Of a stretch of 64,000 nt of DNA, positions 1-64,000 are shown in pieces. Made by a program: the position numbers and the translations under genes. The stretch lies in NCBI RefSeq assembly GCF_016741775.1, contig NZ_JAERRK010000008.1:62001-126000 (forward strand), written 5' to 3'. Source of the DNA: Streptomyces actinomycinicus. Its GTDB lineage: Bacteria; Actinomycetota; Actinomycetes; Streptomycetales; Streptomycetaceae. A model generated the notes under the pieces. The model had not been told where the DNA came from and made no database searches. It saw only the letters and a list, made by a program, of their open reading frames with translations. Each line of letters begins with the position of its first letter. Position 1 is the first letter of the stretch.

Positions 1-622
1 GCAGGCCGGCCCGCATCCGGGCGAACCACTCCTCCTCCAGCGCGTCCAGCCGCGCCTGCAGTCCGGGGCGGCCGGTGCCGGGGTCCCGGGGCAGGAAGCG
101 GGAGGGCAGGCCGCCTTCGAGGAGGGCCAGGGTGCCACCGGGGGCGAGGCGTTCGGCGAACGCGGTGAGCGCAGCCTGCTGGTCCCCGAGGTGGTGCAGG
201 CTGCGGCTGGCCCACAGCAGGTCGGCCGGGTGTTCCAACTCATTGAGCACCTCGGGCAGTTCGCCGGCGAGGGTGTCGAAGCGGTCGGCCACGCCCTGGC
301 CGGCGGCCCGGGCTCGGGCACGCTCCAGCAGCGGGGCGGTGCTGTCGACGGCGACGACACGGGCCGTCGGGAACGCCTCGGCGAACAGACAGGTGACGAC
401 GCCGGGTCCGCTGCCCGCGTCCACGATCAGGCCCGGCCCGGTCACCTCCTTCGCGAGCCACGCCATGGCCCGCTCGTAGACGGGGGCGAACAGCTCGGCC
501 TGCGACTCCAGCAGGGGGGCCATCTCGTTCCAGTCGATGTCTGTGCCGTGAGCGTGCCCGTGCCCGTTTCCGTGTCCGTGTGCGTGTCCTGCGTGCTGCT
601 GGTCGTGGTGATCGTGCGCCAT
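1..622 (-). CDS. Class I SAM-dependent methyltransferase with His-rich N-terminus (partial, cut by window edge)
   Basis: The gene reads leftward off the window, so about 207 residues are visible and the C-terminus is missing. The first 26 residues hold ten histidines in H-x and H-G-H steps, followed by an ordinary Rossmann methyltransferase. Motif I (VDAGSGPG) lies at residues 67-74, an acidic residue ends strand 2 (VVAVD), and RLAPGGTLALLEGG is the usual post-motif loop. The ATG at 622 is chosen because the His-rich segment follows at once and the frame stays open to the edge. Poly-His tails of this kind are known from metal-handling proteins, so metal binding or metal-linked regulation is an inference. 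The substrate cannot be read from sequence. A perfect inverted repeat lies 66 bp upstream. Confidence 0.8.
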   Translation of the reverse strand, partial: MAHDHHDQQHAGHAHGHGNGHGHAHGTDIDWNEMAPLLESQAELFAPVYERAMAWLAKEVTGPGLIVDAGSGPGVVTCLFAEAFPTARVVAVDSTAPLLERARARAAGQGVADRFDTLAGELPEVLNELEHPADLLWASRSLHHLGDQQAALTAFAERLAPGGTLALLEGGLPSRFLPRDPGTGRPGLQARLDALEEEWFARMRAGL

Positions 623-687
623 GGCGGTCAGCCTCTCCTCGGGATGCGGCCAGCCTCCGACGGCACTCCGGCCGGAGGCCAGCTCCG

Positions 688-702
688 TTGCCGATACGGC
701 AA
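688..702. promoter_or_regulatory. Candidate operator upstream of the His-rich methyltransferase
   Basis: TTGCCG-ATA-CGGCAA is a perfect 6-bp inverted repeat with a 3-nt spacer. It sits in the 207-bp gap between the methyltransferase start (622) and the upstream gene. Its place and symmetry suit a dimeric repressor site, but I cannot assign a regulator family. Confidence 0.3.
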
Positions 703-829
703 AACCGGCCGGCGCGGTCCGGCACGGTCGGCACACCGAGGCCGTCGGAACGTCCCCGCCCGGCACGACGCCCCCACCGTCGCGCCGGGCGGGGACGCGG
801 TCCACGGGCCGCACCCCCCGCCCGCAGCG

Positions 830-1513
830 CTACTTGACGTTTCCGGTGAAGACCGCCGCGTCCGACTCGAAGTCGGGGGTGACCTCGATCTGGATGAGCT
901 TCTCGCCCTTGGGGAGTTCGCAGCCCCAGGGCACGTCGAGCGACCGTCCGGCGAGGAGTTTGGTCTCGGGACCGCCCTCCAGGCCCGCGTCGGAGTCGAA
1001 GACCGAGTCGCTGGTCTTGCCCTTCTGCCCGTACGAGCAGTTGACGGTGAGCTGCGTGGCGTCGAAGGCCTTCTTGCCGCCGTTCTTGAGCCTGACCGTG
1101 AACTGGAGGTACGGCGTGTTCTCGGGCTCGGCGTACTCGCCGGTGACGGACCGCTTGAGACCCGTGAGGCTGACCTCGATGTCCGGGTCGTAGACGACGG
1201 TGTCGTCCAGGGCGTAGACCCCGTCGCCGTCGTCCTCGGGGGCCGAGGTGGACTCGTCGTCGGCCTGGGCGGCGTCCTCGTCCGCGCCGGCGGCGCCGTC
1301 CGCGGCGGCCGTCTTCGTGACGGTCACGGTGGGCGCCGGCTCGGCTTCGGAGTCGCCGGTGACGCCTGCCGTGACCACGGCCGAGACGAGGGCCGCCGCG
1401 ACGGCCGCCGCCACGGCGACCAGGGCGGTGCGGGGCTTCCGCGGCGGCACGGGCGGAGGGATCGCCGGCCCGTAACCCGGCAAGGGCGGTGGTGGTGTCA
1501 TGTCTGAACTCAT
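830..1513 (-). CDS. DUF4352-type membrane-anchored or secreted protein
   Basis: The 227-residue product starts with a short Pro-rich cytoplasmic segment (PPPPLPGYGPAIPPPVPP). A basic stretch and one hydrophobic helix (about residues 27-50, rich in Ala and Val) follow. Next come an acidic Asp/Glu/Ala linker of about 50 residues and a C-terminal beta-rich domain (about 100-227). That domain has a DUF4352-like pattern (LQFTVRLKNGGKKAFDATQLTV) with a Cys pair, C in NCSYG and C in WGCELP, that could form a disulfide outside the cell. The ATG at 1513 follows a G-rich ribosome site; a start four codons further in is also possible, while upstream in-frame starts lack a ribosome site. It is probably an extracytoplasmic protein tethered by its N-terminal helix. 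Its function is unknown. Confidence 0.7.
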   Translation of the reverse strand: MSSDMTPPPPLPGYGPAIPPPVPPRKPRTALVAVAAAVAAALVSAVVTAGVTGDSEAEPAPTVTVTKTAAADGAAGADEDAAQADDESTSAPEDDGDGVYALDDTVVYDPDIEVSLTGLKRSVTGEYAEPENTPYLQFTVRLKNGGKKAFDATQLTVNCSYGQKGKTSDSVFDSDAGLEGGPETKLLAGRSLDVPWGCELPKGEKLIQIEVTPDFESDAAVFTGNVK

Positions 1514-1550
1514 GGTCCCCCCAAGGACGTGATGTTGAGGGTTCAATGAT

Positions 1551-1564
1551 CGCTTCCCGAAGCG
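1551..1564. promoter_or_regulatory. Short inverted repeat upstream of the DUF4352 gene
   Basis: CGCTTC-CC-GAAGCG lies 38 bp upstream of the ATG at 1513 in a locally AT-richer stretch. It could be an operator half-site pair or a small hairpin in the leader. Nothing else in the 229-bp gap (1514-1742) looks like a gene. Confidence 0.25.
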
Positions 1565-1742
1565 GAATATGAAGCCCCTGTGATCAAATCGTGTCCCCGG
1601 CACTTATCGATCCGCCCAGCTCAGGGACATGGACACAGCCGGGGTCGCGATCACTTTTCACCTCTCCTCCACGAGTGCCGTCGTCGAGGCGGACGCGGAG
1701 CCTGTGCCGCGCGGGCCGGCGACGAGGGGGAGCCGCCCGGCC

Positions 1743-2492
1743 TCAGACGGCTGCCGGCCTACGGAAGGCGCACACCCGGAACGACGGGTCGGCGCGGGGA
1801 CGGTCCTGGTCCGGGAGCCGAGCCAGGCGTGCGGCGAACTCCTCGGTGCGCGGCCCGCCCGGCGGCAGCACGGTGAACCAGCCGCGGCGCAGGTCGGCGA
1901 TGGCGCTGCGGGGACTGCGGCCCTGCCCGGTGCCGCGGAACACGGTCTCACCGGCGGGCCGGAGTCCGTGCCGCACGGCGTGCTCGGTCACGGTGGCGGC
2001 GGCGTCGGCGGCGGGACGGCGGGGACGGTCCGCGAGGACGGCGTCGATGTCGCTGCCCACGTCGTGCGCGGCGGCCTTGTCGACGGTGGTGACGTACACC
2101 CCGCCGGGCCGCAGCACGCGCGCGCACTCGGCGACGACCGTCCGCACGTCCTCCGGGTCGTCCAGCAGGTGCAGCAGCCAGATGGAGGTGACCGCGTCGA
2201 AGGCCGCGTCGGGGAAGGGCAGTCGGCGGCTGTCGGCCCGGACGACCGCGCCGGGCAGCCGGGCCGCCGCCATGCCGACCATGGCCGGTGTGAGGTCCAC
2301 GCCGGTCACCCGCAGCCGGGGGCGGGCGGCGGCGAGCCGCCGCGTGACGATCCCGGTGCCGCACGCGACATCGAGGAGACGGCCCGCTCCCCCGGGTGTC
2401 AGACCGAGAACGGCTCGCGCGGCCGCCTCGGCACGGGCCTCGCCGCCGCGCAGGGCGTCGTAGTCCCCGGCTTCCTTCTCGTAGTCGAGCAC
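1743..2492 (-). CDS. Class I SAM-dependent methyltransferase (UbiE/Methyltransf_11 type)
   Basis: The 249-residue protein opens with MLDYEKEAGDYDALRGGEARAE, the usual helix before motif I of small-molecule methyltransferases. Motif I is LLDVACGTG (about 39-47), the acidic end of strand 2 is VTGVDLTPAM, motif II-like LPFPDAAFDAVTSIWLLHLL follows, and the post-motif is ARVLRPGGVYVTTVD. The C-terminal half is variable and probably carries the substrate pocket. The gene lies 5 bp downstream of the pterin dehydratase on the same strand, so the two are likely co-transcribed. The methyl acceptor is unknown. Confidence 0.85.
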   Translation of the reverse strand: MLDYEKEAGDYDALRGGEARAEAAARAVLGLTPGGAGRLLDVACGTGIVTRRLAAARPRLRVTGVDLTPAMVGMAAARLPGAVVRADSRRLPFPDAAFDAVTSIWLLHLLDDPEDVRTVVAECARVLRPGGVYVTTVDKAAAHDVGSDIDAVLADRPRRPAADAAATVTEHAVRHGLRPAGETVFRGTGQGRSPRSAIADLRRGWFTVLPPGGPRTEEFAARLARLPDQDRPRADPSFRVCAFRRPAAV

Positions 2493-2497
2493 ATCGC

Positions 2498-2803
2498 TCA
2501 GTGTGCCCCGTGACCTGGGGCGATGTCCTCCACCCTGCGGGCGAGAGCGAAATCCTTCCCGGTGACGGTGCCGCCCGCGCTGTGGGTGTGCACGGTGAGC
2601 GAGACGGTGTTGTAGCCGAGGGTGAGATCGGAGTGGTGGTCCAGCTCGTCCTGGACGGCGGCGATGTGCGCGACCAGCGCCGCCGCCGCGAAGTGCGAAC
2701 CGAGCCGGTAGGCACGGGTGAGGCGGTCACCGTCCACCGACCAGCCGGGCAGTTCGGCCAGCCGGTCCTCGATCTCCTTCTGCGACAGCGGTTCGACGGC
2801 CAT
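2498..2803 (-). CDS. Pterin-4a-carbinolamine dehydratase
   Basis: The 101-residue protein matches the family in length and motifs: LPGWSVDGDRLTRAYRLGSHFAAAALVAHIAAVQDELDHHSDLTLGYNTVSLTVHTH contains the paired histidines (DHHSD) and the later His of the active site. The family dehydrates 4a-hydroxytetrahydrobiopterin made by aromatic amino acid hydroxylases; some members moonlight as transcription cofactors. No aromatic hydroxylase is in the window, so its partner is elsewhere or the role is different. A GGAGGGAG ribosome site precedes the ATG. The gene is divergent from the XRE regulator at 2949. Confidence 0.92.
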   Translation of the reverse strand: MAVEPLSQKEIEDRLAELPGWSVDGDRLTRAYRLGSHFAAAALVAHIAAVQDELDHHSDLTLGYNTVSLTVHTHSAGGTVTGKDFALARRVEDIAPGHGAH

Positions 2804-2948
2804 GGCCGGGCTCCCTCCGTGATGTGCCGGTTACGGATTCAGCCTGCCACGACGGCGATGCGGGCGGTATGCCGACGCGTCCCCGGCACGCCCTGCCGCG
2901 TCACCGGCTCGTTCCCGGGTGCCGCCGCCCTCGGCTAGGGTCGGCGCC

Positions 2949-3776
2949 ATGACCATCGTCGCGTCCGGTCCGGCCGCCTCCGCCGCCGTCACCGGCAAGG
3001 GTGTCGGCCCCCTGCTGCGCGCCTGGCGGGAGCGGCGCCGGATCTCCCAACTGGAGCTGGCGCTGCGGGCCGACTCCTCCGCGCGGCACATCAGCTTCGT
3101 CGAGACAGGCCGGTCCCGGCCGAGCGAGGAGATGGTGCTGCGGCTCGCCGAGCGGCTGGAGGTGCCGGTGCGGGAGCGCAACGCCCTGCTGCTGGCGGCC
3201 GGTTACGCCCCGCGCTTCCCGGAGACCCCGCTGGACGACCCGGCGCTCGACGCGCTGCGCGACGGCATGGAGCGCCTCATCCGGGGCTACGAACCCTATC
3301 CCGCGCTGGTGGTCGACGCCGGGTACACGGTCGTCGCCGCCAACCGGGGCATCGCGATGCTGCTGGAGGGCGTGCCGGAGAAGCTGATGCTGCCGGCACC
3401 GAACGCGATGCGGCTCACGCTGCACCCGGAGGGCCTGGCGCCGCGCATCCGGAATCTGCGGGAGTGGCGGGGGCACCTGCTGGCGCAGATGGAGCGGGAG
3501 ATCGCGCTGCACCGCTCGGACCGGCTCCGCGCCCTGTACGAGGAGGTGGCGGCCTACCCGGTGCCCGAGGAGCCGCCCGGCGCCGAACCTGCCGCGCCCG
3601 TGCCGTATTTCGCGCTGCCGATGTGCATCGAGCACGACGGCCGGACCCTGTCGTTCGTGTCGTCGATCTCCACCTTCAACACCCCGATGGACGTCACGGT
3701 GGCCGAACTCGCCATCGAGACGTTCCTGCCGGCGGACCCCGCCACCGCCAAGTATCTGCACACCCTGGCCGGTTGA
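2949..3776 (+). CDS. XRE-family HTH regulator with MmyB-like ligand-binding domain
   Basis: The 275-residue protein has an N-terminal helix-turn-helix (about residues 17-75; LRAWRERRRISQLELALRAD and SSARHISFVETGRSRPS). A MmyB-like C-terminal domain follows (about 95-270), with YPALVVDAGYTVVAANRGIAMLLEGV, NLREWRGHLLAQMEREI and the terminal TFLPADPATAKYLHTLAG. Proteins of this build are thought to bind a fatty-acid-like or other small ligand, by analogy with solved members. The ATG at 2949 begins the recognised homology; the open frame extends ten codons further upstream without a better start. It is divergent from the pterin dehydratase, so either neighbour may be its target. Confidence 0.88.
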   Translation: MTIVASGPAASAAVTGKGVGPLLRAWRERRRISQLELALRADSSARHISFVETGRSRPSEEMVLRLAERLEVPVRERNALLLAAGYAPRFPETPLDDPALDALRDGMERLIRGYEPYPALVVDAGYTVVAANRGIAMLLEGVPEKLMLPAPNAMRLTLHPEGLAPRIRNLREWRGHLLAQMEREIALHRSDRLRALYEEVAAYPVPEEPPGAEPAAPVPYFALPMCIEHDGRTLSFVSSISTFNTPMDVTVAELAIETFLPADPATAKYLHTLAG

Positions 3777-3782
3777 GTCGCT

Positions 3783-3817
3783 CCGCACACGATTCGTCGC
3801 CTCGGGCACGTGTGCGG
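3783..3817. promoter_or_regulatory. 9-bp inverted repeat between the two XRE genes
   Basis: CCGCACACG (3783-3791) and CGTGTGCGG (3809-3817) are exact reverse complements separated by 17 nt. The element follows the stop of the first regulator and precedes the second. It could be a weak terminator or an operator for the downstream regulator. Confidence 0.35.
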
Positions 3818-3877
3818 GACGGCGTCACGTGACAGACTGCTGCCCGCGTTCGTCGGCGCACAGGGGAGGGGCGTGGC

Positions 3878-4741
3878 GTGAGTGAGCGGCGGGCCGCGCC
3901 CACCGTGGGCCAGGTGGTGCTCGGCAAACGGCTGCAGGAACTGCGCGAGGCGGCGGGGCTCAGCCGGGAGGAGGCCGCCCGCGTCCTCAGGGTGGCCTCG
4001 GCGACCGTGCGGCGGATGGAGATGGCCGAGGTCGCGCTGAAGATCCCCTACGTGCAGGTGCTGCTGTCCGCCTACGGGGTGGCCGAGGACGAGGCCGACG
4101 CGTTCGTGCGGCTGGCCGAGGACGCGAACCAGCCGGGCTGGTGGCAGCGCTTCCACGACGTGCTGCCGGACTGGTTCAGCCTGTACGTCAGCCTGGAGGG
4201 AGCCGCCCGCATCATCCGCTCCTACGAGCCGCACTTCGTACCGGGCCTGCTGCAGACCGAGGCGTACGCGCGGGCGGTGATGGAGGCCGGGACGATAGGG
4301 CAGACCTCGCCGGAGTCGGTGGAGCGGCATGTGTCGCTGCGCATGGAACGGCAGCGGCTGCTGGAGCGGGACGACCCGCCCCACCTGTGGGTGATCATGG
4401 ATGAGACGGTGCTCAGACGCCCGGTCAGCATCCGTCCCGAGGTGCTGCGGGACCAGCTGGACCGGCTGCTGGAGTACGCCGAACGGGACCGGGTCACCCT
4501 CCAGGTAGCCGAGTTCGCGTCGGGTCCGCATCCGGGGACGTACGCGCCGTTCACGCTGTTCCGGTTCGCCGAGCCGGAACTGCCCGACATGGTGTTCACC
4601 GAGTACCTGACCGGTGCCCTCTACCTGGACTCGCGCCGGGAGGTCGCCGCGCACCTGGAGGTGCTGGACCACATGACGGCCAGGGCCGCCTCCGCCCAGC
4701 GCACGCTGAAGCTGCTGCGGGAGCACCGCGAGAACATCTGA
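3878..4741 (+). CDS. XRE-family HTH regulator with DUF5753 (Scr1/WhiJ-like)
   Basis: The 287-residue protein has a helix-turn-helix at about residues 16-70 (LGKRLQELREAAGLSREEAARVLRVASATVRRMEMAEV). A DUF5753 domain follows (about 100-280) with the diagnostic RIIRSYEPHFVPGLLQTEAYARAVM, MDETVLRRPV and FRFAEPELPDMVFTEYLTGALYLD. The GTG at 3878 follows a GGGGAGGGG ribosome site. Streptomyces have dozens of these WhiJ-like regulators, most often next to a small acidic DUF397 gene. No DUF397 partner is present here, so this is an orphan or acts on the nar operon that starts 165 bp downstream. Confidence 0.9.
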   Translation: MSERRAAPTVGQVVLGKRLQELREAAGLSREEAARVLRVASATVRRMEMAEVALKIPYVQVLLSAYGVAEDEADAFVRLAEDANQPGWWQRFHDVLPDWFSLYVSLEGAARIIRSYEPHFVPGLLQTEAYARAVMEAGTIGQTSPESVERHVSLRMERQRLLERDDPPHLWVIMDETVLRRPVSIRPEVLRDQLDRLLEYAERDRVTLQVAEFASGPHPGTYAPFTLFRFAEPELPDMVFTEYLTGALYLDSRREVAAHLEVLDHMTARAASAQRTLKLLREHRENI

Positions 4742-4825
4742 GCCCCCGGCGTGCCCGCCGTGACGCGTGCGGCTCGCCCCCCCGCACCGGTCGGGCACGA
4801 CCCGCGTGCGTCCTCGGTCCGCCGT

Positions 4826-4839
4826 GACCCGTACGGGTC
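4826..4839. promoter_or_regulatory. Perfect 14-bp palindrome upstream of narG
   Basis: GACCCGTACGGGTC is a perfect palindrome centred about 75 bp upstream of the narG GTG, in the only gap (4742-4906) before the operon. Its position suits a regulator of the nar operon, for example a two-component or redox regulator. The family cannot be named from the sequence alone. Confidence 0.4.
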
Positions 4840-4906
4840 TGTGAACGGGTGCCCTCCCGGGCCCGCCCCTAGGTTCGGTAGTACGGGGTCAGCCTAGGGA
4901 GCGTAC

Positions 4907-7900
4907 GTGACCGACACGCAGATACCGCCCAAGGAGCCCGGCGCCGCCCTGCTGGCCGCCGGCCGCTTCTTCCGGCCCGGCACGCCCGCTCCCGGCCTGC
5001 ACAGCGTGACCCGGGACGGCGGCCGGGAGGCGGAGACCCGGGCGCCGGACCACCCGTCGGCGGGCCCGGACCGCCCCGGGTCCGAGCCGTGCGGCTGCCC
5101 GCGTGGAGCCGCGTTCTCCTGGTACACCTACTCCCCCACCCGGCTGCGCCACCCGTACGTCCGGGGCGTGCTCCTGGAGATGTACCGGGAGGCGAAGGAG
5201 CGGCTGAAGGATCCGGTGCTGGCCTGGGCGGAGCTGCAGAACGACCCAGAGCGGCGCCGCCGTTACCAGCGGGCGCGCGGCGAGGGCGGCCTGGTGCGGG
5301 CCACATGGGACGAGGCCGTCGAGATCGTCGCCGCCGCGCAGGTGCACACCATCAGGACCTACGGCCCGGACCGGATCGCCGGCTTCTCCCCGGTCCCGGC
5401 GATGTCGATGGTGTCGCACGCGGCCGGGGCCCGCTACCACTCCCTGATCGGCGCGCCGGTGCTGTCGTTCCACGACCGGAACGCCGACCTGCCGGTCGCC
5501 TCGCCGCAGGTCTTCGGCGACCAGACGGACGTGCCGGAGTCGGGTGACTGGTGGGACGCCGCGTATCTGATGATGTGGGGCTCGAACGTGCCAGTGACGC
5601 GGACCCCGGACGCGCACTGGACGGCGGAGGCCCGCTACCGCGGCCAGAAGGTCGTGGTGGTCGCGCCGGACCAAGCGGACGCCGCCAGGTTCGCCGACGA
5701 GTGGCTGCACCCGCACCCCGGCACGGACGGCGCGCTGGCCCTGGCGATGGGGCATGTGATCCTCAAGGAGTTCTTCGTCGCCCGGCAGACGCCGTTCTTC
5801 GCGGACTACGTACGGAAGTTCACCGACCTGCCGTTCCTGGTGACGCTCGCCGAGCGCGGCGGGGCGTACGTGCCGGCCAAGTTCCTGCGCGCCGCGGATG
5901 CCGGGCAGGACGGTGAGGGCGCCGAGTGGAAGACGGTCGTCCTGGACGAGACGTCCGGCCGGCCCGTCGTGCCGAACGGCTCCCTGGGCTTCCGCTGGAC
6001 CGAGTCCGGCGCGGGCGGCTGGAACCTCCAGCTGGGCGGGATCAGGCCGCGGCTGACGCTGTACGGCGAAGAGTTCGCGGTCCCGGTGGAGGTGCTGCTG
6101 CCCCGGTTCGACACCGCGGGCGGGGCGCGCGGGCAGGGGCGGGGCGAGGTGCTGCGGCGCAGTGTGCCGGCGACGCGGCTGGGCGGGGCGGACGGCCCGC
6201 TCGTGACGACGGTGTTCGATCTGCTGCTGGCGCAGTACGGGGTGTACCGGCCCGGGATGCCGGGCGACTGGCCGGCCTCGTACCAGGACCCGCGTTCGCC
6301 TGCGACGCCCGCCTGGCAGGAGGCGCACACCTCCGTCCCGGCCGCCAAGTGCATCAGGATCGCCCGTGAGTTCGCGGGGACGGCCGAGCGTTCCCGGGGC
6401 CGCTGCATGATCCTCACGGGCGCCGGCACCAACCACTGGTTCCACTCGGAGACCATCTGCCGCGCCCTCCTGGCCCTGCTCCAGCTCACCGGCTGCCAGG
6501 GCCGCAACGGCGGCGGCTGGGCACACTACGGCGGCCTCGAGAAGTGCCGCCCGGTGACCGGCTGGGCGACGCTGGCCGCCGCCTCCGACTGGTGCCGGCC
6601 GCCCCGGCAGATGGCCGGCACCGCGTACTGGTACCTCAACGCCGACCAGTGGCGCTACGACCGGTTCGGCGCGGACGTGCTGGCCTCACCGCTCGGTGAG
6701 GGCCGGTTCGCGGGGATGACCGGCGCGGACTGCCTGGCCCTGTCGGCCCGCTCGGGCTGGATGCCGTCGTACCCCACGTTCGACCGCAACCCCCTGGAGC
6801 TGGGCGAGGAGTCCGGCGATCCGGTGGCGAAGGCCGTGGCGGGGCTCCGCGCGGGCACGCTGAGGTTCGCCTGCGAGGACCCGGACGCCCCCGAGAACTG
6901 GCCCCGAGTGCTGACCCTGTGGCGGGCCGACCTGCTGGGCGCGTCCGGGAACGGCGCCGAGTACGTCACCAGGCACCTGCTCGGCACCCGCTCCTCGCTG
7001 CGTGACGAGGAGGCCGCGCCCGGCACCCGGCCGCGGGACGTGACCTGGCGGGAGCAGGCGCCGGAGGGCAAGCTCGATCTGCTGCTGTCCCTGGACTTCC
7101 GGCGGACGGCCTCGACGCCGCTGTCGGACGTGGTGCTGCCGGCGGCGACCTGGTGCGAGAAGCACGACCTGTCCTCCAGCTGCATGCACCCCTACGTGCA
7201 CGCGTGCACTCCGGCGGTGGACCCGCCCCGGCAGGCCCGCACCGACTTCGAGGCCTTCAAGGCACTGGCGGAGAAGCTCAGCGAACTCGCGGTGGAGCAC
7301 CTGGGTGTCCGCAAGGACCTGGTGGCGACCCCGCTGCAGCACGACACGCCGGGCGAGACCGCCCAGCCCGGCGGGGTCGTGCGGGACTGGAGGCGGGGCG
7401 AGTGCGAGCCCGTGCCCGGGCGGACGCTGCCGGACCTGACGGTCGTGGAGCGGGACTACCCGGCGGTCGGCGCCAAGTTCGGCGCGCTCGGCCCGCTGGT
7501 GGAGGAACTGGGGCTGCCGGCCGGAGGGATCACGCTGTTGCCGGACAAAGAGGTGGTCCGGCTGGGGAAGTCGAACGGCACCGTGCGCGGCGGGCCCGCG
7601 GACGGGCGGCCGTCCCTGGACACGGCGGTGAAGGCGGCCGAAGCCGTACTCGCCCTGTCCGGCACCACCAACGGCCGGCTGGCCGCGCAGGGTTTCCGTA
7701 CGCTGGAGCGACGGACGGGGCAGGAGCTGGCCCACCTGGCCGCCGAGCACGAGGGCAAGCGGGTCGGGTACGCCGACACGCAGGCGGCGCCCGTGCCGGT
7801 GATCACCTCGCCGGAGTGGTCGGGCAGCGCATCCGGCGGCCGGCGGTACACGGCCTTCACCTTGAACACCGAGCACGGCAAGCCATGGCACACCCTCACC

Positions 7901-8557
7901 GGTCGGCAGCACTTCTTCCTGGACCACGACTGGATGCACGAACTCGGGGAGGCGCTGCCGGTGTACCGGCCGCCGCTGGACGTGCACCGCCTGATGGGCG
8001 AGCCACGGCTCGGACCGGACGGCCGGCGAGAGCTGGCGGTCCGGCACCTCACTCCGCACGACAAGTGGTCGATCCACTCCGCGCACGATGACGACCTGTT
8101 CATGCTGGCGCTGTCCCGGGGCGGGCGGAACATCTGGATGTCGCCGCAGGACGCCGCGGCGATCGGCGTCCGGGACGACGACTGGGTCGAGGCGGCCGAC
8201 CGCAACGGCGTGGTCGTCGCCCGCGCGGTCGTCTCCCACCGGATGCCGGCCGGCACGGTCTGTGTGCAGCATGCGCGGGAGGAGGCCGGCACGGTCCGCG
8301 TGCAGCACGCGCGGGAGGAGGCCGGCACGGTCCGCGTGCAGCATGCGCGGGAGCACGCGGTGAGCGTGCCGAGGGCGGAGACCACCGGGATGCCCGGCGG
8401 CAGCCACGCCTCCCCGGCCCGGCTGATCCTCAAGCCGTCCCATCTGATCGGCGGCTACGCCCAGTTGTCCTGGGCGTACAACTACATGGGCCCGACGGGC
8501 AACGAGCGCGACGAGGTCACGGTGATCCGGCGCCGCGCCCAGGAGGTCGAGTACTGA
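4907..8557 (+). CDS. narG: Respiratory nitrate reductase alpha subunit-like molybdopterin protein, FS0 site deleted
   Basis: The 1216-residue protein aligns to NarG along most of its length (GPDRIAGFSPVPAMSMVSHA, FGDQTDVPESGDWWD, GSNVPVTRTPDAHW, LNHW-type GAGTNHWFH, GGYAQLSWAYNYMGP). In the family it reduces nitrate at a Mo-bisMGD centre. The Mo-ligand Asp is kept (D190 in FHDRNADLP), but the flanking residues differ from the usual FYDWY. The segment with the HGVNCTGSCSW motif is absent: residues about 36-46 run straight from RDGGREAE to the region before GCPRG. Only one of the four FS0 ligands (C64) therefore remains. A 12-residue unit is repeated three times at 1115-1150. The start GTG follows AGGGAG. 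Function as a nitrate reductase is doubtful. Confidence 0.9.
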   Translation: MTDTQIPPKEPGAALLAAGRFFRPGTPAPGLHSVTRDGGREAETRAPDHPSAGPDRPGSEPCGCPRGAAFSWYTYSPTRLRHPYVRGVLLEMYREAKERLKDPVLAWAELQNDPERRRRYQRARGEGGLVRATWDEAVEIVAAAQVHTIRTYGPDRIAGFSPVPAMSMVSHAAGARYHSLIGAPVLSFHDRNADLPVASPQVFGDQTDVPESGDWWDAAYLMMWGSNVPVTRTPDAHWTAEARYRGQKVVVVAPDQADAARFADEWLHPHPGTDGALALAMGHVILKEFFVARQTPFFADYVRKFTDLPFLVTLAERGGAYVPAKFLRAADAGQDGEGAEWKTVVLDETSGRPVVPNGSLGFRWTESGAGGWNLQLGGIRPRLTLYGEEFAVPVEVLLPRFDTAGGARGQGRGEVLRRSVPATRLGGADGPLVTTVFDLLLAQYGVYRPGMPGDWPASYQDPRSPATPAWQEAHTSVPAAKCIRIAREFAGTAERSRGRCMILTGAGTNHWFHSETICRALLALLQLTGCQGRNGGGWAHYGGLEKCRPVTGWATLAAASDWCRPPRQMAGTAYWYLNADQWRYDRFGADVLASPLGEGRFAGMTGADCLALSARSGWMPSYPTFDRNPLELGEESGDPVAKAVAGLRAGTLRFACEDPDAPENWPRVLTLWRADLLGASGNGAEYVTRHLLGTRSSLRDEEAAPGTRPRDVTWREQAPEGKLDLLLSLDFRRTASTPLSDVVLPAATWCEKHDLSSSCMHPYVHACTPAVDPPRQARTDFEAFKALAEKLSELAVEHLGVRKDLVATPLQHDTPGETAQPGGVVRDWRRGECEPVPGRTLPDLTVVERDYPAVGAKFGALGPLVEELGLPAGGITLLPDKEVVRLGKSNGTVRGGPADGRPSLDTAVKAAEAVLALSGTTNGRLAAQGFRTLERRTGQELAHLAAEHEGKRVGYADTQAAPVPVITSPEWSGSASGGRRYTAFTLNTEHGKPWHTLTGRQHFFLDHDWMHELGEALPVYRPPLDVHRLMGEPRLGPDGRRELAVRHLTPHDKWSIHSAHDDDLFMLALSRGGRNIWMSPQDAAAIGVRDDDWVEAADRNGVVVARAVVSHRMPAGTVCVQHAREEAGTVRVQHAREEAGTVRVQHAREHAVSVPRAETTGMPGGSHASPARLILKPSHLIGGYAQLSWAYNYMGPTGNERDEVTVIRRRAQEVEY
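8249..8356 (+). repeat. Three tandem 36-bp in-frame repeats inside narG
   Basis: Three head-to-tail 36-bp units (8249-8284, 8285-8320, 8321-8356) encode AGTVCVQHAREE, AGTVRVQHAREE and AGTVRVQHAREH. Family members carry a single copy at this place (E. coli reads AGMTMMYHAQER). Two units are therefore an in-frame expansion, most simply by slippage or unequal exchange. Confidence 0.95.
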
Positions 8558-10047
8558 TGCGCCCCATGGCCCAGATCGCGATGGTCATGAACCTCGACAA
8601 GTGCATCGGCTGCCACGCTTGTTCGGTCACCTGCAAGCAGGCGTGGACCGACCGGCGGGGCATGGAGCACGTCTGGTTCAACAACGTGGAGACCCGGCCC
8701 GGACAAGGCTATCCGCGCCGCTACGAGGACCAGGAGATGTGGCGCGGCGGCTGGCGGCTGAACCGGCGCGGGGCGCTGAAGCTGAAGGCCGGCGGCCGCC
8801 TGCACAAGCTGGCCGGGATCTTCTCCGAACCGAAGCTGCCGGAGATCGAGGACTACTGCGAGCCCTGGACATACGACGACCGCACCCTCGCCGGTGGCCC
8901 CGCGCACGGCGAACCGGACCCGATGGTGGAGCGGGTCCGCCGGCAGGCCTCGGAGAAGGTGCGCTTGGCCTACGAGCAGACGTTCATGTTCTACCTGCCG
9001 CGGATCTGCGAGCACTGTCTGAACCCGTCGTGCGTGGCCTCCTGCCCGTCGGGGGCGATGCACAAGCGGGCCGAGGACGGCATCGTGCTGGTCGACCAGG
9101 ACCGCTGCCGGGGCCGGCAGATGTGCGTGACCGGATGCCCGTACAAGAAGGTGTACTTCAACCACGCCACCGGCAAGGCGGAGAAGTGCACGCTGTGCTC
9201 TCCGCGGATCGAGGCCGGACTGCCGACGGTCTGCTCGGAGACCTGCGTGGGCCGGCTGCGCTACCTCGGTGTCGTCCTGTACGACGCGGACAAGGTGACG
9301 GCCGCGGCCTCCGTGCGGGACGAGAAGGACCTGTACGAGGCCCAGTTGGGCGTGTTCCTGGATCCGGACGACCGCGCCGTGCAGCGGGCCTGCCGGGAGG
9401 CGGGCATCCCGCGCGACTGGACGGAGGCGGCCCGCCGCTCGCCCGTGCACGCGCTGATCAGCCGGTACCGGGTGGCGTTGCCGCTGCACCCGGAGTACCG
9501 GACGATGCCCATGGTCTGGTACATCCCGCCACTGTCGCCGGTGGTGGACGCGCTGACCGAGTCCGGTCACGACGGGGAGGACGCGGAGAACCTGTTCGGC
9601 GCGATCGACACCCTGCGGATCCCGCTGGAGTACCTGGCGGAGATGTTCACCGCGGGCGACACCGGGCCGGTGCGGGCCGCGCTGGACAGGCTCGCCGCGA
9701 TGCGTTCCCACATGCGGGCGCTCAACCTCGGCGAGGAACCGGACACCGCGGTCGCCGCCGCGGTCGGCATGGAACCGGACGAGATCGAGGCGATGTACCG
9801 GCTGCTGGCGATCGCCACGAACGAGGACCGTTACGTCATCCCGACCGCCGCCGCCGGCGACGCCCGCCGCCTGGAGGAGTCGGCGCTGCCCGGGGGATGC
9901 AGCCTCGACTACGCGGGCGGCCCCGGGATGGGCGGCGACGGCCCGTTCGGCCGGGACTCCGGCCGCAGGAACCTGCCGCTGGTGTCCCTGGAGAACTTCC
10001 ATCTGCTGCGCAGACGGCAGACGTCCGACGACGCCAAGGAGGCCTGA
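8557..10047 (+). CDS. narH: Respiratory nitrate reductase beta subunit (four-cluster ferredoxin-type protein)
   Basis: The 496-residue protein has the four Cys groups of NarH: C16-C19-C22-C26 (CIGCHACSVTC), C151/C154/C159/C163, C184/C190/C194 (CRGRQMCVTGC), and KCTLC with VCSETCVG further on. In the family they bind three [4Fe-4S] and one [3Fe-4S] cluster and carry electrons from NarI to NarG. The residue that is Trp in E. coli NarH (CRGWRMC) is Arg187 here; it is still not Cys, so a [3Fe-4S] centre remains possible. The ATG overlaps the narG stop (TGATG), which implies coupled translation. All iron-sulfur ligands look intact, in contrast to NarG. Confidence 0.93.
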   Translation: MRPMAQIAMVMNLDKCIGCHACSVTCKQAWTDRRGMEHVWFNNVETRPGQGYPRRYEDQEMWRGGWRLNRRGALKLKAGGRLHKLAGIFSEPKLPEIEDYCEPWTYDDRTLAGGPAHGEPDPMVERVRRQASEKVRLAYEQTFMFYLPRICEHCLNPSCVASCPSGAMHKRAEDGIVLVDQDRCRGRQMCVTGCPYKKVYFNHATGKAEKCTLCSPRIEAGLPTVCSETCVGRLRYLGVVLYDADKVTAAASVRDEKDLYEAQLGVFLDPDDRAVQRACREAGIPRDWTEAARRSPVHALISRYRVALPLHPEYRTMPMVWYIPPLSPVVDALTESGHDGEDAENLFGAIDTLRIPLEYLAEMFTAGDTGPVRAALDRLAAMRSHMRALNLGEEPDTAVAAAVGMEPDEIEAMYRLLAIATNEDRYVIPTAAAGDARRLEESALPGGCSLDYAGGPGMGGDGPFGRDSGRRNLPLVSLENFHLLRRRQTSDDAKEA

Positions 10048-10541
10048 TGCCCTCGGACGCGGTGTTCTACCAGGCGGCGGCCCTCTGCCTGACGTATCCC
10101 GACGACGACTTCGTCGCCCGGCTGCCGTTGCTGCGCCAGGCCGCGCCGCAGCTGCGGAGCTTCACCGACCACGCGGCCCTCACCCCGCCGCGGGAACTGG
10201 CCGCCCACTATGTTCAGGTCTTCGACTTCAGGAACCGGCACAGCCTGTACCTGAGCTGGTGGCGCGACGGCGACACCCGGCGGCGCGGGATGTCCCTGGT
10301 CCGCTTCCAGGAGATCTACCGCCGGCACGGTCTGGAGTTCAGCGGCGAGGAGCTGCCGGACTTCCTGCCGGCGGTGCTGGAGTTCACCGCGCGGACCGGC
10401 GACACCAGCCTGCTGACCGAGCACCGCGACGCCCTGGAGCAGCTGCGCACCCGGCTGACCGATTACGGCACGCCGTACGCGGGCGTGCTCGACGCGGTGT
10501 GCGCCACCCTGCCGACCGCACACAGCGGAGCGCGCCGGTGA
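10047..10541 (+). CDS. narJ: Nitrate reductase molybdenum cofactor assembly chaperone
   Basis: The 164-residue product is a NarJ/TorD-fold chaperone. It shows LCLTYPDDDF near the N-terminus, the core YVQVFDFRNRHSLYLSWWRDGDTRRRG, and the family ending YGTPYAGVLDAVCATLP. NarJ holds apo-NarG until the Mo cofactor is inserted and helps attach it to NarI; it is not part of the final complex. Its start codon shares one base with the narH stop. No narI follows: the next 148 bp hold no membrane protein and the strand then switches to osmC. The chaperone is retained although the membrane anchor it normally serves is missing. Confidence 0.92.
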   Translation: MPSDAVFYQAAALCLTYPDDDFVARLPLLRQAAPQLRSFTDHAALTPPRELAAHYVQVFDFRNRHSLYLSWWRDGDTRRRGMSLVRFQEIYRRHGLEFSGEELPDFLPAVLEFTARTGDTSLLTEHRDALEQLRTRLTDYGTPYAGVLDAVCATLPTAHSGARR

Positions 10542-10548
10542 CCGTCGT

Positions 10549-10616
10549 CCTGTGTCCGCCCGGGCCCGCGCCCGGAGCGGCGCGGCTGGGAGCGGCTGGG
10601 CGGTCGAGGACACAGG
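10549..10616. terminator. Inverted repeat after narJ, possible terminator
   Basis: CCTGTGTCC (10549-10557) and GGACACAGG (10608-10616) are exact reverse complements enclosing about 50 nt of very GC-rich sequence. The element lies where narI would be expected to start and may end the nar transcript or the convergent osmC transcript. Confidence 0.35.
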
Positions 10617-10689
10617 GGCCGCCCGAAGTGCGGCGCCGCCGCGCCCGCGGACGGGACACGGCGGCGCGCGGCGCGCGGCGCGACGAGCA

Positions 10690-11115
10690 TCAGGCCAGCT
10701 CGGCCGTCAGGGTGATCGTCGTACCGGTCAGGGCCTGGCTGACCGGGCAGTTCTTCTTGGCGTCCTCGGCGGCCGAGGCGAAGCCGTCCGCGTCCAGGCC
10801 GGGCACCTCGCCGCGCACGGTCAGATGGATGCCGGTGATGCCCTCTCCCGGCTGGAAGGTGACGTCGGCCTTGGTCTCCAGCCGGGTGGGCGGGGTGCCG
10901 GCGCCCGCCAGGGCGTGCGAGAGGGCCATGGAGAAGCAGCTGGAGTGGGCGCCGGCGATCAGCTCCTCGGGGCTGGTCTTGCCGTTCGCGTCCTGGGAGC
11001 GCGAGGCCCACGTGACCGGCTGCTGGGCGATGCCGGAGGAGTCGAAGGTGACGACGCCGTTGCCCTCCAGCAGGTTGCCTTCCCAGACGGTGTGTGCGGT
11101 GCGCTTGGTAGCCAC
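10690..11115 (-). CDS. OsmC-family peroxiredoxin
   Basis: The 141-residue protein has the two reactive cysteines of the OsmC/Ohr family: C60 in AGAHSSCFSMALSHAL and C123 in KKNCPVSQAL. The family reduces organic hydroperoxides with a Cys-Cys couple. The N-terminus (TVWEGNLLEGNGVVTFDSSG) resembles the OsmC subgroup more than Ohr. The GTG at 11115 follows GAAAGGAA; the open frame runs 30 codons further upstream but without homology. It is convergent with narJ and probably serves oxidative or osmotic stress. A 7-bp inverted repeat lies 31 bp upstream. Confidence 0.92.
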   Translation of the reverse strand: MATKRTAHTVWEGNLLEGNGVVTFDSSGIAQQPVTWASRSQDANGKTSPEELIAGAHSSCFSMALSHALAGAGTPPTRLETKADVTFQPGEGITGIHLTVRGEVPGLDADGFASAAEDAKKNCPVSQALTGTTITLTAELA

Positions 11116-11145
11116 GGTGGTTCCTTTCACAGGGGGTCCGGGTTG

Positions 11146-11167
11146 TCGGATGCCAGGTCCCATCCGA
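11146..11167. promoter_or_regulatory. Inverted repeat upstream of osmC
   Basis: TCGGATG (11146-11152) and CATCCGA (11161-11167) form a 7-8-7 inverted repeat in the 64-bp gap between the VWA-protein stop and the osmC start. It is a possible operator; it does not look like the AT-rich OhrR box described in Bacillus. Confidence 0.3.
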
Positions 11168-11179
11168 TCACACTCCGGC

Positions 11180-12976
11180 TCACTGCACCCTGAAGACCGG
11201 GCCACGTGCGGTGAACGGCAGGCGTGCTCCCCGGGGGATCAGATAGGCGTGCTCGCGCCGCACCCGCAGCACGTCGCACCAGCCGTCGGTGATCACCAGC
11301 ACGGGCGCGGCCGGCGGGAAGTCCTCCGCGCGGTGCAGCAGGTCGATGCCGGGCTGCAGGACCGTGCCGCCGCGGCCGCGCACCCGGACCCGGCCGGCGA
11401 TCTCGGTGACCGGGAGATAGCCGGCGTCGTGCGGGGCGGCGTCGCAGAACACCACGCGGGCCGCCGGTACGTCGCGGGCCTCGGCGTAGGAGGCGATCGC
11501 GCCGAGTGCCTTGCCGAGCAGGGTGCGGTCCATCGATCCGGAGGTGTCCAGGACGACGCCGAAGGTGCAGCGGGCGATCTCCTCGGGCGGGAACCACCGT
11601 CCGGCGCGCGGGATGCCGGGCGTGGACGACTGGCGGCGGGAGGGGCGGGCGTACGACCGTACGGCCTGCGGACGCGGCACGAACTCGTCGAACCAGCGGG
11701 CGAGTTGCGCGTCCCAGGGCAGCGGCGGATGGCTCAGCGCGCGGATCTCCTCGACCAGGCCGCCGGGCAGGAAGCCGCGCTCCTGCGCCTGGTGCAGGAC
11801 CAGGCCGCGGCGGTAGAACTCGTCCAGGTCGACGGCGGCGCCGGGCGGGCCGAGGGGACCGCCGAGGACGTCACCGACGCCCTTGCCGCGCAGGGTGGCG
11901 AGCCGTCGCATGCGGCGCAGATCGCCGGCGATGCGGTCGTAGACCTCTTCGGCGGACAGCCCGCTCAGCTGCGGGTCGTGCAGCAGCCCGTCGGGCATGG
12001 CACCGACCTGCATCTCGACGAGCCAGCCGTTGATGACGTAGTCGCAGGCGACGTTGAACAGGTACGGGTCGCGGGTGCCGCAGCGGTCGCCGTGGCGCAG
12101 GGCGGCGTGCAGCATCTCGTGGGCGAGGACGAACCGCCACTCCTCGTCCTCGAAGGTGCGCAGCGGATTGATGTAGATCTCGCCGGCGCCGGTGTCGACG
12201 GCGGCGACGTCGATGCCGTGGGCGCGGGCGAGTTCGGCGTCGGCGACCAGCGTGATGCCGGCCGCGATGCCGCCGAGCAGCGGGTACGAGGAGACGAACC
12301 AGCTCAGGGCCCGCTCCCAGGGGCGCCGCGGGACCGGACCGCCCTGCATGGAGTCGCGGCGGCCGCCGGCCAGGTCCATGGCGGTGGCCATGGTGCGGGT
12401 CAGGCCGTGGGCGAAGGCGAGCTGCCAGTCCGGGGGTCCGTGCCCGCCGAACCAGGGCACGAGCAGCTGGTCGGGCTCACGGCCGGCCGTGCCGCAGTGC
12501 TCGTACACCGCCGGGATGTGCTCGGCGCGGCGCCAGCGGGCGGCGATCTGCTCCTCGTCGCCGTCGGGGTAGGAGACGGGCAGGTCCTCGGGGGTGCGGC
12601 CGACGGGGAAGGTGAGCAGGAAGCGGTTGACGACGGCGCAGCGCGCGGCGAGGTCGTAGCGGTCGGGCTGCACGCGTGCGCCCTTGGCGGCGGGTACGTG
12701 TCCGAAGCCGAGGTGGATCAGGCCGTGGGCGATGGCCCAGGCCCACTCGGCGGGTTCCGCCCGGCGGGCAGGGTGCAGGTGGACCCGGCCGGCGGAGTCG
12801 ATGCGGACGAGGCCGTCGCGGGGCGAGTCGGGGCAGTCCTCCTGGCGGCACATTTCGGCCTCGATCGCGGCGAGCGCCGGGTTGGCCCACACCAGCTGGA
12901 CGCCCTTGGCGCAGTCCTCGGTGGCCGGGTCCGGCTTCTTCCTGTTCCGGGCGGCGTTCTTCGCGCTCCGGCTCAT
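11180..12976 (-). CDS. VWA-domain protein with putative metallopeptidase domain (DUF2201-type)
   Basis: The 598-residue protein has a zincin-like domain with HEMLHAALRHG at residues 286-295 and a C-terminal VWA-like domain with a MIDAS motif (DTSGSM, about 477-482) and a terminal Asp-Gly (VLVITDGWCD). The N-terminal third appears to be a duplicated copy of the zincin region: AHGLIHLGFGH at 83-93 has Gly where the catalytic Glu should be. Both copies are followed by matching segments (DRYDLAARCAVVNRFLL and DPYLFNVACDYVINGWLV). It is coupled by a 4-bp overlap to a MoxR-type ATPase, the usual partner for such VWA proteins. The pair probably acts as a chaperone or remodelling machine; the substrate is unknown. 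Confidence 0.85.
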   Translation of the reverse strand: MSRSAKNAARNRKKPDPATEDCAKGVQLVWANPALAAIEAEMCRQEDCPDSPRDGLVRIDSAGRVHLHPARRAEPAEWAWAIAHGLIHLGFGHVPAAKGARVQPDRYDLAARCAVVNRFLLTFPVGRTPEDLPVSYPDGDEEQIAARWRRAEHIPAVYEHCGTAGREPDQLLVPWFGGHGPPDWQLAFAHGLTRTMATAMDLAGGRRDSMQGGPVPRRPWERALSWFVSSYPLLGGIAAGITLVADAELARAHGIDVAAVDTGAGEIYINPLRTFEDEEWRFVLAHEMLHAALRHGDRCGTRDPYLFNVACDYVINGWLVEMQVGAMPDGLLHDPQLSGLSAEEVYDRIAGDLRRMRRLATLRGKGVGDVLGGPLGPPGAAVDLDEFYRRGLVLHQAQERGFLPGGLVEEIRALSHPPLPWDAQLARWFDEFVPRPQAVRSYARPSRRQSSTPGIPRAGRWFPPEEIARCTFGVVLDTSGSMDRTLLGKALGAIASYAEARDVPAARVVFCDAAPHDAGYLPVTEIAGRVRVRGRGGTVLQPGIDLLHRAEDFPPAAPVLVITDGWCDVLRVRREHAYLIPRGARLPFTARGPVFRVQ

Positions 12977-14034
12977 CGGCGGGCCTCGACCAGCCGGGGC
13001 ATGTCCCGGGCGGCCTCGATGAGGAACCAGCCGGGCAGCACGGGGTTGCCGTCGTCGTCGGTGGCGATGACGCTCTGCGCGACCTCGACGGAGATCTCGG
13101 CGAGCTGCACCAGCAGCGACTTGGCTCGGAAGGCGGTCTGCCGGCCGTTCGCCGACATGTGCTCCTTGCTGGCCGGCAGCTCCTTGACCAGCCGGCCCCG
13201 GAAGGACTCGGCCAGGTAGTACAGCAGGTCGCGGTCTTCGGGGCGGTGCGGCCAGCGGGCCTCGCCCTTGAGGATCGCCTCGATGCCGAACCGGCTGCGC
13301 ACGATCTTGACGTAGCCGCAGAAGGCCGTCGCGTGCGCGGGGGTGAGCATGCCGTGCGCGAGGACGGCCAGGGTCGGCTCGTCCGGGCCGGGACCGAAGG
13401 AGTGCAGGGCGTCGGAGAGCATGTGCCAGGAGCGGGGCGTGGAGAACGGCTCCTCGGTCTTGGGCGGCTTGGACCACAGGTGGTCGGGCCGGTCGGTGAG
13501 GTGGTCCAGGATCCACGGGTGGATGCCGTTGCCGGCGGCCCATGCCAGCCAGTCCTTGGCGGAGACCTCCAGGTGGACATGGGCGAGCCGGTTGACCAGG
13601 GCGGAGGCGAGCGGCCGGGCGAGGGCGTTGTCGGTGGACCGGTTGCCGGCGCCGATGACGATGGAGCCCTCGGGCAGTTCGTAGGTGCCGATCCGGCGGT
13701 CGAGGATCAGGGAGTAGAACGCCTTCTGCACGTCCGGGGTGGCCGCGTTCAGCTCGTCCAGGAACAGGCAGTACGGCTCGTCCCGGGCGATCGCCTCGGG
13801 CGGGCAGAACACCGAGCGTCCGTCGCGGATCTGCGGCACGCCCATCAGGTCCTCGGGGGCGAGCTGGGTGCCGAGCAGGCTCACGCACTCCAGGCCGAGC
13901 GAGGCGGCGAACTCCCGCACCAGGGAGGACTTGCCGATGCCGGGAGCACCCCAGAGGAAGACCGGCCGGACGGTGGCCAGACCGAGGAGGAGTTCGGGGA
14001 CACGGGCGGGAGTGACGGTGACTGCAGCCTGCAA
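12973..14034 (-). CDS. MoxR-type AAA+ ATPase
   Basis: The 353-residue protein has Walker A GAPGIGKSS at residues 29-37, Walker B CLFLDELN at about 89-96, sensor-1-like VIGAGNRSTDNA, and an arginine-rich finger region (SALVNRLAHVHLE). This build matches MoxR/AAA_5 ATPases that work with a VWA partner. Its stop overlaps the start of the VWA-metallopeptidase gene by 4 bp, which makes a stoichiometric pair likely. In related systems the ATPase drives insertion of cofactors or assembly of complexes. What the pair acts on here cannot be said. Confidence 0.9.
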   Translation of the reverse strand: MQAAVTVTPARVPELLLGLATVRPVFLWGAPGIGKSSLVREFAASLGLECVSLLGTQLAPEDLMGVPQIRDGRSVFCPPEAIARDEPYCLFLDELNAATPDVQKAFYSLILDRRIGTYELPEGSIVIGAGNRSTDNALARPLASALVNRLAHVHLEVSAKDWLAWAAGNGIHPWILDHLTDRPDHLWSKPPKTEEPFSTPRSWHMLSDALHSFGPGPDEPTLAVLAHGMLTPAHATAFCGYVKIVRSRFGIEAILKGEARWPHRPEDRDLLYYLAESFRGRLVKELPASKEHMSANGRQTAFRAKSLLVQLAEISVEVAQSVIATDDDGNPVLPGWFLIEAARDMPRLVEARR

Positions 14035-14112
14035 GGCGGGGATTCCTCGGGGGTTCGAGTGAAGTGCGACTCGAACAGTCTGGGTGTGCGGCGGCGCGGG
14101 CGCAGCCGAATT

Positions 14113-16245
14113 TCAGGCGGCCCGCTCCTCCTCCACGTCCTCGGTGAGCGGCACCTGCGGTCCGTCCAGCTCGCCGAGCCAGCGCCGCAGTACGCCGTGG
14201 ACCTGCTCGGCCCCGGTCAGCCGCTCCCCGTCCCCGGCCGGCGCGGACAGGTCCAGCGGGGAGAGCAGGAAGGGACGGGACTGTGGGCCGCCGAGGCCGC
14301 CGTGCGAACCGATCTGCTCCTCGAACGCGAGGACTTCGCCGTCGGCGGGGTCGAGGGCGGAGTTCACCATGATGTCGGCGGTGTGCGGGAAGGAGTGGGT
14401 GCGGCGGACGGCGTCGGCGGCGCCGGGGCCGAAGTGCGCCAGCGGGCCGGGTCCGTCGTCGAGCCGGGCGAGCGGGACCTCGGCGCCGCCCGCCCCCAGC
14501 ACCACGCCGTCGTGCTTCTCGCTGCGCACCAGCAGGAAGCCTATGCCGGGGTGGCTGGCGAGGGTGGTGAGCAGGGCGGGGTGGCGGGCGTCGATCTCCT
14601 CCTTGGTCATGCGGTGCGGGACGTCCGGGAAGGAGACCAGGCCGAGGTTGCCGGAGGCCAGCACGATCGGCTCGGAACGGCGGGAGGGGCGGTGGTGCTC
14701 GCCCTTCTCCTCCACGGGCCGGCGCAGGGCGGCGCGGACGGCGGCGCGGGCCTCGGCGCCGCTGCGCGTGCGTTCGGCCCGGCGCGGCACGTGCAGTCCG
14801 CAGCCGGCCCGGACGAGGTCGCCGAGGGTGAGCCCGTAGCGGGCGCGGAAGGTTTCGCCGCAGCTCTGTCCGTGGTCGGAGAGGACGACGAGCCGGTAGG
14901 GCCGGGGGGCGTGTTCGGCGACGCGTTCGAGGAGGGCGAGGGACCGGTCGAGGCGCTGCAGGACCTTCTCGGCGTCCCGGCTGCGGGGGCCGGAGTGATG
15001 GGCGACCTCGTCGTAGGCGACGAGGTCGGCGTAGACGGCGGTGCGGCCGGCGAGCATGTCGCCCATGACCGCGGCGACGACGACGTCCCGTTCGACGACG
15101 GTGGCGAAGGCGCGGACGAACGGGTACAGGCCGCCCCGGGCGACCCGCGGGCGCTGCTTGCGCAGGCGGGCCCGGGTGGACTCGCCGATCTCGCGGGCCA
15201 CCTCGGCGATGAAGGACAGGGCGGTGCGGACGGCGCCCGCGGGGTCGGAGAAGTAGGCGAAGTAGCCGGCGCGGGAACGGTTCTCCCGGCCGCGGCGGCG
15301 CGTGGCGATCGACAGCACGAGGGCCTGTTCGCCGGCGCCGCCGCTGAAGAGGTTGCCGCGGCTGGCGCCGTCCACCGCGAGGAGCCCGTCGTCACCGGTG
15401 CGCAGCACGGCGCGGCGCTGGAGTTCGGCGGCGCTGGTCGGCCGGTTGCTCACCATCACCTCGCCCCGGTCCTTCTCGTACCAGCGGAAGGCCGGCACGT
15501 CGAAGGTGCTGCCGTGCAGGATGCCGAGCTGGCTGGCGCCGGTCTGGCTGGACCAGTCCGTGTGCCAGGGATCGAGGCGGTGGGTGGGCCGGTGGGCGGG
15601 TCCTCCGGTGCGGCGCACGCCGTGGTCCGGCGGCGGTGTGCCGTCACCGGTGGACAGCCAGCGGGCGACCGTCGGCATCAGGCCCTTGGCGACGGCGTCC
15701 GTGAGGACGTCGTGGCCGACGCCGTCGAGCTGGACGCAGACCAGGCCTGGCGCGGTGGGGCAGGGCGGCTGGGCCCGGCGGCTGCGCGTGGCCAGGCGGT
15801 GCAGGCGGCGCCGGTACGTCTCGTCGTCCCGGACGGTGAGGGCCGCGCCGGTGGCGGAGGCGACGGCGGACATCACGGCCGCCACGATGACGGCGGTCTC
15901 GGGCGCGGCCTCGCCCCGCCCGGAGGGGTTGAGGCGCAGCGCGAGCAGCAGCAGGGAGCCGTTCAGGAAGAAGACCAGCAGGCCGAGGACGAAGGCGGGG
16001 ACGAGCAGCAACAGCCGTACCAGGAGCGGCCAGACCACGGCCGAGAGCACACCGAAGGCGCCGGCGCCGCAGGCGGCGGTCACGGCGATGCGGGTGGCGC
16101 TGTCACCGTCGGCGGACTGGAGCTGGAAGTCCGGCAGGAGGGCGGCCAGGGCCAGCATGGTGACGGTGGACACCGCCCATACGGCGGTGCTCCGCCCGAC
16201 CTGACTGGCGATCCGCCGCCACCGCACCCCTCGCACGCCCCGCAC
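14113..16245 (-). CDS. Holin-like membrane domain fused to alkaline-phosphatase-superfamily phosphodiesterase
   Basis: The 710-residue protein begins with about four hydrophobic helices (residues 20-135) resembling 4-TM phage-holin-family proteins. An alkaline phosphatase/nucleotide pyrophosphatase fold follows (about 165-690). Visible family features are VCVQLDGVGHDVL with MPTVARWL, the NRPTSAAELQ loop, DLVAYDEVAHHSGP and LVVLSDHGQS, the last two supplying the metal ligands Asp and His. The catalytic domain therefore probably faces one side of the membrane and hydrolyses a phosphodiester or phosphomonoester. The GTG at 16245 is uncertain, since several GTG codons follow within 30 bp and none has a clear ribosome site. 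The substrate is unknown. Confidence 0.82.
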   Translation of the reverse strand: MRGVRGVRWRRIASQVGRSTAVWAVSTVTMLALAALLPDFQLQSADGDSATRIAVTAACGAGAFGVLSAVVWPLLVRLLLLVPAFVLGLLVFFLNGSLLLLALRLNPSGRGEAAPETAVIVAAVMSAVASATGAALTVRDDETYRRRLHRLATRSRRAQPPCPTAPGLVCVQLDGVGHDVLTDAVAKGLMPTVARWLSTGDGTPPPDHGVRRTGGPAHRPTHRLDPWHTDWSSQTGASQLGILHGSTFDVPAFRWYEKDRGEVMVSNRPTSAAELQRRAVLRTGDDGLLAVDGASRGNLFSGGAGEQALVLSIATRRRGRENRSRAGYFAYFSDPAGAVRTALSFIAEVAREIGESTRARLRKQRPRVARGGLYPFVRAFATVVERDVVVAAVMGDMLAGRTAVYADLVAYDEVAHHSGPRSRDAEKVLQRLDRSLALLERVAEHAPRPYRLVVLSDHGQSCGETFRARYGLTLGDLVRAGCGLHVPRRAERTRSGAEARAAVRAALRRPVEEKGEHHRPSRRSEPIVLASGNLGLVSFPDVPHRMTKEEIDARHPALLTTLASHPGIGFLLVRSEKHDGVVLGAGGAEVPLARLDDGPGPLAHFGPGAADAVRRTHSFPHTADIMVNSALDPADGEVLAFEEQIGSHGGLGGPQSRPFLLSPLDLSAPAGDGERLTGAEQVHGVLRRWLGELDGPQVPLTEDVEEERAA

Positions 16246-16365
16246 ACCTCACGTCCCGCCGCTCCCCCGCCCCGCGGGCGGGGACGCCCCTGTCGTCGCC
16301 CGCCGGCCGGGCCCGGCTCCACCTTGTCACACCGGGCCGCGGCCGCCCGGGCGGGCCGGGGGGCG

Positions 16366-16797
16366 TCAGCGGCCGTCGTACCCGGCCGTCGGCATCGACA
16401 GCCGCCGGTGCACCCGGGCCTTCATCTGTGCGTCGTACGACGGTTCGGCCCGCCCCACCGTCTCCACGCGCACGCCCCGGCGGGCGCACTCGTCGGTGAA
16501 CTCCTCCACCGAGGACACGGCCCGGCGCAGCACCCGGAGGCTGGGGGCGACGAACACGTCCACCCCCGGCCGGACGCCGTCCCACAGCGCGCAATGGTCG
16601 AAACGGAGCCCGCCGACGAGGAGTTCCCGGGCGACCACGTAGCCGCGCTCGGCCGCCCAGCGGGCGCACATCGCGTGCTGGCTGCGCGAGTCCACCAGGA
16701 AGGGGTCGGCCTCCAGCTCCTCCAGTGGTGTCAGGCTCGCGATGGCGGTGACCCGCACCGGCATGAGCGCGCCGGAGGCACCCCGCAGCTGTCCCAT
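16366..16797 (-). CDS. Small protein with degenerate serine-resolvase-like fold
   Basis: The 143-residue protein resembles the N-terminal catalytic domain of serine recombinases. It has SRSQHAMCARWAAERGYVVARELLVGG, then VDVFVAPSLRVLRRAVSSVEEFTDECARRGVRVETV, which parallels the dimer-core strand and the S-L-x-R-L-x-R loop. The conserved catalytic N-terminal motif (Y-x-R-V-S) is not recognisable and no DNA-binding domain follows, so recombination activity is unlikely. The ATG at 16797 follows an A-poor but G-rich leader. It is divergent from the metallo-hydrolase at 16882. Its role is unknown; it may be a structural or regulatory relative. Confidence 0.6.
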   Translation of the reverse strand: MGQLRGASGALMPVRVTAIASLTPLEELEADPFLVDSRSQHAMCARWAAERGYVVARELLVGGLRFDHCALWDGVRPGVDVFVAPSLRVLRRAVSSVEEFTDECARRGVRVETVGRAEPSYDAQMKARVHRRLSMPTAGYDGR

Positions 16798-16881
16798 GGC
16801 GTCCCCCTCACCTCCGGGTTTCGCCGCCGACCCTACTCCTGCCCGTAGGCTTCGGGGAGTCGCGTGAAGGAGGCGAAAGAG

Positions 16882-17655
16882 GTGCCGGTGGAGATCACCT
16901 GGTGGGGCCACGCAACCTGCACGGTGGAGGATGCGAACACACGGGTGCTCACCGATCCTCTGTTCGCCCGCCGGCTGGCCCATCTGCGCCGCCGCCGGGG
17001 CGCCGTGCCGCCCGCCGAGGCCCGGCGCGCGGACGTGGCCCTCGTCTCCCACTTGCACGCCGACCACCTGCACCTGCCCTCGCTCGCCCGCCTCGGCCCC
17101 GGCACGCGCCTGCTCGTGCCCCGGGGCGCACCACGGGCGGTACCGGGCGTGCGCCGGCTGCGGCACCTGCGCATCACCGAGGTGGTCCCCGGGGACGAGG
17201 TGCGGATAGGCGAGCTGCTGGTGCGGGTGGTGCCGGCGCGGCACGACGGGCGCCGGCTGCCGGTGGGCCCGCAGCGGACCCCCGCGCTGGGCTACGTCGT
17301 CGAGGGCGAGGCACGCACCTACTTCGCCGGGGACACCGGCCTGTTCGACGCGATGGCCGAGCGGGTCGGGGCGGTGGACGTGGCGCTGCTGCCGGTGGGC
17401 GGGTGGGGCCCGTACCTCGGGGAGGGTCACCTGGACGCCGGACGGGCGGCGCAGGCGCTGGCCCGGCTGGCGCCGCGGGCCGCGGTGCCGGTGCACTACG
17501 GCACGTACTGGCCGCTCGGCATGGATGCGGTGCGCCCGCACGAGTTCCATGCGCCGGGCGACGAGTTCGTGCGGCTGGCGGCGGCGGCCGCGCCGGGGGT
17601 GGCGGTGCACAAGCTCGGGCACGGCGAGAGCGTGCGGCTGGAGGTCGCCCGGTGA
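16882..17655 (+). CDS. UlaG-like metallo-beta-lactamase-fold hydrolase
   Basis: The 257-residue protein has the metal site HLHADH at residues 57-62, a further site in FAGDTGLFDAM, and the late His in VPVHYGTYWP, so it should bind two metals. It opens directly with the fold's first strand (ITWWGHATCTVEDANTRVLTDP), typical of UlaG-like hydrolases. The GTG at 16882 is preferred because AAGGAGG lies 8 bp before it; a GTG at 16864 is also in frame. Its stop overlaps the DedA gene by 4 bp, suggesting a joint membrane-associated task. The substrate is unknown. Confidence 0.85.
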   Translation: MPVEITWWGHATCTVEDANTRVLTDPLFARRLAHLRRRRGAVPPAEARRADVALVSHLHADHLHLPSLARLGPGTRLLVPRGAPRAVPGVRRLRHLRITEVVPGDEVRIGELLVRVVPARHDGRRLPVGPQRTPALGYVVEGEARTYFAGDTGLFDAMAERVGAVDVALLPVGGWGPYLGEGHLDAGRAAQALARLAPRAAVPVHYGTYWPLGMDAVRPHEFHAPGDEFVRLAAAAAPGVAVHKLGHGESVRLEVAR

Positions 17656-18284
17656 GGTGGCCGGCCGCCGTGGTGGCGCTCGCCGCCGCTTCGACGTCGG
17701 CCGTGCCGCCGGAGTCGACGCAGCGGGCGCTCGGCTACCCGTCGTTGTTCCTGCTGGTGCTGATCGGGGCGCTGGTGCCCGTGGTGCCGACCGGGGCGCT
17801 GGTGAGTTCGGCCGCGGTGGTGGCGTTCCATCAGACGGCGCCGTTCTCGCTGGCGCTGGTGTTCGTGACGGCGTCGCTGGCCGCGTTCCTGGGGGATGCG
17901 GCGCTGTACTGGCTGGGGCGGCGCGGCTTGCGGTCGAAGAACGGCTCGCGGTGGCTGGAGGCGATCCGCTCCCGGGCGCCGGAGGAACGCCTGGCGCAGG
18001 CGCGGGAGAAGCTGGCCGGGCACGGGGTCGCGGTGCTGGTGCTGTCCCGGCTGGTCCCCGCGGGGCGCATACCGGTGATGCTGGCCTGCCTGATGGCCGA
18101 ATGGCCGCTGCGCAGGTTCGCCCGGGGGAACGTGGCCGCCTGTCTGGCGTGGGCGGTCACGTATCAAGTGATCGGGATCCTGGGGGGCTCGCTGTTCCCG
18201 GAGCCGTGGGAGGGGGTCGTGGTGGCGGTCGCACTGACGGTGGTGGTCAGCGCGGTTCCGGGCGCGGTCAGGCGCCTGCGGTAG
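17652..18284 (+). CDS. DedA/VTT-domain membrane protein
   Basis: The 210-residue product has several hydrophobic helices and the DedA pattern: FLGDAALYWLGRRG with an acidic residue in the re-entrant region and VLVLSRLVPAGRIPVMLACLMAEWPLRRFARGNVAACLAWA with the conserved Arg residues. DedA proteins act as lipid scramblases or flippases, for example for undecaprenyl phosphate. Translation is coupled to the metallo-hydrolase by a GTGA overlap. The first 15 residues are hydrophobic and may be a signal-like helix. A 40-bp tandem repeat block follows downstream. Confidence 0.85.
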   Translation: MRWPAAVVALAAASTSAVPPESTQRALGYPSLFLLVLIGALVPVVPTGALVSSAAVVAFHQTAPFSLALVFVTASLAAFLGDAALYWLGRRGLRSKNGSRWLEAIRSRAPEERLAQAREKLAGHGVAVLVLSRLVPAGRIPVMLACLMAEWPLRRFARGNVAACLAWAVTYQVIGILGGSLFPEPWEGVVVAVALTVVVSAVPGAVRRLR

Positions 18285-18324
18285 CGGGACCCCCGGGACG
18301 GTGGTGCGCGGGCCGGGGCGCAGG

Positions 18325-18503
18325 GTGCGGTCGCTCGCCGTGTCGTGCCGCCGTTCGCCGCGTGGTGCGGTCACTCGCCGCGTCGTCCCGCCGTTCACCG
18401 CGTGATGCGGTCACTCGCCAGTCGTGTCGCCGTTCACCGCGTGGTCCGGTCACTCGCCGCGTCGTGCGCCGCTCGTGGTGTGGTGCGGTCGCTCGCCTCC
18501 CTG
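18325..18503. repeat. About 4.5 imperfect 40-bp tandem repeats
   Basis: Units begin at 18325, 18365, 18405, 18444 and 18483 with variants of GTGCGGTCACTCGCCGCGTC. The period is 40, 40, 39 and 39 bp, and the last unit is partial. The block fills the gap between the DedA gene and the next gene on the other strand. There are no unique spacers, so it is a minisatellite, not a CRISPR array. Confidence 0.85.
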
Positions 18504-18513
18504 GTGGGGCGTC

Positions 18514-19662
18514 TCAGTCGAGCACCCTCGATCCGCCGATCGGAAGGTCCCACAGGTCCTCCCGTGCGAGGCCCGCCTTCTCCCAGGCCGCCGCGGCGCG
18601 CGTGAGGGGCTCCAGGACCGGCTCGGCGGAGAGGACGAAAGTGCCCCAGTGCATGGGGGCCATGCGGCGGGCGCCCAGGTCCATGGTGGCCCGGACCGCC
18701 TCCTCGGGGTCGCAGTGGACGTCGCGGAGCCACCAGCGCGGATCGTAGGCGCCGATGGGCATCAGGGCGAGGTCGATGCCGGGGTGGCGGCGGCCGATGC
18801 GGGAGAACCAGTGGCCGTAGCCGCTGTCACCGGCGAAGTAGAGCCGCTTCCCGTCGGCGGCGGTGATCACCCAGCCGCCCCAGAGGCTGTGGCACGTGTC
18901 GGTGAGGGTGCGCTTGGACCAGTGGTGGGCCGGCACGAAGTCGAAGCGGACACCGGACAGTTCGGCACCCTCCCACCAGTCCAGCTCGGTGACGCAGGTG
19001 AACCGGCGCCGGCGGAACCAGCGGCCGAGGCCGGCCGGCGCGAACACCGGCGTCTCGCGCGGGAGTCGGCGCAGGGTGGGGGCGTCCAGGTGGTCGTAGT
19101 GGTTGTGGCTGATGACGACGGCGTCGACACGGGGCAGGGTGTCCCAGGGCACGCCGACGGGGGTGATGCGGGCCGGGGTGCCGAGGATGCGGCGGGACCA
19201 CACCGGGTCCGTGAGCACCGTGAGTCCGCCGATGCGGACGATCCAGCTGGCGTGTCCCGCCCAGGTGACGGCGAGGGTGCGGGTGCCGGCGCGGGGCAGC
19301 GGGGCCGGTGCGTACGGAAGCCTGGGGATGCCGGCGAGGCCGTCCGCGCCGGGGCGGACGGCTCCTTCGCGGGCGAAGCGGGCGAGGGCCTTGAGGCCGG
19401 GCAGGGGCGCGGTGAGCCGGTCGTGGAAGGTCCGGGGCCACACCCGGAGTTCGCCCAGCGGGCGGGGCTCGGCCAGCGGCGGAGAAGGGGGCCCGAGGGC
19501 GGTCCGCACGGCGGGCTCGCCGGCTGTCGCGGTCGTGGAGACTGGCTCGCCGGCTGCGGTGGTCGTCGGGACGGGCTCGTCGGCTGTCGCGGTCGTCGGG
19601 ACGGGCTCGCCGGCTGCGGTGGCCGTCGAAGTGGGGCCGGGCTCATGCGTCTGCTGCGTCAT
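18514..19662 (-). CDS. Metallo-beta-lactamase-fold hydrolase, NAPE-PLD-like, with N-terminal repeat
   Basis: The 382-residue protein has the metal motif SHNHYDHLD, then FVPAHHWSKRTLTDTCHSLWGGWVI, YFAGDSGYG and MAPMHWGTF, the signature order of N-acyl-phosphatidylethanolamine phospholipase D-like hydrolases. The region before the domain (about residues 10-55) is a low-complexity segment of four 10-residue units around A-G-E-P-V. The ATG at 19662 is chosen because GGGAG lies just upstream; an ATG five codons earlier is also possible. The start overlaps the stop of the aminotransferase-fold gene by 4 bp, so the two proteins are probably made together. The substrate may be a phospholipid or N-acyl compound; this is inference. 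Confidence 0.85.
   Translation of the reverse strand: MTQQTHEPGPTSTATAAGEPVPTTATADEPVPTTTAAGEPVSTTATAGEPAVRTALGPPSPPLAEPRPLGELRVWPRTFHDRLTAPLPGLKALARFAREGAVRPGADGLAGIPRLPYAPAPLPRAGTRTLAVTWAGHASWIVRIGGLTVLTDPVWSRRILGTPARITPVGVPWDTLPRVDAVVISHNHYDHLDAPTLRRLPRETPVFAPAGLGRWFRRRRFTCVTELDWWEGAELSGVRFDFVPAHHWSKRTLTDTCHSLWGGWVITAADGKRLYFAGDSGYGHWFSRIGRRHPGIDLALMPIGAYDPRWWLRDVHCDPEEAVRATMDLGARRMAPMHWGTFVLSAEPVLEPLTRAAAAWEKAGLAREDLWDLPIGGSRVLD
19514..19633. repeat. Four tandem 30-bp repeats in the N-terminus of the NAPE-PLD-like gene
   Basis: Units start at 19514, 19544, 19574 and 19604 with variants of GGCTCGCCGGCTG. The exact 30-bp period keeps the frame and encodes a 10-residue Ala/Thr/Glu/Pro repeat. 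Confidence 0.9.
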
Positions 19663-20918
19663 CGAGGAGGCTCCCATCGCTGAGCGTCGTCGCGGAGGCC
19701 GTCGAAGGCCGACCTCAAGGAGATCAACGCCCGTTGCAGGTGTGGCAGTTCCAACGGTGCGGGTGACATGAGGCATTCCGTGCGCTCCTCGTCCGTGCCG
19801 CCCAGCAGGGGCCCGGTGGCGAGCCGTACGCGCAGCGCCTGGAGGTCGTCGCCGAAGCGGTGGCCGCCGGGCGCGGGCATGCCGAGCCGCGCGGTGAGGA
19901 GGTCCTCCAGTTCCTGTGCGTCGCCCGCGCCCTGCGCGGCGAGGGGTTCGCGCAGCGGGCCGAGGTCGGCGTACAGGTGACGGCCGGCCTGCGGCGGCCG
20001 GGCGAGCGCCCCGGCGGCGACGACCGCGGCGTGCACGGCCGCGGCCACGCGCGCGTGCAGCCGTACGGTGGCCTCGCGGCGCTCGGTGACGGGCGGGGGC
20101 TCGTCGAGGGCGTACCCGGCGGCCGCGGCGACCGGTACGGCGATGGCGGCGCCGAGTGCGGTCAGGATGTCGAGCACACGCGCGTGGAGGTGCCGTCCGG
20201 CACCGGTGGCGGGGAAACGGGCGACGGCGGCGGGCCAGCCCGGGGGCAGCAGCGAGCCGGCCAGATCGGTGACGACGGTGACCTGCTCGGGCTGCATCTC
20301 GGCGGGGCTGAGCAGCACGGTCTCGTGCGGGTCGTGCAGGGTGTCACGCCAGGTCTCGTCGCTGACCAGGTGCAGGCCTTCGGTCGCGGCGGCCTCAATG
20401 GTCTCGTGCAGCAGTTCGGGCGGGGAGACGGTGGCGGTGGGGTCGTCGGCCACGGACAGCACCAGGAGCCGGGGGTCACCGCCCTCGGCACGGACCCGGC
20501 GCACGGTCTCCAGCAGGGCGTACGGATCGGGGACGCCGCCGCTCTCGGCGGGCGTCGGCACATGGAAGACGGGCCGGCCGAGGAGGCGGGCGTACGGTGC
20601 CCACCAGGCGGCGCAGGGGCGGGGCACGAGGACGTCGGCGCCGTCGCCGGCGAGCGCGGCGGTCAGCGCCAGCAGCAGCGCGGGCGCACCGGGTCCGGCG
20701 ACGACCTGGTCGGGGACGCTGGGCAGGCCCCGCCGGGTCCAGTAACCGCAGGCCGCCTCCAGCAGGGCGGGAGCGCCGCCGATGGGCTGGGCGTCGGCCC
20801 GGCCCGCCGCGGCGGCGATCACGGCGGACAGCTCGGGGAGGACGGGCAGGCCGTCGCCGGGGAGGTGCGGGCCGTAGCGGACCGGGCCGTGGCCTTCACC
20901 GGGGTCCGTCCGCCGCAT
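19659..20918 (-). CDS. Aminotransferase class I/II-fold protein without any lysine
   Basis: The 419-residue protein has the fold-type I pattern: YGPHLPGDGLPVLPELSAVIAAAAGRADAQPIGGAPALLEAACGYWTRRG, then VVAGPGAPALLLALTAAL (cofactor loop), PRPCAAWW and LHLVSDETWRDTL with the cofactor Asp. Where active members have S-x-S-K, this one reads VTDLAGSLLPPGWP, and the whole protein contains no Lys. It therefore cannot form the usual Schiff base with pyridoxal phosphate. It is coupled by a 4-bp overlap to the metallo-hydrolase at 19662. Plausible roles are a cofactor-binding regulator, a scaffold, or a non-aldimine enzyme. Confidence 0.82.
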   Translation of the reverse strand: MRRTDPGEGHGPVRYGPHLPGDGLPVLPELSAVIAAAAGRADAQPIGGAPALLEAACGYWTRRGLPSVPDQVVAGPGAPALLLALTAALAGDGADVLVPRPCAAWWAPYARLLGRPVFHVPTPAESGGVPDPYALLETVRRVRAEGGDPRLLVLSVADDPTATVSPPELLHETIEAAATEGLHLVSDETWRDTLHDPHETVLLSPAEMQPEQVTVVTDLAGSLLPPGWPAAVARFPATGAGRHLHARVLDILTALGAAIAVPVAAAAGYALDEPPPVTERREATVRLHARVAAAVHAAVVAAGALARPPQAGRHLYADLGPLREPLAAQGAGDAQELEDLLTARLGMPAPGGHRFGDDLQALRVRLATGPLLGGTDEERTECLMSPAPLELPHLQRALISLRSAFDGLRDDAQRWEPPR

Positions 20919-21403
20919 GTCCGCCTCCGCCCAGTCCGTGGTGCCGTCGTGACGTCGTGCCGCCCGGTCGGGGCCGTACCTGTCTCACGGGCGCGGGCCG
21001 CTGTGCGCCGCCGTGCCGCGGGTGCGGCGTGCCGTGCGCCCCTGAAGGTGTCAGGGCCCGCGAGGCGTCCCGACCGAGGTGCTCCCTCTGTCGTCTGCCG
21101 TGTGCCTGTCGTGTGCCGGATGCCTGTCGTGTGCCGGATGCCGTTCGTATTCCGAGTGCCGTTTGCCGTGCGACTGCCGTCTGCGTCTGTGCGTCTGTGC
21201 GTCTGCTGCGTCTGTGCGTCTGCTGCGTCTGTGCGTCTGCGGTACGTGGCCGGTCGTGCGTCCTCGGTCGTGCGTCGCGCTCGTCGGGTGGTGCCGGTGC
21301 CGCTCGTACGGTGGCCGGTCACGCAGTGGTGCGTGCGGGTTGTGCTCGGGAGGGTGTGTACCCGCCGGGCGGCCCTCCATGGGGGTCGCCGACGTTGTGC
21401 GGA
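20919..21403. other. Long intergenic region with low-complexity repeats
   Basis: No convincing gene is present in these 485 bp. The short open frames are rich in Arg, Thr or Cys and lack ribosome sites. The region holds the tandem repeats at 21103-21240 and should contain the promoter of the aminotransferase-fold gene, which reads leftward from 20918. I see no clear terminator. Confidence 0.7.
21103..21240. repeat. Short tandem repeats in the gap upstream of the aminotransferase-fold gene
   Basis: An exact 18-bp unit (TGCCTGTCGTGTGCCGGA) occurs twice in tandem at 21103-21120 and 21121-21138. At 21181-21240 a run of GCGTCTG and CTGCGTCTGT units forms a second, pyrimidine-rich array on the plus strand. 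Confidence 0.85.
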
Positions 21404-22390
21404 TCACATCCCCGAGAACCGGCCTGCCGTGGACCTCCTCAGGCCGTACAGCCGGTAGACGGCTCCCGCGCAGGCCGCGGCGATCAGGGCACCGCCTGCG
21501 ACGAGCGCCGGTACCGAGTCCTCGAAGGTACCGCCGGTACCGGCCGCCACCCCGTGCTGGACCGTCGCCGGGTCGCACCCGCCGGAGGCGCTGGACCCAC
21601 GGCACCCGTCGCCGTCCTGGCAGCCTGCACCGTGCGACTCCCCGCACCGGCCGCCGTCACCGCCACCGCCGCCACGGCCACCGCTGTCGCGCCCGCCGCC
21701 GTCCTGGCCGGCTCCGTCCCGGCCCGCACCGTCACGACCGCTGCTGTCACGACCGGTGCTGTCACGACCGGTACCGGTCTGTCCGCCACCGTCGCGACCC
21801 GCGCCCGTCTGTCCCCCGCTGTCGCGGCCGGCGGTGTCCTGGCCGGAACCGGGACCGACGGGCCCGCCGCCGTCCCGGCCTGCGCTGTCGTGGCCCGCGG
21901 ACGCCTGTCCGCCGCTGTCACGCCCGCCGCCGTCCTGGCTGCCCCCGCCTTCGCGACCGGAGCCGACCTGCCCGGCGCCGGCCTGTCCGCCCGTCTCGCA
22001 GTACTGCCCGGGATCGGCGCAGGAACCGGCGTCACCGGTCCGGGTGCCGAGGTAGGGCGCGCCCGTTCCGTCGGGCACGCCGGTTCCGTTGGGGACACCC
22101 GTTCCGTCAGGCACGCCCGTTCCGTCCGGCACGCCCGTTCCGTCCGGCACGCCCGTTCCGTCCGGCACGCCGGTTCCCTCAGGGGCAGCCGGGCAGAGGG
22201 CGTCGGCGGAGGCCGGTGCGGTGCCGTCGAGGCCGTCCGGGACCAGGCCGGTGACGGGGTCACAGACCGCCGGGGCGATGGCGGCGGTGGCCGGAGCCGC
22301 GGTAACCGCGAGGGCCGCGGGCCCGGTCAGGGCCAGTGCGGCGCCGGCGGCGAAGAGGACGGGGAGGGCACGGGCGGCGGTGCGGAGCAT
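21404..22390 (-). CDS. Secreted, repeat-rich surface protein with C-terminal membrane helix
   Basis: The 328-residue protein has a Sec signal peptide (MLRTAARALPVLFAAGAALALTGP, cleavage probably after an Ala-rich site near residue 37). A Cys-containing segment precedes a run of seven hexapeptides of type (D/E/N)GTGVP. A long Gly/Asp/Arg/Ser repeat region follows (GGRDSGGQ-like, about 130-245), then a Cys-rich block (CGESHGAGC, CQDGDGC). The C-terminus is a hydrophobic helix (VPALVAGGALIAAACAGAVY) followed by RLYGLRR, a stop-transfer anchor. GAGGAG precedes the ATG at 22390. It is likely an extended, flexible cell-surface protein. No enzymatic domain is seen. Confidence 0.75.
   Translation of the reverse strand: MLRTAARALPVLFAAGAALALTGPAALAVTAAPATAAIAPAVCDPVTGLVPDGLDGTAPASADALCPAAPEGTGVPDGTGVPDGTGVPDGTGVPDGTGVPNGTGVPDGTGAPYLGTRTGDAGSCADPGQYCETGGQAGAGQVGSGREGGGSQDGGGRDSGGQASAGHDSAGRDGGGPVGPGSGQDTAGRDSGGQTGAGRDGGGQTGTGRDSTGRDSSGRDGAGRDGAGQDGGGRDSGGRGGGGGDGGRCGESHGAGCQDGDGCRGSSASGGCDPATVQHGVAAGTGGTFEDSVPALVAGGALIAAACAGAVYRLYGLRRSTAGRFSGM
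22061..22190. repeat. About seven tandem 18-bp repeats in the surface-protein gene
   Basis: The plus-strand unit CCCGTTCCGTCCGGCACG recurs every 18 bp with few changes and encodes the hexapeptide repeat GTGVPD on the minus strand. The third and fourth units are nearly identical, suggesting recent copy-number change. Confidence 0.9.
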
Positions 22391-22859
22391 GGGAGGGGCT
22401 CCTCGCGGGCGGCGGGCGGTCGGACGGCGGTACTCCGGCGCACCGGTACGACGGCAACGCCGTACGGCGCCCGGCACGGGCACGTTCGTGCCCTGGCTGC
22501 CATCACAGCCCGCGGAGGGCCGTACCGCGCGCGGCCGGAGCCCATTCGCGGGACACGCGGGGCCGGGCGGGTGAACGGGGACGGCCCGCGACGGCCACGC
22601 ACGGAAGGCATGCGGGAACCCCGCGCCCGGTCACGGCGCACCCGCACGCACACCCGGCCCGGTCAGCCTCGGCCCGACGCGGGCTCGGCCCCGGGCACAC
22701 CAGTGCCCGGGGCGGCGCGAGGTGCGGGAAACCCGCTCGGCGGCCGTCGGCAACCCGCGGCGTACACCCCGCCCGGGGAGGTTTTCCGTCTCCCGCGCAG
22801 GTGACTCGGTATGTGCTGACCGGATCGTCCGCTTCGCACTGCACCTGGGAGGTCTCTCC
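22391..22859. other. Divergent intergenic region between the surface protein and the pyruvate oxidase-like gene
   Basis: These 469 bp separate two divergent genes and must hold both promoters. Long open frames cross it in several phases, but they are antisense continuations with Arg/Pro-rich translations. I see no operator palindrome or RNA gene. A good ribosome site (GGGAGG) lies just before 22860. Confidence 0.6.
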
Positions 22860-24656
22860 ATGAGCACCAAGGTCGCCGACCACATCCTCGAGCGCCTGCG
22901 CGCCTGGGGCGTGGATCAGGTCTTCGGCTATCCGGGCGACGGCATCAACGGGCTGCTCGCCGCCTGGGGCCGCGCCGAGGACCAGCCACGGTTCATCCAG
23001 TCGCGGCACGAGGAGATGTCCGCCTTCCAGGCGGTCGGATACGCCAAGTTCAGCGGGCGCATCGGCGTGTGCGCGGCGACGTCGGGTCCCGGCGCCATCC
23101 ATCTGCTCAACGGCCTGTACGACGCCAAGCTGGACCACGTGCCGGTGCTTGCGATCGTCGGCCAGACCAACCGGACCGCGATGGGCGGCTCGTACCAGCA
23201 GGAAGTCGACCTGCACACGCTGTACAAGGACGTCGCCTCGGAGTTCGTGGAGACGGTGACCGTGCCGGAGCAGCTGCCCAACGTGCTGGACAGGGCGATC
23301 CGGACCGCGTACGCGCGGCGCTGCCCCACCGCGCTGATCATCCCCGGTGACGTGCAGGAGCTGGACTACTCGCCGCCGACCCACGAGTTCAAGATGGTGC
23401 CCTCCAGCCTGGGCATGAGTGACTACACGGCGACCCCGACGGACGAGGCGCTGCGCCGGGCGGCGGACGTACTGAACGCGGGCGACAAGGTCGCCGTCCT
23501 GGTCGGCCAGGGCGCCGCCTCGGCCGTCGTCGAGGTGCAGGAGATCGCCGAACTGCTCGGTGCCGGTGTCGCGAAGGCGCTGCTCGGCAAGGACGTGCTG
23601 AGCGACGAACTGCCGTACGTGACCGGTCCGATCGGGCTGCTGGGCAGCCGGCCGTCGTACGAGATGATGCGGGACTGCGACACGCTGCTGACGATCGGTT
23701 CGTCGTTCCCGTACACGCAGTTCATGCCGGACTTCGGCAAGGCGCGCGGGGTGCAGATCGACATCGACCCGCACATGATCGGCATGCGCTACCCCTACGA
23801 GGTGAACCTCGTAGGGGACGCGAAGGCGACGCTCCAGCGGCTGATCCCGATGCTGAAGACCGACCGGGGCGGACGCGAGTGGTACGACACGGTGTGCGCG
23901 AACGTGAAGCGCTGGCACGAGACGATGGACCGGCGGGCCGGGCTGGCGGCCGATCCGATCAACCCCGAGTACGTGGCCCGGGCACTGGATCCGCTGCTGC
24001 CGGACGACGCGATCCTCACCGCGGACTCCGGTTCGGTCGCCAACTGGTACGCACGGCACATCACGATGCGGCCGGGCATGCGCGGTTCGCTGTCCGGGAC
24101 GCTGGCGACGATGGGTCCCGGTGTGCCGTACGCGATCGGCGCGAAGTTCGCCCACCCGGACCGGCCGGTGATCGCGCTGGTCGGGGACGGGGCGATGCAG
24201 ATGAACGGCCTGGCCGAGATGATCACGGCGGCGAAGTACCAGGACCGCTGGACGGATCCGCGGCTGGTGGTGGCCGTGTGGAACAACCAGGACCTGAACC
24301 AGGTGACCTGGGAGATGCGCGCCATGGAGGGCGCTCCGTCGTTCCTGCCGTCGCAGTCGATCCCGGACGTGCAGTACGCGGCGTTCGCCCGCTCGCTCGG
24401 CCTGACCGGCATCCGGGTGGAGAAACCGGAGGACGTGGAGGCCGGCTGGCGGGCCGCGCTGGCGGCCGACGGTCCGGTGGTGATCGAGTTCCTGACCGAC
24501 CCCGCCGTACCGCCGATCCCGCCGCACGCGACCTGGGAACAGATGGAGGCGACGGCCGCGTCGATCCTGAAGGGCGACGCCGACCGGGGATCGGTGATCA
24601 AGCAGGGGCTGAAGGCGAAGGTGCAGGAGTTCCTGCCCGGCCGGACGAAGCAGTAG
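22860..24656 (+). CDS. poxB: Thiamine-diphosphate-dependent pyruvate dehydrogenase/oxidase (PoxB type)
   Basis: The 598-residue protein has the three-domain layout of the pyruvate oxidase/acetolactate synthase family. The N-terminal PYR domain carries the cofactor-activating Glu (SRHEEMSAFQAVGYAKFSG). The middle domain follows, and the C-terminal PP domain has the thiamine-diphosphate motif GDGAMQMNGLAEM to VVAVWNNQDLNQVTWEM. PoxB enzymes decarboxylate pyruvate to acetate and pass electrons to FAD and then quinone. The last 25 residues (SVIKQGLKAKVQEFLPGR) are amphipathic and could serve membrane contact, as in E. coli. The ATG follows GGGAGG. Downstream genes on the same strand (24730-26305) may share its transcript. 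In Streptomyces such genes sit among stationary-phase stress genes. Confidence 0.88.
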   Translation: MSTKVADHILERLRAWGVDQVFGYPGDGINGLLAAWGRAEDQPRFIQSRHEEMSAFQAVGYAKFSGRIGVCAATSGPGAIHLLNGLYDAKLDHVPVLAIVGQTNRTAMGGSYQQEVDLHTLYKDVASEFVETVTVPEQLPNVLDRAIRTAYARRCPTALIIPGDVQELDYSPPTHEFKMVPSSLGMSDYTATPTDEALRRAADVLNAGDKVAVLVGQGAASAVVEVQEIAELLGAGVAKALLGKDVLSDELPYVTGPIGLLGSRPSYEMMRDCDTLLTIGSSFPYTQFMPDFGKARGVQIDIDPHMIGMRYPYEVNLVGDAKATLQRLIPMLKTDRGGREWYDTVCANVKRWHETMDRRAGLAADPINPEYVARALDPLLPDDAILTADSGSVANWYARHITMRPGMRGSLSGTLATMGPGVPYAIGAKFAHPDRPVIALVGDGAMQMNGLAEMITAAKYQDRWTDPRLVVAVWNNQDLNQVTWEMRAMEGAPSFLPSQSIPDVQYAAFARSLGLTGIRVEKPEDVEAGWRAALAADGPVVIEFLTDPAVPPIPPHATWEQMEATAASILKGDADRGSVIKQGLKAKVQEFLPGRTKQ

Positions 24657-24729
24657 CCGTCCGGCGCGGACCCGTGTCGGACGCACGGCACCGGGTACGC
24701 GGTGCGGACTCGACCCTCTGGAGGGAGAC

Positions 24730-25107
24730 ATGCAGCGAGGCAGTGACCGGCTGAGCGTCCATCGCGACGACGAGATGAAGCACGAATTGAGGGGCCTGCT
24801 GCGGTCCGGGCACCCGACACGCGTGGAGGAGTGGCACGACCCGGAGCCGGCCGCGGACGACGACCCGGAGCTGTGGAGCGGACCGGTGGGCGGTCTGGGC
24901 TCCCCCGCGTCGCTGGAGCGGACCCGGCTGGAGCTGGCCCGGCGTCTGGGACGGCACGCCTTCCCCGCGAAGCCGGGGGAGCTTGCCCGGGCGCTGCGCC
25001 GGAGCAATGCGCCGGGTGGGCTGATCGACGCGGTGGCCGGTCTGCGGCACGGCAACCGGTACGAGAACGTCCAGCAACTGGCCGAGGCGCTGGTGGGCGG
25101 CGAATGA
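24730..25107 (+). CDS. DUF2795-domain protein
   Basis: The 125-residue protein has an N-terminal charged part and a C-terminal DUF2795-like region (about 75-122): FPAKPGELARALRRSNAPGGLIDAVAGLRHGNRYENVQQLAEAL. The domain is common in small actinobacterial stress proteins; its role is not known. GGAGGGAGAC precedes the ATG. Its stop overlaps the start of the next gene by 3 bp. Confidence 0.8.
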   Translation: MQRGSDRLSVHRDDEMKHELRGLLRSGHPTRVEEWHDPEPAADDDPELWSGPVGGLGSPASLERTRLELARRLGRHAFPAKPGELARALRRSNAPGGLIDAVAGLRHGNRYENVQQLAEALVGGE

Positions 25108-25757
25108 GCCGGGATCAGGCGGCAGAGATCGCGCGTGGCGCCACCGTGGACGTCGGGGACGCCACGACGCGGTTTCTGCTCTACGGCCTGCTGCCCGGCT
25201 GGTTCGCGCCGGGGCTCGCCGACTGGGCGATGCACCGGCGCACCCGGATCGAGGACACGACAGGGACGAAGGAGTCCCTGATCCACTCCCTGATGATGGC
25301 GGAGGTGGGCCTGCCCATCGCGCTCACGCTGCGCTACGAGGTCAATCCGCTGCTGCTGACGGTGCAACTGGGCGCGGCGGCGGCGCACGAGGCGACGGCC
25401 TTGTGGGACGTGCGGACGGCCGTCGACAGCAAGCGCGAGGTCAGGCCGGTCGAGCAGCACATCCACAGCTTTCTGGAGTCGCTGCCGTTCGGCGGGCTGG
25501 TGTCGCTGATGTGCCTGCACTCCGACCAGGTGAAGTCGCTCCTGCGGGCGGGCCGCGGCGATCCCGACGCCTGGCGCCTGGTGCCGCGCCGGCGCGCCCT
25601 GTCGCCCGCCTACCTGGCGGGCATCGGTCTCGCGATCGGCACGTGCGTGCTGCTGCCGTACGGCGAGGAGCTGCTGCGCTGCCGGCGGGCGGCCCGGGCG
25701 AGGAAACGGCGCGCCCGGGCGCACAGGGCCGTGCTGAGGAAAGTGAAAGGAAGCTGA
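25104..25757 (+). CDS. Predicted membrane protein of unknown function
   Basis: The 217-residue protein has three to four hydrophobic stretches: FLLYGLLPGWFAPGLADWAMH, SLIHSLMMAEVGLPIALTL, VNPLLLTVQLGAAAAHEATALW and YLAGIGLAIGTCVLLPYGEELL. Several histidines lie at or near the helix ends (HRRTRIEDTTG, IHS, HEATALWDVR, EQHIHSF), which could ligate metal or haem, but no family pattern confirms this. The C-terminus is very basic (RARKRRARAHRAVLRKVKGS). It is coupled to the DUF2795 gene and followed by the DJ-1/PfpI gene after 5 bp. I do not recognise the family. Confidence 0.75.
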   Translation: MSRDQAAEIARGATVDVGDATTRFLLYGLLPGWFAPGLADWAMHRRTRIEDTTGTKESLIHSLMMAEVGLPIALTLRYEVNPLLLTVQLGAAAAHEATALWDVRTAVDSKREVRPVEQHIHSFLESLPFGGLVSLMCLHSDQVKSLLRAGRGDPDAWRLVPRRRALSPAYLAGIGLAIGTCVLLPYGEELLRCRRAARARKRRARAHRAVLRKVKGS

Positions 25758-25762
25758 GGATC

Positions 25763-26305
25763 ATGCGTATCGCGTTTCTGGTGGCACCCGAGGGCGTCGA
25801 GCAGGTGGAGCTGACCGAGCCGTGGAAGGCGGCCTCGGACGCCGGGCACGAGCCGGTGCTGGTGTCGACCGCGTCCGGGAAGATCCAGGCGTTCAACCAT
25901 CTGGACAAGGCGGACACGTTCCCCGTGGACGAGGTGGTCGGTGAGACGTCGGCCGGATCGTTCGGTGGCCTTGTGCTGCCGGGCGGGGTCGCCAACCCCG
26001 ACTTCCTGCGCATGGACGAGAAGGCCGTCGCTTTCGTGAGGGACTTCTTCGAGCAGGGCCGGCCGGTCGCCGCGATCTGCCACGCGCCGTGGACGCTGGT
26101 GGAGGCGGACGTGGTGAGCGGCCGGGTACTGACGTCCTGGCCGAGCCTGCGCACGGACATCCGCAACGCGGGCGGCACCTGGGTGGACGAGCAGGTGAAG
26201 ATCTGCGACCACGGCTCCAACCAGCTGGTGACCAGCCGCAAGCCGGACGACCTGAAGGCGTTCTGCGACGCCTTCCTGCACGTGTTCGCCGGTGAGCCCG
26301 GCTGA
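25763..26305 (+). CDS. DJ-1/PfpI-family protein (type 1 glutamine amidotransferase-like)
   Basis: The 180-residue protein carries the nucleophile elbow AAICHAPW with Cys and His, and the upstream FGGLVLPGGVANPDFLR with the family's conserved region. This fits PfpI/YhbO-type proteins, which act as proteases, glyoxalases or protein deglycases in different reports. A GAGGATC site precedes the ATG at 25763. It is the last gene of a four-gene plus-strand run and is followed by a strong hairpin. The neighbourhood suggests carbonyl or oxidative stress defence. Confidence 0.9.
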   Translation: MRIAFLVAPEGVEQVELTEPWKAASDAGHEPVLVSTASGKIQAFNHLDKADTFPVDEVVGETSAGSFGGLVLPGGVANPDFLRMDEKAVAFVRDFFEQGRPVAAICHAPWTLVEADVVSGRVLTSWPSLRTDIRNAGGTWVDEQVKICDHGSNQLVTSRKPDDLKAFCDAFLHVFAGEPG

Positions 26306-26318
26306 ACGAGTGCTCCGA

Positions 26319-26346
26319 CAGGGCCGGCCCGCTCGGGCCGGCCCTG
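26319..26346 (+). terminator. Rho-independent-type hairpin after the DJ-1/PfpI gene
   Basis: CAGGGCCGGCCC (26319-26330) and GGGCCGGCCCTG (26335-26346) form a perfect 12-bp stem with a 4-nt loop, 14 bp after the stop at 26305. There is no long T run, as is usual in Streptomyces terminators. Confidence 0.8.
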
Positions 26347-26359
26347 CTGCGTGCGCAGG

Positions 26360-26647
26360 TCAGGTACCGGAGGTCTCCGGGGTGGCCGCCTCGCCGCAGC
26401 TGCGCTCGCGGGCGCCCTCACGGGTGCGGCCGGCGCTCACCAGACGGCGCGGGTTGCGGCGCAGGTACTCGCCCTCCAACTGCGCCATGCGCTCGTTGTG
26501 GGCGCGCAGTGCGTCGTTGGAGCCGTACAGCAAGGTGTCGTGGCGCGTGCGGTGGATCGTCTCCAGCTCCTTCATGAGCTGCTGGTCGTCCAGCCGGCTG
26601 GGGTCGACTCCGGTCATGGTGGTGCCCCGCTCGTCGTGTTCGTTCAT
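26360..26647 (-). CDS. Small conserved actinobacterial protein (DUF6158-like)
   Basis: The 95-residue protein contains the conserved block MTGVDPSRLDDQQLMKELETIHRTRHDTLLYGSNDALRAHNERMAQLEGEYLRRNPRR, a helical, charged segment found in small Streptomyces proteins of this type. The ATG at 26647 and the internal ATG ten codons later are both possible starts. It lies between the PfpI terminator and the divergent baeRF gene. No function is known; a stress or ribosome link by context is inference. Confidence 0.7.
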   Translation of the reverse strand: MNEHDERGTTMTGVDPSRLDDQQLMKELETIHRTRHDTLLYGSNDALRAHNERMAQLEGEYLRRNPRRLVSAGRTREGARERSCGEAATPETSGT

Positions 26648-26704
26648 GCGGTCCGGGTACCCGCCCGGCATGCACTGCCCCCGAGCGGTTTCCGGGAGGA
26701 ATCC

Positions 26705-27823
26705 ATGGAGCTCGCGTTCCTGAATCCACTGTACGAACATCCGGGGTCCTGGGCCTCCGCATACGTCGACCTGTCCCGGCACGACGAGGGAACGGACCAC
26801 CGACGGCATCTGACGGCGGAGGCCGTGTCCCGGCAGCTGCGGGACCAGGGCGCCGACGAGTCCACGTGCCGGGCGGTGTACGACGCCGTCGAGGGCCTGC
26901 GGCACTCCACCGAGCCGTACGGGAGGGCCGTGTTCGCCCGGAACGGCGAGGTGGCCCTGCAGGTGCCGCTGACCCAGCCGCCGCCGGACGGTCTCGTGCA
27001 CTGGGGCACCCTGCCGCACGTGACGCCGCTGCTGGACCTGGCCGGTGAGGACCCGGTGTCGCTGGTGGCGTACATCGACCGCACCGGTGCCGATCTCGAA
27101 CTGCGCAGCGCGGTGCTCCAGGAGGAGGCCGGGCACGTCACGGGCAGCCGGCAGTGGCCGATGCACCGGTCGAAGGCGTCCGACTGGTCCGAGCGGCACT
27201 TCCAGCTGAAGGTGGAGAACACCTGGGAGAACAACGCACGGGAGATCGCCGCGGCGCTCGCGGACTGCCAGGCCGAGACCGGCGCCGATCTGCTGATCCT
27301 GTGCGGCGGGGAACGGGAGCGCCGGTCGGTGCGCGAGCGGCTGCCCGAGCCGCTGCAGGACCGGGCGGTGGAGACCTCGCACGGCATCGGCAGCAGGCTG
27401 CTCCCCCGTGAGGTGGAGGACATCCGTGCCGCGCACGTGCGGGAGCGGATCCTGGCCGAGGTGGACCGGTACCGGGCCGCACGGGTGCCCGACGAGGAGC
27501 GGCGGGCGGCGGCCGTCGAGGGCGTGCCGCAGCTGATCGAGGCGGCGCGCGAGCACCGGCTCGCCGAGCTGCTGATCCGCCCGGACGCCCCCGACACCCA
27601 CCGCGAGGTGTGGATCAGCGAGGACCCGGCCCAGTTGGCGGCCCGCCGTACGGAGCTGAAGAACCTGGGCGAGCAGCAGTCCTGGCGGGCCCGTGCCGAC
27701 GACGCGCTGGTCCGGGCGGCCGCGGTGACGGACGCGCCGGTCCTCTCGCTGACGCCGGTCCTGGACGAGACGGGCGACGAGGTGCCGGCGGGCGGTCTGG
27801 GCGCGCTGCTGCGCTGGCGGTGA
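26705..27823 (+). CDS. baeRF2-type (eRF1/Vms1-like) release-factor homologue
   Basis: The 372-residue protein follows the bacterial eRF1-like (baeRF) pattern. It has an N-terminal domain with LFLNPLYEHPGSWASAYVDLSRHDEG, a central segment YIDRTGADLELRSAV, the long helix HFQLKVENTWENNAREIAAALADC and LLILCGGERERRSVRERLPEPLQDR, and a C-terminal L7Ae-like part ending EVPAGGLGALLRW. The family is related to Vms1/eRF1 peptidyl-tRNA hydrolases and may act in ribosome rescue or hibernation. GGAGGAATCC is a perfect ribosome site before 26705. Substrate specificity cannot be judged because a catalytic Gln (GGQ) is not evident. Confidence 0.85.
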   Translation: MELAFLNPLYEHPGSWASAYVDLSRHDEGTDHRRHLTAEAVSRQLRDQGADESTCRAVYDAVEGLRHSTEPYGRAVFARNGEVALQVPLTQPPPDGLVHWGTLPHVTPLLDLAGEDPVSLVAYIDRTGADLELRSAVLQEEAGHVTGSRQWPMHRSKASDWSERHFQLKVENTWENNAREIAAALADCQAETGADLLILCGGERERRSVRERLPEPLQDRAVETSHGIGSRLLPREVEDIRAAHVRERILAEVDRYRAARVPDEERRAAAVEGVPQLIEAAREHRLAELLIRPDAPDTHREVWISEDPAQLAARRTELKNLGEQQSWRARADDALVRAAAVTDAPVLSLTPVLDETGDEVPAGGLGALLRWR

Positions 27824-27851
27824 CCGCCGCGCCTGGCCGGGCGGGTCCGGG

Positions 27852-29471
<1,620 letters not shown>

Positions 29472-29631
29472 GGTCAGGCATTCTCCGGGGCACCCCGGAC
29501 CGCGGGCAAACCGTTATCCGGCGGTCGCCACCGGACCCGCGCCGGCGGGCGCCGCCCCGCGGCCGGGCTGCACCCGGCCGCCCGGCCGCGGCCGCCGTCT
29601 CCCCGCCGGCCGCGTCCCCGCTAGGGCCACT

Positions 29632-29700
29632 CTTCCGGATCTTGCCCGGGTCGCGGTCGGCCGGAAGGCATCGTCGCCCGGAGCCGGCCTGATCCGGAAG
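29632..29700. promoter_or_regulatory. 10-bp inverted repeat between the ABC-F and histidine phosphatase genes
   Basis: CTTCCGGATC (29632-29641) and GATCCGGAAG (29691-29700) are exact reverse complements 49 nt apart in the 236-bp gap. It ends 7 bp before the stop of the phosphatase gene, so it may terminate that transcript or regulate the ABC-F gene. Confidence 0.35.
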
Positions 29701-29707
29701 AAAGGCC

Positions 29708-30364
29708 TCAGCCCGCCGTGTCCAGGGCCTCCCCCGTCGGACCGGCCTCGCCGGCCGGTTCCACCGTGGCGCCCTCCCAGGACAGTGCCTTCCAGCCGTC
29801 GGACGGGGAGCCCTCCAGGACCACCACGCCCGTGTTCTGCAGCGGGCGGGCGGCGGCGTAGGCGACGTCGACGTTGTCGGCGCGGGCGGCGGTCCACACG
29901 CGGATCGCGGCGCCGTGGCTGACCATGGCGACGGTCCGGGCGCCGCTCGCCGCGGCCTCGGCGACCACGGCGTCGTACCGGGCGAGGGCCTCCTCGCCGC
30001 TCTCGCCGCCGGGCATGCGCAGCGCGGTGTCCCCGGCCGCCCAGGCGAACACCGTGCGCAGGTACTGCTCGCCCGCGGGGGTGTGGCCGGGCAGCATCTC
30101 CAGGTCGCCGGCGGACAGCTCGCGGATGCCGTCGCGGACGACGACGTCCAGGCCGCGGGCGGCGGCCAGCGGGGCGGCCGTGAGCTGGGTGCGGATCAGT
30201 GTGGAGGCGTAGAGGGCCTCGATGTCCTCGCCGGTGAGCGCCGCGGGCAGGGCGGCGGCCTGCGCCTCGCCGAGCGCCGTCAGCCCCGCACCCGGCACGG
30301 CGGTGTCCAGCAAGTGGTCCACGTTGGACGGGGTCTCGCCGTGGCGGACGAGGAGCAGGCGCAT
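29708..30364 (-). CDS. Histidine phosphatase family protein (phosphoglycerate mutase-like)
   Basis: The 218-residue protein starts with the RHG motif (LLLVRHGETPSNVDHLLDT) and keeps YASTLIRTQLTAAPLA, GIRELSAGDLEML and MVSHGAAIRVW, which supply the Arg, Glu and second His of the active site. Such enzymes hydrolyse phosphate esters by a phospho-histidine intermediate. The ATG at 30364 follows GAGAAGGAG; the open frame upstream is not supported. It is divergent from the PAP2-kinase fusion. Whether it acts on a sugar phosphate, polyphosphate or a cofactor is not clear. Confidence 0.9.
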   Translation of the reverse strand: MRLLLVRHGETPSNVDHLLDTAVPGAGLTALGEAQAAALPAALTGEDIEALYASTLIRTQLTAAPLAAARGLDVVVRDGIRELSAGDLEMLPGHTPAGEQYLRTVFAWAAGDTALRMPGGESGEEALARYDAVVAEAAASGARTVAMVSHGAAIRVWTAARADNVDVAYAAARPLQNTGVVVLEGSPSDGWKALSWEGATVEPAGEAGPTGEALDTAG

Positions 30365-30445
30365 CCGGGGCTTCTCCTTCTCGCGCCGGGTGGCGCCCGG
30401 CGCCCGGGGACACAAGAAACGGGCACTTCAGGGTAACCGCACCCC

Positions 30446-31939
30446 ATGAGCCCAGACGTGGACCTGACCGTTGCCAAGACCGTCCGCAGCCCGCTGCGGA
30501 CGGCCCTTCGTCTCGACGCCCGGCTGTTCGAGGCCGCCGCCGGCTGGCACTGGCCCGGCGCCGAGCGGGTGCTTCCCCGGCTGAGCCGGAGCGCGAACCA
30601 CGGCGTGCTGTGGTTCGCGGCGGCCGCCGCGATCGCCGCGAGCCGCACCCCCCGGGCCCGCCGCGCGGCGGTCCGCGGGGTGGCTTCGCTGAGCCTGGCC
30701 TCGCTGGCGATCAACACGATCGGCAAGCGCTCGGTGCGCCGTCCCCGGCCGGTGCTGGACCCGGTGCCGCTGGGGCGGCAGCTGAAGCGGCAGCCGATCA
30801 CCACGTCCTTCCCGTCCGGGCACGCGGCCTCGGCCGCGGCCTTCGCGTGCGGGGTCGCCCTGGAGTCGCCGGCGTGGGGCGCGGCGGTGGCGCCGGTGGC
30901 CTTCTCGGTGGCGATGTCCCGGGTGTACACCGGGGTGCACTTCCCGAGCGACGTTCTGGCCGGGGCGGCGCTCGGCGCGGGCGCCGCCTTCCTGGTGCGG
31001 CGGCTGGTGCCGGCCCGTACCCGGGTCGTGCGGCCCGCCCGGCCGCGGGCCGACGCCCCGGCGCTGCCCGAGGGCGACGGTCTGGTGGTGGTCGCCAACC
31101 GGGCCTCGGGCACGGCGGACCGGGTACGGGCGCTGCGCGACGCGCTGCCGAAGGCGGAGATCGTCGAGTGCGCGCCGGAGGAGGTCGCGGACGAACTGGA
31201 GAAGGCTGCGGCACGGGCGCGGGTGCTCGGTGTGTGCGGTGGCGACGGCACCGTGAACGCGGCCGCCGCGGCCGCCCTCCGGCACGGTCTGCCGCTCGCG
31301 GTGCTGCCCGGCGGCACCCTCAACCACTTCGCCTACGACCTCGGTGTGGAGGACGAACGGCTGCTGGCCCGGGCGGTGCGGAACGGCGAGGCGGTCCGGG
31401 TGGACGCGGGCCGGTTCGTCACCGGGGAGACGGAGGGCCTGTTCCTCAACACGCTGAGCCTCGGCGTGTATCCGGAACTGGTGCGCGAGCGGGACCGCTG
31501 GTCGCACCGGATCGGCGGCTGGCCGGCCGGGGTGCTCGGCGCCCTGCGCGTGCTGCGCGCCGACCGGCATCCGCTGGAGGTGGAGGTGGGTGGTGAACGG
31601 CGGCCGCTGTGGCTGCTGTTCGTCGGCAACGGCGTCTACCACCGCATGGGGCTCGCCCCGGGCCGGCGTACCGACCTGGCGGACGGTCTGCTGGACGTGC
31701 GGGTGGTGCACGGCAGCCGCAGGCCCGCGCTGCGGCTGCTCGCCGCGGCCGTCGCGGGCCCGCTGACCCGCTCGCCCGCGCATGCGGCGGTGCAGGTGAA
31801 CCGGCTGCGGCTGACCGGTGTCGCGCCGGGCACCCCGCTCGCGTACGACGGCGAGGTCACGGCCGTCTCGGGTGAGGTGGCGGTGGAGAACCTGCCCGAG
31901 GCCCTGACCGTCTACCGTCCGCTCCGGTCCGTCCGCTGA
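30446..31939 (+). CDS. PAP2 phosphatase fused to diacylglycerol/sphingosine-type lipid kinase
   Basis: The 497-residue protein joins two lipid-active domains. Residues about 45-195 form a PAP2 domain with KRSVRRPRP, SFPSGHAAS and SRVYTGVHFPSDV, the three signature motifs. Residues about 210-490 form a DAGK-type kinase with VCGGDGTVNAAA, PGGTLNHFA and a C-terminal lipid-kinase beta domain. The PAP2 part should face outward or sit in the membrane, and the kinase in the cytoplasm. Fusions of this sort occur in actinobacteria and probably process phosphatidate or a prenyl/lipid phosphate. The ATG at 30446 follows a CAGGGTAACC leader. Confidence 0.9.
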   Translation: MSPDVDLTVAKTVRSPLRTALRLDARLFEAAAGWHWPGAERVLPRLSRSANHGVLWFAAAAAIAASRTPRARRAAVRGVASLSLASLAINTIGKRSVRRPRPVLDPVPLGRQLKRQPITTSFPSGHAASAAAFACGVALESPAWGAAVAPVAFSVAMSRVYTGVHFPSDVLAGAALGAGAAFLVRRLVPARTRVVRPARPRADAPALPEGDGLVVVANRASGTADRVRALRDALPKAEIVECAPEEVADELEKAAARARVLGVCGGDGTVNAAAAAALRHGLPLAVLPGGTLNHFAYDLGVEDERLLARAVRNGEAVRVDAGRFVTGETEGLFLNTLSLGVYPELVRERDRWSHRIGGWPAGVLGALRVLRADRHPLEVEVGGERRPLWLLFVGNGVYHRMGLAPGRRTDLADGLLDVRVVHGSRRPALRLLAAAVAGPLTRSPAHAAVQVNRLRLTGVAPGTPLAYDGEVTAVSGEVAVENLPEALTVYRPLRSVR

Positions 31940-32059
31940 CGCCACGTCAGTCCATATCCCGAAACCGTGGTCTCATCATTCGATCTGCGGGCGTACGGTG
32001 GGCCGTACCGGCGGACGTGGTCCGGCCGGTACGCCGACGAGGGACCAAGGGGTACAGCC

Positions 32060-32881
32060 ATGCCGAGAGCCCGGGAGACCGCCGTCTACACGCACGGGCA
32101 CCACGAGTCGGTGCTGCGCTCGCACACCTGGCGGACCGCCGCCAACTCCGCGGCCTACCTGCTCGGCTCCCTGCAGCCCCGCATGAAGATCCTGGACATC
32201 GGCTGCGGCCCCGGCACGATCACCGCCGACCTGGCGGAACTGGTCCCCGACGGCCATGTCACGGGCGTCGACCGGGCGCCCGGCGTGCTGGAGCAGGCCC
32301 GGGCCACCGCCGCCGGCCGGCACCTGGCCAACGTCGACTTCGCGGTGGCCGACGTGCACGCCCTGGACTACCCGGACGACACGTTCTGCGTGGTCCACGC
32401 CCACCAGGTGCTGCAGCACGTCGGCGACCCGGTGCAGGCGCTGCGCGAGATGCGCCGGGTGACGCGGCCGGGCGGGTTCATCGCCGTACGCGACGCCGAC
32501 TACGCGGCCATGACCTGGTATCCGGCGGTACCCGGTCTGGACGACTGGCTGGAGCTGTACGAGCGGGTGGCCCGCGCCAACGGCGGCGAACCGGACGCCG
32601 GGCGGCGGCTGAAGGCCTGGGCGCGGGCCGCCGGTCTGACCGACGTGACGGCCGGCTCCAGCACCTGGACCTACGCCACGGCAGCGGAACGGGCCTGGTG
32701 GAGCGGCCTGTGGGCGGACCGGACGCTCGCCTCCGACTACGCCGACCGGGTCACGCGGGGCGGTCACGCGACGCCGGAACGGTTGCGGACAGTGTCGGCG
32801 GCCTGGCGGGAGTGGGGGCGTCACGAGGACGGCTGGTTCTCGGTCCTGCACGGAGAGATCCTGTGCCGCAAGGAAACCTGA
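32060..32881 (+). CDS. Class I SAM-dependent methyltransferase
   Basis: The 273-residue protein has motif I ILDIGCGPGTITADLAEL (about 44-61), acidic VTGVDRAPGVLEQARA, motif II DDTFCVVHAHQVLQHVGDPVQALREMRRVTRPGGFIAVRD, and a C-terminal substrate domain. It resembles MenG/UbiE-like small-molecule methyltransferases. AAGGGG precedes the ATG at 32060; an open frame upstream to 31967 lacks homology. It is followed by a perfect 13-bp hairpin before the convergent gas vesicle operon. The substrate is unknown. Confidence 0.88.
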   Translation: MPRARETAVYTHGHHESVLRSHTWRTAANSAAYLLGSLQPRMKILDIGCGPGTITADLAELVPDGHVTGVDRAPGVLEQARATAAGRHLANVDFAVADVHALDYPDDTFCVVHAHQVLQHVGDPVQALREMRRVTRPGGFIAVRDADYAAMTWYPAVPGLDDWLELYERVARANGGEPDAGRRLKAWARAAGLTDVTAGSSTWTYATAAERAWWSGLWADRTLASDYADRVTRGGHATPERLRTVSAAWREWGRHEDGWFSVLHGEILCRKET

Positions 32882-32885
32882 CCGG

Positions 32886-32917
32886 CCCCGCGCCGGCCAG
32901 GTGAGGCCGGCGCGGGG
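32886..32917. terminator. Bidirectional terminator between the methyltransferase and gvpK
   Basis: CCCCGCGCCGGCC (32886-32898) and GGCCGGCGCGGGG (32905-32917) form a perfect 13-bp stem with a 6-nt loop (AGGTGA). It starts 5 bp after the methyltransferase stop and lies 85 bp beyond the end of gvpK. Confidence 0.82.
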
Positions 32918-33001
32918 AAGCGGCGGGGCGGGCCACCGCCGGGGTCGACGACGGGGCAGCAGCAGGCCGGTCACAGGGCAGCGGCGGGCGGGTGCAGCGG
33001 G

Positions 33002-33292
33002 TCAGTCGCGGGGCAGCAGCGGTCCGAGCGGTCCGAGGTCCAGGTTCAGGTCCTCGGGCCGCAGGCCGTACCTGTCCCGCAGCTCGGCCATCCGCTCCTC
33101 CAGGAGCATCAGGGTGAGCCCGATCCGCTCCTCCTGCTCCTCGGTCAGGTCGCCGGTGTCGAAGCGCCGCACGGCCTGCCGCTCCATGAGCTGGCGCAGC
33201 AACTCGACCACGGTGAGCACCAGTTTCACCAGGTCGCGTTCGACGGTGTCGGGCTCGAGGTCGAGCCGTTTGCGCGGGGTGCGCGTGGTCAT
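33002..33292 (-). CDS. gvpK: Gas vesicle protein GvpK
   Basis: The 96-residue protein has the GvpK core: ERDLVKLVLTVVELLRQLMERQAVRRFDTGDLTEEQEERIGLTLMLLEERMAELRDRYGL. It is the last gene of the minus-strand gas vesicle operon and overlaps gvpS by 4 bp. GvpK is an essential minor protein of vesicle assembly in species that make vesicles. In Streptomyces the clusters are common, yet vesicles have not generally been seen, so the working role here is open. The C-terminus ends LGPLGPLLPRD. Confidence 0.95.
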   Translation of the reverse strand: MTTRTPRKRLDLEPDTVERDLVKLVLTVVELLRQLMERQAVRRFDTGDLTEEQEERIGLTLMLLEERMAELRDRYGLRPEDLNLDLGPLGPLLPRD

Positions 33293-33477
33293 GCCGGCTC
33301 CTCGAAGGGCGACGGTACCTGCTGGTTCACGGAGCTGATCAGTGCGTTGAGGTCGATGCGGACGAGGTCGACGTCCGCGATGCGCAGCGTGATGTCACCG
33401 GTGATGACCACTCCGCCGGCGAGCAGCCGGTCCAGCAGGTCCACAAGGGCGACTTCACGGCGTTCGACGACGGTCAC
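33289..33477 (-). CDS. gvpS: Gas vesicle protein GvpS (GvpA-family minor protein)
   Basis: The 62-residue protein is a short GvpA-fold relative: EVALVDLLDRLLAGGVVITGDITLRIADVDLVRIDLNALISSV, with the helix-strand-strand-helix pattern of GvpA. In actinobacterial clusters the gene between gvpL and gvpK is called gvpS. It overlaps gvpL and gvpK by 4 bp each. Such minor homologues are thought to nucleate or cap the vesicle wall. Confidence 0.9.
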   Translation of the reverse strand: MTVVERREVALVDLLDRLLAGGVVITGDITLRIADVDLVRIDLNALISSVNQQVPSPFEEPA

Positions 33478-34349
33478 CGTCCCTCCCCGGCGTTCTCGAC
33501 CGTTGCGCCGGCGGTCTCACCGACGGTCTCACCGGCCGCCTTGCCCGCCGTCTCACCGGCCGCCTCACCCGCCGCCTCACCCGCCGTCTCGCCTGCCGTC
33601 TCGCCGGTGAACGAGTACGCGGCCCACGGGCCGGTGAGTTCCACCCGGATCCCGGGCGCCTCGTCCTTCGTGCGGTCCACCAGTTCCACGAACTCCTCGG
33701 AACGCTTCCGCGGCACCAGATAGGCCGCGTTCATCACATTCCGTCCGGCGGCGCCGGACAGCTCGGCATTCTGCGGGCGGTGCATCCGGAAGTCCTCGGC
33801 CCGCTCGGTGAGGCGTTCGTGCAGGGACCGTGCGAACTGCTCGGCCCGCTGCCATTTCTCCTCCAGCGCGTGGCTCTGCGCGCGCCGGCTGCGCAGGTAG
33901 TCCCGCCCGCTGGCGGGTTTCGCGGCGGGCGCGGGCGTGGCCTCGGCCGGTTCGGCCTCCAGGTAGACCTTCACGCCCCACTCCACGCGCCCGCCCAGCC
34001 GGTCGAGCAACTGCCGGAAGTGATCCTCGCGGGCCTCGATCATCATGCGTACGGCGCTGTCGTCCCGGAAGACGGTCGCGAGCCGCAGCGGCAGCGGCGT
34101 GGTGACCGTGGTCAGCGCATCGATCACGCCCTCGTGGGCGCGGGCGGTCGCGGCCAGCCAGTCCAGGTCCTCCAGGCGGGCCTTCAGGGCCTCCTCGGAG
34201 AAGTCTGCCGCCGGCACGGTACTGACGACGGCGACCAGGCCGTGGTGGTGCAGCAGCGCCGGCGGGGCGCCCCCGATGCCCGTGAGCTGGGCCTGCAGGG
34301 GCGTCCCGAAGGGGCGGCAGACGGCGTACACGTACCGCAGTCCGGTCAT
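33474..34349 (-). CDS. gvpL: Gas vesicle protein GvpL with repeated C-terminal tail
   Basis: The 291-residue protein is a GvpF/GvpL-family assembly factor. It shows LRYVYAVCRPFGTPLQAQLTGIGG at the start, TTVTTPLPLRLATVFRDDSAVRMMI, GRVEWGVKVYLEAE and NVMNAAYLVPRKRSEEFVELVD, ending the fold at ELTGPWAAYSFTGE. The tail after that (about 255-291) is a tetrapeptide repeat of the type G-E-x-A, encoded by 12-bp tandem repeats. The ATG at 34349 overlaps the gvpJ stop by 4 bp. GvpL-type proteins chaperone GvpA before assembly. The tail is not needed for the fold and is probably disordered. Confidence 0.93.
   Translation of the reverse strand: MTGLRYVYAVCRPFGTPLQAQLTGIGGAPPALLHHHGLVAVVSTVPAADFSEEALKARLEDLDWLAATARAHEGVIDALTTVTTPLPLRLATVFRDDSAVRMMIEAREDHFRQLLDRLGGRVEWGVKVYLEAEPAEATPAPAAKPASGRDYLRSRRAQSHALEEKWQRAEQFARSLHERLTERAEDFRMHRPQNAELSGAAGRNVMNAAYLVPRKRSEEFVELVDRTKDEAPGIRVELTGPWAAYSFTGETAGETAGEAAGEAAGETAGKAAGETVGETAGATVENAGEGR
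33505..33606. repeat. 12-bp tandem repeats in the gvpL tail
   Basis: About eight degenerate 12-bp units, such as CTCACCGGCCGC and CTCACCCGCCGC on the plus strand, encode G-E-T-A and G-E-A-A repeats on the minus strand. The exact 12-bp period keeps the frame. Confidence 0.85.
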
Positions 34350-34681
34350 GGTGCCTCCTTGGGGGCGCGGCCCGGCTCGAGTTCCTCCAGCCGGGCGAGG
34401 CGTTCTCTCAGCTCGGCGTTCTCCCGGGCCAGCTCGTCCCGGCGGGCCCGGGAGGAGAGCGCCGGGTCGGTCTCCCACCAGTCGATGCCCATCTCCTTGG
34501 CCTTGTCGACCGAGGCGACGATGAGCCGCAGCTTGACGGTGAGCAGTTCGATGTCGAGCAGGTTGATCCTGATGTCCCCAGCGATGACGATACCCTTGTC
34601 GAGCACGCGTTCGAGGATGTCGGCAAGGTTGGCCCCCGAGCCCTGGCCGTAGGGCTCGGGAAGGCGGCTGGGCATCGTCAT
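34346..34681 (-). CDS. gvpJ: Gas vesicle protein GvpJ
   Basis: The 111-residue protein has the GvpA-family fold (LADILERVLDKGIVIAGDIRINLLDIELLTVKLRLIVASVDKAKEMG) followed by the GvpJ signature WWETDPALSS. A charged coiled-coil-like C-terminus ends it (RRDELARENAELRERLARLEELEPG). GvpJ is a minor wall protein, thought to form the conical tips. It overlaps gvpZ and gvpL by 4 bp each. Confidence 0.94.
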   Translation of the reverse strand: MTMPSRLPEPYGQGSGANLADILERVLDKGIVIAGDIRINLLDIELLTVKLRLIVASVDKAKEMGIDWWETDPALSSRARRDELARENAELRERLARLEELEPGRAPKEAP

Positions 34682-35886
34682 CGACGGCTCCCGCGCTCGG
34701 CGTACTCGGGCTCTTCCTCCTCGTACTCCTCGTCCTCCCCGCCTTCGTCCTCGTAGGAGTCCTCGGCGGGCTCCGCCTCTTCCTCGCCCTCCTCGGCCTC
34801 GGCCTCGTCCTCGTCCTCGTACGGGCCCTCTTCCTCGTCCTCGTAGGCGCCCTCTTCGTCCTCGCCGGGCTCCTCTTCGTCCTCGCCGGGCTCCTCTTCC
34901 TCCTCGTCGGGCTCCTCGCGTTCCTCGTCAGCCTCCTCGGGGCGTTCCTCGTCCTCCTCCTCGGGGGCCTGTCCTTCGGCCTCCCGCTCCTTCTCCTCGG
35001 CCTCCTCGGCCTCGGCGTCCTCGTGGCTGCGGACCACCTCGCCGTCGCGGATCTCGCCGCGCCAGCTGTCCTCCGCCTCTCCCTTGATCGTGATGAAGCG
35101 GGCGAAGTTCTTCAGGTCCAGCCTGGCCCGGCGGCCCTGGGCCCGCCAGATGTTGCCGGTCTTCTCGAACAAGCCGGTCGGGTAGTACTCCATGACCAGC
35201 AGGACCCGGGTGAGGTTCTCCTCCAGCCGGTGGAAGGAGACCACGCCCTTCGTGGTGCCCTTGGCGCCCTCCGACGTCCACTGGATGCGGTAGTCGGGGA
35301 TCTGCTCGGTGGTCTGGGCCTTCCAGCTGCGGGTGGACCAGAAGATCTTCGCCTGCCAGTCGGAGTGGGTGTCGTCGGCGCGGTTCGCGCTCTTGACGCC
35401 CTTGGCGAAGGTGGAGAAGTCCTGGTACTGGGTCCACTGGTCGTAGGCGGTGCGCTGCGGCACGCCGACGTCGACGGACTCCATGATGACCGTGGGCTTC
35501 TTGCCCGCCTTGCCCTTCTTGCCCTTGCTGCCGCCGAGGCTTCTGACCGCGTCCATCACATTCTCCTTGGCACGGGAGGCGCCCAGTTCCAGCGCCGTGC
35601 GCAGCGGGCCCTTGCCCTCGGCGAGCTTGCGCCCGCCGTCGAGCGCGAGCTTGGCGAAGCCCGGGCTGTTGCCCTCGGCGATGTCGTTCAGCTTGCCGGT
35701 GGTCTCGCCGAGCTTGCGGCCGAAGCCGGTGAGCAGCTTCGTGGCCTGAGCGGACAGGAATTCCTGTGCCTCCGCCTTGAGGCGGTCGGCGGCCTCACTG
35801 TGCGCGAGATCGGTCAGCGGGCTGCCCTTGGCCGCACCGGCGGCCTTGCCCGCCGTCGAGCGGGCGGATCCGAGGGTCTCGCTCAT
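34678..35886 (-). CDS. gvpZ: Gas vesicle cluster SRPBCC protein GvpZ with very acidic tail
   Basis: The 402-residue protein has a helical N-terminal part (1-130). An SRPBCC/polyketide-cyclase fold follows (about 132-285): ESVDVGVPQRTAYDQWTQYQDFSTFAKGVKSA, AKIFWSTRSWKAQTTEQIPDYRIQWTSEG and VVSFHRLEENLTRVLLVMEYYPTG. The last 116 residues (from about 287) contain 70 Asp/Glu, mostly in runs such as DEEEEEPGEDEEEPGEDEEG. The tail should be disordered and strongly negative. It faces an equally odd basic tail on GvpY, encoded next to it with a 4-bp overlap. The SRPBCC fold usually binds a hydrophobic ligand. A link to vesicle assembly or DNA is not established. Confidence 0.88.
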   Translation of the reverse strand: MSETLGSARSTAGKAAGAAKGSPLTDLAHSEAADRLKAEAQEFLSAQATKLLTGFGRKLGETTGKLNDIAEGNSPGFAKLALDGGRKLAEGKGPLRTALELGASRAKENVMDAVRSLGGSKGKKGKAGKKPTVIMESVDVGVPQRTAYDQWTQYQDFSTFAKGVKSANRADDTHSDWQAKIFWSTRSWKAQTTEQIPDYRIQWTSEGAKGTTKGVVSFHRLEENLTRVLLVMEYYPTGLFEKTGNIWRAQGRRARLDLKNFARFITIKGEAEDSWRGEIRDGEVVRSHEDAEAEEAEEKEREAEGQAPEEEDEERPEEADEEREEPDEEEEEPGEDEEEPGEDEEGAYEDEEEGPYEDEDEAEAEEGEEEAEPAEDSYEDEGGEDEEYEEEEPEYAERGSRR

Positions 35887-36527
35887 CGTTCGTCACCGCC
35901 CTTCGAACGGCCGCCGGCACGCCGGGCGGCGCCGCCGGCCGAGGCCGTCTTCTGCGCGGCCGTCTTGCGGGCCGCGGTCGTCTTCTTGGCCGCCGCCTTC
36001 TTCGCGGGAGCCGTCTTCCTGGCTGCGGCCTTCTTGGCGGAGGGCTTCTGCCCCGACGCCTTCCCGGCCGGCTTCTTGCCGCGCGACTCGTCCTCCTGGG
36101 CCTCGCGGTCGTCACCCTCCCGGTCGCCCCGGTCCTCCCGGTCCTCCCGGTCGGCGGACTCCTCGGGAGCCTCGTCCTCGTCCTGCTCCTCGTCCGGTCC
36201 GCCGGGCAGTGCTCCGGACAGCTGGTCGCGGACCTGCGCGGTACGGCCGTGCAGCCGGTCGGCGAGCGTGTTCATCTGCCGCTCGACCATCGCACCGGTG
36301 GCCGCCTTGCCGGCGCCTCGCAGGTCCTGGCGCAGCTGGTCCCCGAGTTCCTTGAACTGGGGGTTGTTCTTGAGCTGCTGGTTCACCAGGTCCGCGACCA
36401 TCTTCGGACTGAGGTTGAGCTTCTTGCCGGCCACCAGCGAGCCGACCGCGAGCGCCATTTTCAGCTTCTTCGTGCGCCCGAGCAGATATCCGGCCCCTAT
36501 GGCGAGGCCCATCGCAGTGCGGTTCAT
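35883..36527 (-). CDS. gvpY: Gas vesicle cluster protein GvpY with histone-H1-like tail
   Basis: The 214-residue protein begins with a hydrophobic stretch (MNRTAMGLAIGAGYLLGRTKKLKMALAVGSLVAG) and a helical domain (to about 108). An acidic segment follows (EEQDEDEAPEESADREDREDRGDREG). The last 66 residues hold 21 Lys/Arg in KKAAA/KTAAA units, like eukaryotic histone H1 and bacterial H1-like tails. Such tails bind DNA or acidic proteins; the acidic GvpZ encoded alongside is an obvious candidate partner. The ATG at 36527 overlaps gvpG by 4 bp. Function is inferred only from composition and context. Confidence 0.85.
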   Translation of the reverse strand: MNRTAMGLAIGAGYLLGRTKKLKMALAVGSLVAGKKLNLSPKMVADLVNQQLKNNPQFKELGDQLRQDLRGAGKAATGAMVERQMNTLADRLHGRTAQVRDQLSGALPGGPDEEQDEDEAPEESADREDREDRGDREGDDREAQEDESRGKKPAGKASGQKPSAKKAAARKTAPAKKAAAKKTTAARKTAAQKTASAGGAARRAGGRSKGGDER

Positions 36528-36787
36528 CGTCCCGTCCCGTTGCCTGTGGTGTCGCCGGAGCGCTGGGCGATCTCCAGCCGGTCGAGCAGTTCGTCCTCGC
36601 GCCGGTCGAACTCCTCCTCGGTGATCTCGCCTGCCTCCAGCTGTTCTTCGAGGCGGGCGAGTTCGGCCCGTACGGTGGCGGGGTCGTAGTAGATCCGTTC
36701 CGCCTCGCGGAGCACCTGCCTGATGGCCCACGCGCTGCCGCGCACGGGCGCGAACGGCAGCATCAGTACTTCGCCGATCAGTCCCAC
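36524..36787 (-). CDS. gvpG: Gas vesicle protein GvpG
   Basis: The 87-residue protein has the GvpG pattern: MGLIGEVLMLPFAPVRGSAWAIRQVLREAERIYYDPATVRAELARLEEQLEAGEITEEEFDRREDELLDRL. GvpG is a small assembly protein that binds other Gvp proteins. It lies 30 bp after the end of gvpF, the one larger gap in the middle of the operon, and overlaps gvpY by 4 bp. Confidence 0.94.
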   Translation of the reverse strand: MGLIGEVLMLPFAPVRGSAWAIRQVLREAERIYYDPATVRAELARLEEQLEAGEITEEEFDRREDELLDRLEIAQRSGDTTGNGTGR

Positions 36788-36817
36788 GGTGGTCTCCTTC
36801 CGCTCGGGCCCGGAGCG

Positions 36818-37588
36818 CTACTGCGCGCCTGCGCCCGCGCCTTCCGCACGGCCGGCGGTCTGGGCGGGCCCGGGTTCCACGAAGCTGTAGGGCGGCAGCG
36901 GGCCGTTGACCCGCAGGTCGAGATGCGGGTGGCTCTTGCGGACCTGCTCGACGGTGCCGAGGAATTGCTCGGCCGAGTCCCGCGGCACCAGGTACGACAC
37001 GTTCAGCAGCCAGCCGGTGGACTCGGGGCCCACGCTGACCGCGGCGGCGGCCGGCGTCAGCAGGCCCTCGACCTCGCCGGCGTCCTCGGCCTCCTTGGCC
37101 TTGACCGCGGCGGCCACCATTTCGCCGAGGCGGATCTTGTCGTCGTAGCTGCCTCCGCCGGAGCGGCGGTTGGCCTCGGCGAGGGCCCGCACATCGGGGT
37201 TCGCGGCCATCACCAGGTGCAGGACGGCCTCTTCGACATGGGTGGCCTTGACGTTGTACTCGACCTTGCCGTCGAGTTCCCGCAGCCGTTCCGCGTAATG
37301 TCCGGCCCGCTCGGTCAGCACCTGTGTGACGGCGTCGTCGTCGGGGGCGACGCTGCCGAAGCGCATGGGCAGCACACAGCCGGCGGCGCCGGCCTCGGCC
37401 AGCACGTTCTGGTGGGCGAGCAGGTCCCGGCGCTTGGGACGCAGGTCCTCCGGTGCGTCACTGACCACGGCGGTCAGCTCGCCCGCCGTGAGGAGGCGCA
37501 CCGGGCGGGCCGGCTCGCCGACGCCCGTCATGCCTTCGGGCAGGGCGGGGTGCGACCGGTCGGTGATCCCGTAGACGTAGGTGCTCAC
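36818..37588 (-). CDS. gvpF: Gas vesicle protein GvpF
   Basis: The 256-residue protein is a GvpF/GvpL-family member: [68 protein letters not shown] and [43 protein letters not shown]. GvpF is located at the inner wall or acts as an assembly chaperone. It overlaps gvpA by 4 bp, and the stop is 30 bp from gvpG. The tail ([12 protein letters not shown]) is short and flexible. Confidence 0.95.
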
Positions 37589-38007
37589 TCCTGCTCCTCC
37601 TTCCGGCGCGCCGGAGCCTTACGGGCGCGCGGCCGGGACTCGGCGTCCCCTTCCTGGCGGGCCTGGTTGAAGGCGTCCGATATGGTCTGCGCGGCACCGG
37701 ACAGCGCCCCCTTGGACTTGCCGCGGGCGCCGGACTCGGTGACCTCGCCGACGATCTCGGGCAGCCCGGGGTCCTTGTGGGGGCCGGACTCCAGGTCGAG
37801 GCGGTTGCACGCCTCGGCGAAGCGGAGGTAGGTGTCGACGCTGGCCACGACGACCCGGACGTCGATCTTCAGGATCTCGATGCCGACCAGAGAGACGCGG
37901 ACGAACGCGTCGATGACGAGCCCACGGTCCAGGACCAGCTCAAGTACGTCGTAGAGGCCGCTGCTGCCGCCTCCGCCTCCGGTCTGCTGTGCCGGAACAA
38001 CAGTCAT
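37585..38007 (-). CDS. gvpA: Major gas vesicle structural protein GvpA (extended)
   Basis: The 140-residue protein has the GvpA core at about 19-70 ([54 protein letters not shown]), which forms the vesicle wall rib in organisms that make vesicles. The N-terminus adds a Gly-rich segment and the C-terminus a 65-residue extension rich in Lys, Arg and Glu. Classical GvpA is about 70 residues, so this one is double length, as is common in Streptomyces. gvpF overlaps its end; gvpO lies 90 bp upstream. Confidence 0.95.
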
Positions 38008-38097
38008 GCCGGCGATTCCTCCTCATGCGTAGTCGGTTCGCGGTCTGCCCCGCGCGGAGCCGGTTCGCGGTCCGCGCGGGCGGGTACGGGCGGTGAC

Positions 38098-38502
38098 TCA
38101 GCGGCCACCGCGCGGATCGGCCCTGCCGCGTTCGTAGCGGCGGACGCGGCGGTAACCGGTCAGCTGGCCCTCCGGGTCCAGTTCGACCTGGTAGCTCGCC
38201 ATCAGACTCATGGTGTCGGGCACCCTCGCCAGTTCGAGGACCTCGACCTCCAGCGCCCACCCGTCGTCGGTCTGCTCGAACGAGGACACCGATTCCGGGG
38301 CGAGGCCGGTGAGTTCCGCGAGCTGGGCGCGCGCCTGACGCAGCACCTCCATGGGGCTCGGACGGTTGCCGTCCGCCGCGCGCCTCTCGTTTGCGCTCTG
38401 TGTGTTCTGTGCTTCTCGTGGCTCGTGTGGTTCCTGTGGCTCCCGAGAATCGTGTGATTCCCGTGAACTCTGCGACTCTGATGTGTTCTTTGCGTTCGAC
38501 AT
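38098..38502 (-). CDS. gvpO: Gas vesicle protein GvpO
   Basis: The 134-residue protein has a GvpO-like domain at about 45-125 (SPMEVLRQARAQLAELTGLAPESVSSFEQTDDGWALEVEVLELARVPDTMSLMASYQVELDPEGQLTGYRRVRRYERG). The N-terminal 40 residues are a low-complexity Ser/Glu/His/Arg stretch with unusually even base composition on the plus strand. The ATG at 38502 follows GGGGAGAGG; a start at 38544 is in frame but less likely. It is the first gene of the operon. The gap 38503-38608 before it should hold the operon promoter. Confidence 0.92.
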   Translation of the reverse strand: MSNAKNTSESQSSRESHDSREPQEPHEPREAQNTQSANERRAADGNRPSPMEVLRQARAQLAELTGLAPESVSSFEQTDDGWALEVEVLELARVPDTMSLMASYQVELDPEGQLTGYRRVRRYERGRADPRGGR

Positions 38503-38608
38503 GGCCACCTCTCCCCTGCGTGTGGCCGCCAGGCCCACGGCCAAACCTCAGGAGGCGGACCGCGTGGGACGAGAACACCGTCGTCGGTGGTGGGAGGGGG
38601 TACGTGCG

Positions 38609-39541
38609 TCAGCCACGCAGTGCCGCGAGGCGGCTCCTGGGACGCTTCAGGGAGCGGCCGCGGCCCGGCGCGCCGGCCCAGGGGTCGCTGCGCGCCTGGT
38701 CCACGGCGTCGGCGAGGGACCAACGGCGGGCGTCGACACCCGGGTCGTCCACCTGTTCCCAGGTTAGAGGCACCGCCACGGGCGCGCCCGGGCGGGCACG
38801 GACGGTGTACGGCGCGACGGCGGTCTGTGCGTACCCGTTGCGCTGCACATCGAGATACAGGCGGTCACCGCGGTCCTGTTTGCGGGCAGCGGTGGTGAGC
38901 CGGTCCGGGTGCTGTGCGACGGCGAATTCGGCGACGTCGTGGGCGAAGGCCCGTACGTCGTCGAAGTCGTGGCTGCCGTCGAGCGGGACGACGAGGTGCA
39001 GGCCGCGCGAGCCCGTGGTCATCGGGGCGGCGGGCAGGCCGAGTTCGCCGAGCAGCTCGCGCAGCCCGCCCGCGGCCTCGCGGACGGCGCCGAAGTCGTC
39101 ACCGGGGGGATCGAGGTCGAACACCAGCCGGTCGGGGTGGTCGGGCCCGCGGGCCCGGTCGGTGCGCGAGAGCCAGCGGTGGAGGGTGAGGCAGGCCTGG
39201 TCGGCCAGGTACAGCAGGGTGGCGGTGTCGTCGCACACGACGTGCGTGACGGTACCGCCCTCCTTGGCGACCTCGGCGCGGGTGATCCAGTCCGGGTAGT
39301 GCTCGGGGGTGTTCTTCTGCATGAACCGCTGCCCGTCCAGTCCGTCCGGATACCGCTCCAGCATCAGCGGACGGCCCCGGACGTGGGGCAGCAGGTACGG
39401 CGCGACGGACCGGTAGTAGTCGGCCAGGTCCCCCTTGGTGTACTCCGACGCGCTCCCGCCGCCGGGGAAGAGCACCTTCCCCGGCCGCCGGATCTGCACC
39501 GTGCGGCGCCCCGCGCGTACGGCCCGCACGTCGTCGCTCAT
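38609..39541 (-). CDS. LigD-type primase-polymerase domain protein
   Basis: The 310-residue protein is a stand-alone LigD polymerase domain of non-homologous end joining: KVLFPGGGSASEYTKGDLADYYRSVAPYLLPHVRGRPLMLERYPDG, FVFDLDPPGDDF with catalytic Asp residues, TTGSRGLHLVVPL and GDRLYLDVQRNGYAQTAVAPYTVRARPGAPVAVPL. It adds ribonucleotides or short patches at broken ends together with Ku and a ligase. No Ku or ligase domain is in the window. Its start overlaps the transketolase stop by 4 bp, an odd pairing. Streptomyces often have several such proteins. Confidence 0.92.
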   Translation of the reverse strand: MSDDVRAVRAGRRTVQIRRPGKVLFPGGGSASEYTKGDLADYYRSVAPYLLPHVRGRPLMLERYPDGLDGQRFMQKNTPEHYPDWITRAEVAKEGGTVTHVVCDDTATLLYLADQACLTLHRWLSRTDRARGPDHPDRLVFDLDPPGDDFGAVREAAGGLRELLGELGLPAAPMTTGSRGLHLVVPLDGSHDFDDVRAFAHDVAEFAVAQHPDRLTTAARKQDRGDRLYLDVQRNGYAQTAVAPYTVRARPGAPVAVPLTWEQVDDPGVDARRWSLADAVDQARSDPWAGAPGRGRSLKRPRSRLAALRG

Positions 39542-41385
39542 CGCACGACCGCCTCCTCGACCAGCAGCTTGGCCGCCGCCGCGATGCCCGCGGCGTCGAT
39601 CCCGGCCGCGTGCAGCTGCTCGTCGGGCGCGGCCGAGCCCGGCATGGTGCGCACCCCGAGCCGGACCAGGCGCGGCACGGGGCGGCCGTCGCCGAAGGCC
39701 TCCGCGACGGCGTCCCCGAGGCCGCCCTCCGGACGGTGGTCCTCGACGGTGAGCAGGCAGCCGGTCTCCTCGGCCGCGCGGCGCAGCGTCTCGGCGTCGA
39801 CGGGCTTGACCGAGTACAGGTCGATCACCCGTACGCCGATGCCGTCCTCGGCGAGCCGGTCGGCGGCGGCCAGCGCCTCGTGCACGGTGACCCCGGCCGC
39901 GACGACGGTCAGCCGGTCGTCCTCGCCGGAGCGCAGCGTCTTGCTGCCGCCCACCGGGAACTCCTCCTCGGGACCGTAGATCACGGGGGTCTTGCCGCGG
40001 GAGGTGCGCAGGTAGCGGATGCCGTCGAGGCCGGCCATGGCCGCGACCAGCCGGGCCGTCTGGTTGGCGTCGCACGGGTAGAGCACCGTCGAGCCGTACA
40101 CGGACCGGAACATCGCCAGGTCCTCCAGGCCCATCTGCGAGGGTCCGTCCTGCCCGATGGCGACACCCGCGTGCGAGCCGACCAGGTTGATCCCGGAGCC
40201 GCTGATGGAGGCCATGCGCACGAAGTCGTGGGCGCGGGTGAGGAACGCGGCGAACGTGGAGGCGTACGGCACCCAGCCGCGCGTGGCCATGCCGACGGCG
40301 GCGGCGACGAGCTGCTGCTCGGCGATGTAGCACTCGAAGAACCGGTCGGGGTGGGCCTTGGCGAACTCCTCGGTGCGGGTGGAGTCGCCGACCTCGCCGT
40401 CCAGGGCGACGACGTCACCGCGAGCGGTGCCGAGCGCGGCGAGGGCCTTGCCGAAAGCGTCCCGGGTGGCGGCCTCGTCGCCCTGGTCGTAGCGCGGGAG
40501 CTGGAGCACCTCGGTGGTGAGCGAGCGCAGCGCGGCGGCGGCCGGGGGCTCGCTGACCCGGACGTGGAGCCGGCGCGGCCCGCCCAGCTCGGCGATCGCC
40601 TCCTCGGCCTCCGGCAGCGGCTTGCCGTGCAGGCCCTCGCGGTCCTGGACGGAGGCCACGCCCTTGCCCTTCAAGGTGCGGGCGAGGATCACGGTGGGCT
40701 GCCCGGTGGTGGACAGCGCCTCGCCGTAGGCCCGGTCGATCGCGTCGACGTCGTGGCCGTCGATCTCGATGGTGTGCCAGTCGAAGGCCTGGAAGCGGCG
40801 GGCGTAGGCGTCCAGGTGGTGGCCGTGCCGGGTGGGTCCGCGCTGGCCGAGCCGGTTGACGTCGGCGATGACGATCAGGTTGTCCAGGTTCTCGTGGCCG
40901 GCGTGCTCGGCGGCCTCCCACACGGAGCCCTCCGCCAGCTCGCTGTCGCCGCACAGCACCCACACCCGGTAGCCGGCGCGGTCCAGCCGTTTCCCGGCGA
41001 GCGCGATGCCGACGCCGACCGGCAGGCCCTGGCCGAGCGAGCCGGTGGCCGTCTCCACCCAGGGCAGCCGCCGGGGCGTCGGGTGGCCCTCGAGCCGGCT
41101 GCCGAGCTTGCGGAACGTGACCAGCTCGCCGTCCTCGATCGCGCCGCACGCCTTGTACGCCGCGTACAGCAGCGGCGAGGCGTGTCCCTTGGACAGCACG
41201 AAGCGGTCGTTCGCGGGGTGTTCGGGCCGCTCGAAGTCGTAGCACAGGTGGTTGGCGAGCAGGACGGCCAGCAGGTCGGCCGCGGACATCGAGGACGTGG
41301 GGTGCCCGGAGCCCGCGGCGGCGGACGCCCGCACGCTGTCCACGCGCAACTGCTGTCCCAGTTCGGCGAGTTCGTCGGTCTTCAT
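39538..41385 (-). CDS. tkt: Transketolase
   Basis: The 615-residue single-chain enzyme has the thiamine-diphosphate region SGHPTSSMSAADLLAVLLANHL and GDSELAEGSVWEAAEHAGHENLDNLIVIADVNRLGQ, and the pyrimidine-binding part GEVGDSTRTEEFAKAHPDRFFECYIAEQQLVAAAVGMATRG. It transfers a ketol group between sugar phosphates in the pentose phosphate pathway. GGAGACCC precedes the ATG at 41385. It is shorter than the main E. coli transketolase (663) and its place in a stress gene region suggests a second, condition-specific copy. It is coupled to the LigD polymerase gene. Confidence 0.92.
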   Translation of the reverse strand: MKTDELAELGQQLRVDSVRASAAAGSGHPTSSMSAADLLAVLLANHLCYDFERPEHPANDRFVLSKGHASPLLYAAYKACGAIEDGELVTFRKLGSRLEGHPTPRRLPWVETATGSLGQGLPVGVGIALAGKRLDRAGYRVWVLCGDSELAEGSVWEAAEHAGHENLDNLIVIADVNRLGQRGPTRHGHHLDAYARRFQAFDWHTIEIDGHDVDAIDRAYGEALSTTGQPTVILARTLKGKGVASVQDREGLHGKPLPEAEEAIAELGGPRRLHVRVSEPPAAAALRSLTTEVLQLPRYDQGDEAATRDAFGKALAALGTARGDVVALDGEVGDSTRTEEFAKAHPDRFFECYIAEQQLVAAAVGMATRGWVPYASTFAAFLTRAHDFVRMASISGSGINLVGSHAGVAIGQDGPSQMGLEDLAMFRSVYGSTVLYPCDANQTARLVAAMAGLDGIRYLRTSRGKTPVIYGPEEEFPVGGSKTLRSGEDDRLTVVAAGVTVHEALAAADRLAEDGIGVRVIDLYSVKPVDAETLRRAAEETGCLLTVEDHRPEGGLGDAVAEAFGDGRPVPRLVRLGVRTMPGSAAPDEQLHAAGIDAAGIAAAAKLLVEEAVVR

Positions 41386-41407
41386 GGGTCTCCTCGGTCT
41401 CCTTGCC

Positions 41408-42883
41408 TCAGTCGGGTGCGTTCGGGCGGTCCGCGGGGTCAGGGGGGTCGGTGCGCTTGACGGGTCCGGGCGCGGGGTGGTCCGGGTGCCCCGGATGCGC
41501 CGGCCTCGTCGGAGGTGTGGGTGCCGTCTCGGGGGCCATCGGTTCGTCTCCCGGCTGCGGGGACGGCCACTGCGGGCCGCCCGGCACCCGGGCCAGTTCC
41601 GGTGAGGCCGTGTCCAGGGGGACGGACCAGGAGCGCACGAGGCCCAACTGGACGCCCTGGCGGGGCAGTACGGCGTCCAGCAGCCAGTCGGCGGCGACCC
41701 GGATGCGGTTGCCGGGCAGCGCGGCCAGGTGGTAGCCGCGGGTGACCGCGCCGGCCGCCGGGCCCGACAGCGGGACGCCGAACGGGTTGGCAGCGGCCCG
41801 GACCCCGCCGAGGTCGACCGCGAAGCCCAGGTCGCGGTGCCGGTAGGGACGCCGGCGCCGGCCGAGGCCGAGCGAGCCGGCCACGTTCTCGCCGGCCACC
41901 TTGCCCTGCCGCCAGGCATGCTGGGCCGTCATCGGTGTGAACGACCCCGGGTGCTGAAGGTCGGGTACGGCCGCGGCGTCCCCGCACGCGAACACGTCGG
42001 ACCTGCTCGGGAGTTGCAGGTACGGGTCGACGATCAGCCGTCCGCGTTCCAGTGGTTGTCCGACGCCCTGCACCAGCGGGTCGGGCCGTACGCCCACGCA
42101 CCACACCAGGGTCCGGGACGCGACGAACTCCCCGTCGGTGAGCACCACTCCCTCCCGGGTGGCCTCCTTCACCGACGTGCCCATCCGCACCTCGACACCG
42201 CGTGACCGCAGCACCCGGTCGGCCGTACGGGAGAGCCGCTCGTCCAGCTCCGGCAGCACCCGCGGTGCCACGTCGAGCAGGATCCAGCGGGGGCGCACCC
42301 CGGCCGGCAGCGGCTGCCGGCGGACCAGCCGGTCGGTGAACATCTTCAGGTGCGCGGCCACCTCGGTACCGGTGTATCCGGCGCCGACCACGACGAAGGT
42401 GCAGCGCGCGGCACAGGCGGCCGGGTCGTCCTCGGCGGCGGCGAGTTCCACCTGCCGGGTCACGTGGTCGCGCAGGTACAGCGCCTCGGGCAGCCCCCGG
42501 AACCCGTGCGCGTGCTCGGCGACGCCGGGGATCGGCAGCAGCTTGTTGACGCTGCCCACGGCCAGCACCAGCCGGTCGTAGGCGAGGCTGCCGGTGCCGC
42601 CTTCGGGGCCGGTGTAGCGGACGGTACGCCCGTCGAGGTCGACGGCGTCCGCCTCGCCGAGCACCAGGCGCACCCCGTGCAGCGTGCCGGGCAGCGACAC
42701 GGTGACCCGGCGGGCCTCGAGGATGCCCGCGGCGACCTGCGGAAGCAGCGGCAGGTACAGGAAGTAGTCGGTCGGGTTCAGCAGGGTGACGTCGGCCCGG
42801 TTCCGGGTCAGCCGGGCCAGGGTTCGGGCCGCCCGGTACCCGGCGAAACCGGCGCCGACGATCAGGACGTGAGGTCGGCTCAC
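41408..42883 (-). CDS. NDH-2-like NAD(P)H/FAD oxidoreductase
   Basis: The 491-residue flavoprotein has an N-terminal FAD motif VLIVGAGFAGYRAA, a second dinucleotide motif VVVGAGYTGTEVAAHLKM, and FACGDAAAVPDLQ near the flavin. This is the layout of type II NADH dehydrogenases. An alternative membrane anchor is suggested by the C-terminal LGLGRRRRPYRHRDLGFAVDLGG and WLLDAVLPRQGVQLGLVRSWSV. The last 45 residues are Pro-rich. The GTG at 42883 follows GGAGG. It may pass electrons to menaquinone without pumping protons. It lies 22 bp upstream of the transketolase gene. Confidence 0.88.
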   Translation of the reverse strand: MSRPHVLIVGAGFAGYRAARTLARLTRNRADVTLLNPTDYFLYLPLLPQVAAGILEARRVTVSLPGTLHGVRLVLGEADAVDLDGRTVRYTGPEGGTGSLAYDRLVLAVGSVNKLLPIPGVAEHAHGFRGLPEALYLRDHVTRQVELAAAEDDPAACAARCTFVVVGAGYTGTEVAAHLKMFTDRLVRRQPLPAGVRPRWILLDVAPRVLPELDERLSRTADRVLRSRGVEVRMGTSVKEATREGVVLTDGEFVASRTLVWCVGVRPDPLVQGVGQPLERGRLIVDPYLQLPSRSDVFACGDAAAVPDLQHPGSFTPMTAQHAWRQGKVAGENVAGSLGLGRRRRPYRHRDLGFAVDLGGVRAAANPFGVPLSGPAAGAVTRGYHLAALPGNRIRVAADWLLDAVLPRQGVQLGLVRSWSVPLDTASPELARVPGGPQWPSPQPGDEPMAPETAPTPPTRPAHPGHPDHPAPGPVKRTDPPDPADRPNAPD

Positions 42884-43222
42884 AGTACGCCTCCGGCGGT
42901 CTGGCTCGTCCGAGGTCTTCCGCGTAACCGGGGCCGGAGCACCCAAACGCCGCGCGGGTCACCCGTACGCCGGTCGCAGCACCCGAACGCCGCCGGGCCG
43001 GGCGCCCGGGCGACGCCGCCGGGCCGCGCGCCCGTGTGGTGCCGCCAGGCCGCACTCCCTCGTGACGCCGCGCGCACTCCCGCTTGGCGCCACCGCGCAC
43101 ACTCCTTCGTGACGCCACCGCGCATACTCCCGCCTACCGGCGTTTCGCCCTGTCGCCCCCGGTTACCCGGGCCGGGACCACACCCACACCACTACCGGCG
43201 TCGTCGCGCGCGGAGGTTTCCC
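42884..43222. other. Divergent intergenic region with short tandem repeats
   Basis: No gene is apparent in these 339 bp. At about 43051-43135 a 22-25-bp unit (C-x-C-A-C-T-C-C followed by GTGACGCCACCGCG) recurs four times, at 43051, 43073, 43098 and 43123. The rest repeats CACCCGAACGCCGCC-like blocks. The promoters of the flavoprotein and of the F420 enzyme must lie here. Confidence 0.7.
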
Positions 43223-44179
43223 ATGCCCGAGTACGGCTATTTCCTGGCGGCCGAGGAGCACGACCCCGCGGCACTCGTCGAACAGGCCCGGATGGCCGAG
43301 CAGGCCGGGTTCCAGGCGCTGTGGATCTCCGACCACTACCACCCGTGGAACGACGCACAGGGGCAGAGCGCGTTCGTGTGGTCGGTGATCGGCGCGCTGT
43401 CGCAGGCCGTGTCGCTGCCCATCGAGACGGCCGTGACCTGCCCGACCGTGCGCATGCACCCGGCGGTCGTGGCGCAGGCCGCGGCGACCAGCGCGGTGAT
43501 GACCGAGGGCCGCTTCCGGCTCGGCGTCGGCACCGGCGAGGCGCTGAACGAGCACATCCTCGGGGACGCCTGGCCGCCGTTGCACGTGCGCCTGGAGATG
43601 CTGGAGGAGTCGATCCAGGTGATGCGCCGGCTGTTCACCGGCGAGGTGGTCAGCCATCGCGGCACGCACTACACCGTGGAGAACGCCCGCCTGTACACCG
43701 TCCCCGACGAGCCCGTCCCGATCGACATCTCCGGTTTCGGCCCGAAGGCGACCTCGCTGGCCGCGCGCGTGGGCGACGGCTACATCACGATGACGCCGGA
43801 GGAGGAGATGGTCACCCGGTTCCGTAAGGGGGGCGGCGGGGCGAAGCTGGTCAGCGGCGGGACGAAGGTCTGTTACGGGGCGGACCGCGATGACTGTGTC
43901 CGTACCGTGCACAAGCTCTGGTACAACGCGCTGCTGCCCGGCGAGATGGGGCAGGTCCTGCCCTCGCCGCGGCACTTCGAGCAGTTGCATCCGCTGGTCA
44001 CCGAGGACATGGTCCGGGACAAGGTGGTGTGCGGCGACGACGTCGATCAGCATGTCGGCACGTTGCGGGCGTTCGCGGAGGCCGGGTTCGACCGGGTGTA
44101 CGTGAACCAGATCGGGCTGGATCAGCAGGGGTTCTTCGACTTCTACCGGACGAAGGTGCTGCCCCGGCTCAACGGGTGA
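43223..44179 (+). CDS. F420-dependent oxidoreductase (LLM class, TIGR03557-like)
   Basis: The 318-residue protein has the luciferase-like TIM barrel with MPEYGYFLAAEEHDPAALVEQARMAEQAGFQALWISDHYHPWNDAQGQSAFVWSVIGALSQ and RFRLGVGTGEALNEHILGD. The pair HPWN and TCPTVRMHPAVVAQAAAT match the F420 site of glucose-6-phosphate dehydrogenase-like relatives. It should use cofactor F420, common in streptomycetes, to oxidise or reduce an unknown substrate. GGAGG precedes the ATG. A perfect 19-bp hairpin follows downstream. Confidence 0.9.
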   Translation: MPEYGYFLAAEEHDPAALVEQARMAEQAGFQALWISDHYHPWNDAQGQSAFVWSVIGALSQAVSLPIETAVTCPTVRMHPAVVAQAAATSAVMTEGRFRLGVGTGEALNEHILGDAWPPLHVRLEMLEESIQVMRRLFTGEVVSHRGTHYTVENARLYTVPDEPVPIDISGFGPKATSLAARVGDGYITMTPEEEMVTRFRKGGGGAKLVSGGTKVCYGADRDDCVRTVHKLWYNALLPGEMGQVLPSPRHFEQLHPLVTEDMVRDKVVCGDDVDQHVGTLRAFAEAGFDRVYVNQIGLDQQGFFDFYRTKVLPRLNG

Positions 44180-44333
44180 GCGTCCGTGTGGGGGTGAGCT
44201 TCGCCGGGTGAGCATCGGGGTGCTTGCGGTGGGTTCGAGGGCGCGGGTCGTGCGTGGCTCGACGCGCGGTTCCGTGCGCCCCCGGGTTGGCCGTGTGGGC
44301 CGCGTCGTGAGGGCGGCGTTGGCAGTCGACGGT

Positions 44334-44376
44334 GGGCGCGGGGAACTGCGCGCTTGCCGCGCAGTTCCCCGCGCCC
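44334..44376. terminator. 19-bp-stem hairpin, Streptomyces GGGGAACTGCGCG-type element
   Basis: GGGCGCGGGGAACTGCGCG (44334-44352) and its exact reverse complement (44358-44376) enclose the loop CTTGC. It lies between convergent genes, 155 bp after the F420 enzyme stop and 45 bp from the holin-like gene end. Elements with this stem sequence recur between genes across Streptomyces genomes and act as terminators. Confidence 0.85.
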
Positions 44377-44421
44377 CTGGGGCCGCTTCGGTGGGTGCGG
44401 TATCAGGCCGTGGCCGATGGG

Positions 44422-44853
44422 TCAGGCCCTGTGGTGGGGGGAGTCCGGGTCGGTCGGGGGGTAGGGGGGAATCGGGGGGTAGGGCAGGCCCGTGCCGCTG
44501 GGCGGGGCGCCCGGGGCGGTGCCGCCGATGACGCGGTGCGGGGCGTGCGGCCGGTGGGCGTGCGCGGGGTGGGCGGCGCCGCGCAGCAGGTAGGCCACGG
44601 CTGCCATGACGGCGGCGGTGATCAGCGCGGCTGCCCAGCCGGGCAGGCCGATCGCCAGAGCGAGGCCCACGGCGAGGGCGACCGCACCGCCCGCGTAGAG
44701 GGCGGCGGCGCCCGATGCGGCATAGAGCATGGCGGTGCGGCGCTGCTTGCGGGACTGCTCGCGCAGTTCGTCGCGTACCGTCTCGCGTGCCACCTGAGCC
44801 AGCTCTTCGACGAGTTGCTTGTCCAGATGTTCCAGGTGATCCAAACGGTCCAT
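44422..44853 (-). CDS. Holin-like small membrane protein
   Basis: The 143-residue protein starts with an amphipathic, charged helix (MDRLDHLEHLDKQLVEELAQVARETVRDELREQSRKQ). Two transmembrane helices follow (TAMLYAASGAAALYAGGAVALAVGLALAIGLPGWAAALITAAVMAAVAYLL), then a Pro/His-rich tail (PAHAHRPHAPH and repeated P-P-Y-P-P). This is the layout of actinobacterial phage-holin-family proteins of unknown cellular role. The ATG at 44853 begins the homology; the open frame upstream is not supported. Confidence 0.8.
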   Translation of the reverse strand: MDRLDHLEHLDKQLVEELAQVARETVRDELREQSRKQRRTAMLYAASGAAALYAGGAVALAVGLALAIGLPGWAAALITAAVMAAVAYLLRGAAHPAHAHRPHAPHRVIGGTAPGAPPSGTGLPYPPIPPYPPTDPDSPHHRA

Positions 44854-44933
44854 GTCCTGCGGGTACCCGCCGGACACAGCGAGTAACGCGGGGGCCCTGC
44901 GCGTCACCCGCGGCCCCAACTAGGCTCGGACGC

Positions 44934-45281
44934 ATGGAGATTCTGGGCGCCTCGCTGCGCATCTGCGTCGACGACCTCGAAGCCGCGATCCCCTTCTACG
45001 AGCGTCTGGCGGGCGGCAGAGCGCACCGTTTCCGGCGAGGCGGTGTCCAGGTCGCCGCGGTCGGCTCCTTCCTGCTGATGAGCGGCCCGGAGCAGGAGCT
45101 GGAGATCCTGCGGAAGGTCGCGGCGACGATCGCCGTCGAGAACGTGGACGAGGCGCACCGGCTGCTCACCGAGCTGGGCGCCCAGGTCGTGGCGGGGCCC
45201 GTGCCGACACCGGTGGGCCGCAATCTGCTGGCGGTGCACCCGGACGGATCGGTCTTCGAGTACGCGGACCAGAGCGGCTGA
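44934..45281 (+). CDS. VOC-fold (glyoxalase-like) protein
   Basis: The 115-residue protein is a single vicinal-oxygen-chelate unit: ILGASLRICVDDLEAAIPFYERLAGGRAHRF, then a beta-alpha-beta repeat, ending NLLAVHPDGSVFEYADQSG. Metal ligands of active members (His and Glu) are only partly visible, with the Glu in VFEYAD. It may bind a ligand instead of catalysing. The start is in the short gap divergent from the holin-like gene. Confidence 0.85.
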   Translation: MEILGASLRICVDDLEAAIPFYERLAGGRAHRFRRGGVQVAAVGSFLLMSGPEQELEILRKVAATIAVENVDEAHRLLTELGAQVVAGPVPTPVGRNLLAVHPDGSVFEYADQSG

Positions 45282-45286
45282 TCCGC

Positions 45287-47239
45287 TCACCCGGGGTCCG
45301 GGCGCATCCGGAAGTCGTAGCGGGCGGGCAGCGGCTCGTCGGTGAGGCGCTCCCACAGCCGGCCGATGTCCTCGGCTCCCTCCCGCAGGTCGGCGACCTC
45401 GAAACCGGCGTCGAAGACGGCCCGGGCGTCGGCGGGCCGGCCCTCGGCGAGCAGCAGCCGGGCCAGGAGCAGCCGGAACCGGCCGCGCCGGCGGACGGTC
45501 CCCGGCAGCCGCTCCCACACGGCCCGGGCATCGGCGGTCCGCCGGGCGCGGAGCAGCGCTTCGAGCGCCTCCCGGCCGAGCGCCGCCAGGGCGGCCGTCC
45601 AGGTCCCGCCGTCGTCGTGGCCCTGCCGGCACAGGTCGCGGAAGGCGTCGGCGTACCGCTCGGCGGCCCGCTCGTGGTGGCCGGACTCCTGGTCGGCGAC
45701 GGCCAGGCAGCGCAGCAGCGGCCACGGTTCGGACGCCCGGTGCAGCGCACGTTCCCAGCTGCGGACGGCCTGGGCGCGGTCGCCGGCGTGCCACTGGGCG
45801 ACGCCGAGGTGGTACTCGGTGTGCGGGGTGGCGGGGGCGGTCTCCAGCATGTCCCGCCAGGGCCGGGCGACCAGTGTCGGACCGGGCGGCCGGTCCGGGT
45901 GCGGCCGGGGCAGGGATCCGGTGCGCAGCAGCTCCCGCCAGGGTGCCTGCGCGTCCCCGAGGGTGGACTCGGGGAACGGTGTCCCGGGCAGCTTCAGGCC
46001 GGCCCTGAGCACCTCGAGCGCGCCCCAGCCCGAGCCCACGGCCAGGACCGCGGCGGGTTCGGTGTCGGCGTACGGCTGCCAGGCGGCGTACGCCTCCTCG
46101 ACCCGGCCGGGTGGCAGCACGGCCGCCAGCCGCTGCTCCGCTCGTCCGACGGCGTCCGGCCACTCCCCCGAGGGCGGTGTGTCGAGCGGCCCGTACGCCT
46201 CCAGCCAGGACACCTCGCTCTCCGGTTCCAGCCGGACGTGTTCCAGCTGGGTCCGGGCGAGCCCGGCCTGGATCTCGCAGTAGCCGCCGGTGCCGGGTTC
46301 GGTCAGCCACTCCTGCCAGCGCCGTCCGCCGGGCCGGCTGCCCCACACGAACAGTTTGCGGCCGCGCAGCACCTCGGTGGAGGTCTGCACCAGCCCGTGC
46401 CCGTCCGTGTCCAGCGCGGCGATCCAGCGGCGGCGGCCGTCGGGGATCTCGTAGAAGTAGTCGGCTGCGTACGGGCTGTTCAGCGGGTGGGTGCGGTCGA
46501 TGCCGTCGGACGAGGGGACGGGCACCCGGTGCAGCCGCCGCTCGTACCCGAACTGCCAGGCCTCCTCGGCGGGGACCAGGATGCGGCGGTCCTCGGGCAC
46601 GGCGGTGTTGGACCACCAGTAGGCGGGCACCGGGCGCTCGTGCGGGTTGCGGACGCGGACGCCGGCGTAGAGGAAGTCGGAGCCGTCCGGGAGCCACAGG
46701 TCGACCTGGAACGGCAGGTCGCGCAGCCGCTCCCACTCCCACAGGCGGAGCATCTCGGTGCCGTCCGGCGCGGTGACGCGGGCCGCGTGCAGGGGCGCGC
46801 AGGAGAGGGTGGTGTGGCCGGTGGCGCCGATGTTCCATTCGATGCCACCGGAGTACCAGGCGCCGTTGAGGGCGAAGGCGGCGGGCTGGAACACCGGGTT
46901 GCGGTAGAGGAGTTCGCGTCCGGTGGGCAGGTGGACCAGGGAGGCGATCCGGCCGCCGAGTCCGGGCAGGACCGTGGCGCGCAGCCGGTCGTTCTCGAGC
47001 ACGAGGGCGTCGACCGGGCGGGGCTCGCGGGTGCGGCCGTAGCCGTCACGGACAGCGGCCGGCAGCAGGCTGCGCAGCGGGTCCGCCCCGAGCTGGCGGG
47101 CCATGTCCCGGGGCAGGTCCGGGAGATGGTGGCCGTTGATGCGGTGGACCTCGTCCGGGGGACGCAGCGGGGGCAAGGGGTTGTCCGGTCCCAGCTCCGC
47201 GGCGGGCAGCGTCAGTACCTCATGTCGGATCCTCGTCAC
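45287..47239 (-). CDS. DUF5107 protein with C-terminal TPR repeats
   Basis: The 650-residue protein has a DUF5107/galactose-mutarotase-like beta domain (about 10-330). Recognisable parts are PVDALVLENDRLRATVLPGLGGRIASLVHLPTGRELLYRNPVFQPAAFALNGAWYSGGIEWN, and SPYAADYFYEIPDGRRRWIAALD with LEAYGPLDTP. A TPR-like helical repeat array fills the second half (about 340-640: YHLGVAQWHAGDRAQAVRSWERALHRAS and similar units). Members occur with carbohydrate metabolism genes. The GTG at 47239 is chosen at the start of homology. The ligand and partners are unknown. Confidence 0.82.
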   Translation of the reverse strand: MTRIRHEVLTLPAAELGPDNPLPPLRPPDEVHRINGHHLPDLPRDMARQLGADPLRSLLPAAVRDGYGRTREPRPVDALVLENDRLRATVLPGLGGRIASLVHLPTGRELLYRNPVFQPAAFALNGAWYSGGIEWNIGATGHTTLSCAPLHAARVTAPDGTEMLRLWEWERLRDLPFQVDLWLPDGSDFLYAGVRVRNPHERPVPAYWWSNTAVPEDRRILVPAEEAWQFGYERRLHRVPVPSSDGIDRTHPLNSPYAADYFYEIPDGRRRWIAALDTDGHGLVQTSTEVLRGRKLFVWGSRPGGRRWQEWLTEPGTGGYCEIQAGLARTQLEHVRLEPESEVSWLEAYGPLDTPPSGEWPDAVGRAEQRLAAVLPPGRVEEAYAAWQPYADTEPAAVLAVGSGWGALEVLRAGLKLPGTPFPESTLGDAQAPWRELLRTGSLPRPHPDRPPGPTLVARPWRDMLETAPATPHTEYHLGVAQWHAGDRAQAVRSWERALHRASEPWPLLRCLAVADQESGHHERAAERYADAFRDLCRQGHDDGGTWTAALAALGREALEALLRARRTADARAVWERLPGTVRRRGRFRLLLARLLLAEGRPADARAVFDAGFEVADLREGAEDIGRLWERLTDEPLPARYDFRMRPDPG

Positions 47240-47367
47240 GCTGCCCAGGGAACCCGGCTCGGGGCGAGCCGGCCAGGGGAGCGGTCGGTCAGGATTGCGC
47301 AAAGGCGTGGACGGGGACGTCCGTCGCGCCGACGGAGCCGACGCCGCCCGTACCACGGCCTCTCCGA

Positions 47368-47910
47368 CTACGGCGTCTCCGCGGTGAGCGCCCAGCGTTC
47401 GTGGTCGCGCCAGGCTCCGTCGACGTACAGCATGGCCGGGGAGAAGCCCTCCCGGCGGAAGCCGGCCCCGCGGGCGAGGGCGATGGACGCGGTGTTCCCG
47501 GGCTGTGCGTTGATCTCCAGCCGGTGCAGGCCCAGCGGTCCGAAGGCGTACCCGATCACGAGGTCCAGCCCCTCACGCATCAGTCCCCGCCCGGCGGCGT
47601 GCGCGAAGACGCCGTAGCCGAGCGCGCCGGACTGGAAGCCGCCCCGGACGATGTTGTTGATGTTGATGAAGCCGGCGATGGCCCCGCTGTCCTTCTCGCA
47701 CACCAGGAATCCGGCCCGGTCCTCGGCCTCGATCAGCCGGCCCGCGTACTCGGCGTACGCCTCGTCGCCGTCCGGTGGGAACAGCCAGGGCCGGTGCAGG
47801 TCCTTGCTCTCGCGGGCGCGTGCGGTGAACTCGGGACCGTCGGCGAGGGTGAACGGCCGGATGGCGACGCGCGGGCCTTCGGCGAGGTAACGGGACGCTG
47901 TGTGCGGCAT
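47368..47910 (-). CDS. GNAT acetyltransferase, RimJ/RimL type
   Basis: The 180-residue protein has an N-terminal RIRPFTLAD-like strand (RVAIRPFTLADGPEFTARARES), the acetyl-CoA loop region with FAHAAGRGLMREGLDLVIGYAFGPLGLHRLEINAQPGNTASIALARGAGFRREG, and a closing strand (MLYVDGAWRDHERWAL). The P-loop Q/R-x-x-G-x-G/A is partly changed to AHAAGRG. It probably acetylates an amine of a protein, ribosomal protein or small molecule. It stands alone between the DUF5107 and peptidase genes. Confidence 0.9.
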   Translation of the reverse strand: MPHTASRYLAEGPRVAIRPFTLADGPEFTARARESKDLHRPWLFPPDGDEAYAEYAGRLIEAEDRAGFLVCEKDSGAIAGFININNIVRGGFQSGALGYGVFAHAAGRGLMREGLDLVIGYAFGPLGLHRLEINAQPGNTASIALARGAGFRREGFSPAMLYVDGAWRDHERWALTAETP

Positions 47911-47981
47911 CCGGCCAGCCTACGGTGCCCGGCCGGCGGTGTCGCACGCGGTGCGCGGTGCGCGGGCGCCGTGTTCCCGCG

Positions 47982-48905
47982 TCAGCGCAGCGCGGGTTCG
48001 TCCAGCGTCAGCGTGCCCGTCTCCGCGTCGAGTTCCGCCGCGACGCCGAACGGAATGGTCAGTGCCCCGGCGCAGTGACCGAATCCGACGTTCTCCGCCA
48101 CCGGCACGCCGAGCGCGCCGAGCCGGTCGGCGAGCACGGGCCGCAGTTCGGCGTAGTCCGAGCAGCCCTCCCAGGAGCCGAGCAGCACCCCGCGCACCCC
48201 GTCCAGCCAGCCGGAGCGAAGGAGTTGGGTGAGATACCGGTCCAGGCGGTACGTCTCCTCGCCCACGTCCTCCAGGCAGAGCAGCCCGCCGTCCGCCGAG
48301 GGCCGGGCGCCTCGGGTGCCGCACTCCGCGGCGAGCAGGCACAGGCAGCCGCCGAGGGTGACGCCCCGGGCCCGGCCGGGCACGAGCGCGCCGCCGCCGG
48401 AGGCGATGGTGCGGACGGTCTCGGGCGCGAAGAGGGTGGCCCGCAGGTGCTCCTGGGCCCGGGTGTTCTTGACGAAGTCGATGCCGGCCGCCATCGGCCC
48501 GTGCAGCGTGGCGAGCCCCAGGCGGGTGGCGAAGGCCTCGTGCAGCACGGTGAGGTCGCTGAACCCGACGAAGACCTTCGGTCCGGCCGTCCGCAGCGCG
48601 TCCCAGTCGAGCAGGTCGATCATGCGCTGCACGCCGTACCCGCCGCGCGCGCACAGCACCGCGTCCACCGACGGGTCGCACCAGGCGTTCTGGAAGTCGG
48701 CGGCGCGGTCGGCGTCCGTGCCGGCCAGGTAGCCGAACTCCGCGTGGCGGTCGAGGACATGGGGTCCCGCCACCGGGTCGAGGTCCCAGCCGCGCAGCAT
48801 GTCGAGCCCCGCCTGCAGGCGCTCCTCGGGCACCGGCCCGCTGGTGGCGACGACGGCCACCCGGGCGCCGGGGGCCAGCCGGTGCGGCCGTACGAGTTCC
48901 TTCAC
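47982..48905 (-). CDS. LD-carboxypeptidase (peptidase family S66)
   Basis: The 307-residue protein has the S66 fold: VAVVATSGPVPEERL, the nucleophile Ser in KVFVGFSDLTVLHEAF, Glu in LLCLEDVGEETYRLDR and His in ENVGFGHCAGALTIPFG. LD-carboxypeptidases release the terminal D-Ala from tetrapeptides of the cell wall. It is the last gene of a coupled four-peptidase operon, with a GTGA overlap to the S9 gene. In Bacillus the dpp/ykf operon pairs a similar enzyme with a D-aminopeptidase, so a wall-peptide recycling role is plausible. Confidence 0.92.
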   Translation of the reverse strand: MKELVRPHRLAPGARVAVVATSGPVPEERLQAGLDMLRGWDLDPVAGPHVLDRHAEFGYLAGTDADRAADFQNAWCDPSVDAVLCARGGYGVQRMIDLLDWDALRTAGPKVFVGFSDLTVLHEAFATRLGLATLHGPMAAGIDFVKNTRAQEHLRATLFAPETVRTIASGGGALVPGRARGVTLGGCLCLLAAECGTRGARPSADGGLLCLEDVGEETYRLDRYLTQLLRSGWLDGVRGVLLGSWEGCSDYAELRPVLADRLGALGVPVAENVGFGHCAGALTIPFGVAAELDAETGTLTLDEPALR

Positions 48906-50908
48906 GGGGTCAGGTCCACCTTCGGGGTGCGCGGTGCCGGCTCCAGCCCGAACACCTGGGCGTACAGGGACAGTTCCGCTTCCAGGGCGCGCACCATGGT
49001 CTCGGCTCGCCGGAACCCGTGCCCCTCCCCTTCGAACGTGAGGTAGGCGTACGGCACGCCCCGGCCCGCGATCCGGGCGAGGAAGCGTTCGCACTGTGCG
49101 GGCGGGCAGATCACGTCGTCCAGGCCCTGGAGCAGCAGGAAGGGTGCGGTGAGCCGGTCGGCGTGCGCGGTCGGGGAGCGCTCGGCGTACCGGGCGGGCA
49201 CCTCGGCGAGCGGGCCGATCAGCGACTCCAGGTAGCGGGACTCGAAGTCGTGGGTCTCCCCGGGGCCCCAGGTCGCCAGGTCGAGCACCGGGTAGATGAT
49301 GGTGCCGCAGGCGTAGACGTCGGTCGTGGTCAGGGAGGCGGCGGTGGTCCAGCCGCCCGCGCTGCCGCCCCGGATCGCGAGCCGGGCCGGGTCGGCGGTG
49401 CCCTCGTCGGCGAGGGCACGGGCGACGGCCGCGCAGTCCTCGACGTCGACCACGCCCCACTGCTCGCGCAGCCGCTCCCGGTAGGCGCGGCCGTACCCGG
49501 TGGAGCCGCCGTAGTCGACCTCGGCGACCCCGATGCCGCGCGAGGTGAAATAGGCGATGTCCAGGTCCAGGACGAGCGGCACCCGGCTGGTGGGCCCGCC
49601 GTGCGCCCAGATGACGTAGGGCGGCAGTTCGCCGTCGGTCGCGGTCCGTGCGGGGTGGTGCGGTGGGTAGACGTAGGCGTGCACCTCGCGGCCGTCCGGG
49701 CCGGGGAAGGTGCGGATCTGCGGCTCGGGGTAGTACGCCGGGTCGACCGGGTCCTCGTGCCGGGATCCGACGGCGCGGGCACGGCCGGTGGCGGTGTCCA
49801 GCTCGACCACCTCGTAGGCGGTGCGCGGGCTGCCGCCGACGCCGACGACGCGTGCGCCGTGCACCGCGAGCATGCCGGTGAACTCGGTCCAGGGTCCGGC
49901 GGCGTCGACGATCTCGCCGGACTCCGGATCGAGTATGCCGAGCACGGTCGGCCCTCTGCCGTGCACGACGGCGATCAGGCCGTTGTCCAGCGGCGCGAAC
50001 CAGCGGAAGCCGAGCAGCCACAGGGGCCCGGCGAACTCCTCCTCGCGCGGGGCCAGCGCAGCGGGACGCGGGTCCCCCGGCCCGTCGGCCGGGGAAGGGG
50101 TGCCGTCGCGGTAGAGGTTCCACCAGCCGCTGCGGTCGCTCGTGTACAGGAGCCCGCCGTCCGCCGACCACTCGACCTGTGCGACGGCCTCCTCCGGTCC
50201 CCCGGCGACGGTCCGTGCGTCCTTCAGCCGGCCGTCCTCCGTCACGTCGGCGACCAGCAGCTCCGTCCCGTCCCACGGCATCCGCGGATGGTCCCAGGCG
50301 ATCCAGGCCGCGCGCCGGCCGTCGGGCGAGAGCCGGGCGCCGGTGACGAACCGGTGCCTCGGTTCGGTGAGTTCGCGGACGGCGCTGCGGTCGTCGGCGG
50401 CCGATCCGTCCAGCGGCACGGCGGCCAGGAGGCGCCGTACGTCGCCGGGGCCGTCCCCGGTGAACTCCTCCAGCACGCACCAGACCTCCCCGCGGGCGAG
50501 GTCCACCCGGGGTTCTGCCCAGCGCAGGCCACCGCCCACCGGGGACAGCGGGGTGAGCGGGACGGGCTCGCCGCCGGGCTCGTACCGGTACAGCCGCTGG
50601 TCGGCGAAGTGCGCGAAGACGATCAGCGGCCCGTCTTCGTGGACCGCTCCGGTCCAGGGCCGGCCGCCGTACTCGATGACCCGGCTGCGCACGTTCCACG
50701 GCGCGGGCAGCACCGATTCCTCGACGCCGTCGGCGCGGCGCCGCACCAGGGCCCGGCGGCCGCCCTCGGCGGGCCGTGGCTCGGTCCACCAGATCTCGTC
50801 GCCGACGAAGTCCACCCACTCCGGCCGCCCGTCGTGCGCTGCGGCGAGTGCCGCGTCGATGGGCGACGGCCACGATCCGTACGGCGTTCTGTGCACCTCG
50901 TCCCCCAC
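48902..50908 (-). CDS. Prolyl oligopeptidase-family serine peptidase (S9)
   Basis: The 668-residue protein has an N-terminal beta-propeller (about 15-420, with Trp/Asp repeats such as WWTEPRP and GRLSPDGRRAAWIAWDHP) and a C-terminal alpha/beta-hydrolase. The catalytic residues are visible as RGGSAGGWT (Ser), LLQGLDDVICPP (Asp) and FEGEGHGFRR (His). No signal peptide is seen, so it is cytoplasmic. It sits 3 bp from the M20 peptidase stop and overlaps the S66 gene. It probably degrades short peptides. Lasso-peptide isopeptidases of proteobacteria belong to the same family, but a link here is only a hypothesis. Confidence 0.9.
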   Translation of the reverse strand: MGDEVHRTPYGSWPSPIDAALAAAHDGRPEWVDFVGDEIWWTEPRPAEGGRRALVRRRADGVEESVLPAPWNVRSRVIEYGGRPWTGAVHEDGPLIVFAHFADQRLYRYEPGGEPVPLTPLSPVGGGLRWAEPRVDLARGEVWCVLEEFTGDGPGDVRRLLAAVPLDGSAADDRSAVRELTEPRHRFVTGARLSPDGRRAAWIAWDHPRMPWDGTELLVADVTEDGRLKDARTVAGGPEEAVAQVEWSADGGLLYTSDRSGWWNLYRDGTPSPADGPGDPRPAALAPREEEFAGPLWLLGFRWFAPLDNGLIAVVHGRGPTVLGILDPESGEIVDAAGPWTEFTGMLAVHGARVVGVGGSPRTAYEVVELDTATGRARAVGSRHEDPVDPAYYPEPQIRTFPGPDGREVHAYVYPPHHPARTATDGELPPYVIWAHGGPTSRVPLVLDLDIAYFTSRGIGVAEVDYGGSTGYGRAYRERLREQWGVVDVEDCAAVARALADEGTADPARLAIRGGSAGGWTTAASLTTTDVYACGTIIYPVLDLATWGPGETHDFESRYLESLIGPLAEVPARYAERSPTAHADRLTAPFLLLQGLDDVICPPAQCERFLARIAGRGVPYAYLTFEGEGHGFRRAETMVRALEAELSLYAQVFGLEPAPRTPKVDLTP

Positions 50909-50911
50909 TGT

Positions 50912-52216
50912 CTAGGCCGTCCGCAGGAAGCGGTCCAGGACGCGCACCCCGAAGTGCAGCGCCTCCACGGGCACGCGCTCGTCCACGCCGTGGAACAGCG
51001 CCTGGTAGTCGAGGTCCACGGGCAGCTTCAGTGGTGAGAAACCGTACCCGGTGATGCCGAGCCGGGAGAACTGCTTGGCGTCCGTGCCGCCGGACATGCA
51101 GTACGGCACCACGTGCCCGCCGGGCGCGAACTCCTCGACGGCGGCCCGCATCTTCGCGAAGACCGGGGCGTCCACCGGTGCCTGCAGGGCCACCTCCCGG
51201 TGGGCGAACTCCCACTCCACGTCCGGGCCCGTCAGCGCGTCCAGCGTGGCGCCGAACTCCTCCTCGGTGCCGGGCAGACAGCGTCCGTCGACGTGGGCGA
51301 CCGCCTCACCGGGGATGACGTTCAGCTTGTAACCGGCGTCCAGCATGGTGGGGTTGGCACTGTTGCGGACGGTCGCCTCGACCAGCCGGGCGGCCGGGCC
51401 GAGCTTCTCCAGCAGCCGGTCCACGTGCCCGAAGTCGGGCTCGATGCCGTAGAGGGCGGCGAGTTCGGCGAGGGCGGCCCGCACCGTCGGGGTGAGCCGC
51501 AGCGGCCACTCGTGCTCTCCGATGCGGGTGACGGCGGCGGCGAGCCGGGTCACCGCGTTCTCCTTGTTCACCTTGGAGCCGTGCCCGGCCCGGCCGCGAG
51601 CGGTGAGCTTGAGCCAGCCGGTGCCGCGCTCGCCGGCGGCGATCGGGTAGATCTCCCGGCCGGCCCCGTCGTGGAAGGTGAAGGCACCGGACTCGCTGAT
51701 GCCCTCGGTGCAGCCCTCGAAGAGTTCGGGGTGCCGGTCGGCGAGGAACCCCGAGCCGTCCTCGGCGCTGGCCTCCTCGTCCGCGGTGAACGCGACGACG
51801 AGGTCACGGCGGGGCCGTACGCCCTGCCGGGCCCAGGCCCGGACGACCGCGAGGATCATCGCGTCCATGTTCTTCATGTCGACGGCCCCGCGCCCCCACA
51901 CCACCCCGTCCCGGATCTCCCCGGAGAACGGGTGCACGCTCCAGTCGGCGGCCTCGGCCGGGACGACGTCGAGGTGACCGTGGACCAGCAGCGCGTCGGC
52001 GGAGGGATCCGTGCCCGCGATCCGGGCGACGACGTTGGTACGGCCCGGCGTGCGCTCCAGCAGCAGGGGCTCCAGGCCCGCCCCGGACAGCCGCTCGGCC
52101 ACGTACTCGGCGGCGGGCCGTTCCCGGCAGTCGCCGCCGCCCCGGTTGGTGGTGTCGATGCGGATCAGGCCGGAGGTGTACTCCACCACCTCGTCCAGGG
52201 CCTGCTGGTCAGCCAT
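50912..52216 (-). CDS. M20-family metallopeptidase
   Basis: The 434-residue protein has the metal ligands of the M20 family: VHGHLDVVPAE (His, Asp), WGRGAVDMKNMDAMIL (Asp), FTADEEASAEDGSGF (Glu) and the late His. The dimerisation/lid domain is present (about 185-310), with GRAGHGSKVNKENAV. It may act as an aminopeptidase, dipeptidase or deacetylase. The ATG at 52216 is followed, 8 bp into the neighbour, by the M55 stop. It is part of the coupled peptidase operon. Confidence 0.92.
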   Translation of the reverse strand: MADQQALDEVVEYTSGLIRIDTTNRGGGDCRERPAAEYVAERLSGAGLEPLLLERTPGRTNVVARIAGTDPSADALLVHGHLDVVPAEAADWSVHPFSGEIRDGVVWGRGAVDMKNMDAMILAVVRAWARQGVRPRRDLVVAFTADEEASAEDGSGFLADRHPELFEGCTEGISESGAFTFHDGAGREIYPIAAGERGTGWLKLTARGRAGHGSKVNKENAVTRLAAAVTRIGEHEWPLRLTPTVRAALAELAALYGIEPDFGHVDRLLEKLGPAARLVEATVRNSANPTMLDAGYKLNVIPGEAVAHVDGRCLPGTEEEFGATLDALTGPDVEWEFAHREVALQAPVDAPVFAKMRAAVEEFAPGGHVVPYCMSGGTDAKQFSRLGITGYGFSPLKLPVDLDYQALFHGVDERVPVEALHFGVRVLDRFLRTA

Positions 52217-53042
52217 ACTGCTCCTCCACGGCGGCAGAGACGATCGTGGTGACCGCCTTGAACGTCCTGATCCCGTCGTACATGGTGGCGCTGGTGTACG
52301 CCACCTTCCGCTCCCCGGTCCGCGCCACGCCGGGGACGACGGTGGCGGCCTGGGCGAGGTGCTCGGCGTCGAACTCGACGCCGACCGTGAACGGCCCGGC
52401 CTGCACCGGCTCGCGCCGCACGGCCAGCTGTGCGGCCTCCTTGGCCGCCGCGCGGATGTCGGCCGCGGTCCGGGCGGGTGTCCGGCACACCGCCGCGTAC
52501 CGGGAGACATGGTCCTTCACGGCGACCTTCAGGGCCTCGGGCGCATAGCCGAGGGCGTCCTCACAGGCCACGTCGTCGCCGGTGACGAGGACGACGGGAA
52601 CGCCGTACTCGGCGACGACGTGCGCGTTCAGCAGACCCTCGCTCGCGCGGACGTCGTTCAGCCACACCCCGGTGATCTGGTTGGCGAGGTAGGTGTGGGC
52701 GAGGACGCCCTCCATGCCGGCGCCCGCGTGGTAGCCGACGAAGGCGATGCCGTCGACGTCGCCGTGCTGGACGCCCTCCACCATGGACAGCGCCTTGTGC
52801 CGGCCGGTGAGCATCTCCACCCGCTCGTCGAGCCGCTCCAGGAGCAGGTTCCGCATGGTCCAGTGGGCCTCGTTGACGAGCACCTGGTCGGCGCCGCCGT
52901 CGAAGAAGCCCTCCACGGCGGCGTTCACGTCGGAGGTGAACATCGACCGGCACCGCTCCCACTGCGGTGTCCCCGGCAGCACGTCGGCGGGCCAGGTGAC
53001 ACCCGTGGCCCCCTCCATGTCGGCACTGATGAGGATCTTCAT
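52209..53042 (-). CDS. M55-family D-aminopeptidase (DppA-like)
   Basis: The 277-residue protein is a full-length DppA homologue: KILISADMEGATGVTW with the metal ligands Asp and Glu, VNEAHWTMRNLL with His, and FVGYHAGAGMEGVLAHT. The family removes N-terminal D-amino acids, for example from D-Ala-D-Ala, with two zinc ions. It is the first gene of the operon with M20, S9 and S66 peptidases. It starts 520 bp from the lasso precursor, which is transcribed the other way. The set suggests recycling of D-amino-acid-containing cell-wall peptides. Confidence 0.93.
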   Translation of the reverse strand: MKILISADMEGATGVTWPADVLPGTPQWERCRSMFTSDVNAAVEGFFDGGADQVLVNEAHWTMRNLLLERLDERVEMLTGRHKALSMVEGVQHGDVDGIAFVGYHAGAGMEGVLAHTYLANQITGVWLNDVRASEGLLNAHVVAEYGVPVVLVTGDDVACEDALGYAPEALKVAVKDHVSRYAAVCRTPARTAADIRAAAKEAAQLAVRREPVQAGPFTVGVEFDAEHLAQAATVVPGVARTGERKVAYTSATMYDGIRTFKAVTTIVSAAVEEQYG

Positions 53043-53562
53043 GTTGCTTCACGTTACGCGCCGACCGGGGAACTTCCTATGAGGCGGACAGAAGGGAGAG
53101 CGCAATCCCGGACCCCGGCACGGTGCCCGTGTACGCCCGTCCCCGCCCTGTGCCCGCAGGGCGGCCGCCGGCGAGATGCCAGGGGAACATCGCGCAGCGG
53201 AGCGACGGGAAACGGAGCAGGCCCAGGGCGCGCGAGCGCCCGGCGCCGCCTGCCCGCGGCCACCGGCAGACGCCGGGGAATGAGCCGCGAGCAACTGCCG
53301 GACGGCATCTCAAAACGTTCATTCGAGCATGCGCACCCCGGCTCGCACACCGCTGCGACCGCGACAACGGCGAGAACGAGGGGGGCGCACAACCCCCCGC
53401 GATTCGGATTCTGCACATTATCCGACCTTCGCTGAAGCGCTTGCCCTGATCTCACGCTCCGCAGCTAGCTAGGTGCTGAGGCCGCTTCTGGCCCGGGTTC
53501 CCGACGAACCCGGCCCTTCGCGCAACGGAAGCGGTCCGGACACCTGCATGTGAGGAGTGGTC
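53043..53562. other. Divergent intergenic region upstream of the lasso peptide operon
   Basis: These 520 bp separate the M55 gene from the lasso precursor. Short open frames cross it, but none has a ribosome site with family homology. Base composition falls near 53300-53430, as expected for promoter DNA. TTGCCC at 53441 and a TAGCTA/TAGGTG stretch at 53466-53475 could be a weak promoter with long spacing. The palindrome AGCTAGCT lies at 53463-53470. Confidence 0.55.
53493..53513 (+). promoter_or_regulatory. Hairpin in the leader of the lasso precursor gene
   Basis: CCGGGTTC (53493-53500) and GAACCCGG (53506-53513) form a perfect 8-bp stem with a 5-nt loop (CCGAC), 50 bp upstream of the lasA ATG. 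It could be a transcription leader structure or an operator. Confidence 0.5.
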
Positions 53563-53673
53563 ATGAAGAAGGCCTACGAGGCACCGACGCTCGTCCGGCT
53601 CGGTACCTTCCGGAAGGAGACGGGGCTCCTCGGACGCTCCGGCAACGACCGGCTGATCCTGAGCAAGAACTGA
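53563..53673 (+). CDS. lasA: Citrulassin-type lasso peptide precursor
   Basis: The 36-residue precursor is too short for usual gene calling but has a GAGGAG ribosome site. Its leader carries the lasso recognition motif Y-x-x-P-x-L-x3-G-x-F (YEAPTLVRLGTF) and ends KETG, with the conserved Thr at -2. The core is then LLGRSGNDRLILSKN, 15 residues. Ring closure between the Leu1 amine and Asp8 gives an eight-residue macrolactam; the tail is RLILSKN. It differs little from citrulassin A (LLGLAGNDRLVLSKN), in which Arg9 is changed to citrulline. The maturation genes C, B1, B2 and D follow at once. A core starting with the preceding Gly is less likely because it would put Thr at -1. Confidence 0.93.
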   Translation: MKKAYEAPTLVRLGTFRKETGLLGRSGNDRLILSKN

Positions 53674-53699
53674 CGACCGACGGTCCTTGACCCGACGTC

Positions 53700-55550
53700 A
53701 TGACTGAACTGCACGAAAGTGCGGGGACGGGCCCCGGCGACGCGCACTTCGCGGTCTTCACGGACCGTGCGGACGCGACCGCCGTGGCCCGCTCCTTCGC
53801 CCGCCCCGGAAGCCGGACCCTCGCGCATGCGTCGGGCCGGCCCTGGCTGGTCGGCCACTGGCACGACGACGAGATCATCACGGCGCACGCCGGCGGCGCC
53901 TCCGTCGCCGTGGTCGGCTGCTGCCCGGTCGACGCCGACGAACTGCGGCGCCGCGTCGCACGGCTGGGCGATCTCACGGAACTCGGCGCACTGGCCCGAT
54001 CCCTTCCCGGCAGTTTCCATCTCGTCGGCGCCCTCGAAGGACGGATCAGAGTCCAGGGCACCGCCTCCGGACTGCGACTCGTCTACCACGCGGAGATCGA
54101 GGGCGTACGGGTGGCCACGACCCGCGCCGACACGCTCGCCTCCGCCCTGGACCTGGAACCCGACGCGCAAGAACTGGCCGTGCGGCTGCTGTGGCCCGCA
54201 CCGTACCCGCTGTTCGAGACGTCGATGTGGCCCGGGATCACCGCCGTTCCTCCGCAGGACGCCGTGATCGTCGCCGCGGACGGGCGCAGCGTACGGCACG
54301 CCCGGTGGTGGACACCGCCGGAGCCGGTCCGGCCGCTGTCCGAAGCGGCGCCCCTGATCCGGACGGCACTTCAGGAGGCCGTCGACGCACGCACCCGTCA
54401 GGGCGGCGTGGTGAGCTGCGACCTGTCCGGCGGACTGGACTCGACCTCCGTCTGCTTCCTGGCCGACCGCTCTCCCGCCCGAGTCGTGGCCAGTACATGG
54501 CCGGGACGCGATCCGGCGGACACCGACCTGCACTGGGCCGAGCGGGCGGTCCGGCACCTCCCGGACGTCGAGCACGTGATCTGGGACGCCGACGCCTCCC
54601 CGCTGGTCTATGAGGACCTGCTCACCATCGACGACCTCCTCGACGAGCCGACCATCGGTGTCATGGACCGCTCCCGGGTGCTGCGCCACCTGCCCGGCCT
54701 CGCCGCACGCGGCAGCCGGTTGCACCTGACCGGCATCGGCGGCGACCACGTGGCATGGTGCTCCGAGGCGTACTACCACCGGCTGCTGCGCACCCGTCCG
54801 CTGTTCGCCCTGCGCCAGTTGCGCGGATTCCGGGCGCTGTGGCAGTGGCCGCTCGGCGGCACGGTCCGGGCACTCGCCGACTCCCGGCCGTACGGCAAGT
54901 GGCTCGCCGACGCCGCCGGCCGGCTGCGGGGCCCGTTGCCACCGTCCGTCGCCACGGGGCTCGGCTGGGGCATGGCCCCGCGCCTGTTCGACTGGGTGAC
55001 CCCCGAGGCCGAAGGGATGGCCCGCCGGGCACTCCTCGATGCCGCCGCGACGGCCTCCCCACTGCACCCGGACCGCGGACTGCACGCCGACCTGGAGCAG
55101 ATCCGCTCGTGCGCCCGTGTCATCCGGCAGTGGGACCGGATGGCGGCCCGCGCCGGCCTGCCGATGGCCTCTCCCTTCCTCGACGACCGCGTCATCGAGG
55201 CGTGTCTCGCCGTGCGTCCGGGCGAGCGCGTCACACCCTGGCGGTACAAGCCAGTCCTCGGTGCCGCGATGCGCGGGGTCGTGCCCGAGGACTGCCTGCG
55301 GCGCGCCAACAAGGCCACGGCCTCCATGGACGCCTCCAACGGACTGCGCGAACACCGCGCCGACCTGCTGGCCCTGTGGGAGGACTCACGGCTGGCGGAG
55401 CTGGGCCTGGTGGACGGCGCGAAGCTCCGCCGCCTCGCCCTGCGGCCCGCCTCCCGCGGGCTCTCCGAAGCCATCCTCTACTCCACCATCGCCACCGAGG
55501 TGTGGTTGCGGGGGCTCGGCCGCAACCGCGCCCGTGTCCCGCAAACCTGA
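53700..55550 (+). CDS. lasC: Lasso peptide macrolactam synthetase (asparagine synthetase-like, C protein)
   Basis: The 616-residue protein resembles asparagine synthetase B without the amidotransferase Cys. Its N-terminal half is a degenerate Ntn domain, and the C-terminal part has the PP-loop motif LSGGLDSTS (243-249). Family parts HLTGIGGDHVAW and MASPFLDDRVIEACLAVRPGERVTPWRYKPVLGAAMRGVVPE follow. It activates the Asp8 side chain as an AMP ester, and the Leu1 amine then closes the ring. It starts 26 bp after the precursor stop. Order A-C-B1-B2-D is typical of actinobacterial lasso clusters. Confidence 0.92.
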   Translation: MTELHESAGTGPGDAHFAVFTDRADATAVARSFARPGSRTLAHASGRPWLVGHWHDDEIITAHAGGASVAVVGCCPVDADELRRRVARLGDLTELGALARSLPGSFHLVGALEGRIRVQGTASGLRLVYHAEIEGVRVATTRADTLASALDLEPDAQELAVRLLWPAPYPLFETSMWPGITAVPPQDAVIVAADGRSVRHARWWTPPEPVRPLSEAAPLIRTALQEAVDARTRQGGVVSCDLSGGLDSTSVCFLADRSPARVVASTWPGRDPADTDLHWAERAVRHLPDVEHVIWDADASPLVYEDLLTIDDLLDEPTIGVMDRSRVLRHLPGLAARGSRLHLTGIGGDHVAWCSEAYYHRLLRTRPLFALRQLRGFRALWQWPLGGTVRALADSRPYGKWLADAAGRLRGPLPPSVATGLGWGMAPRLFDWVTPEAEGMARRALLDAAATASPLHPDRGLHADLEQIRSCARVIRQWDRMAARAGLPMASPFLDDRVIEACLAVRPGERVTPWRYKPVLGAAMRGVVPEDCLRRANKATASMDASNGLREHRADLLALWEDSRLAELGLVDGAKLRRLALRPASRGLSEAILYSTIATEVWLRGLGRNRARVPQT

Positions 55551-55587
55551 CCGCACGCTCCGTCAGACACGTCAGAAAGGCCCTCAC

Positions 55588-55842
55588 ATGCCCCTGCGGT
55601 TCGGCGACAACGTCTCCACGGCCGAGACCGACTACGGCACCGTGCTGCTCGACGAACGGGCCGGCACCTACTGGGAGTTGAATCCCACCGCCACCCTGGT
55701 GGTGCGGACGCTGCTCGACGGTGGCGAGGAAACGGACGCGGCCGCCGCCCTGGCCCGGGAGTTCGACGTGGACCGGGCACAGGCCCGGCTGGACGTCGAG
55801 ACCCTGGTACGGGAGCTGCGGAACTCGGGGCTCGCCTCGTGA
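55588..55842 (+). CDS. lasB1: Lasso RRE protein, PqqD-like (B1)
   Basis: The 84-residue protein is a stand-alone RRE (PqqD-like winged helix): MPLRFGDNVSTAETDYGTVLLDERAGTYWELNPTATLVVRTLLDGGEETDAAAALAREFDVDRAQARLDVETLVRELRNSGL. It binds the precursor leader, including the YxxPxLxxxG motif, and delivers it to the peptidase B2. An AGAAAGG site precedes the ATG at 55588. Its stop overlaps the B2 start by 4 bp. Confidence 0.92.
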   Translation: MPLRFGDNVSTAETDYGTVLLDERAGTYWELNPTATLVVRTLLDGGEETDAAAALAREFDVDRAQARLDVETLVRELRNSGLAS

Positions 55843-56276
55843 CGACGCCCAGCGCGCTGCAGCGCCCCGGCGGCGTACCCCTGTCCCGGCGTCTGGCCGC
55901 CCGCCTCGTCCTGCTCCCCGCCGTCGCTCTCGCCCTGCTGCCGCCCCGCCGCATCCGCGTCGTGCTCGGCGTCCTGCGGCGCGGCGCCGGGCCCGCCACC
56001 GTCGCGCAGGCCCAGGAGGCGCGCGACGCCCTGTGTGCGGCCAGCCTGCACTGTGCCGGTCCGAAGGGCTGTCTGCCGCGCTCCCTCGGAGCGGCACTGC
56101 TGTGCCGTCTCGGCGGAACGTGGCCCACCTGGTGCACCGGTGTACGCGTCGTCCCGCCCTTCACCGCGCATGCCTGGATCGAGGCGGACGGCCGTCCCGT
56201 CGGCGAAGGTGTGCCGGAGGGCTACTTCGCCCGGCTGGTGTCCGTCGGCCCGCTGCCACGGCCGACGGACCGATGA
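55839..56276 (+). CDS. lasB2: Lasso leader peptidase, transglutaminase-like (B2)
   Basis: The 145-residue protein has the transglutaminase-like catalytic pattern: Cys78 in CAGPKGCLPRSLGAALLCRL and His111 in PFTAHAWIEADGRPVGEG, with Asp117 as the likely third member. It cuts the leader from the core with the help of B1. Its N-terminus (LVLLPAVALALLPPRR) is hydrophobic, as in other B2 proteins. The GTG at 55839 overlaps B1, and the stop overlaps the transporter by 4 bp. Confidence 0.92.
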   Translation: MTTPSALQRPGGVPLSRRLAARLVLLPAVALALLPPRRIRVVLGVLRRGAGPATVAQAQEARDALCAASLHCAGPKGCLPRSLGAALLCRLGGTWPTWCTGVRVVPPFTAHAWIEADGRPVGEGVPEGYFARLVSVGPLPRPTDR

Positions 56277-58195
56277 CCGGCGCGACGGTCGCGCACGACG
56301 GCCCGGCCGAGGCCACCGGCGGCGGCAGGTCCACCAAGGCGGCGGTGGCCACGATGTACCGGCTCACCGCCGGGCACCGGAGCGCCGTCGCCCTCGCGAC
56401 CGTACTGACCCTCGTGGGCTCCGCCCTGGGACTCGCCCAGCCACTCGTCGCCAAGGACGTGGTGGACGCGACCGGCCGCGGACAGGTGGTCTGGCCGCTG
56501 CTGGTACTCCTCGGCGTGCTGTTCGCCGTCGAGGCGGCGACGGGGGCCGCGGGACGCTACCTGCTGGAGCGGATGGGCGAAGGAGTCGTACGGCAGCTGC
56601 GTCACGGGCTGGTGGGACGGCTGCTCCGGCTGGAGATGCGGGAGTACGGCCGGCACCGCGGAGCAGACCTCGTTTCCCGGGTGACGACCGATACCACCGT
56701 GCTCCGGGAGGTCGTGTCGCAGGCCCTGGTGGACCTGGTGACGGGAAGCCTCGTCGCCGCCGGGGCGATCATCCTCATGGCGTGGCTCGACCTGCTGCTG
56801 CTGCTTCTGGTCGCCGCCACCGTGGCAGCGGCGGCCGTGGTCGTCGCCTCGCTGCTGACGGGCATCAGATGCGCGTCCGAGCACATGCAGGACTCGGTCG
56901 GTGCCATCGCCGCCGATCTGGAGCGCGCCCTCGGTTCCCTGCCGATGGTCCGGGTGCACCGTGCCGAGGAACGCGAGGCGGCGGGTATCGGTGCCCGCGT
57001 CGATGCGGCCTACGGCGCGGGGGTGCGCACCGCGAAGCTCGCCTCCGTCATGAGTTCCGCCGTCGAACTCGCCGTCCAGGGCTCGTTCCTCATCGTCCTG
57101 GTGGTCGGCGGCCTGCGTGTGGGCGGCCACTCCGGCTCCCTCGGCGACCTCGTCGCCTTCCTGCTGTACGCCTCGTACCTCGTCCTGCCGCTGTCCTCGG
57201 TCTTCCGTGCCGTCGGGCTCGTCCAGCGCGGGATGGGCGCCTACCAGCGCATCGACGAGGCGCTGCGCCTGGCTGTCGAGCCCACCGCGCCCCGGACCGC
57301 GAGGGGCCGCGCTCCCGCAGCGCGGCCGACCGGGCCGGCCGTCCGCCGCGCACACCCGGCCCTCGCCCTCCACGACGTCCACTTCGCCTACGACGCACGG
57401 CGGCCCGTCCTGCGTGGTGTGTCCCTCGCCGTCCCGCACCGGAGGTACGTGGCCCTGGTGGGCCGGTCCGGAGCCGGCAAGAGCACGGTGTTCGCCCTGG
57501 TGGCGAGGTTCTACGAGCCGGACGCGGGCACCGTGCTCTTCGACGGACGGCCCGCGACCGAACTCAGCCGCGAGGCATGCCGCCGGAGGATCGCCATCGT
57601 CGACCAGAACGCCCACGTCGTCCACGGCACCCTGCGCGACAACATCGCCTACGCCATGCCCGACGCCACCGAAGCGGATGTCCGGCGCGTCATCGAACGG
57701 GCGGGACTGGAAGAAGTCGTCGACCGGCTGCCCGGTGGCCTGTCCGCTGTCATCGGTGAACGCGGCAGCACCCTCTCCGGCGGCGAACGCCAGCGCGTCG
57801 CCCTCGCCCGTGCCTTGCTGGCCCGCCCCGCGCTGCTCCTGCTGGACGAGCCCACCTCCCACCTCGACGCGATCAATGAAGCGGCACTCACCACCGTCAT
57901 GAAGGACATCGCCCAGGAGTGCGCCCTGCTCGTCATCGCCCACCGCCTGTCCACGGTGCAGCATGCGGACCACATCGTGGTGCTGCAGGACGGCCGCACC
58001 GCCGCGGCCGGTCGCCACGAGGAGTTGCTCGCCGGCAGTTCCCTCTACCGCGAGCTGGCCGCGAGCCAGATGCTCCGGCCGGGTGGACGCCCGGAAACGG
58101 CAGCCGGCGGGGCGCGGACGGCCGGAACATGTCGTCGAAGCGGGTCCGCCGCCCGGGACGCGGGCCCGCACGGACCGTCGGCCGGGCCGCCGTGA
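56273..58195 (+). CDS. lasD: Lasso peptide ABC exporter (D protein)
   Basis: The 640-residue half-transporter has a six-helix membrane domain (about 30-340) and an ATPase with GRSGAGKST (Walker A), LSGGERQR (signature) and LLLLDEPTSHLD (Walker B), then AHRLSTVQHAD. It should export the mature lasso peptide and give self-protection. A linker at about 345-370 is Pro/Ala/Arg-rich and the last 40 residues are low complexity. It overlaps B2 by 4 bp and is followed by a 17-bp-stem terminator. Confidence 0.92.
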   Translation: MTGATVAHDGPAEATGGGRSTKAAVATMYRLTAGHRSAVALATVLTLVGSALGLAQPLVAKDVVDATGRGQVVWPLLVLLGVLFAVEAATGAAGRYLLERMGEGVVRQLRHGLVGRLLRLEMREYGRHRGADLVSRVTTDTTVLREVVSQALVDLVTGSLVAAGAIILMAWLDLLLLLLVAATVAAAAVVVASLLTGIRCASEHMQDSVGAIAADLERALGSLPMVRVHRAEEREAAGIGARVDAAYGAGVRTAKLASVMSSAVELAVQGSFLIVLVVGGLRVGGHSGSLGDLVAFLLYASYLVLPLSSVFRAVGLVQRGMGAYQRIDEALRLAVEPTAPRTARGRAPAARPTGPAVRRAHPALALHDVHFAYDARRPVLRGVSLAVPHRRYVALVGRSGAGKSTVFALVARFYEPDAGTVLFDGRPATELSREACRRRIAIVDQNAHVVHGTLRDNIAYAMPDATEADVRRVIERAGLEEVVDRLPGGLSAVIGERGSTLSGGERQRVALARALLARPALLLLDEPTSHLDAINEAALTTVMKDIAQECALLVIAHRLSTVQHADHIVVLQDGRTAAAGRHEELLAGSSLYRELAASQMLRPGGRPETAAGGARTAGTCRRSGSAARDAGPHGPSAGPP

Positions 58196-58222
58196 CCGCC
58201 CCGGCTTCCGCCCAGGCCTCAG

Positions 58223-58263
58223 GCAGACACCCCCTCCGGCGGAGAACCGGAGGGGGTGTCTGC
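58223..58263. terminator. Strong bidirectional terminator after lasD
   Basis: GCAGACACCCCCTCCGG (58223-58239) and its exact reverse complement (58247-58263) form a perfect 17-bp stem with a 7-nt loop. It lies 27 bp after the lasD stop and 40 bp from the end of the convergent methyltransferase gene, so it can end both transcripts. Confidence 0.92.
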
Positions 58264-58303
58264 GCACGCAGCGACGGGCTCCCGCCGGGGATCCACGTCG
58301 CGG

Positions 58304-59023
58304 TCACGCCCCGGCGAGGACGAACCAGTGGGCCGGCAGGTCGATGCGGGTGCCGTCCTCGAGGTGCTCGGTCTGCGGCAGCACCGTCTCCCCTTCGGCC
58401 AGGACCGTCAGGCCGGCCTCGCCGAGCAGGCGCGGGATCTCCTCGTCGGGGGCGTCGGCGGGCTTGAGCCCGTGGTGGAAGACACGCCGGAGCTTGGGTC
58501 CCGGGCCGGCCGGCCCGGAGGCGGCGCGCTTGAGGACGTCCCGGGAGCCGGAGGTGAGTTCCACGACGAAGGCACGGCCTTCGCTGCCGATGATCTCGGC
58601 CACGGCGGCGGCGACCGCGGGGCGTGCGGCCGGTTCGCTCTGGTGGATGACGGCCCGCATGTAGACGTTGCTGTCGCCGAGCCGCTGGTGCAGGGCCCGT
58701 ACGGCGCCGGTGTCGGTGAGGTCGAGCTGCTGGAACTCGACGGCGTCGCCGTCGGCGGCCCGGCGGGCGTGCTCGACGGCGGCCTGCGAGAGGTCGACGC
58801 CGACGGCGCGGGCGAACCGGGTGGCCAGATAGCGGGTCTGGGTGCCGTTGCCGCAGCCCAGGTCGACTATCGTCCGCCCGGGGTCGGCGTGCGGGAGGAG
58901 CAGTTCGCTGTGCGGCGCGGCGGTCAGGGAGGGATCGGCGTCCCAGATGGCGTCGCCCCGGGCGTCGGAGGTTCCGCGCCAGTAACTCTCCCAGTTGCTG
59001 CGGTAGTTGTCCGAGACGTTCAT
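58304..59023 (-). CDS. Class I SAM-dependent methyltransferase
   Basis: The 239-residue protein has motif I TIVDLGCGNGTQTRYLATRF (about 51-70), VGVDLSQAAVEHARRA and a gap-rich middle, ending VLAEGETVLPQTEHLEDGTRIDLPAHWFVLAG. The N-terminus NYRSNWESYWRGTSDARGDAIWD is typical of small-molecule methyltransferases. It stands opposite the lasso operon across a terminator, so a role in lasso tailoring is unlikely but not excluded. The methyl acceptor is unknown. Confidence 0.85.
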   Translation of the reverse strand: MNVSDNYRSNWESYWRGTSDARGDAIWDADPSLTAAPHSELLLPHADPGRTIVDLGCGNGTQTRYLATRFARAVGVDLSQAAVEHARRAADGDAVEFQQLDLTDTGAVRALHQRLGDSNVYMRAVIHQSEPAARPAVAAAVAEIIGSEGRAFVVELTSGSRDVLKRAASGPAGPGPKLRRVFHHGLKPADAPDEEIPRLLGEAGLTVLAEGETVLPQTEHLEDGTRIDLPAHWFVLAGA

Positions 59024-59162
59024 GCGATCTCCCCACGGTTCGGTTCCGTGATCGGAATATCGCGGCGGCCGGGACGAGGGCAAGGCCCGGGACGCCGCCT
59101 TCATCGGATGTACGGACTCGGGACACCCCGGCGAGGCCACGACCGGTTGCGCGCGCTCCCGG

Positions 59163-61610
59163 TCAGCGGCTTGAGCCGACGGCCTGTTCGAACCAGACGG
59201 TCTTGCGGTGTCCGGTGGCGCTGGCACCCCACTCCCGGGCGAGCCGGGAGACCACGCGCAGCCCGCGGCCGGACTCGTCGAGAGGGCCGGCGGCGAGCAT
59301 GGCGGGCAGCGCGGGCTCGTCGTCGGTGACCTCGAACAGCAGCGCGTCGGTGCGCACGACCCGCAGTGCGACCCGGTCGCCCCCGGCGTGCCGGACGGCG
59401 TTGGTGACCACCTCGCTGACGAGCAGCTCGGCCGTCTCCACGGCGCCCGGCAGACCCCATTCCAGGAGCCTGTCGCGGACCAGCCGGCGGGCCCGGGCCA
59501 CCTCGCCCGGGTCGGCGTCGAGCAGCCATTCGGCGACGTGTTCGTCGGGGATGCCGTTGAGGCGGGCCATGAGCAGGGCGACGTCGTCCTTGCGTCCGCC
59601 ACGGGTGTTCAGGGCGCGGATGATCGTGTCGCAGGCGACGTCCATGGAGGCCGCGGGGTGGGCGGCGGACTCGCAGAGCGCGGCCAGCCCCTCGCCGATG
59701 TCGGAGCCGCGCACCTCGACCAGCCCGTCGGTGCACAGCACCAGCCGGTCGCCGGGCGCGACCTTGACGCGGACGGCCTCGAAGGGGACGCCGCCGACGC
59801 CGATGGGGGCACCGGTGGGCAGATCGAGGAGTTCGCTGCTGCCGTCCTCGGCGCGGACCAGCACGGGCGGGATGTGGCCGGCGTTGGCCAGCTGCAGTTC
59901 CCCGCGGATCGGGTCGTAGACGGCGTACAGGCAGGTGGCGAGGTAGTTGTCGCCGAGCCGGCGGGCCAGGTCGTCGAGCTGGCGCAGGAGCCGGGCGGGC
60001 GGGGTCTCCATGGCGGCCATGGTCTGTACGGCGGTGCGCAACTGACCCATCATCGCAGCCGAGTTGAGGCCGTGGCCCATGACGTCACCGACGACGAGGG
60101 CGGTGCGGGAGCCGGGCAGTTTGATGGTGTCGAACCAGTCGCCGCCGATGCGGCCGAGCCGGGTGCCGGGCAGGTAACGGGTGGCGACGTCGCAGCCGGC
60201 CATGCGTGGGCTGACCTGCGGCAGCATGCTGTCCTGCAGGGTGTCGGCGACGTTCTCCTGGTACGTGTACATCCGGGCGTTGTCGAGCACGAGGCCCGCC
60301 CGGGCGGCGAGTTCGGCGCCGGTGGTGCGGTCCATGTCGTCGAACTGCGGCCGGTCGGGGCGGCGCATCAGCACCATGAAGCCGAGGACGACGTTGCGCG
60401 CCTTGAGCGGGACGATCAGCAGGGACCGGCCGCCGATGAGCGGTCTGAGGTCGCGCTTCTCGAACTCGCCGGCGATGCGGTCCGACAGTTCCCCGGTGAC
60501 CCGCGGGACGACGACCGGCTCGCCCGTGACCATGCACTTGTAGAACGGTGTGTGTTCGGGGAAGGCGAAGGCCTCCCCGACCGGCACGGTGTCGTCCCAG
60601 CGCCCGGGTTCGTCGTTGTGCTCGACCCAGACGCGGAACATCACGGTGCTGGCGTCCGGCGGCCCGTCCGAGAAACCCTCGCCGGCCAGCACGGCGGCGC
60701 GCAGATGAGTGCCGGCGAAGTCCGCGAACCGGGGTACGGCGGCGCTGGTGACCTCGCGAATGGTCTCGCTGAGGTCGAGGGAGGAACCGATGCGGGAGCT
60801 GACCTCGTTGAGGAACTCCAGCCGTTCGCGGACGGCGGCGTACTCCAGGTCCTGCTCGGCCCCGGACGGGATCACGGGCGCGGCAGCCCGCTGCTGCGGC
60901 ACCAGGGGCACGGCCGGGGTGCGTCCGGCGCGCCGGGGCACGCCCCAGTACGGGGTGACCGGCACCCGGTCGAACTGGCTGAACTCCAGCACGGGGTAGC
61001 CGAGTTCCAGCACCTGGGAGACGATGCGGCCGCTCAGGCCCGGGCCCATGTTGGGCAGGATCTCGGGCAGGTGCCGCTCGAGTTCCTCGGAGGCGGGCAG
61101 CTCGGTGTGGCGGGCGAAGCCGGGCGCGATGCGTTCGGCGGTCTCGTCGTCGTAGCCGCGTTCGTCGCGCAGCCGGGTGGCGTCGGCGGCGAGCACCAGC
61201 AGCCGGGAGGTGCCCGGGCCGACCAGCGGGTAGGCCCACCACAGCACGTCGAGCCGCTCGTCCCCGGGCGCCGGCCCGGGCGGGGTGAGCCGGGCACGGC
61301 CGGCGGTGGCGAAGGCGCTGTGCCCGCCGAGCGAGGCCTCCAGGTCGGGACCGGCCCCGTCGTACTCCTCGTACGCGTCGGGCATGGCGTCGCCGCGCGC
61401 GTCGTCGGGCAGGGCGCCCGAGACGGGCAGCAGGTCCGCCGCGGGGTGTCCGACGGCGTCGTCCCGGCCCACCCCGAACAGGCGCCCGGCGCCGCTGCTC
61501 CAGTGGGACACCAGGCCCTCGCTGTCGACGACGACCACCGCAAGCGGAATGCGGCCCGCCGCGCTGTCGCCGCGTCCGCGAGGTGTGTCCCGCTCGCTGC
61601 CACGGTCCAT
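59163..61610 (-). CDS. PAS-GAF-SpoIIE phosphatase with C-terminal HATPase domain
   Basis: The 815-residue regulator has a PAS domain (about 18-140), a GAF domain (about 290-450), a SpoIIE/PP2C phosphatase (about 460-680) and an RsbW-like ATPase domain (about 700-812). The phosphatase shows GGDWFDTIKLPGSRTALVVGDVMGHGLNSAAMM and LVLCTDGLVEVRGSD; the ATPase shows ELLVSEVVTNAVRHAGG and SGRGLRVVSRLAREWG. Proteins of this build control sigma factors by anti-sigma/anti-anti-sigma switching. The PAS and GAF domains should sense a signal. The ATG at 61610 follows GAGAGAGGG. No partner anti-sigma antagonist is beside it. A CAATTC/GAATTG repeat lies upstream. Confidence 0.9.
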   Translation of the reverse strand: MDRGSERDTPRGRGDSAAGRIPLAVVVVDSEGLVSHWSSGAGRLFGVGRDDAVGHPAADLLPVSGALPDDARGDAMPDAYEEYDGAGPDLEASLGGHSAFATAGRARLTPPGPAPGDERLDVLWWAYPLVGPGTSRLLVLAADATRLRDERGYDDETAERIAPGFARHTELPASEELERHLPEILPNMGPGLSGRIVSQVLELGYPVLEFSQFDRVPVTPYWGVPRRAGRTPAVPLVPQQRAAAPVIPSGAEQDLEYAAVRERLEFLNEVSSRIGSSLDLSETIREVTSAAVPRFADFAGTHLRAAVLAGEGFSDGPPDASTVMFRVWVEHNDEPGRWDDTVPVGEAFAFPEHTPFYKCMVTGEPVVVPRVTGELSDRIAGEFEKRDLRPLIGGRSLLIVPLKARNVVLGFMVLMRRPDRPQFDDMDRTTGAELAARAGLVLDNARMYTYQENVADTLQDSMLPQVSPRMAGCDVATRYLPGTRLGRIGGDWFDTIKLPGSRTALVVGDVMGHGLNSAAMMGQLRTAVQTMAAMETPPARLLRQLDDLARRLGDNYLATCLYAVYDPIRGELQLANAGHIPPVLVRAEDGSSELLDLPTGAPIGVGGVPFEAVRVKVAPGDRLVLCTDGLVEVRGSDIGEGLAALCESAAHPAASMDVACDTIIRALNTRGGRKDDVALLMARLNGIPDEHVAEWLLDADPGEVARARRLVRDRLLEWGLPGAVETAELLVSEVVTNAVRHAGGDRVALRVVRTDALLFEVTDDEPALPAMLAAGPLDESGRGLRVVSRLAREWGASATGHRKTVWFEQAVGSSR

Positions 61611-61699
61611 GGCCCAGGCCCTCTCTCCCCACGGCTGTACGCAAAACGATCTGTGCCGCCCGCCACTACCGTAAGGCGGCGGCCGGTCGCGATGTGTGG

Positions 61700-61713
61700 C
61701 AATTCTGGAATTG
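61700..61713. promoter_or_regulatory. AT-rich inverted repeat upstream of the SpoIIE phosphatase gene
   Basis: CAATTC-TG-GAATTG is a 6-2-6 inverted repeat about 90 bp upstream of the ATG at 61610, unusually AT-rich for this DNA. It may be an operator or lie in the promoter of the gene. Confidence 0.4.
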
Positions 61714-61753
61714 GTTTCAGCTGATCGCCCGGTCGCGCGGCCCGGCGCCCCGC

Positions 61754-64000
61754 TCAGTCCTCGTGCCCGAGCTGCAGGTCCCGCTCCGTGCGGCCACCGC
61801 CCGCGACCTGCAGAACCGTGGCGACCGGCGGGTAACCTGCGGCGATGACGGTGTACTCGCCGGACGAGAGGTCGACGAACCGGAACGTTCCGTCGGCTCC
61901 GGTGGTGAGGGTGTCGACGACATTGCCGGCGGCGTCGAGGAGGGTCACCCGCGCGTCCTCCACGGGACGTCCGCCGCCGGCCCGCACGGTGCCCTTCAGC
62001 ACGGCGCCGCCCGCGAGTTCGATGTCCTGCCGGGTCTCCCGGGACGCCTGGACGCTCACCGGGAGCGCGGCGGGCCGGAATGCGGGGGCGCTGGCGGCCA
62101 GGGTGTACTCGCCGGCGACCAGCTCGGTGATGACGTAACCGCCCTCGCGCCCGCTGCGGGTGGCGGCGACGACCTCGCCGTGCACGTTGGTCAGGGTGAC
62201 GGTGGCGTCGCGGACGGGGCTGCCGTCGGCGGTGAGCACGCTGCCGGCGAGCCGTCCGGCGCCGCCGAGGACGACGTCGAGGTCGACGGGGCGTTCGCCG
62301 ACGGTGACGGACACGGCCTGCGGCTGGTGCCCGCCGGCGGCGGCGATCAGCACGTACGACCCGGAGCCGGGCGTGCTGAGCGCGTACCTGCCGTCGTCGG
62401 TGCTGGCGCCCCGCCCGATCTGCTGTCCGGCGACGTCGATGAGGGTGAGTGCCGCGCGCGGCACCACGGTGCCGTCGGGGTGCTGCACCGTGCCGCAGAC
62501 GGGGATTCCGGCGGGGTACGGCGAACGGGCCTGCGGGATCGGAGCGTTCACGGTCTCGGGCTCCGTTTCTGCGGTGTGGTGGGACACCAGGGGTTTCTCC
62601 TTGAGGAAGAAGGCGATGACCAGGCCGAGGACGAGCACCGGGACGAGGTAGAGGAAGATCCGGGGCATCGCGTCGGCGTAGGCGCGGATGTAGGCGTCGC
62701 GCAGCGCCGGGGGAAGCGCGTGCACGAGCTGCGGGGTGAGGGAGTCGGGGTCGGGCAGTCCGGTGCCCGCGCGCGGGGGCAGTTCCCGGCGCAGGGAGTC
62801 GGTGAGCCGGCCGGCGAAGAGGGTGCCGAAGACGGCGGCGCCGACGCTGCCGCCGATCTGCCGGAAGTAGTTGTTGGCGCTGGTGGCGGTGCCGAGGTCG
62901 GCGGGGCGCACGGAGTTCTGCACGGCGAGGACGAGGACGGGCATCACCAGGCCGATGCCGGCGCCGAGCACGGCCATCCAGATGCTGTAGTGCAGCCGGG
63001 GCGTGCCGGTCTCCAGCCGGGACAGCAGCCACATGCCGACGGCGGAGACGGCGCCGCCGAGCACGGGGAAGATCTTGTAGCGGCCGGTGTGGCTGATGAG
63101 CTGGCCGCCGATGATCGAGGCACCGACGATCCCGGCCATCATGGGGAGCATCAGCAGCCCGGACTCGGTGGCGCTCGCTCCGTCGACCATCTGCAGGAAC
63201 GTCGGCAGGTAGCTGGCCGCGCCGAACAGGGCGACGCCGATGACGAGGCCGACCAGACCGCTGACGTTGAAGACGGAGTCGCGGAACAGCCGCAGCGGGA
63301 TGAGGGGTTCGGCGGCGAAGCGCTCGGCGACGAGGAAGAGCACGGTGGCGGCGAGGGCGCCGCCGCCGAGGCCGATGATCTGTCGCGAGTCCCAGGCGTA
63401 CTCGGTGCCGCCCCAGCTGGTGAGCAGCACCAGGCAGGTGGAGGCGGTGGCGAGGAGCAGCGCGCCGAGCACGTCGAGGCGGGCCCGGATCCGCGGCCGG
63501 GGCAGCTTCAGGACGAGGGTGACGACGGCCAGGGTGACCAGGCCGAAGGGGACGTTGACGTAGAAGCACCAGCGCCAGGAGAGGTGGTCGGTGAAGTAGC
63601 CGCCGAGCAGCGGTCCGGCGACGGAGGCGAGCCCGAAGGCGGCGCCGATCAGGCCCATGTAGCGGCCGCGTTCCCGCGGCGGCACGATGTCGGCGATGAT
63701 CGCCTGCACGCCGATCATCAGCCCGCCGGCGCCGACGCCCTGGAGGGCGCGGAAGGCGATCAGCTGGTCCATCGTCCCGGCGCGGCCGGCGAGCGCGGAG
63801 CCGAGGACGAAGACGGCGATGGCGAACTGGAAGACGCCCTTGCGGCCCACGAGGTCGCCGAGCTTGCCGTACAGCGGCAGGCCGATGGTGGAGGTGAGCA
63901 GGTAGGCCGTGATGGCCCAGGACATCCTGTCCAGGCCGTGCAGTTCGCCGACCACCTTCGGCAGGGCGGTGGCGACGATCATCTGGTCCAGGGCGGCCAG
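61754..64000 (-). CDS. DHA2-type MFS transporter with three C-terminal carboxypeptidase-regulatory-like domains (partial)
   Basis: About 748 codons are visible; the N-terminus is cut by the window edge, just before [19 protein letters not shown], the family's motif. The membrane part (to about 490) has twelve or more helices with [18 protein letters not shown] and [34 protein letters not shown]. It should be a proton-driven drug or metabolite exporter (EmrB/QacA type). The last 235 residues are three repeats of an 80-residue beta-sandwich, each with a pattern V-x-G-T/S-V-x-x-x-D-G-x-P/V-x-x-A-x-V-T-L. Such domains are typical of surface adhesion and binding. A fusion to an exporter is unusual. 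Confidence 0.88.

Follow-up and report, generated by a model that had tools for sequence, protein, structure and literature searches.

A Lys-less aminotransferase homolog, very probably a pseudoenzyme, encoded next to a NAPE-PLD-like hydrolase in Streptomyces

Organization of the locus

We analyzed a 64,000-nucleotide stretch of the Streptomyces actinomycinicus genome (hereafter, the window), in which a first-pass annotation made from the sequence had pointed to a 419-residue aminotransferase homolog that is devoid of Lys and overlaps a metallo-hydrolase gene by 4 bp. Both observations were confirmed (Table 1). The reading frame starts with ATG and its translation has no Lys, and its TGA stop codon (19659–19661) overlaps the ATG of the hydrolase gene (19660–19662), giving an ATGA junction of 4 bp in total. 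The frame and the junction are kept by orthologs in hundreds of genomes, which rules out a chance ORF or a wrong strand. Promoter- or terminator-like sites were looked for near the gene pair, and none were found.

The adjacent hydrolase gave a 260-residue phmmer match to human NAPE-PLD (4qn9; E = 2.1e-59, 204.8 bits, hydrolase residues 122–381), in which the HNHYDHLD motif and other metal-ligand motifs are conserved. It thus has both the homology and the HxHxDH metal motif of a NAPE-PLD-like metallo-hydrolase. Unlike the human protein, it is bacterial and has a repetitive, low-complexity N-terminus. A 30-bp tandem repeat (19499–19628, about 4 copies) lies inside its coding region, and the repeat-encoded N-terminus of about 55 residues is probably disordered.

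Beyond the hydrolase, gene order is also conserved: a convergent DedA-type gene and a second metallo-hydrolase, which is likely the operon partner of the DedA gene, are followed by a membrane phosphodiesterase. This content suggests a role of the locus in membrane-lipid metabolism. Short tandem repeats with 18-bp and 8/17-bp units occur upstream of the Lys-less gene (21088–21240). They are followed by a putative repetitive surface-type protein (21404–22483) that has no Pfam match, is poorly conserved among relatives and contains an 18-bp coding repeat of 6.8 copies (22056–22177).

Table 1. Genes and residues of the locus, in window coordinates
Feature	Position	Strand	Evidence or state
Membrane phosphodiesterase, further neighbor	14113..16245	(-)	PF01663 and PF04020; conserved order
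Second metallo-hydrolase	16864..17655	(+)	PF12706, E 1.1e-37; conserved order
DedA-type VTT-domain membrane protein, convergent neighbor	17703..18284 (start approximate)	(+)	PF09335, E 1.9e-15
NAPE-PLD-like metallo-hydrolase, 382 aa	18514..19662	(-)	phmmer to 4qn9; PF12706, 159 bits
HNHYDHLD metal-binding motif of the hydrolase	19084..19107	(-)	Identical in the alignment with human NAPE-PLD
Lys-less aminotransferase-fold protein, probable pseudoenzyme, 419 aa	19659..20918	(-)	PF00155, AF2, Foldseek, dN/dS
R365, column of the alpha-carboxylate Arg (R374 of AAT)	19824..19826	(-)	Kept, R 44/44
Degenerate Schiff-base loop DLAGSLLPPGWP, residues 218-229	20232..20267	(-)	Lys replaced by G221, phosphate Arg by P229
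D187-E188-T189-W190	20349..20360	(-)	Ring-N Asp kept; cofactor Tyr (Y214) replaced by Trp
D159, column of the ring-contacting Asn (N183 of E. coli AAT)	20442..20444	(-)	Asn lost clade-wide
A103, column of the PLP-stacking aromatic (W127 of AAT)	20610..20612	(-)	Lost
A78-P79, Ser-Lys phosphate-cup columns	20682..20687	(-)	Both residues lost
A43, column of the neighbor-subunit Tyr (Y65 of AAT)	20790..20792	(-)	Lost

Predicted fold of the Lys-less protein

The 419-residue protein matched Pfam Aminotran_1_2 (PF00155) above its cut-off (54.4 bits, E = 1.5e-14), and at the sequence level it also matched Thermus aspartate aminotransferase (E = 3.5e-14). An AF2 model computed from an alignment of 75 of the protein's own relatives had a pLDDT of 92.6 and a pTM of 0.90, with low confidence for residues 1–13. 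When this model was used in a Foldseek search, solved aminotransferases were matched over nearly the full length. The top match was the T. thermophilus aspartate aminotransferase (1bjw, 5bj3; E = 3e-20, TM 0.72–0.83), whose identity to our protein is about 21–23%. Sequence matches, AF2 confidence and Foldseek matches therefore make a solid case for the prediction of an intact class I aminotransferase fold.

MocR regulators, in which a GntR DNA-binding domain is joined to an aminotransferase domain, likewise represent a non-enzymatic use of this fold, and the protein had a weak NCBIfam match to them (39 bits versus a cut-off of 487). However, it has neither a DNA-binding domain nor the PLP-binding Lys. 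We rejected a MocR regulator because there is no GntR domain; only PF00155 scored above cut-off, with a match that starts near residue 30.

Loss of the Schiff-base Lys

In the 419-residue protein, the usual S-x-S-K site reads DLAGSLLPPGWP, and G221 occupies the Lys column. A search of 393 Streptomyces genomes found a relative in 371 (E ≤ 1e-40), mostly orthologs, a few of these genomes having only Lys-keeping paralogs or contig-end fragments. Lys was absent from the Schiff-base column in all 62 members of a diverse set drawn from Streptomyces and neighboring genera, whereas all 36 more distant relatives in the larger alignment have it. Among 134 deduplicated Streptomyces sequences, this column contained Gly in 124, Ala in 7 and Asp, Glu or Val in the rest, with no Lys. 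In Lys-less members from other genera it is Ala (often), Gly, Ser or Pro, never Lys. Homologs in the same setting that carry the catalytic Lys, or a Lys at some other conserved position, would have undermined the initial observation. We found neither: no sequence in the 62-member or the 134-member set has Lys at the column, and 70 of 110 orthologous loci encode no Lys at all, with none at the catalytic column in any of the 110. A recurrent Lys near residues 391–398 is absent in most of these orthologs, and a misplaced or alternative Lys was ruled out, as there is no conserved alternative position among the 110. Five divergent members (L124, L125, L128, L134 and L200) have long, variable, low-complexity inserts at the old Schiff-base loop.

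In a tree built after the trait columns had been taken out of the alignment, the 62 Lys-less sequences fell on one side of a single branch (SH-aLRT support 100) and the 36 Lys-keeping ones on the other. This split points to a single loss event, and the Schiff-base Lys appears to have been lost once, early in Streptomycetaceae. The total absence of Lys from the protein should be read differently. It is partly a matter of composition, and in a lineage with high GC and abundant Arg it is no more than a small step, because the Lys-keeping relatives themselves average just 3.4 Lys per about 410 residues (2–6 in each, one with 11); Lys-less members average 0.4 per protein. The real finding is the absence of Lys at the catalytic column in every member of the clade, not the zero total.

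Degeneration of the remaining PLP site

A set of class I signature residues has been listed (Lys, Asn, Tyr, Arg, Tyr65, Gly256, Asp, Arg374, Pro184 and Pro128; PMC9309667). The 419-residue protein has lost the equivalents of the first six and kept those of the last four, of which the two prolines are structural. The cofactor Asp region SDETWRD, which had been recognized in the first-pass annotation, is present and carries the ring-N Asp, D187. The loss extends beyond Lys, and about eight cofactor contacts are missing. The ring-contacting Asn is found in all 36 Lys-keeping sequences and in none of the 62 Lys-less ones. The phosphate-cup Ser and Lys are at least 95% conserved in the Lys-keeping sister group, and the Lys79 equivalent is absent from all 62 clade members; the PLP-stacking column is Trp in 31 of 31 sister sequences and Ala, Pro, Ser or Thr in the Lys-less set (Trp 0/62), and no clade member has the Tyr65 equivalent. 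D187 is conserved in 44 of 44 sequences of the first Lys-less set and W190 in 41 of 44, the cofactor Tyr at the latter column being retained in 10 of the 62. The phosphate Arg (R254), replaced by P229 in the window, persists in only 2 of the 62. These are the most basal sequences (L254 and L255), which lack Lys and Asn yet have GGWR at this site. Since Arg survives in just these two, decay of the site was stepwise. The ancestor of the sampled clade already lacked the Schiff-base Lys, Asn, Trp, Tyr65 and cup Lys, and the losses of Arg and Tyr came later. The Thermus sequence used as the alignment ruler agrees with the search alignment over residues 53–247, and the losses follow equally from the Lys-keeping sister sequences alone.

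Other residues are clade-specific and show almost no variation within the Streptomyces-type set (D159, W190, D218, P229, H314 and the GGHRFGD segment, 351–357). Outside Streptomyces, column 190 is Tyr, Phe, Arg, Leu or Ser, column 221 is Gly, Ala, Ser or Pro, and column 229 is Pro, Arg or Asn.

Compared with Thermus-type class I aminotransferases, the protein retains the fold, the ring-N Asp and the alpha-carboxylate Arg, and lacks the Schiff-base Lys, ring Asn and Tyr, phosphate Arg, Y65 equivalent, stacking aromatic and cup residues. Its Lys-keeping actinobacterial sisters (such as L173 and L182) are the nearest sequences on the tree, being 36–46% identical over a near full-length alignment. 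In contrast to the Lys-less protein, they keep nearly all cofactor residues, and none was found beside a NAPE-PLD-like hydrolase or a DedA locus. From its residues, the 419-residue protein almost certainly could not form an internal aldimine. It most likely does not hold PLP either, because the phosphate cup, stacking aromatic, Asn and Tyr are lost. We are thus highly confident in predicting that it is a non-PLP pseudoenzyme.

Selection on the gene

The median dN/dS of the Lys-less gene was 0.27 (5,045 pairs), versus 0.18 for the neighboring hydrolase; the values come from a simple counting method that may be biased at high GC, yet 0.27 is far below 1. The gene is under purifying selection, and with the fold predicted to be intact, it encodes a pseudoenzyme and is not a pseudogene. 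A decaying pseudogene without function might have been suspected from the lost active site and from the few genomes whose copy is broken or cut (frame changes in G005, a cut in G041). However, this is hardly credible given an open frame in most of the genus, the low dN/dS, the predicted fold and the clade-invariant residues. The frame-broken copy (L239, G005) lies in a genome that has no hydrolase, so relaxation may occur in places. In the other case (L232, G041), the coding sequence is cut after about 65 residues and the hydrolase is present.

Association with the hydrolase gene

In 155 of 163 loci, the Lys-less gene has the hydrolase as its same-strand neighbor (some genomes being counted twice through two collections). 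An ATGA junction occurs at 126 of these loci, and 11 have GTGA or TTGA. Among the eight unpaired loci, three are at contig ends and one is a too-short stretch in which the hydrolase is present (L242); the others are real. In six loci from other genera (L246, L249, L251, L252, L253 and L257), the pair is intact and the DedA-type gene, second hydrolase and phosphodiesterase were not found nearby. This pattern favors a real link between the two genes.

The pairing is strong and survives relocation, yet it is dissociable. Among genomes chosen for establishing hydrolase presence or absence, six (G056, G362, G719, G836, G852 and G784) have an open Lys-less gene and no close hydrolase ortholog anywhere in the assembly, and at least three (G289, G156 and G121) encode the hydrolase but lack the Lys-less gene. 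An obligate pair is thereby ruled out, which makes an enzyme of two obligate subunits unlikely. Moreover, comparison of two loci that both lack the hydrolase (L243 and L244) gave a dN/dS of 0.24–0.25; the role of the Lys-less protein is therefore not wholly hydrolase-dependent. In a partial correlation of evolutionary distances among close relatives, the Lys-less gene showed no specific covariation with the hydrolase (partial r 0.04); the gene singled out was the phosphodiesterase (partial r 0.49). The earlier suggestion of a coupled enzyme or a regulator with its effector thus stands as far as conserved pairing is concerned, but is weakened as regards tight coupling, since the genes are separable and their rates do not specifically covary. 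Long open frames at two loci (L025 and L050) raised the possibility of a natural fusion, which was rejected because the hydrolase has a frame of its own that overlaps the other.

Possible functions

We favor the explanation that the protein is a PLP-less pseudoenzyme acting non-catalytically as an accessory or ligand-binding protein, although as a whole we give it only an even chance. The Schiff-base Lys would have been lost first, once, early in Streptomycetaceae, and the rest of the PLP site would have been shed under purifying selection. The folded protein would then serve as an accessory without catalysis; its old substrate pocket, with R365 and D187, may bind a small carboxylate ligand or form a partner surface, and the partner would in most cases, though not necessarily, be the NAPE-PLD-like hydrolase with which it is co-translated. 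That it is an accessory of the hydrolase pathway in particular is a tentative proposal, with the balance slightly against it. The retained carboxylate Arg and Asp could possibly form a carboxylate-sensing pocket; retention of both may also be structural rather than related to ligand binding. A broader and rather unlikely extension is that across Streptomycetaceae the PLP-free fold came to serve a bacterial NAPE-PLD-like lipid hydrolase as a regulatory or scaffold subunit that binds a ligand, tying amino acid, keto acid or headgroup levels to membrane-lipid turnover.

The near-invariant residues of the Streptomyces-type set, together with the adjoining metallo-hydrolase, would also fit a new PLP-independent enzyme with a rebuilt cleft (D159, D187, W190, D218 and R365), for which the hydrolase supplies or uses the substrate. 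We regard this as improbable: columns 190, 221 and 229 vary outside Streptomyces, unlike a conserved catalytic center, and the loop around residue 221 tolerates the long inserts noted above. Still less probable is Schiff-base-independent binding of PLP or PMP, for cofactor-dependent chemistry or vitamin B6 sensing. Such Lys-less PMP users exist among aminotransferase relatives, namely the 3-dehydratases ColD and E1, which have a catalytic His in place of Lys (PMC8987622), and our protein shares their fold and the replacement of Lys and retains the ring-N Asp and carboxylate Arg. However, ColD and E1 keep a working PMP site, whereas here the Lys column holds Gly, Ala, Ser or Pro instead of His and the site is dismantled, with phosphate-cup and ring-stacking residues lost. 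The protein does not, then, belong with dehydratases of this type.

Another arrangement is known from serine palmitoyltransferase, in which the Lys-less LCB1 subunit pairs with LCB2, and by analogy the Lys-less protein could be the dead subunit of a heteromer with a live aminotransferase paralog. Enzymes with the aminotransferase fold usually form dimers, with active sites built from both subunits (PMC9309667), and four genomes (G067, G664, G362 and G850) carry the Lys-less gene together with a Lys-keeping relative. Against this, the genome of the window has no close Lys-keeping relative, the next matches being generic aminotransferases of 24–28% identity, and the Lys-keeping sister genes examined have no genes of the locus nearby. 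We judge such a partnership doubtful, between the two preceding proposals in probability. In G850, a Lys-less-type relative (56% identical) and a Lys-keeping relative are about 20 kb apart (C4, 588324 and 607799; L262).

Implications for annotation

Literature searches for Streptomyces aminotransferase pseudoenzymes, Streptomyces NAPE-PLD and the gene pair found nothing, which is weak evidence of novelty. The stepwise loss, in which the phosphate Arg outlasted Lys, Asn and the bulk of the site, and the basal intermediates make this a tractable case of how an enzyme fold is reused once its cofactor is lost. The frequent partner points to a bacterial NAPE-PLD relative that has gone unstudied, although the genus produces antibiotics and is itself heavily studied. 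The gene is carried by most Streptomyces genomes and scores above the Pfam aminotransferase cut-off; if our reading is true, the similarity-based name "aminotransferase" would be wrong for the Lys-less clade genus-wide. In annotated plasmid records, relatives named pyridoxal-phosphate-dependent aminotransferases are 41–44% identical to the protein, a level of identity also seen for Lys-keeping relatives.
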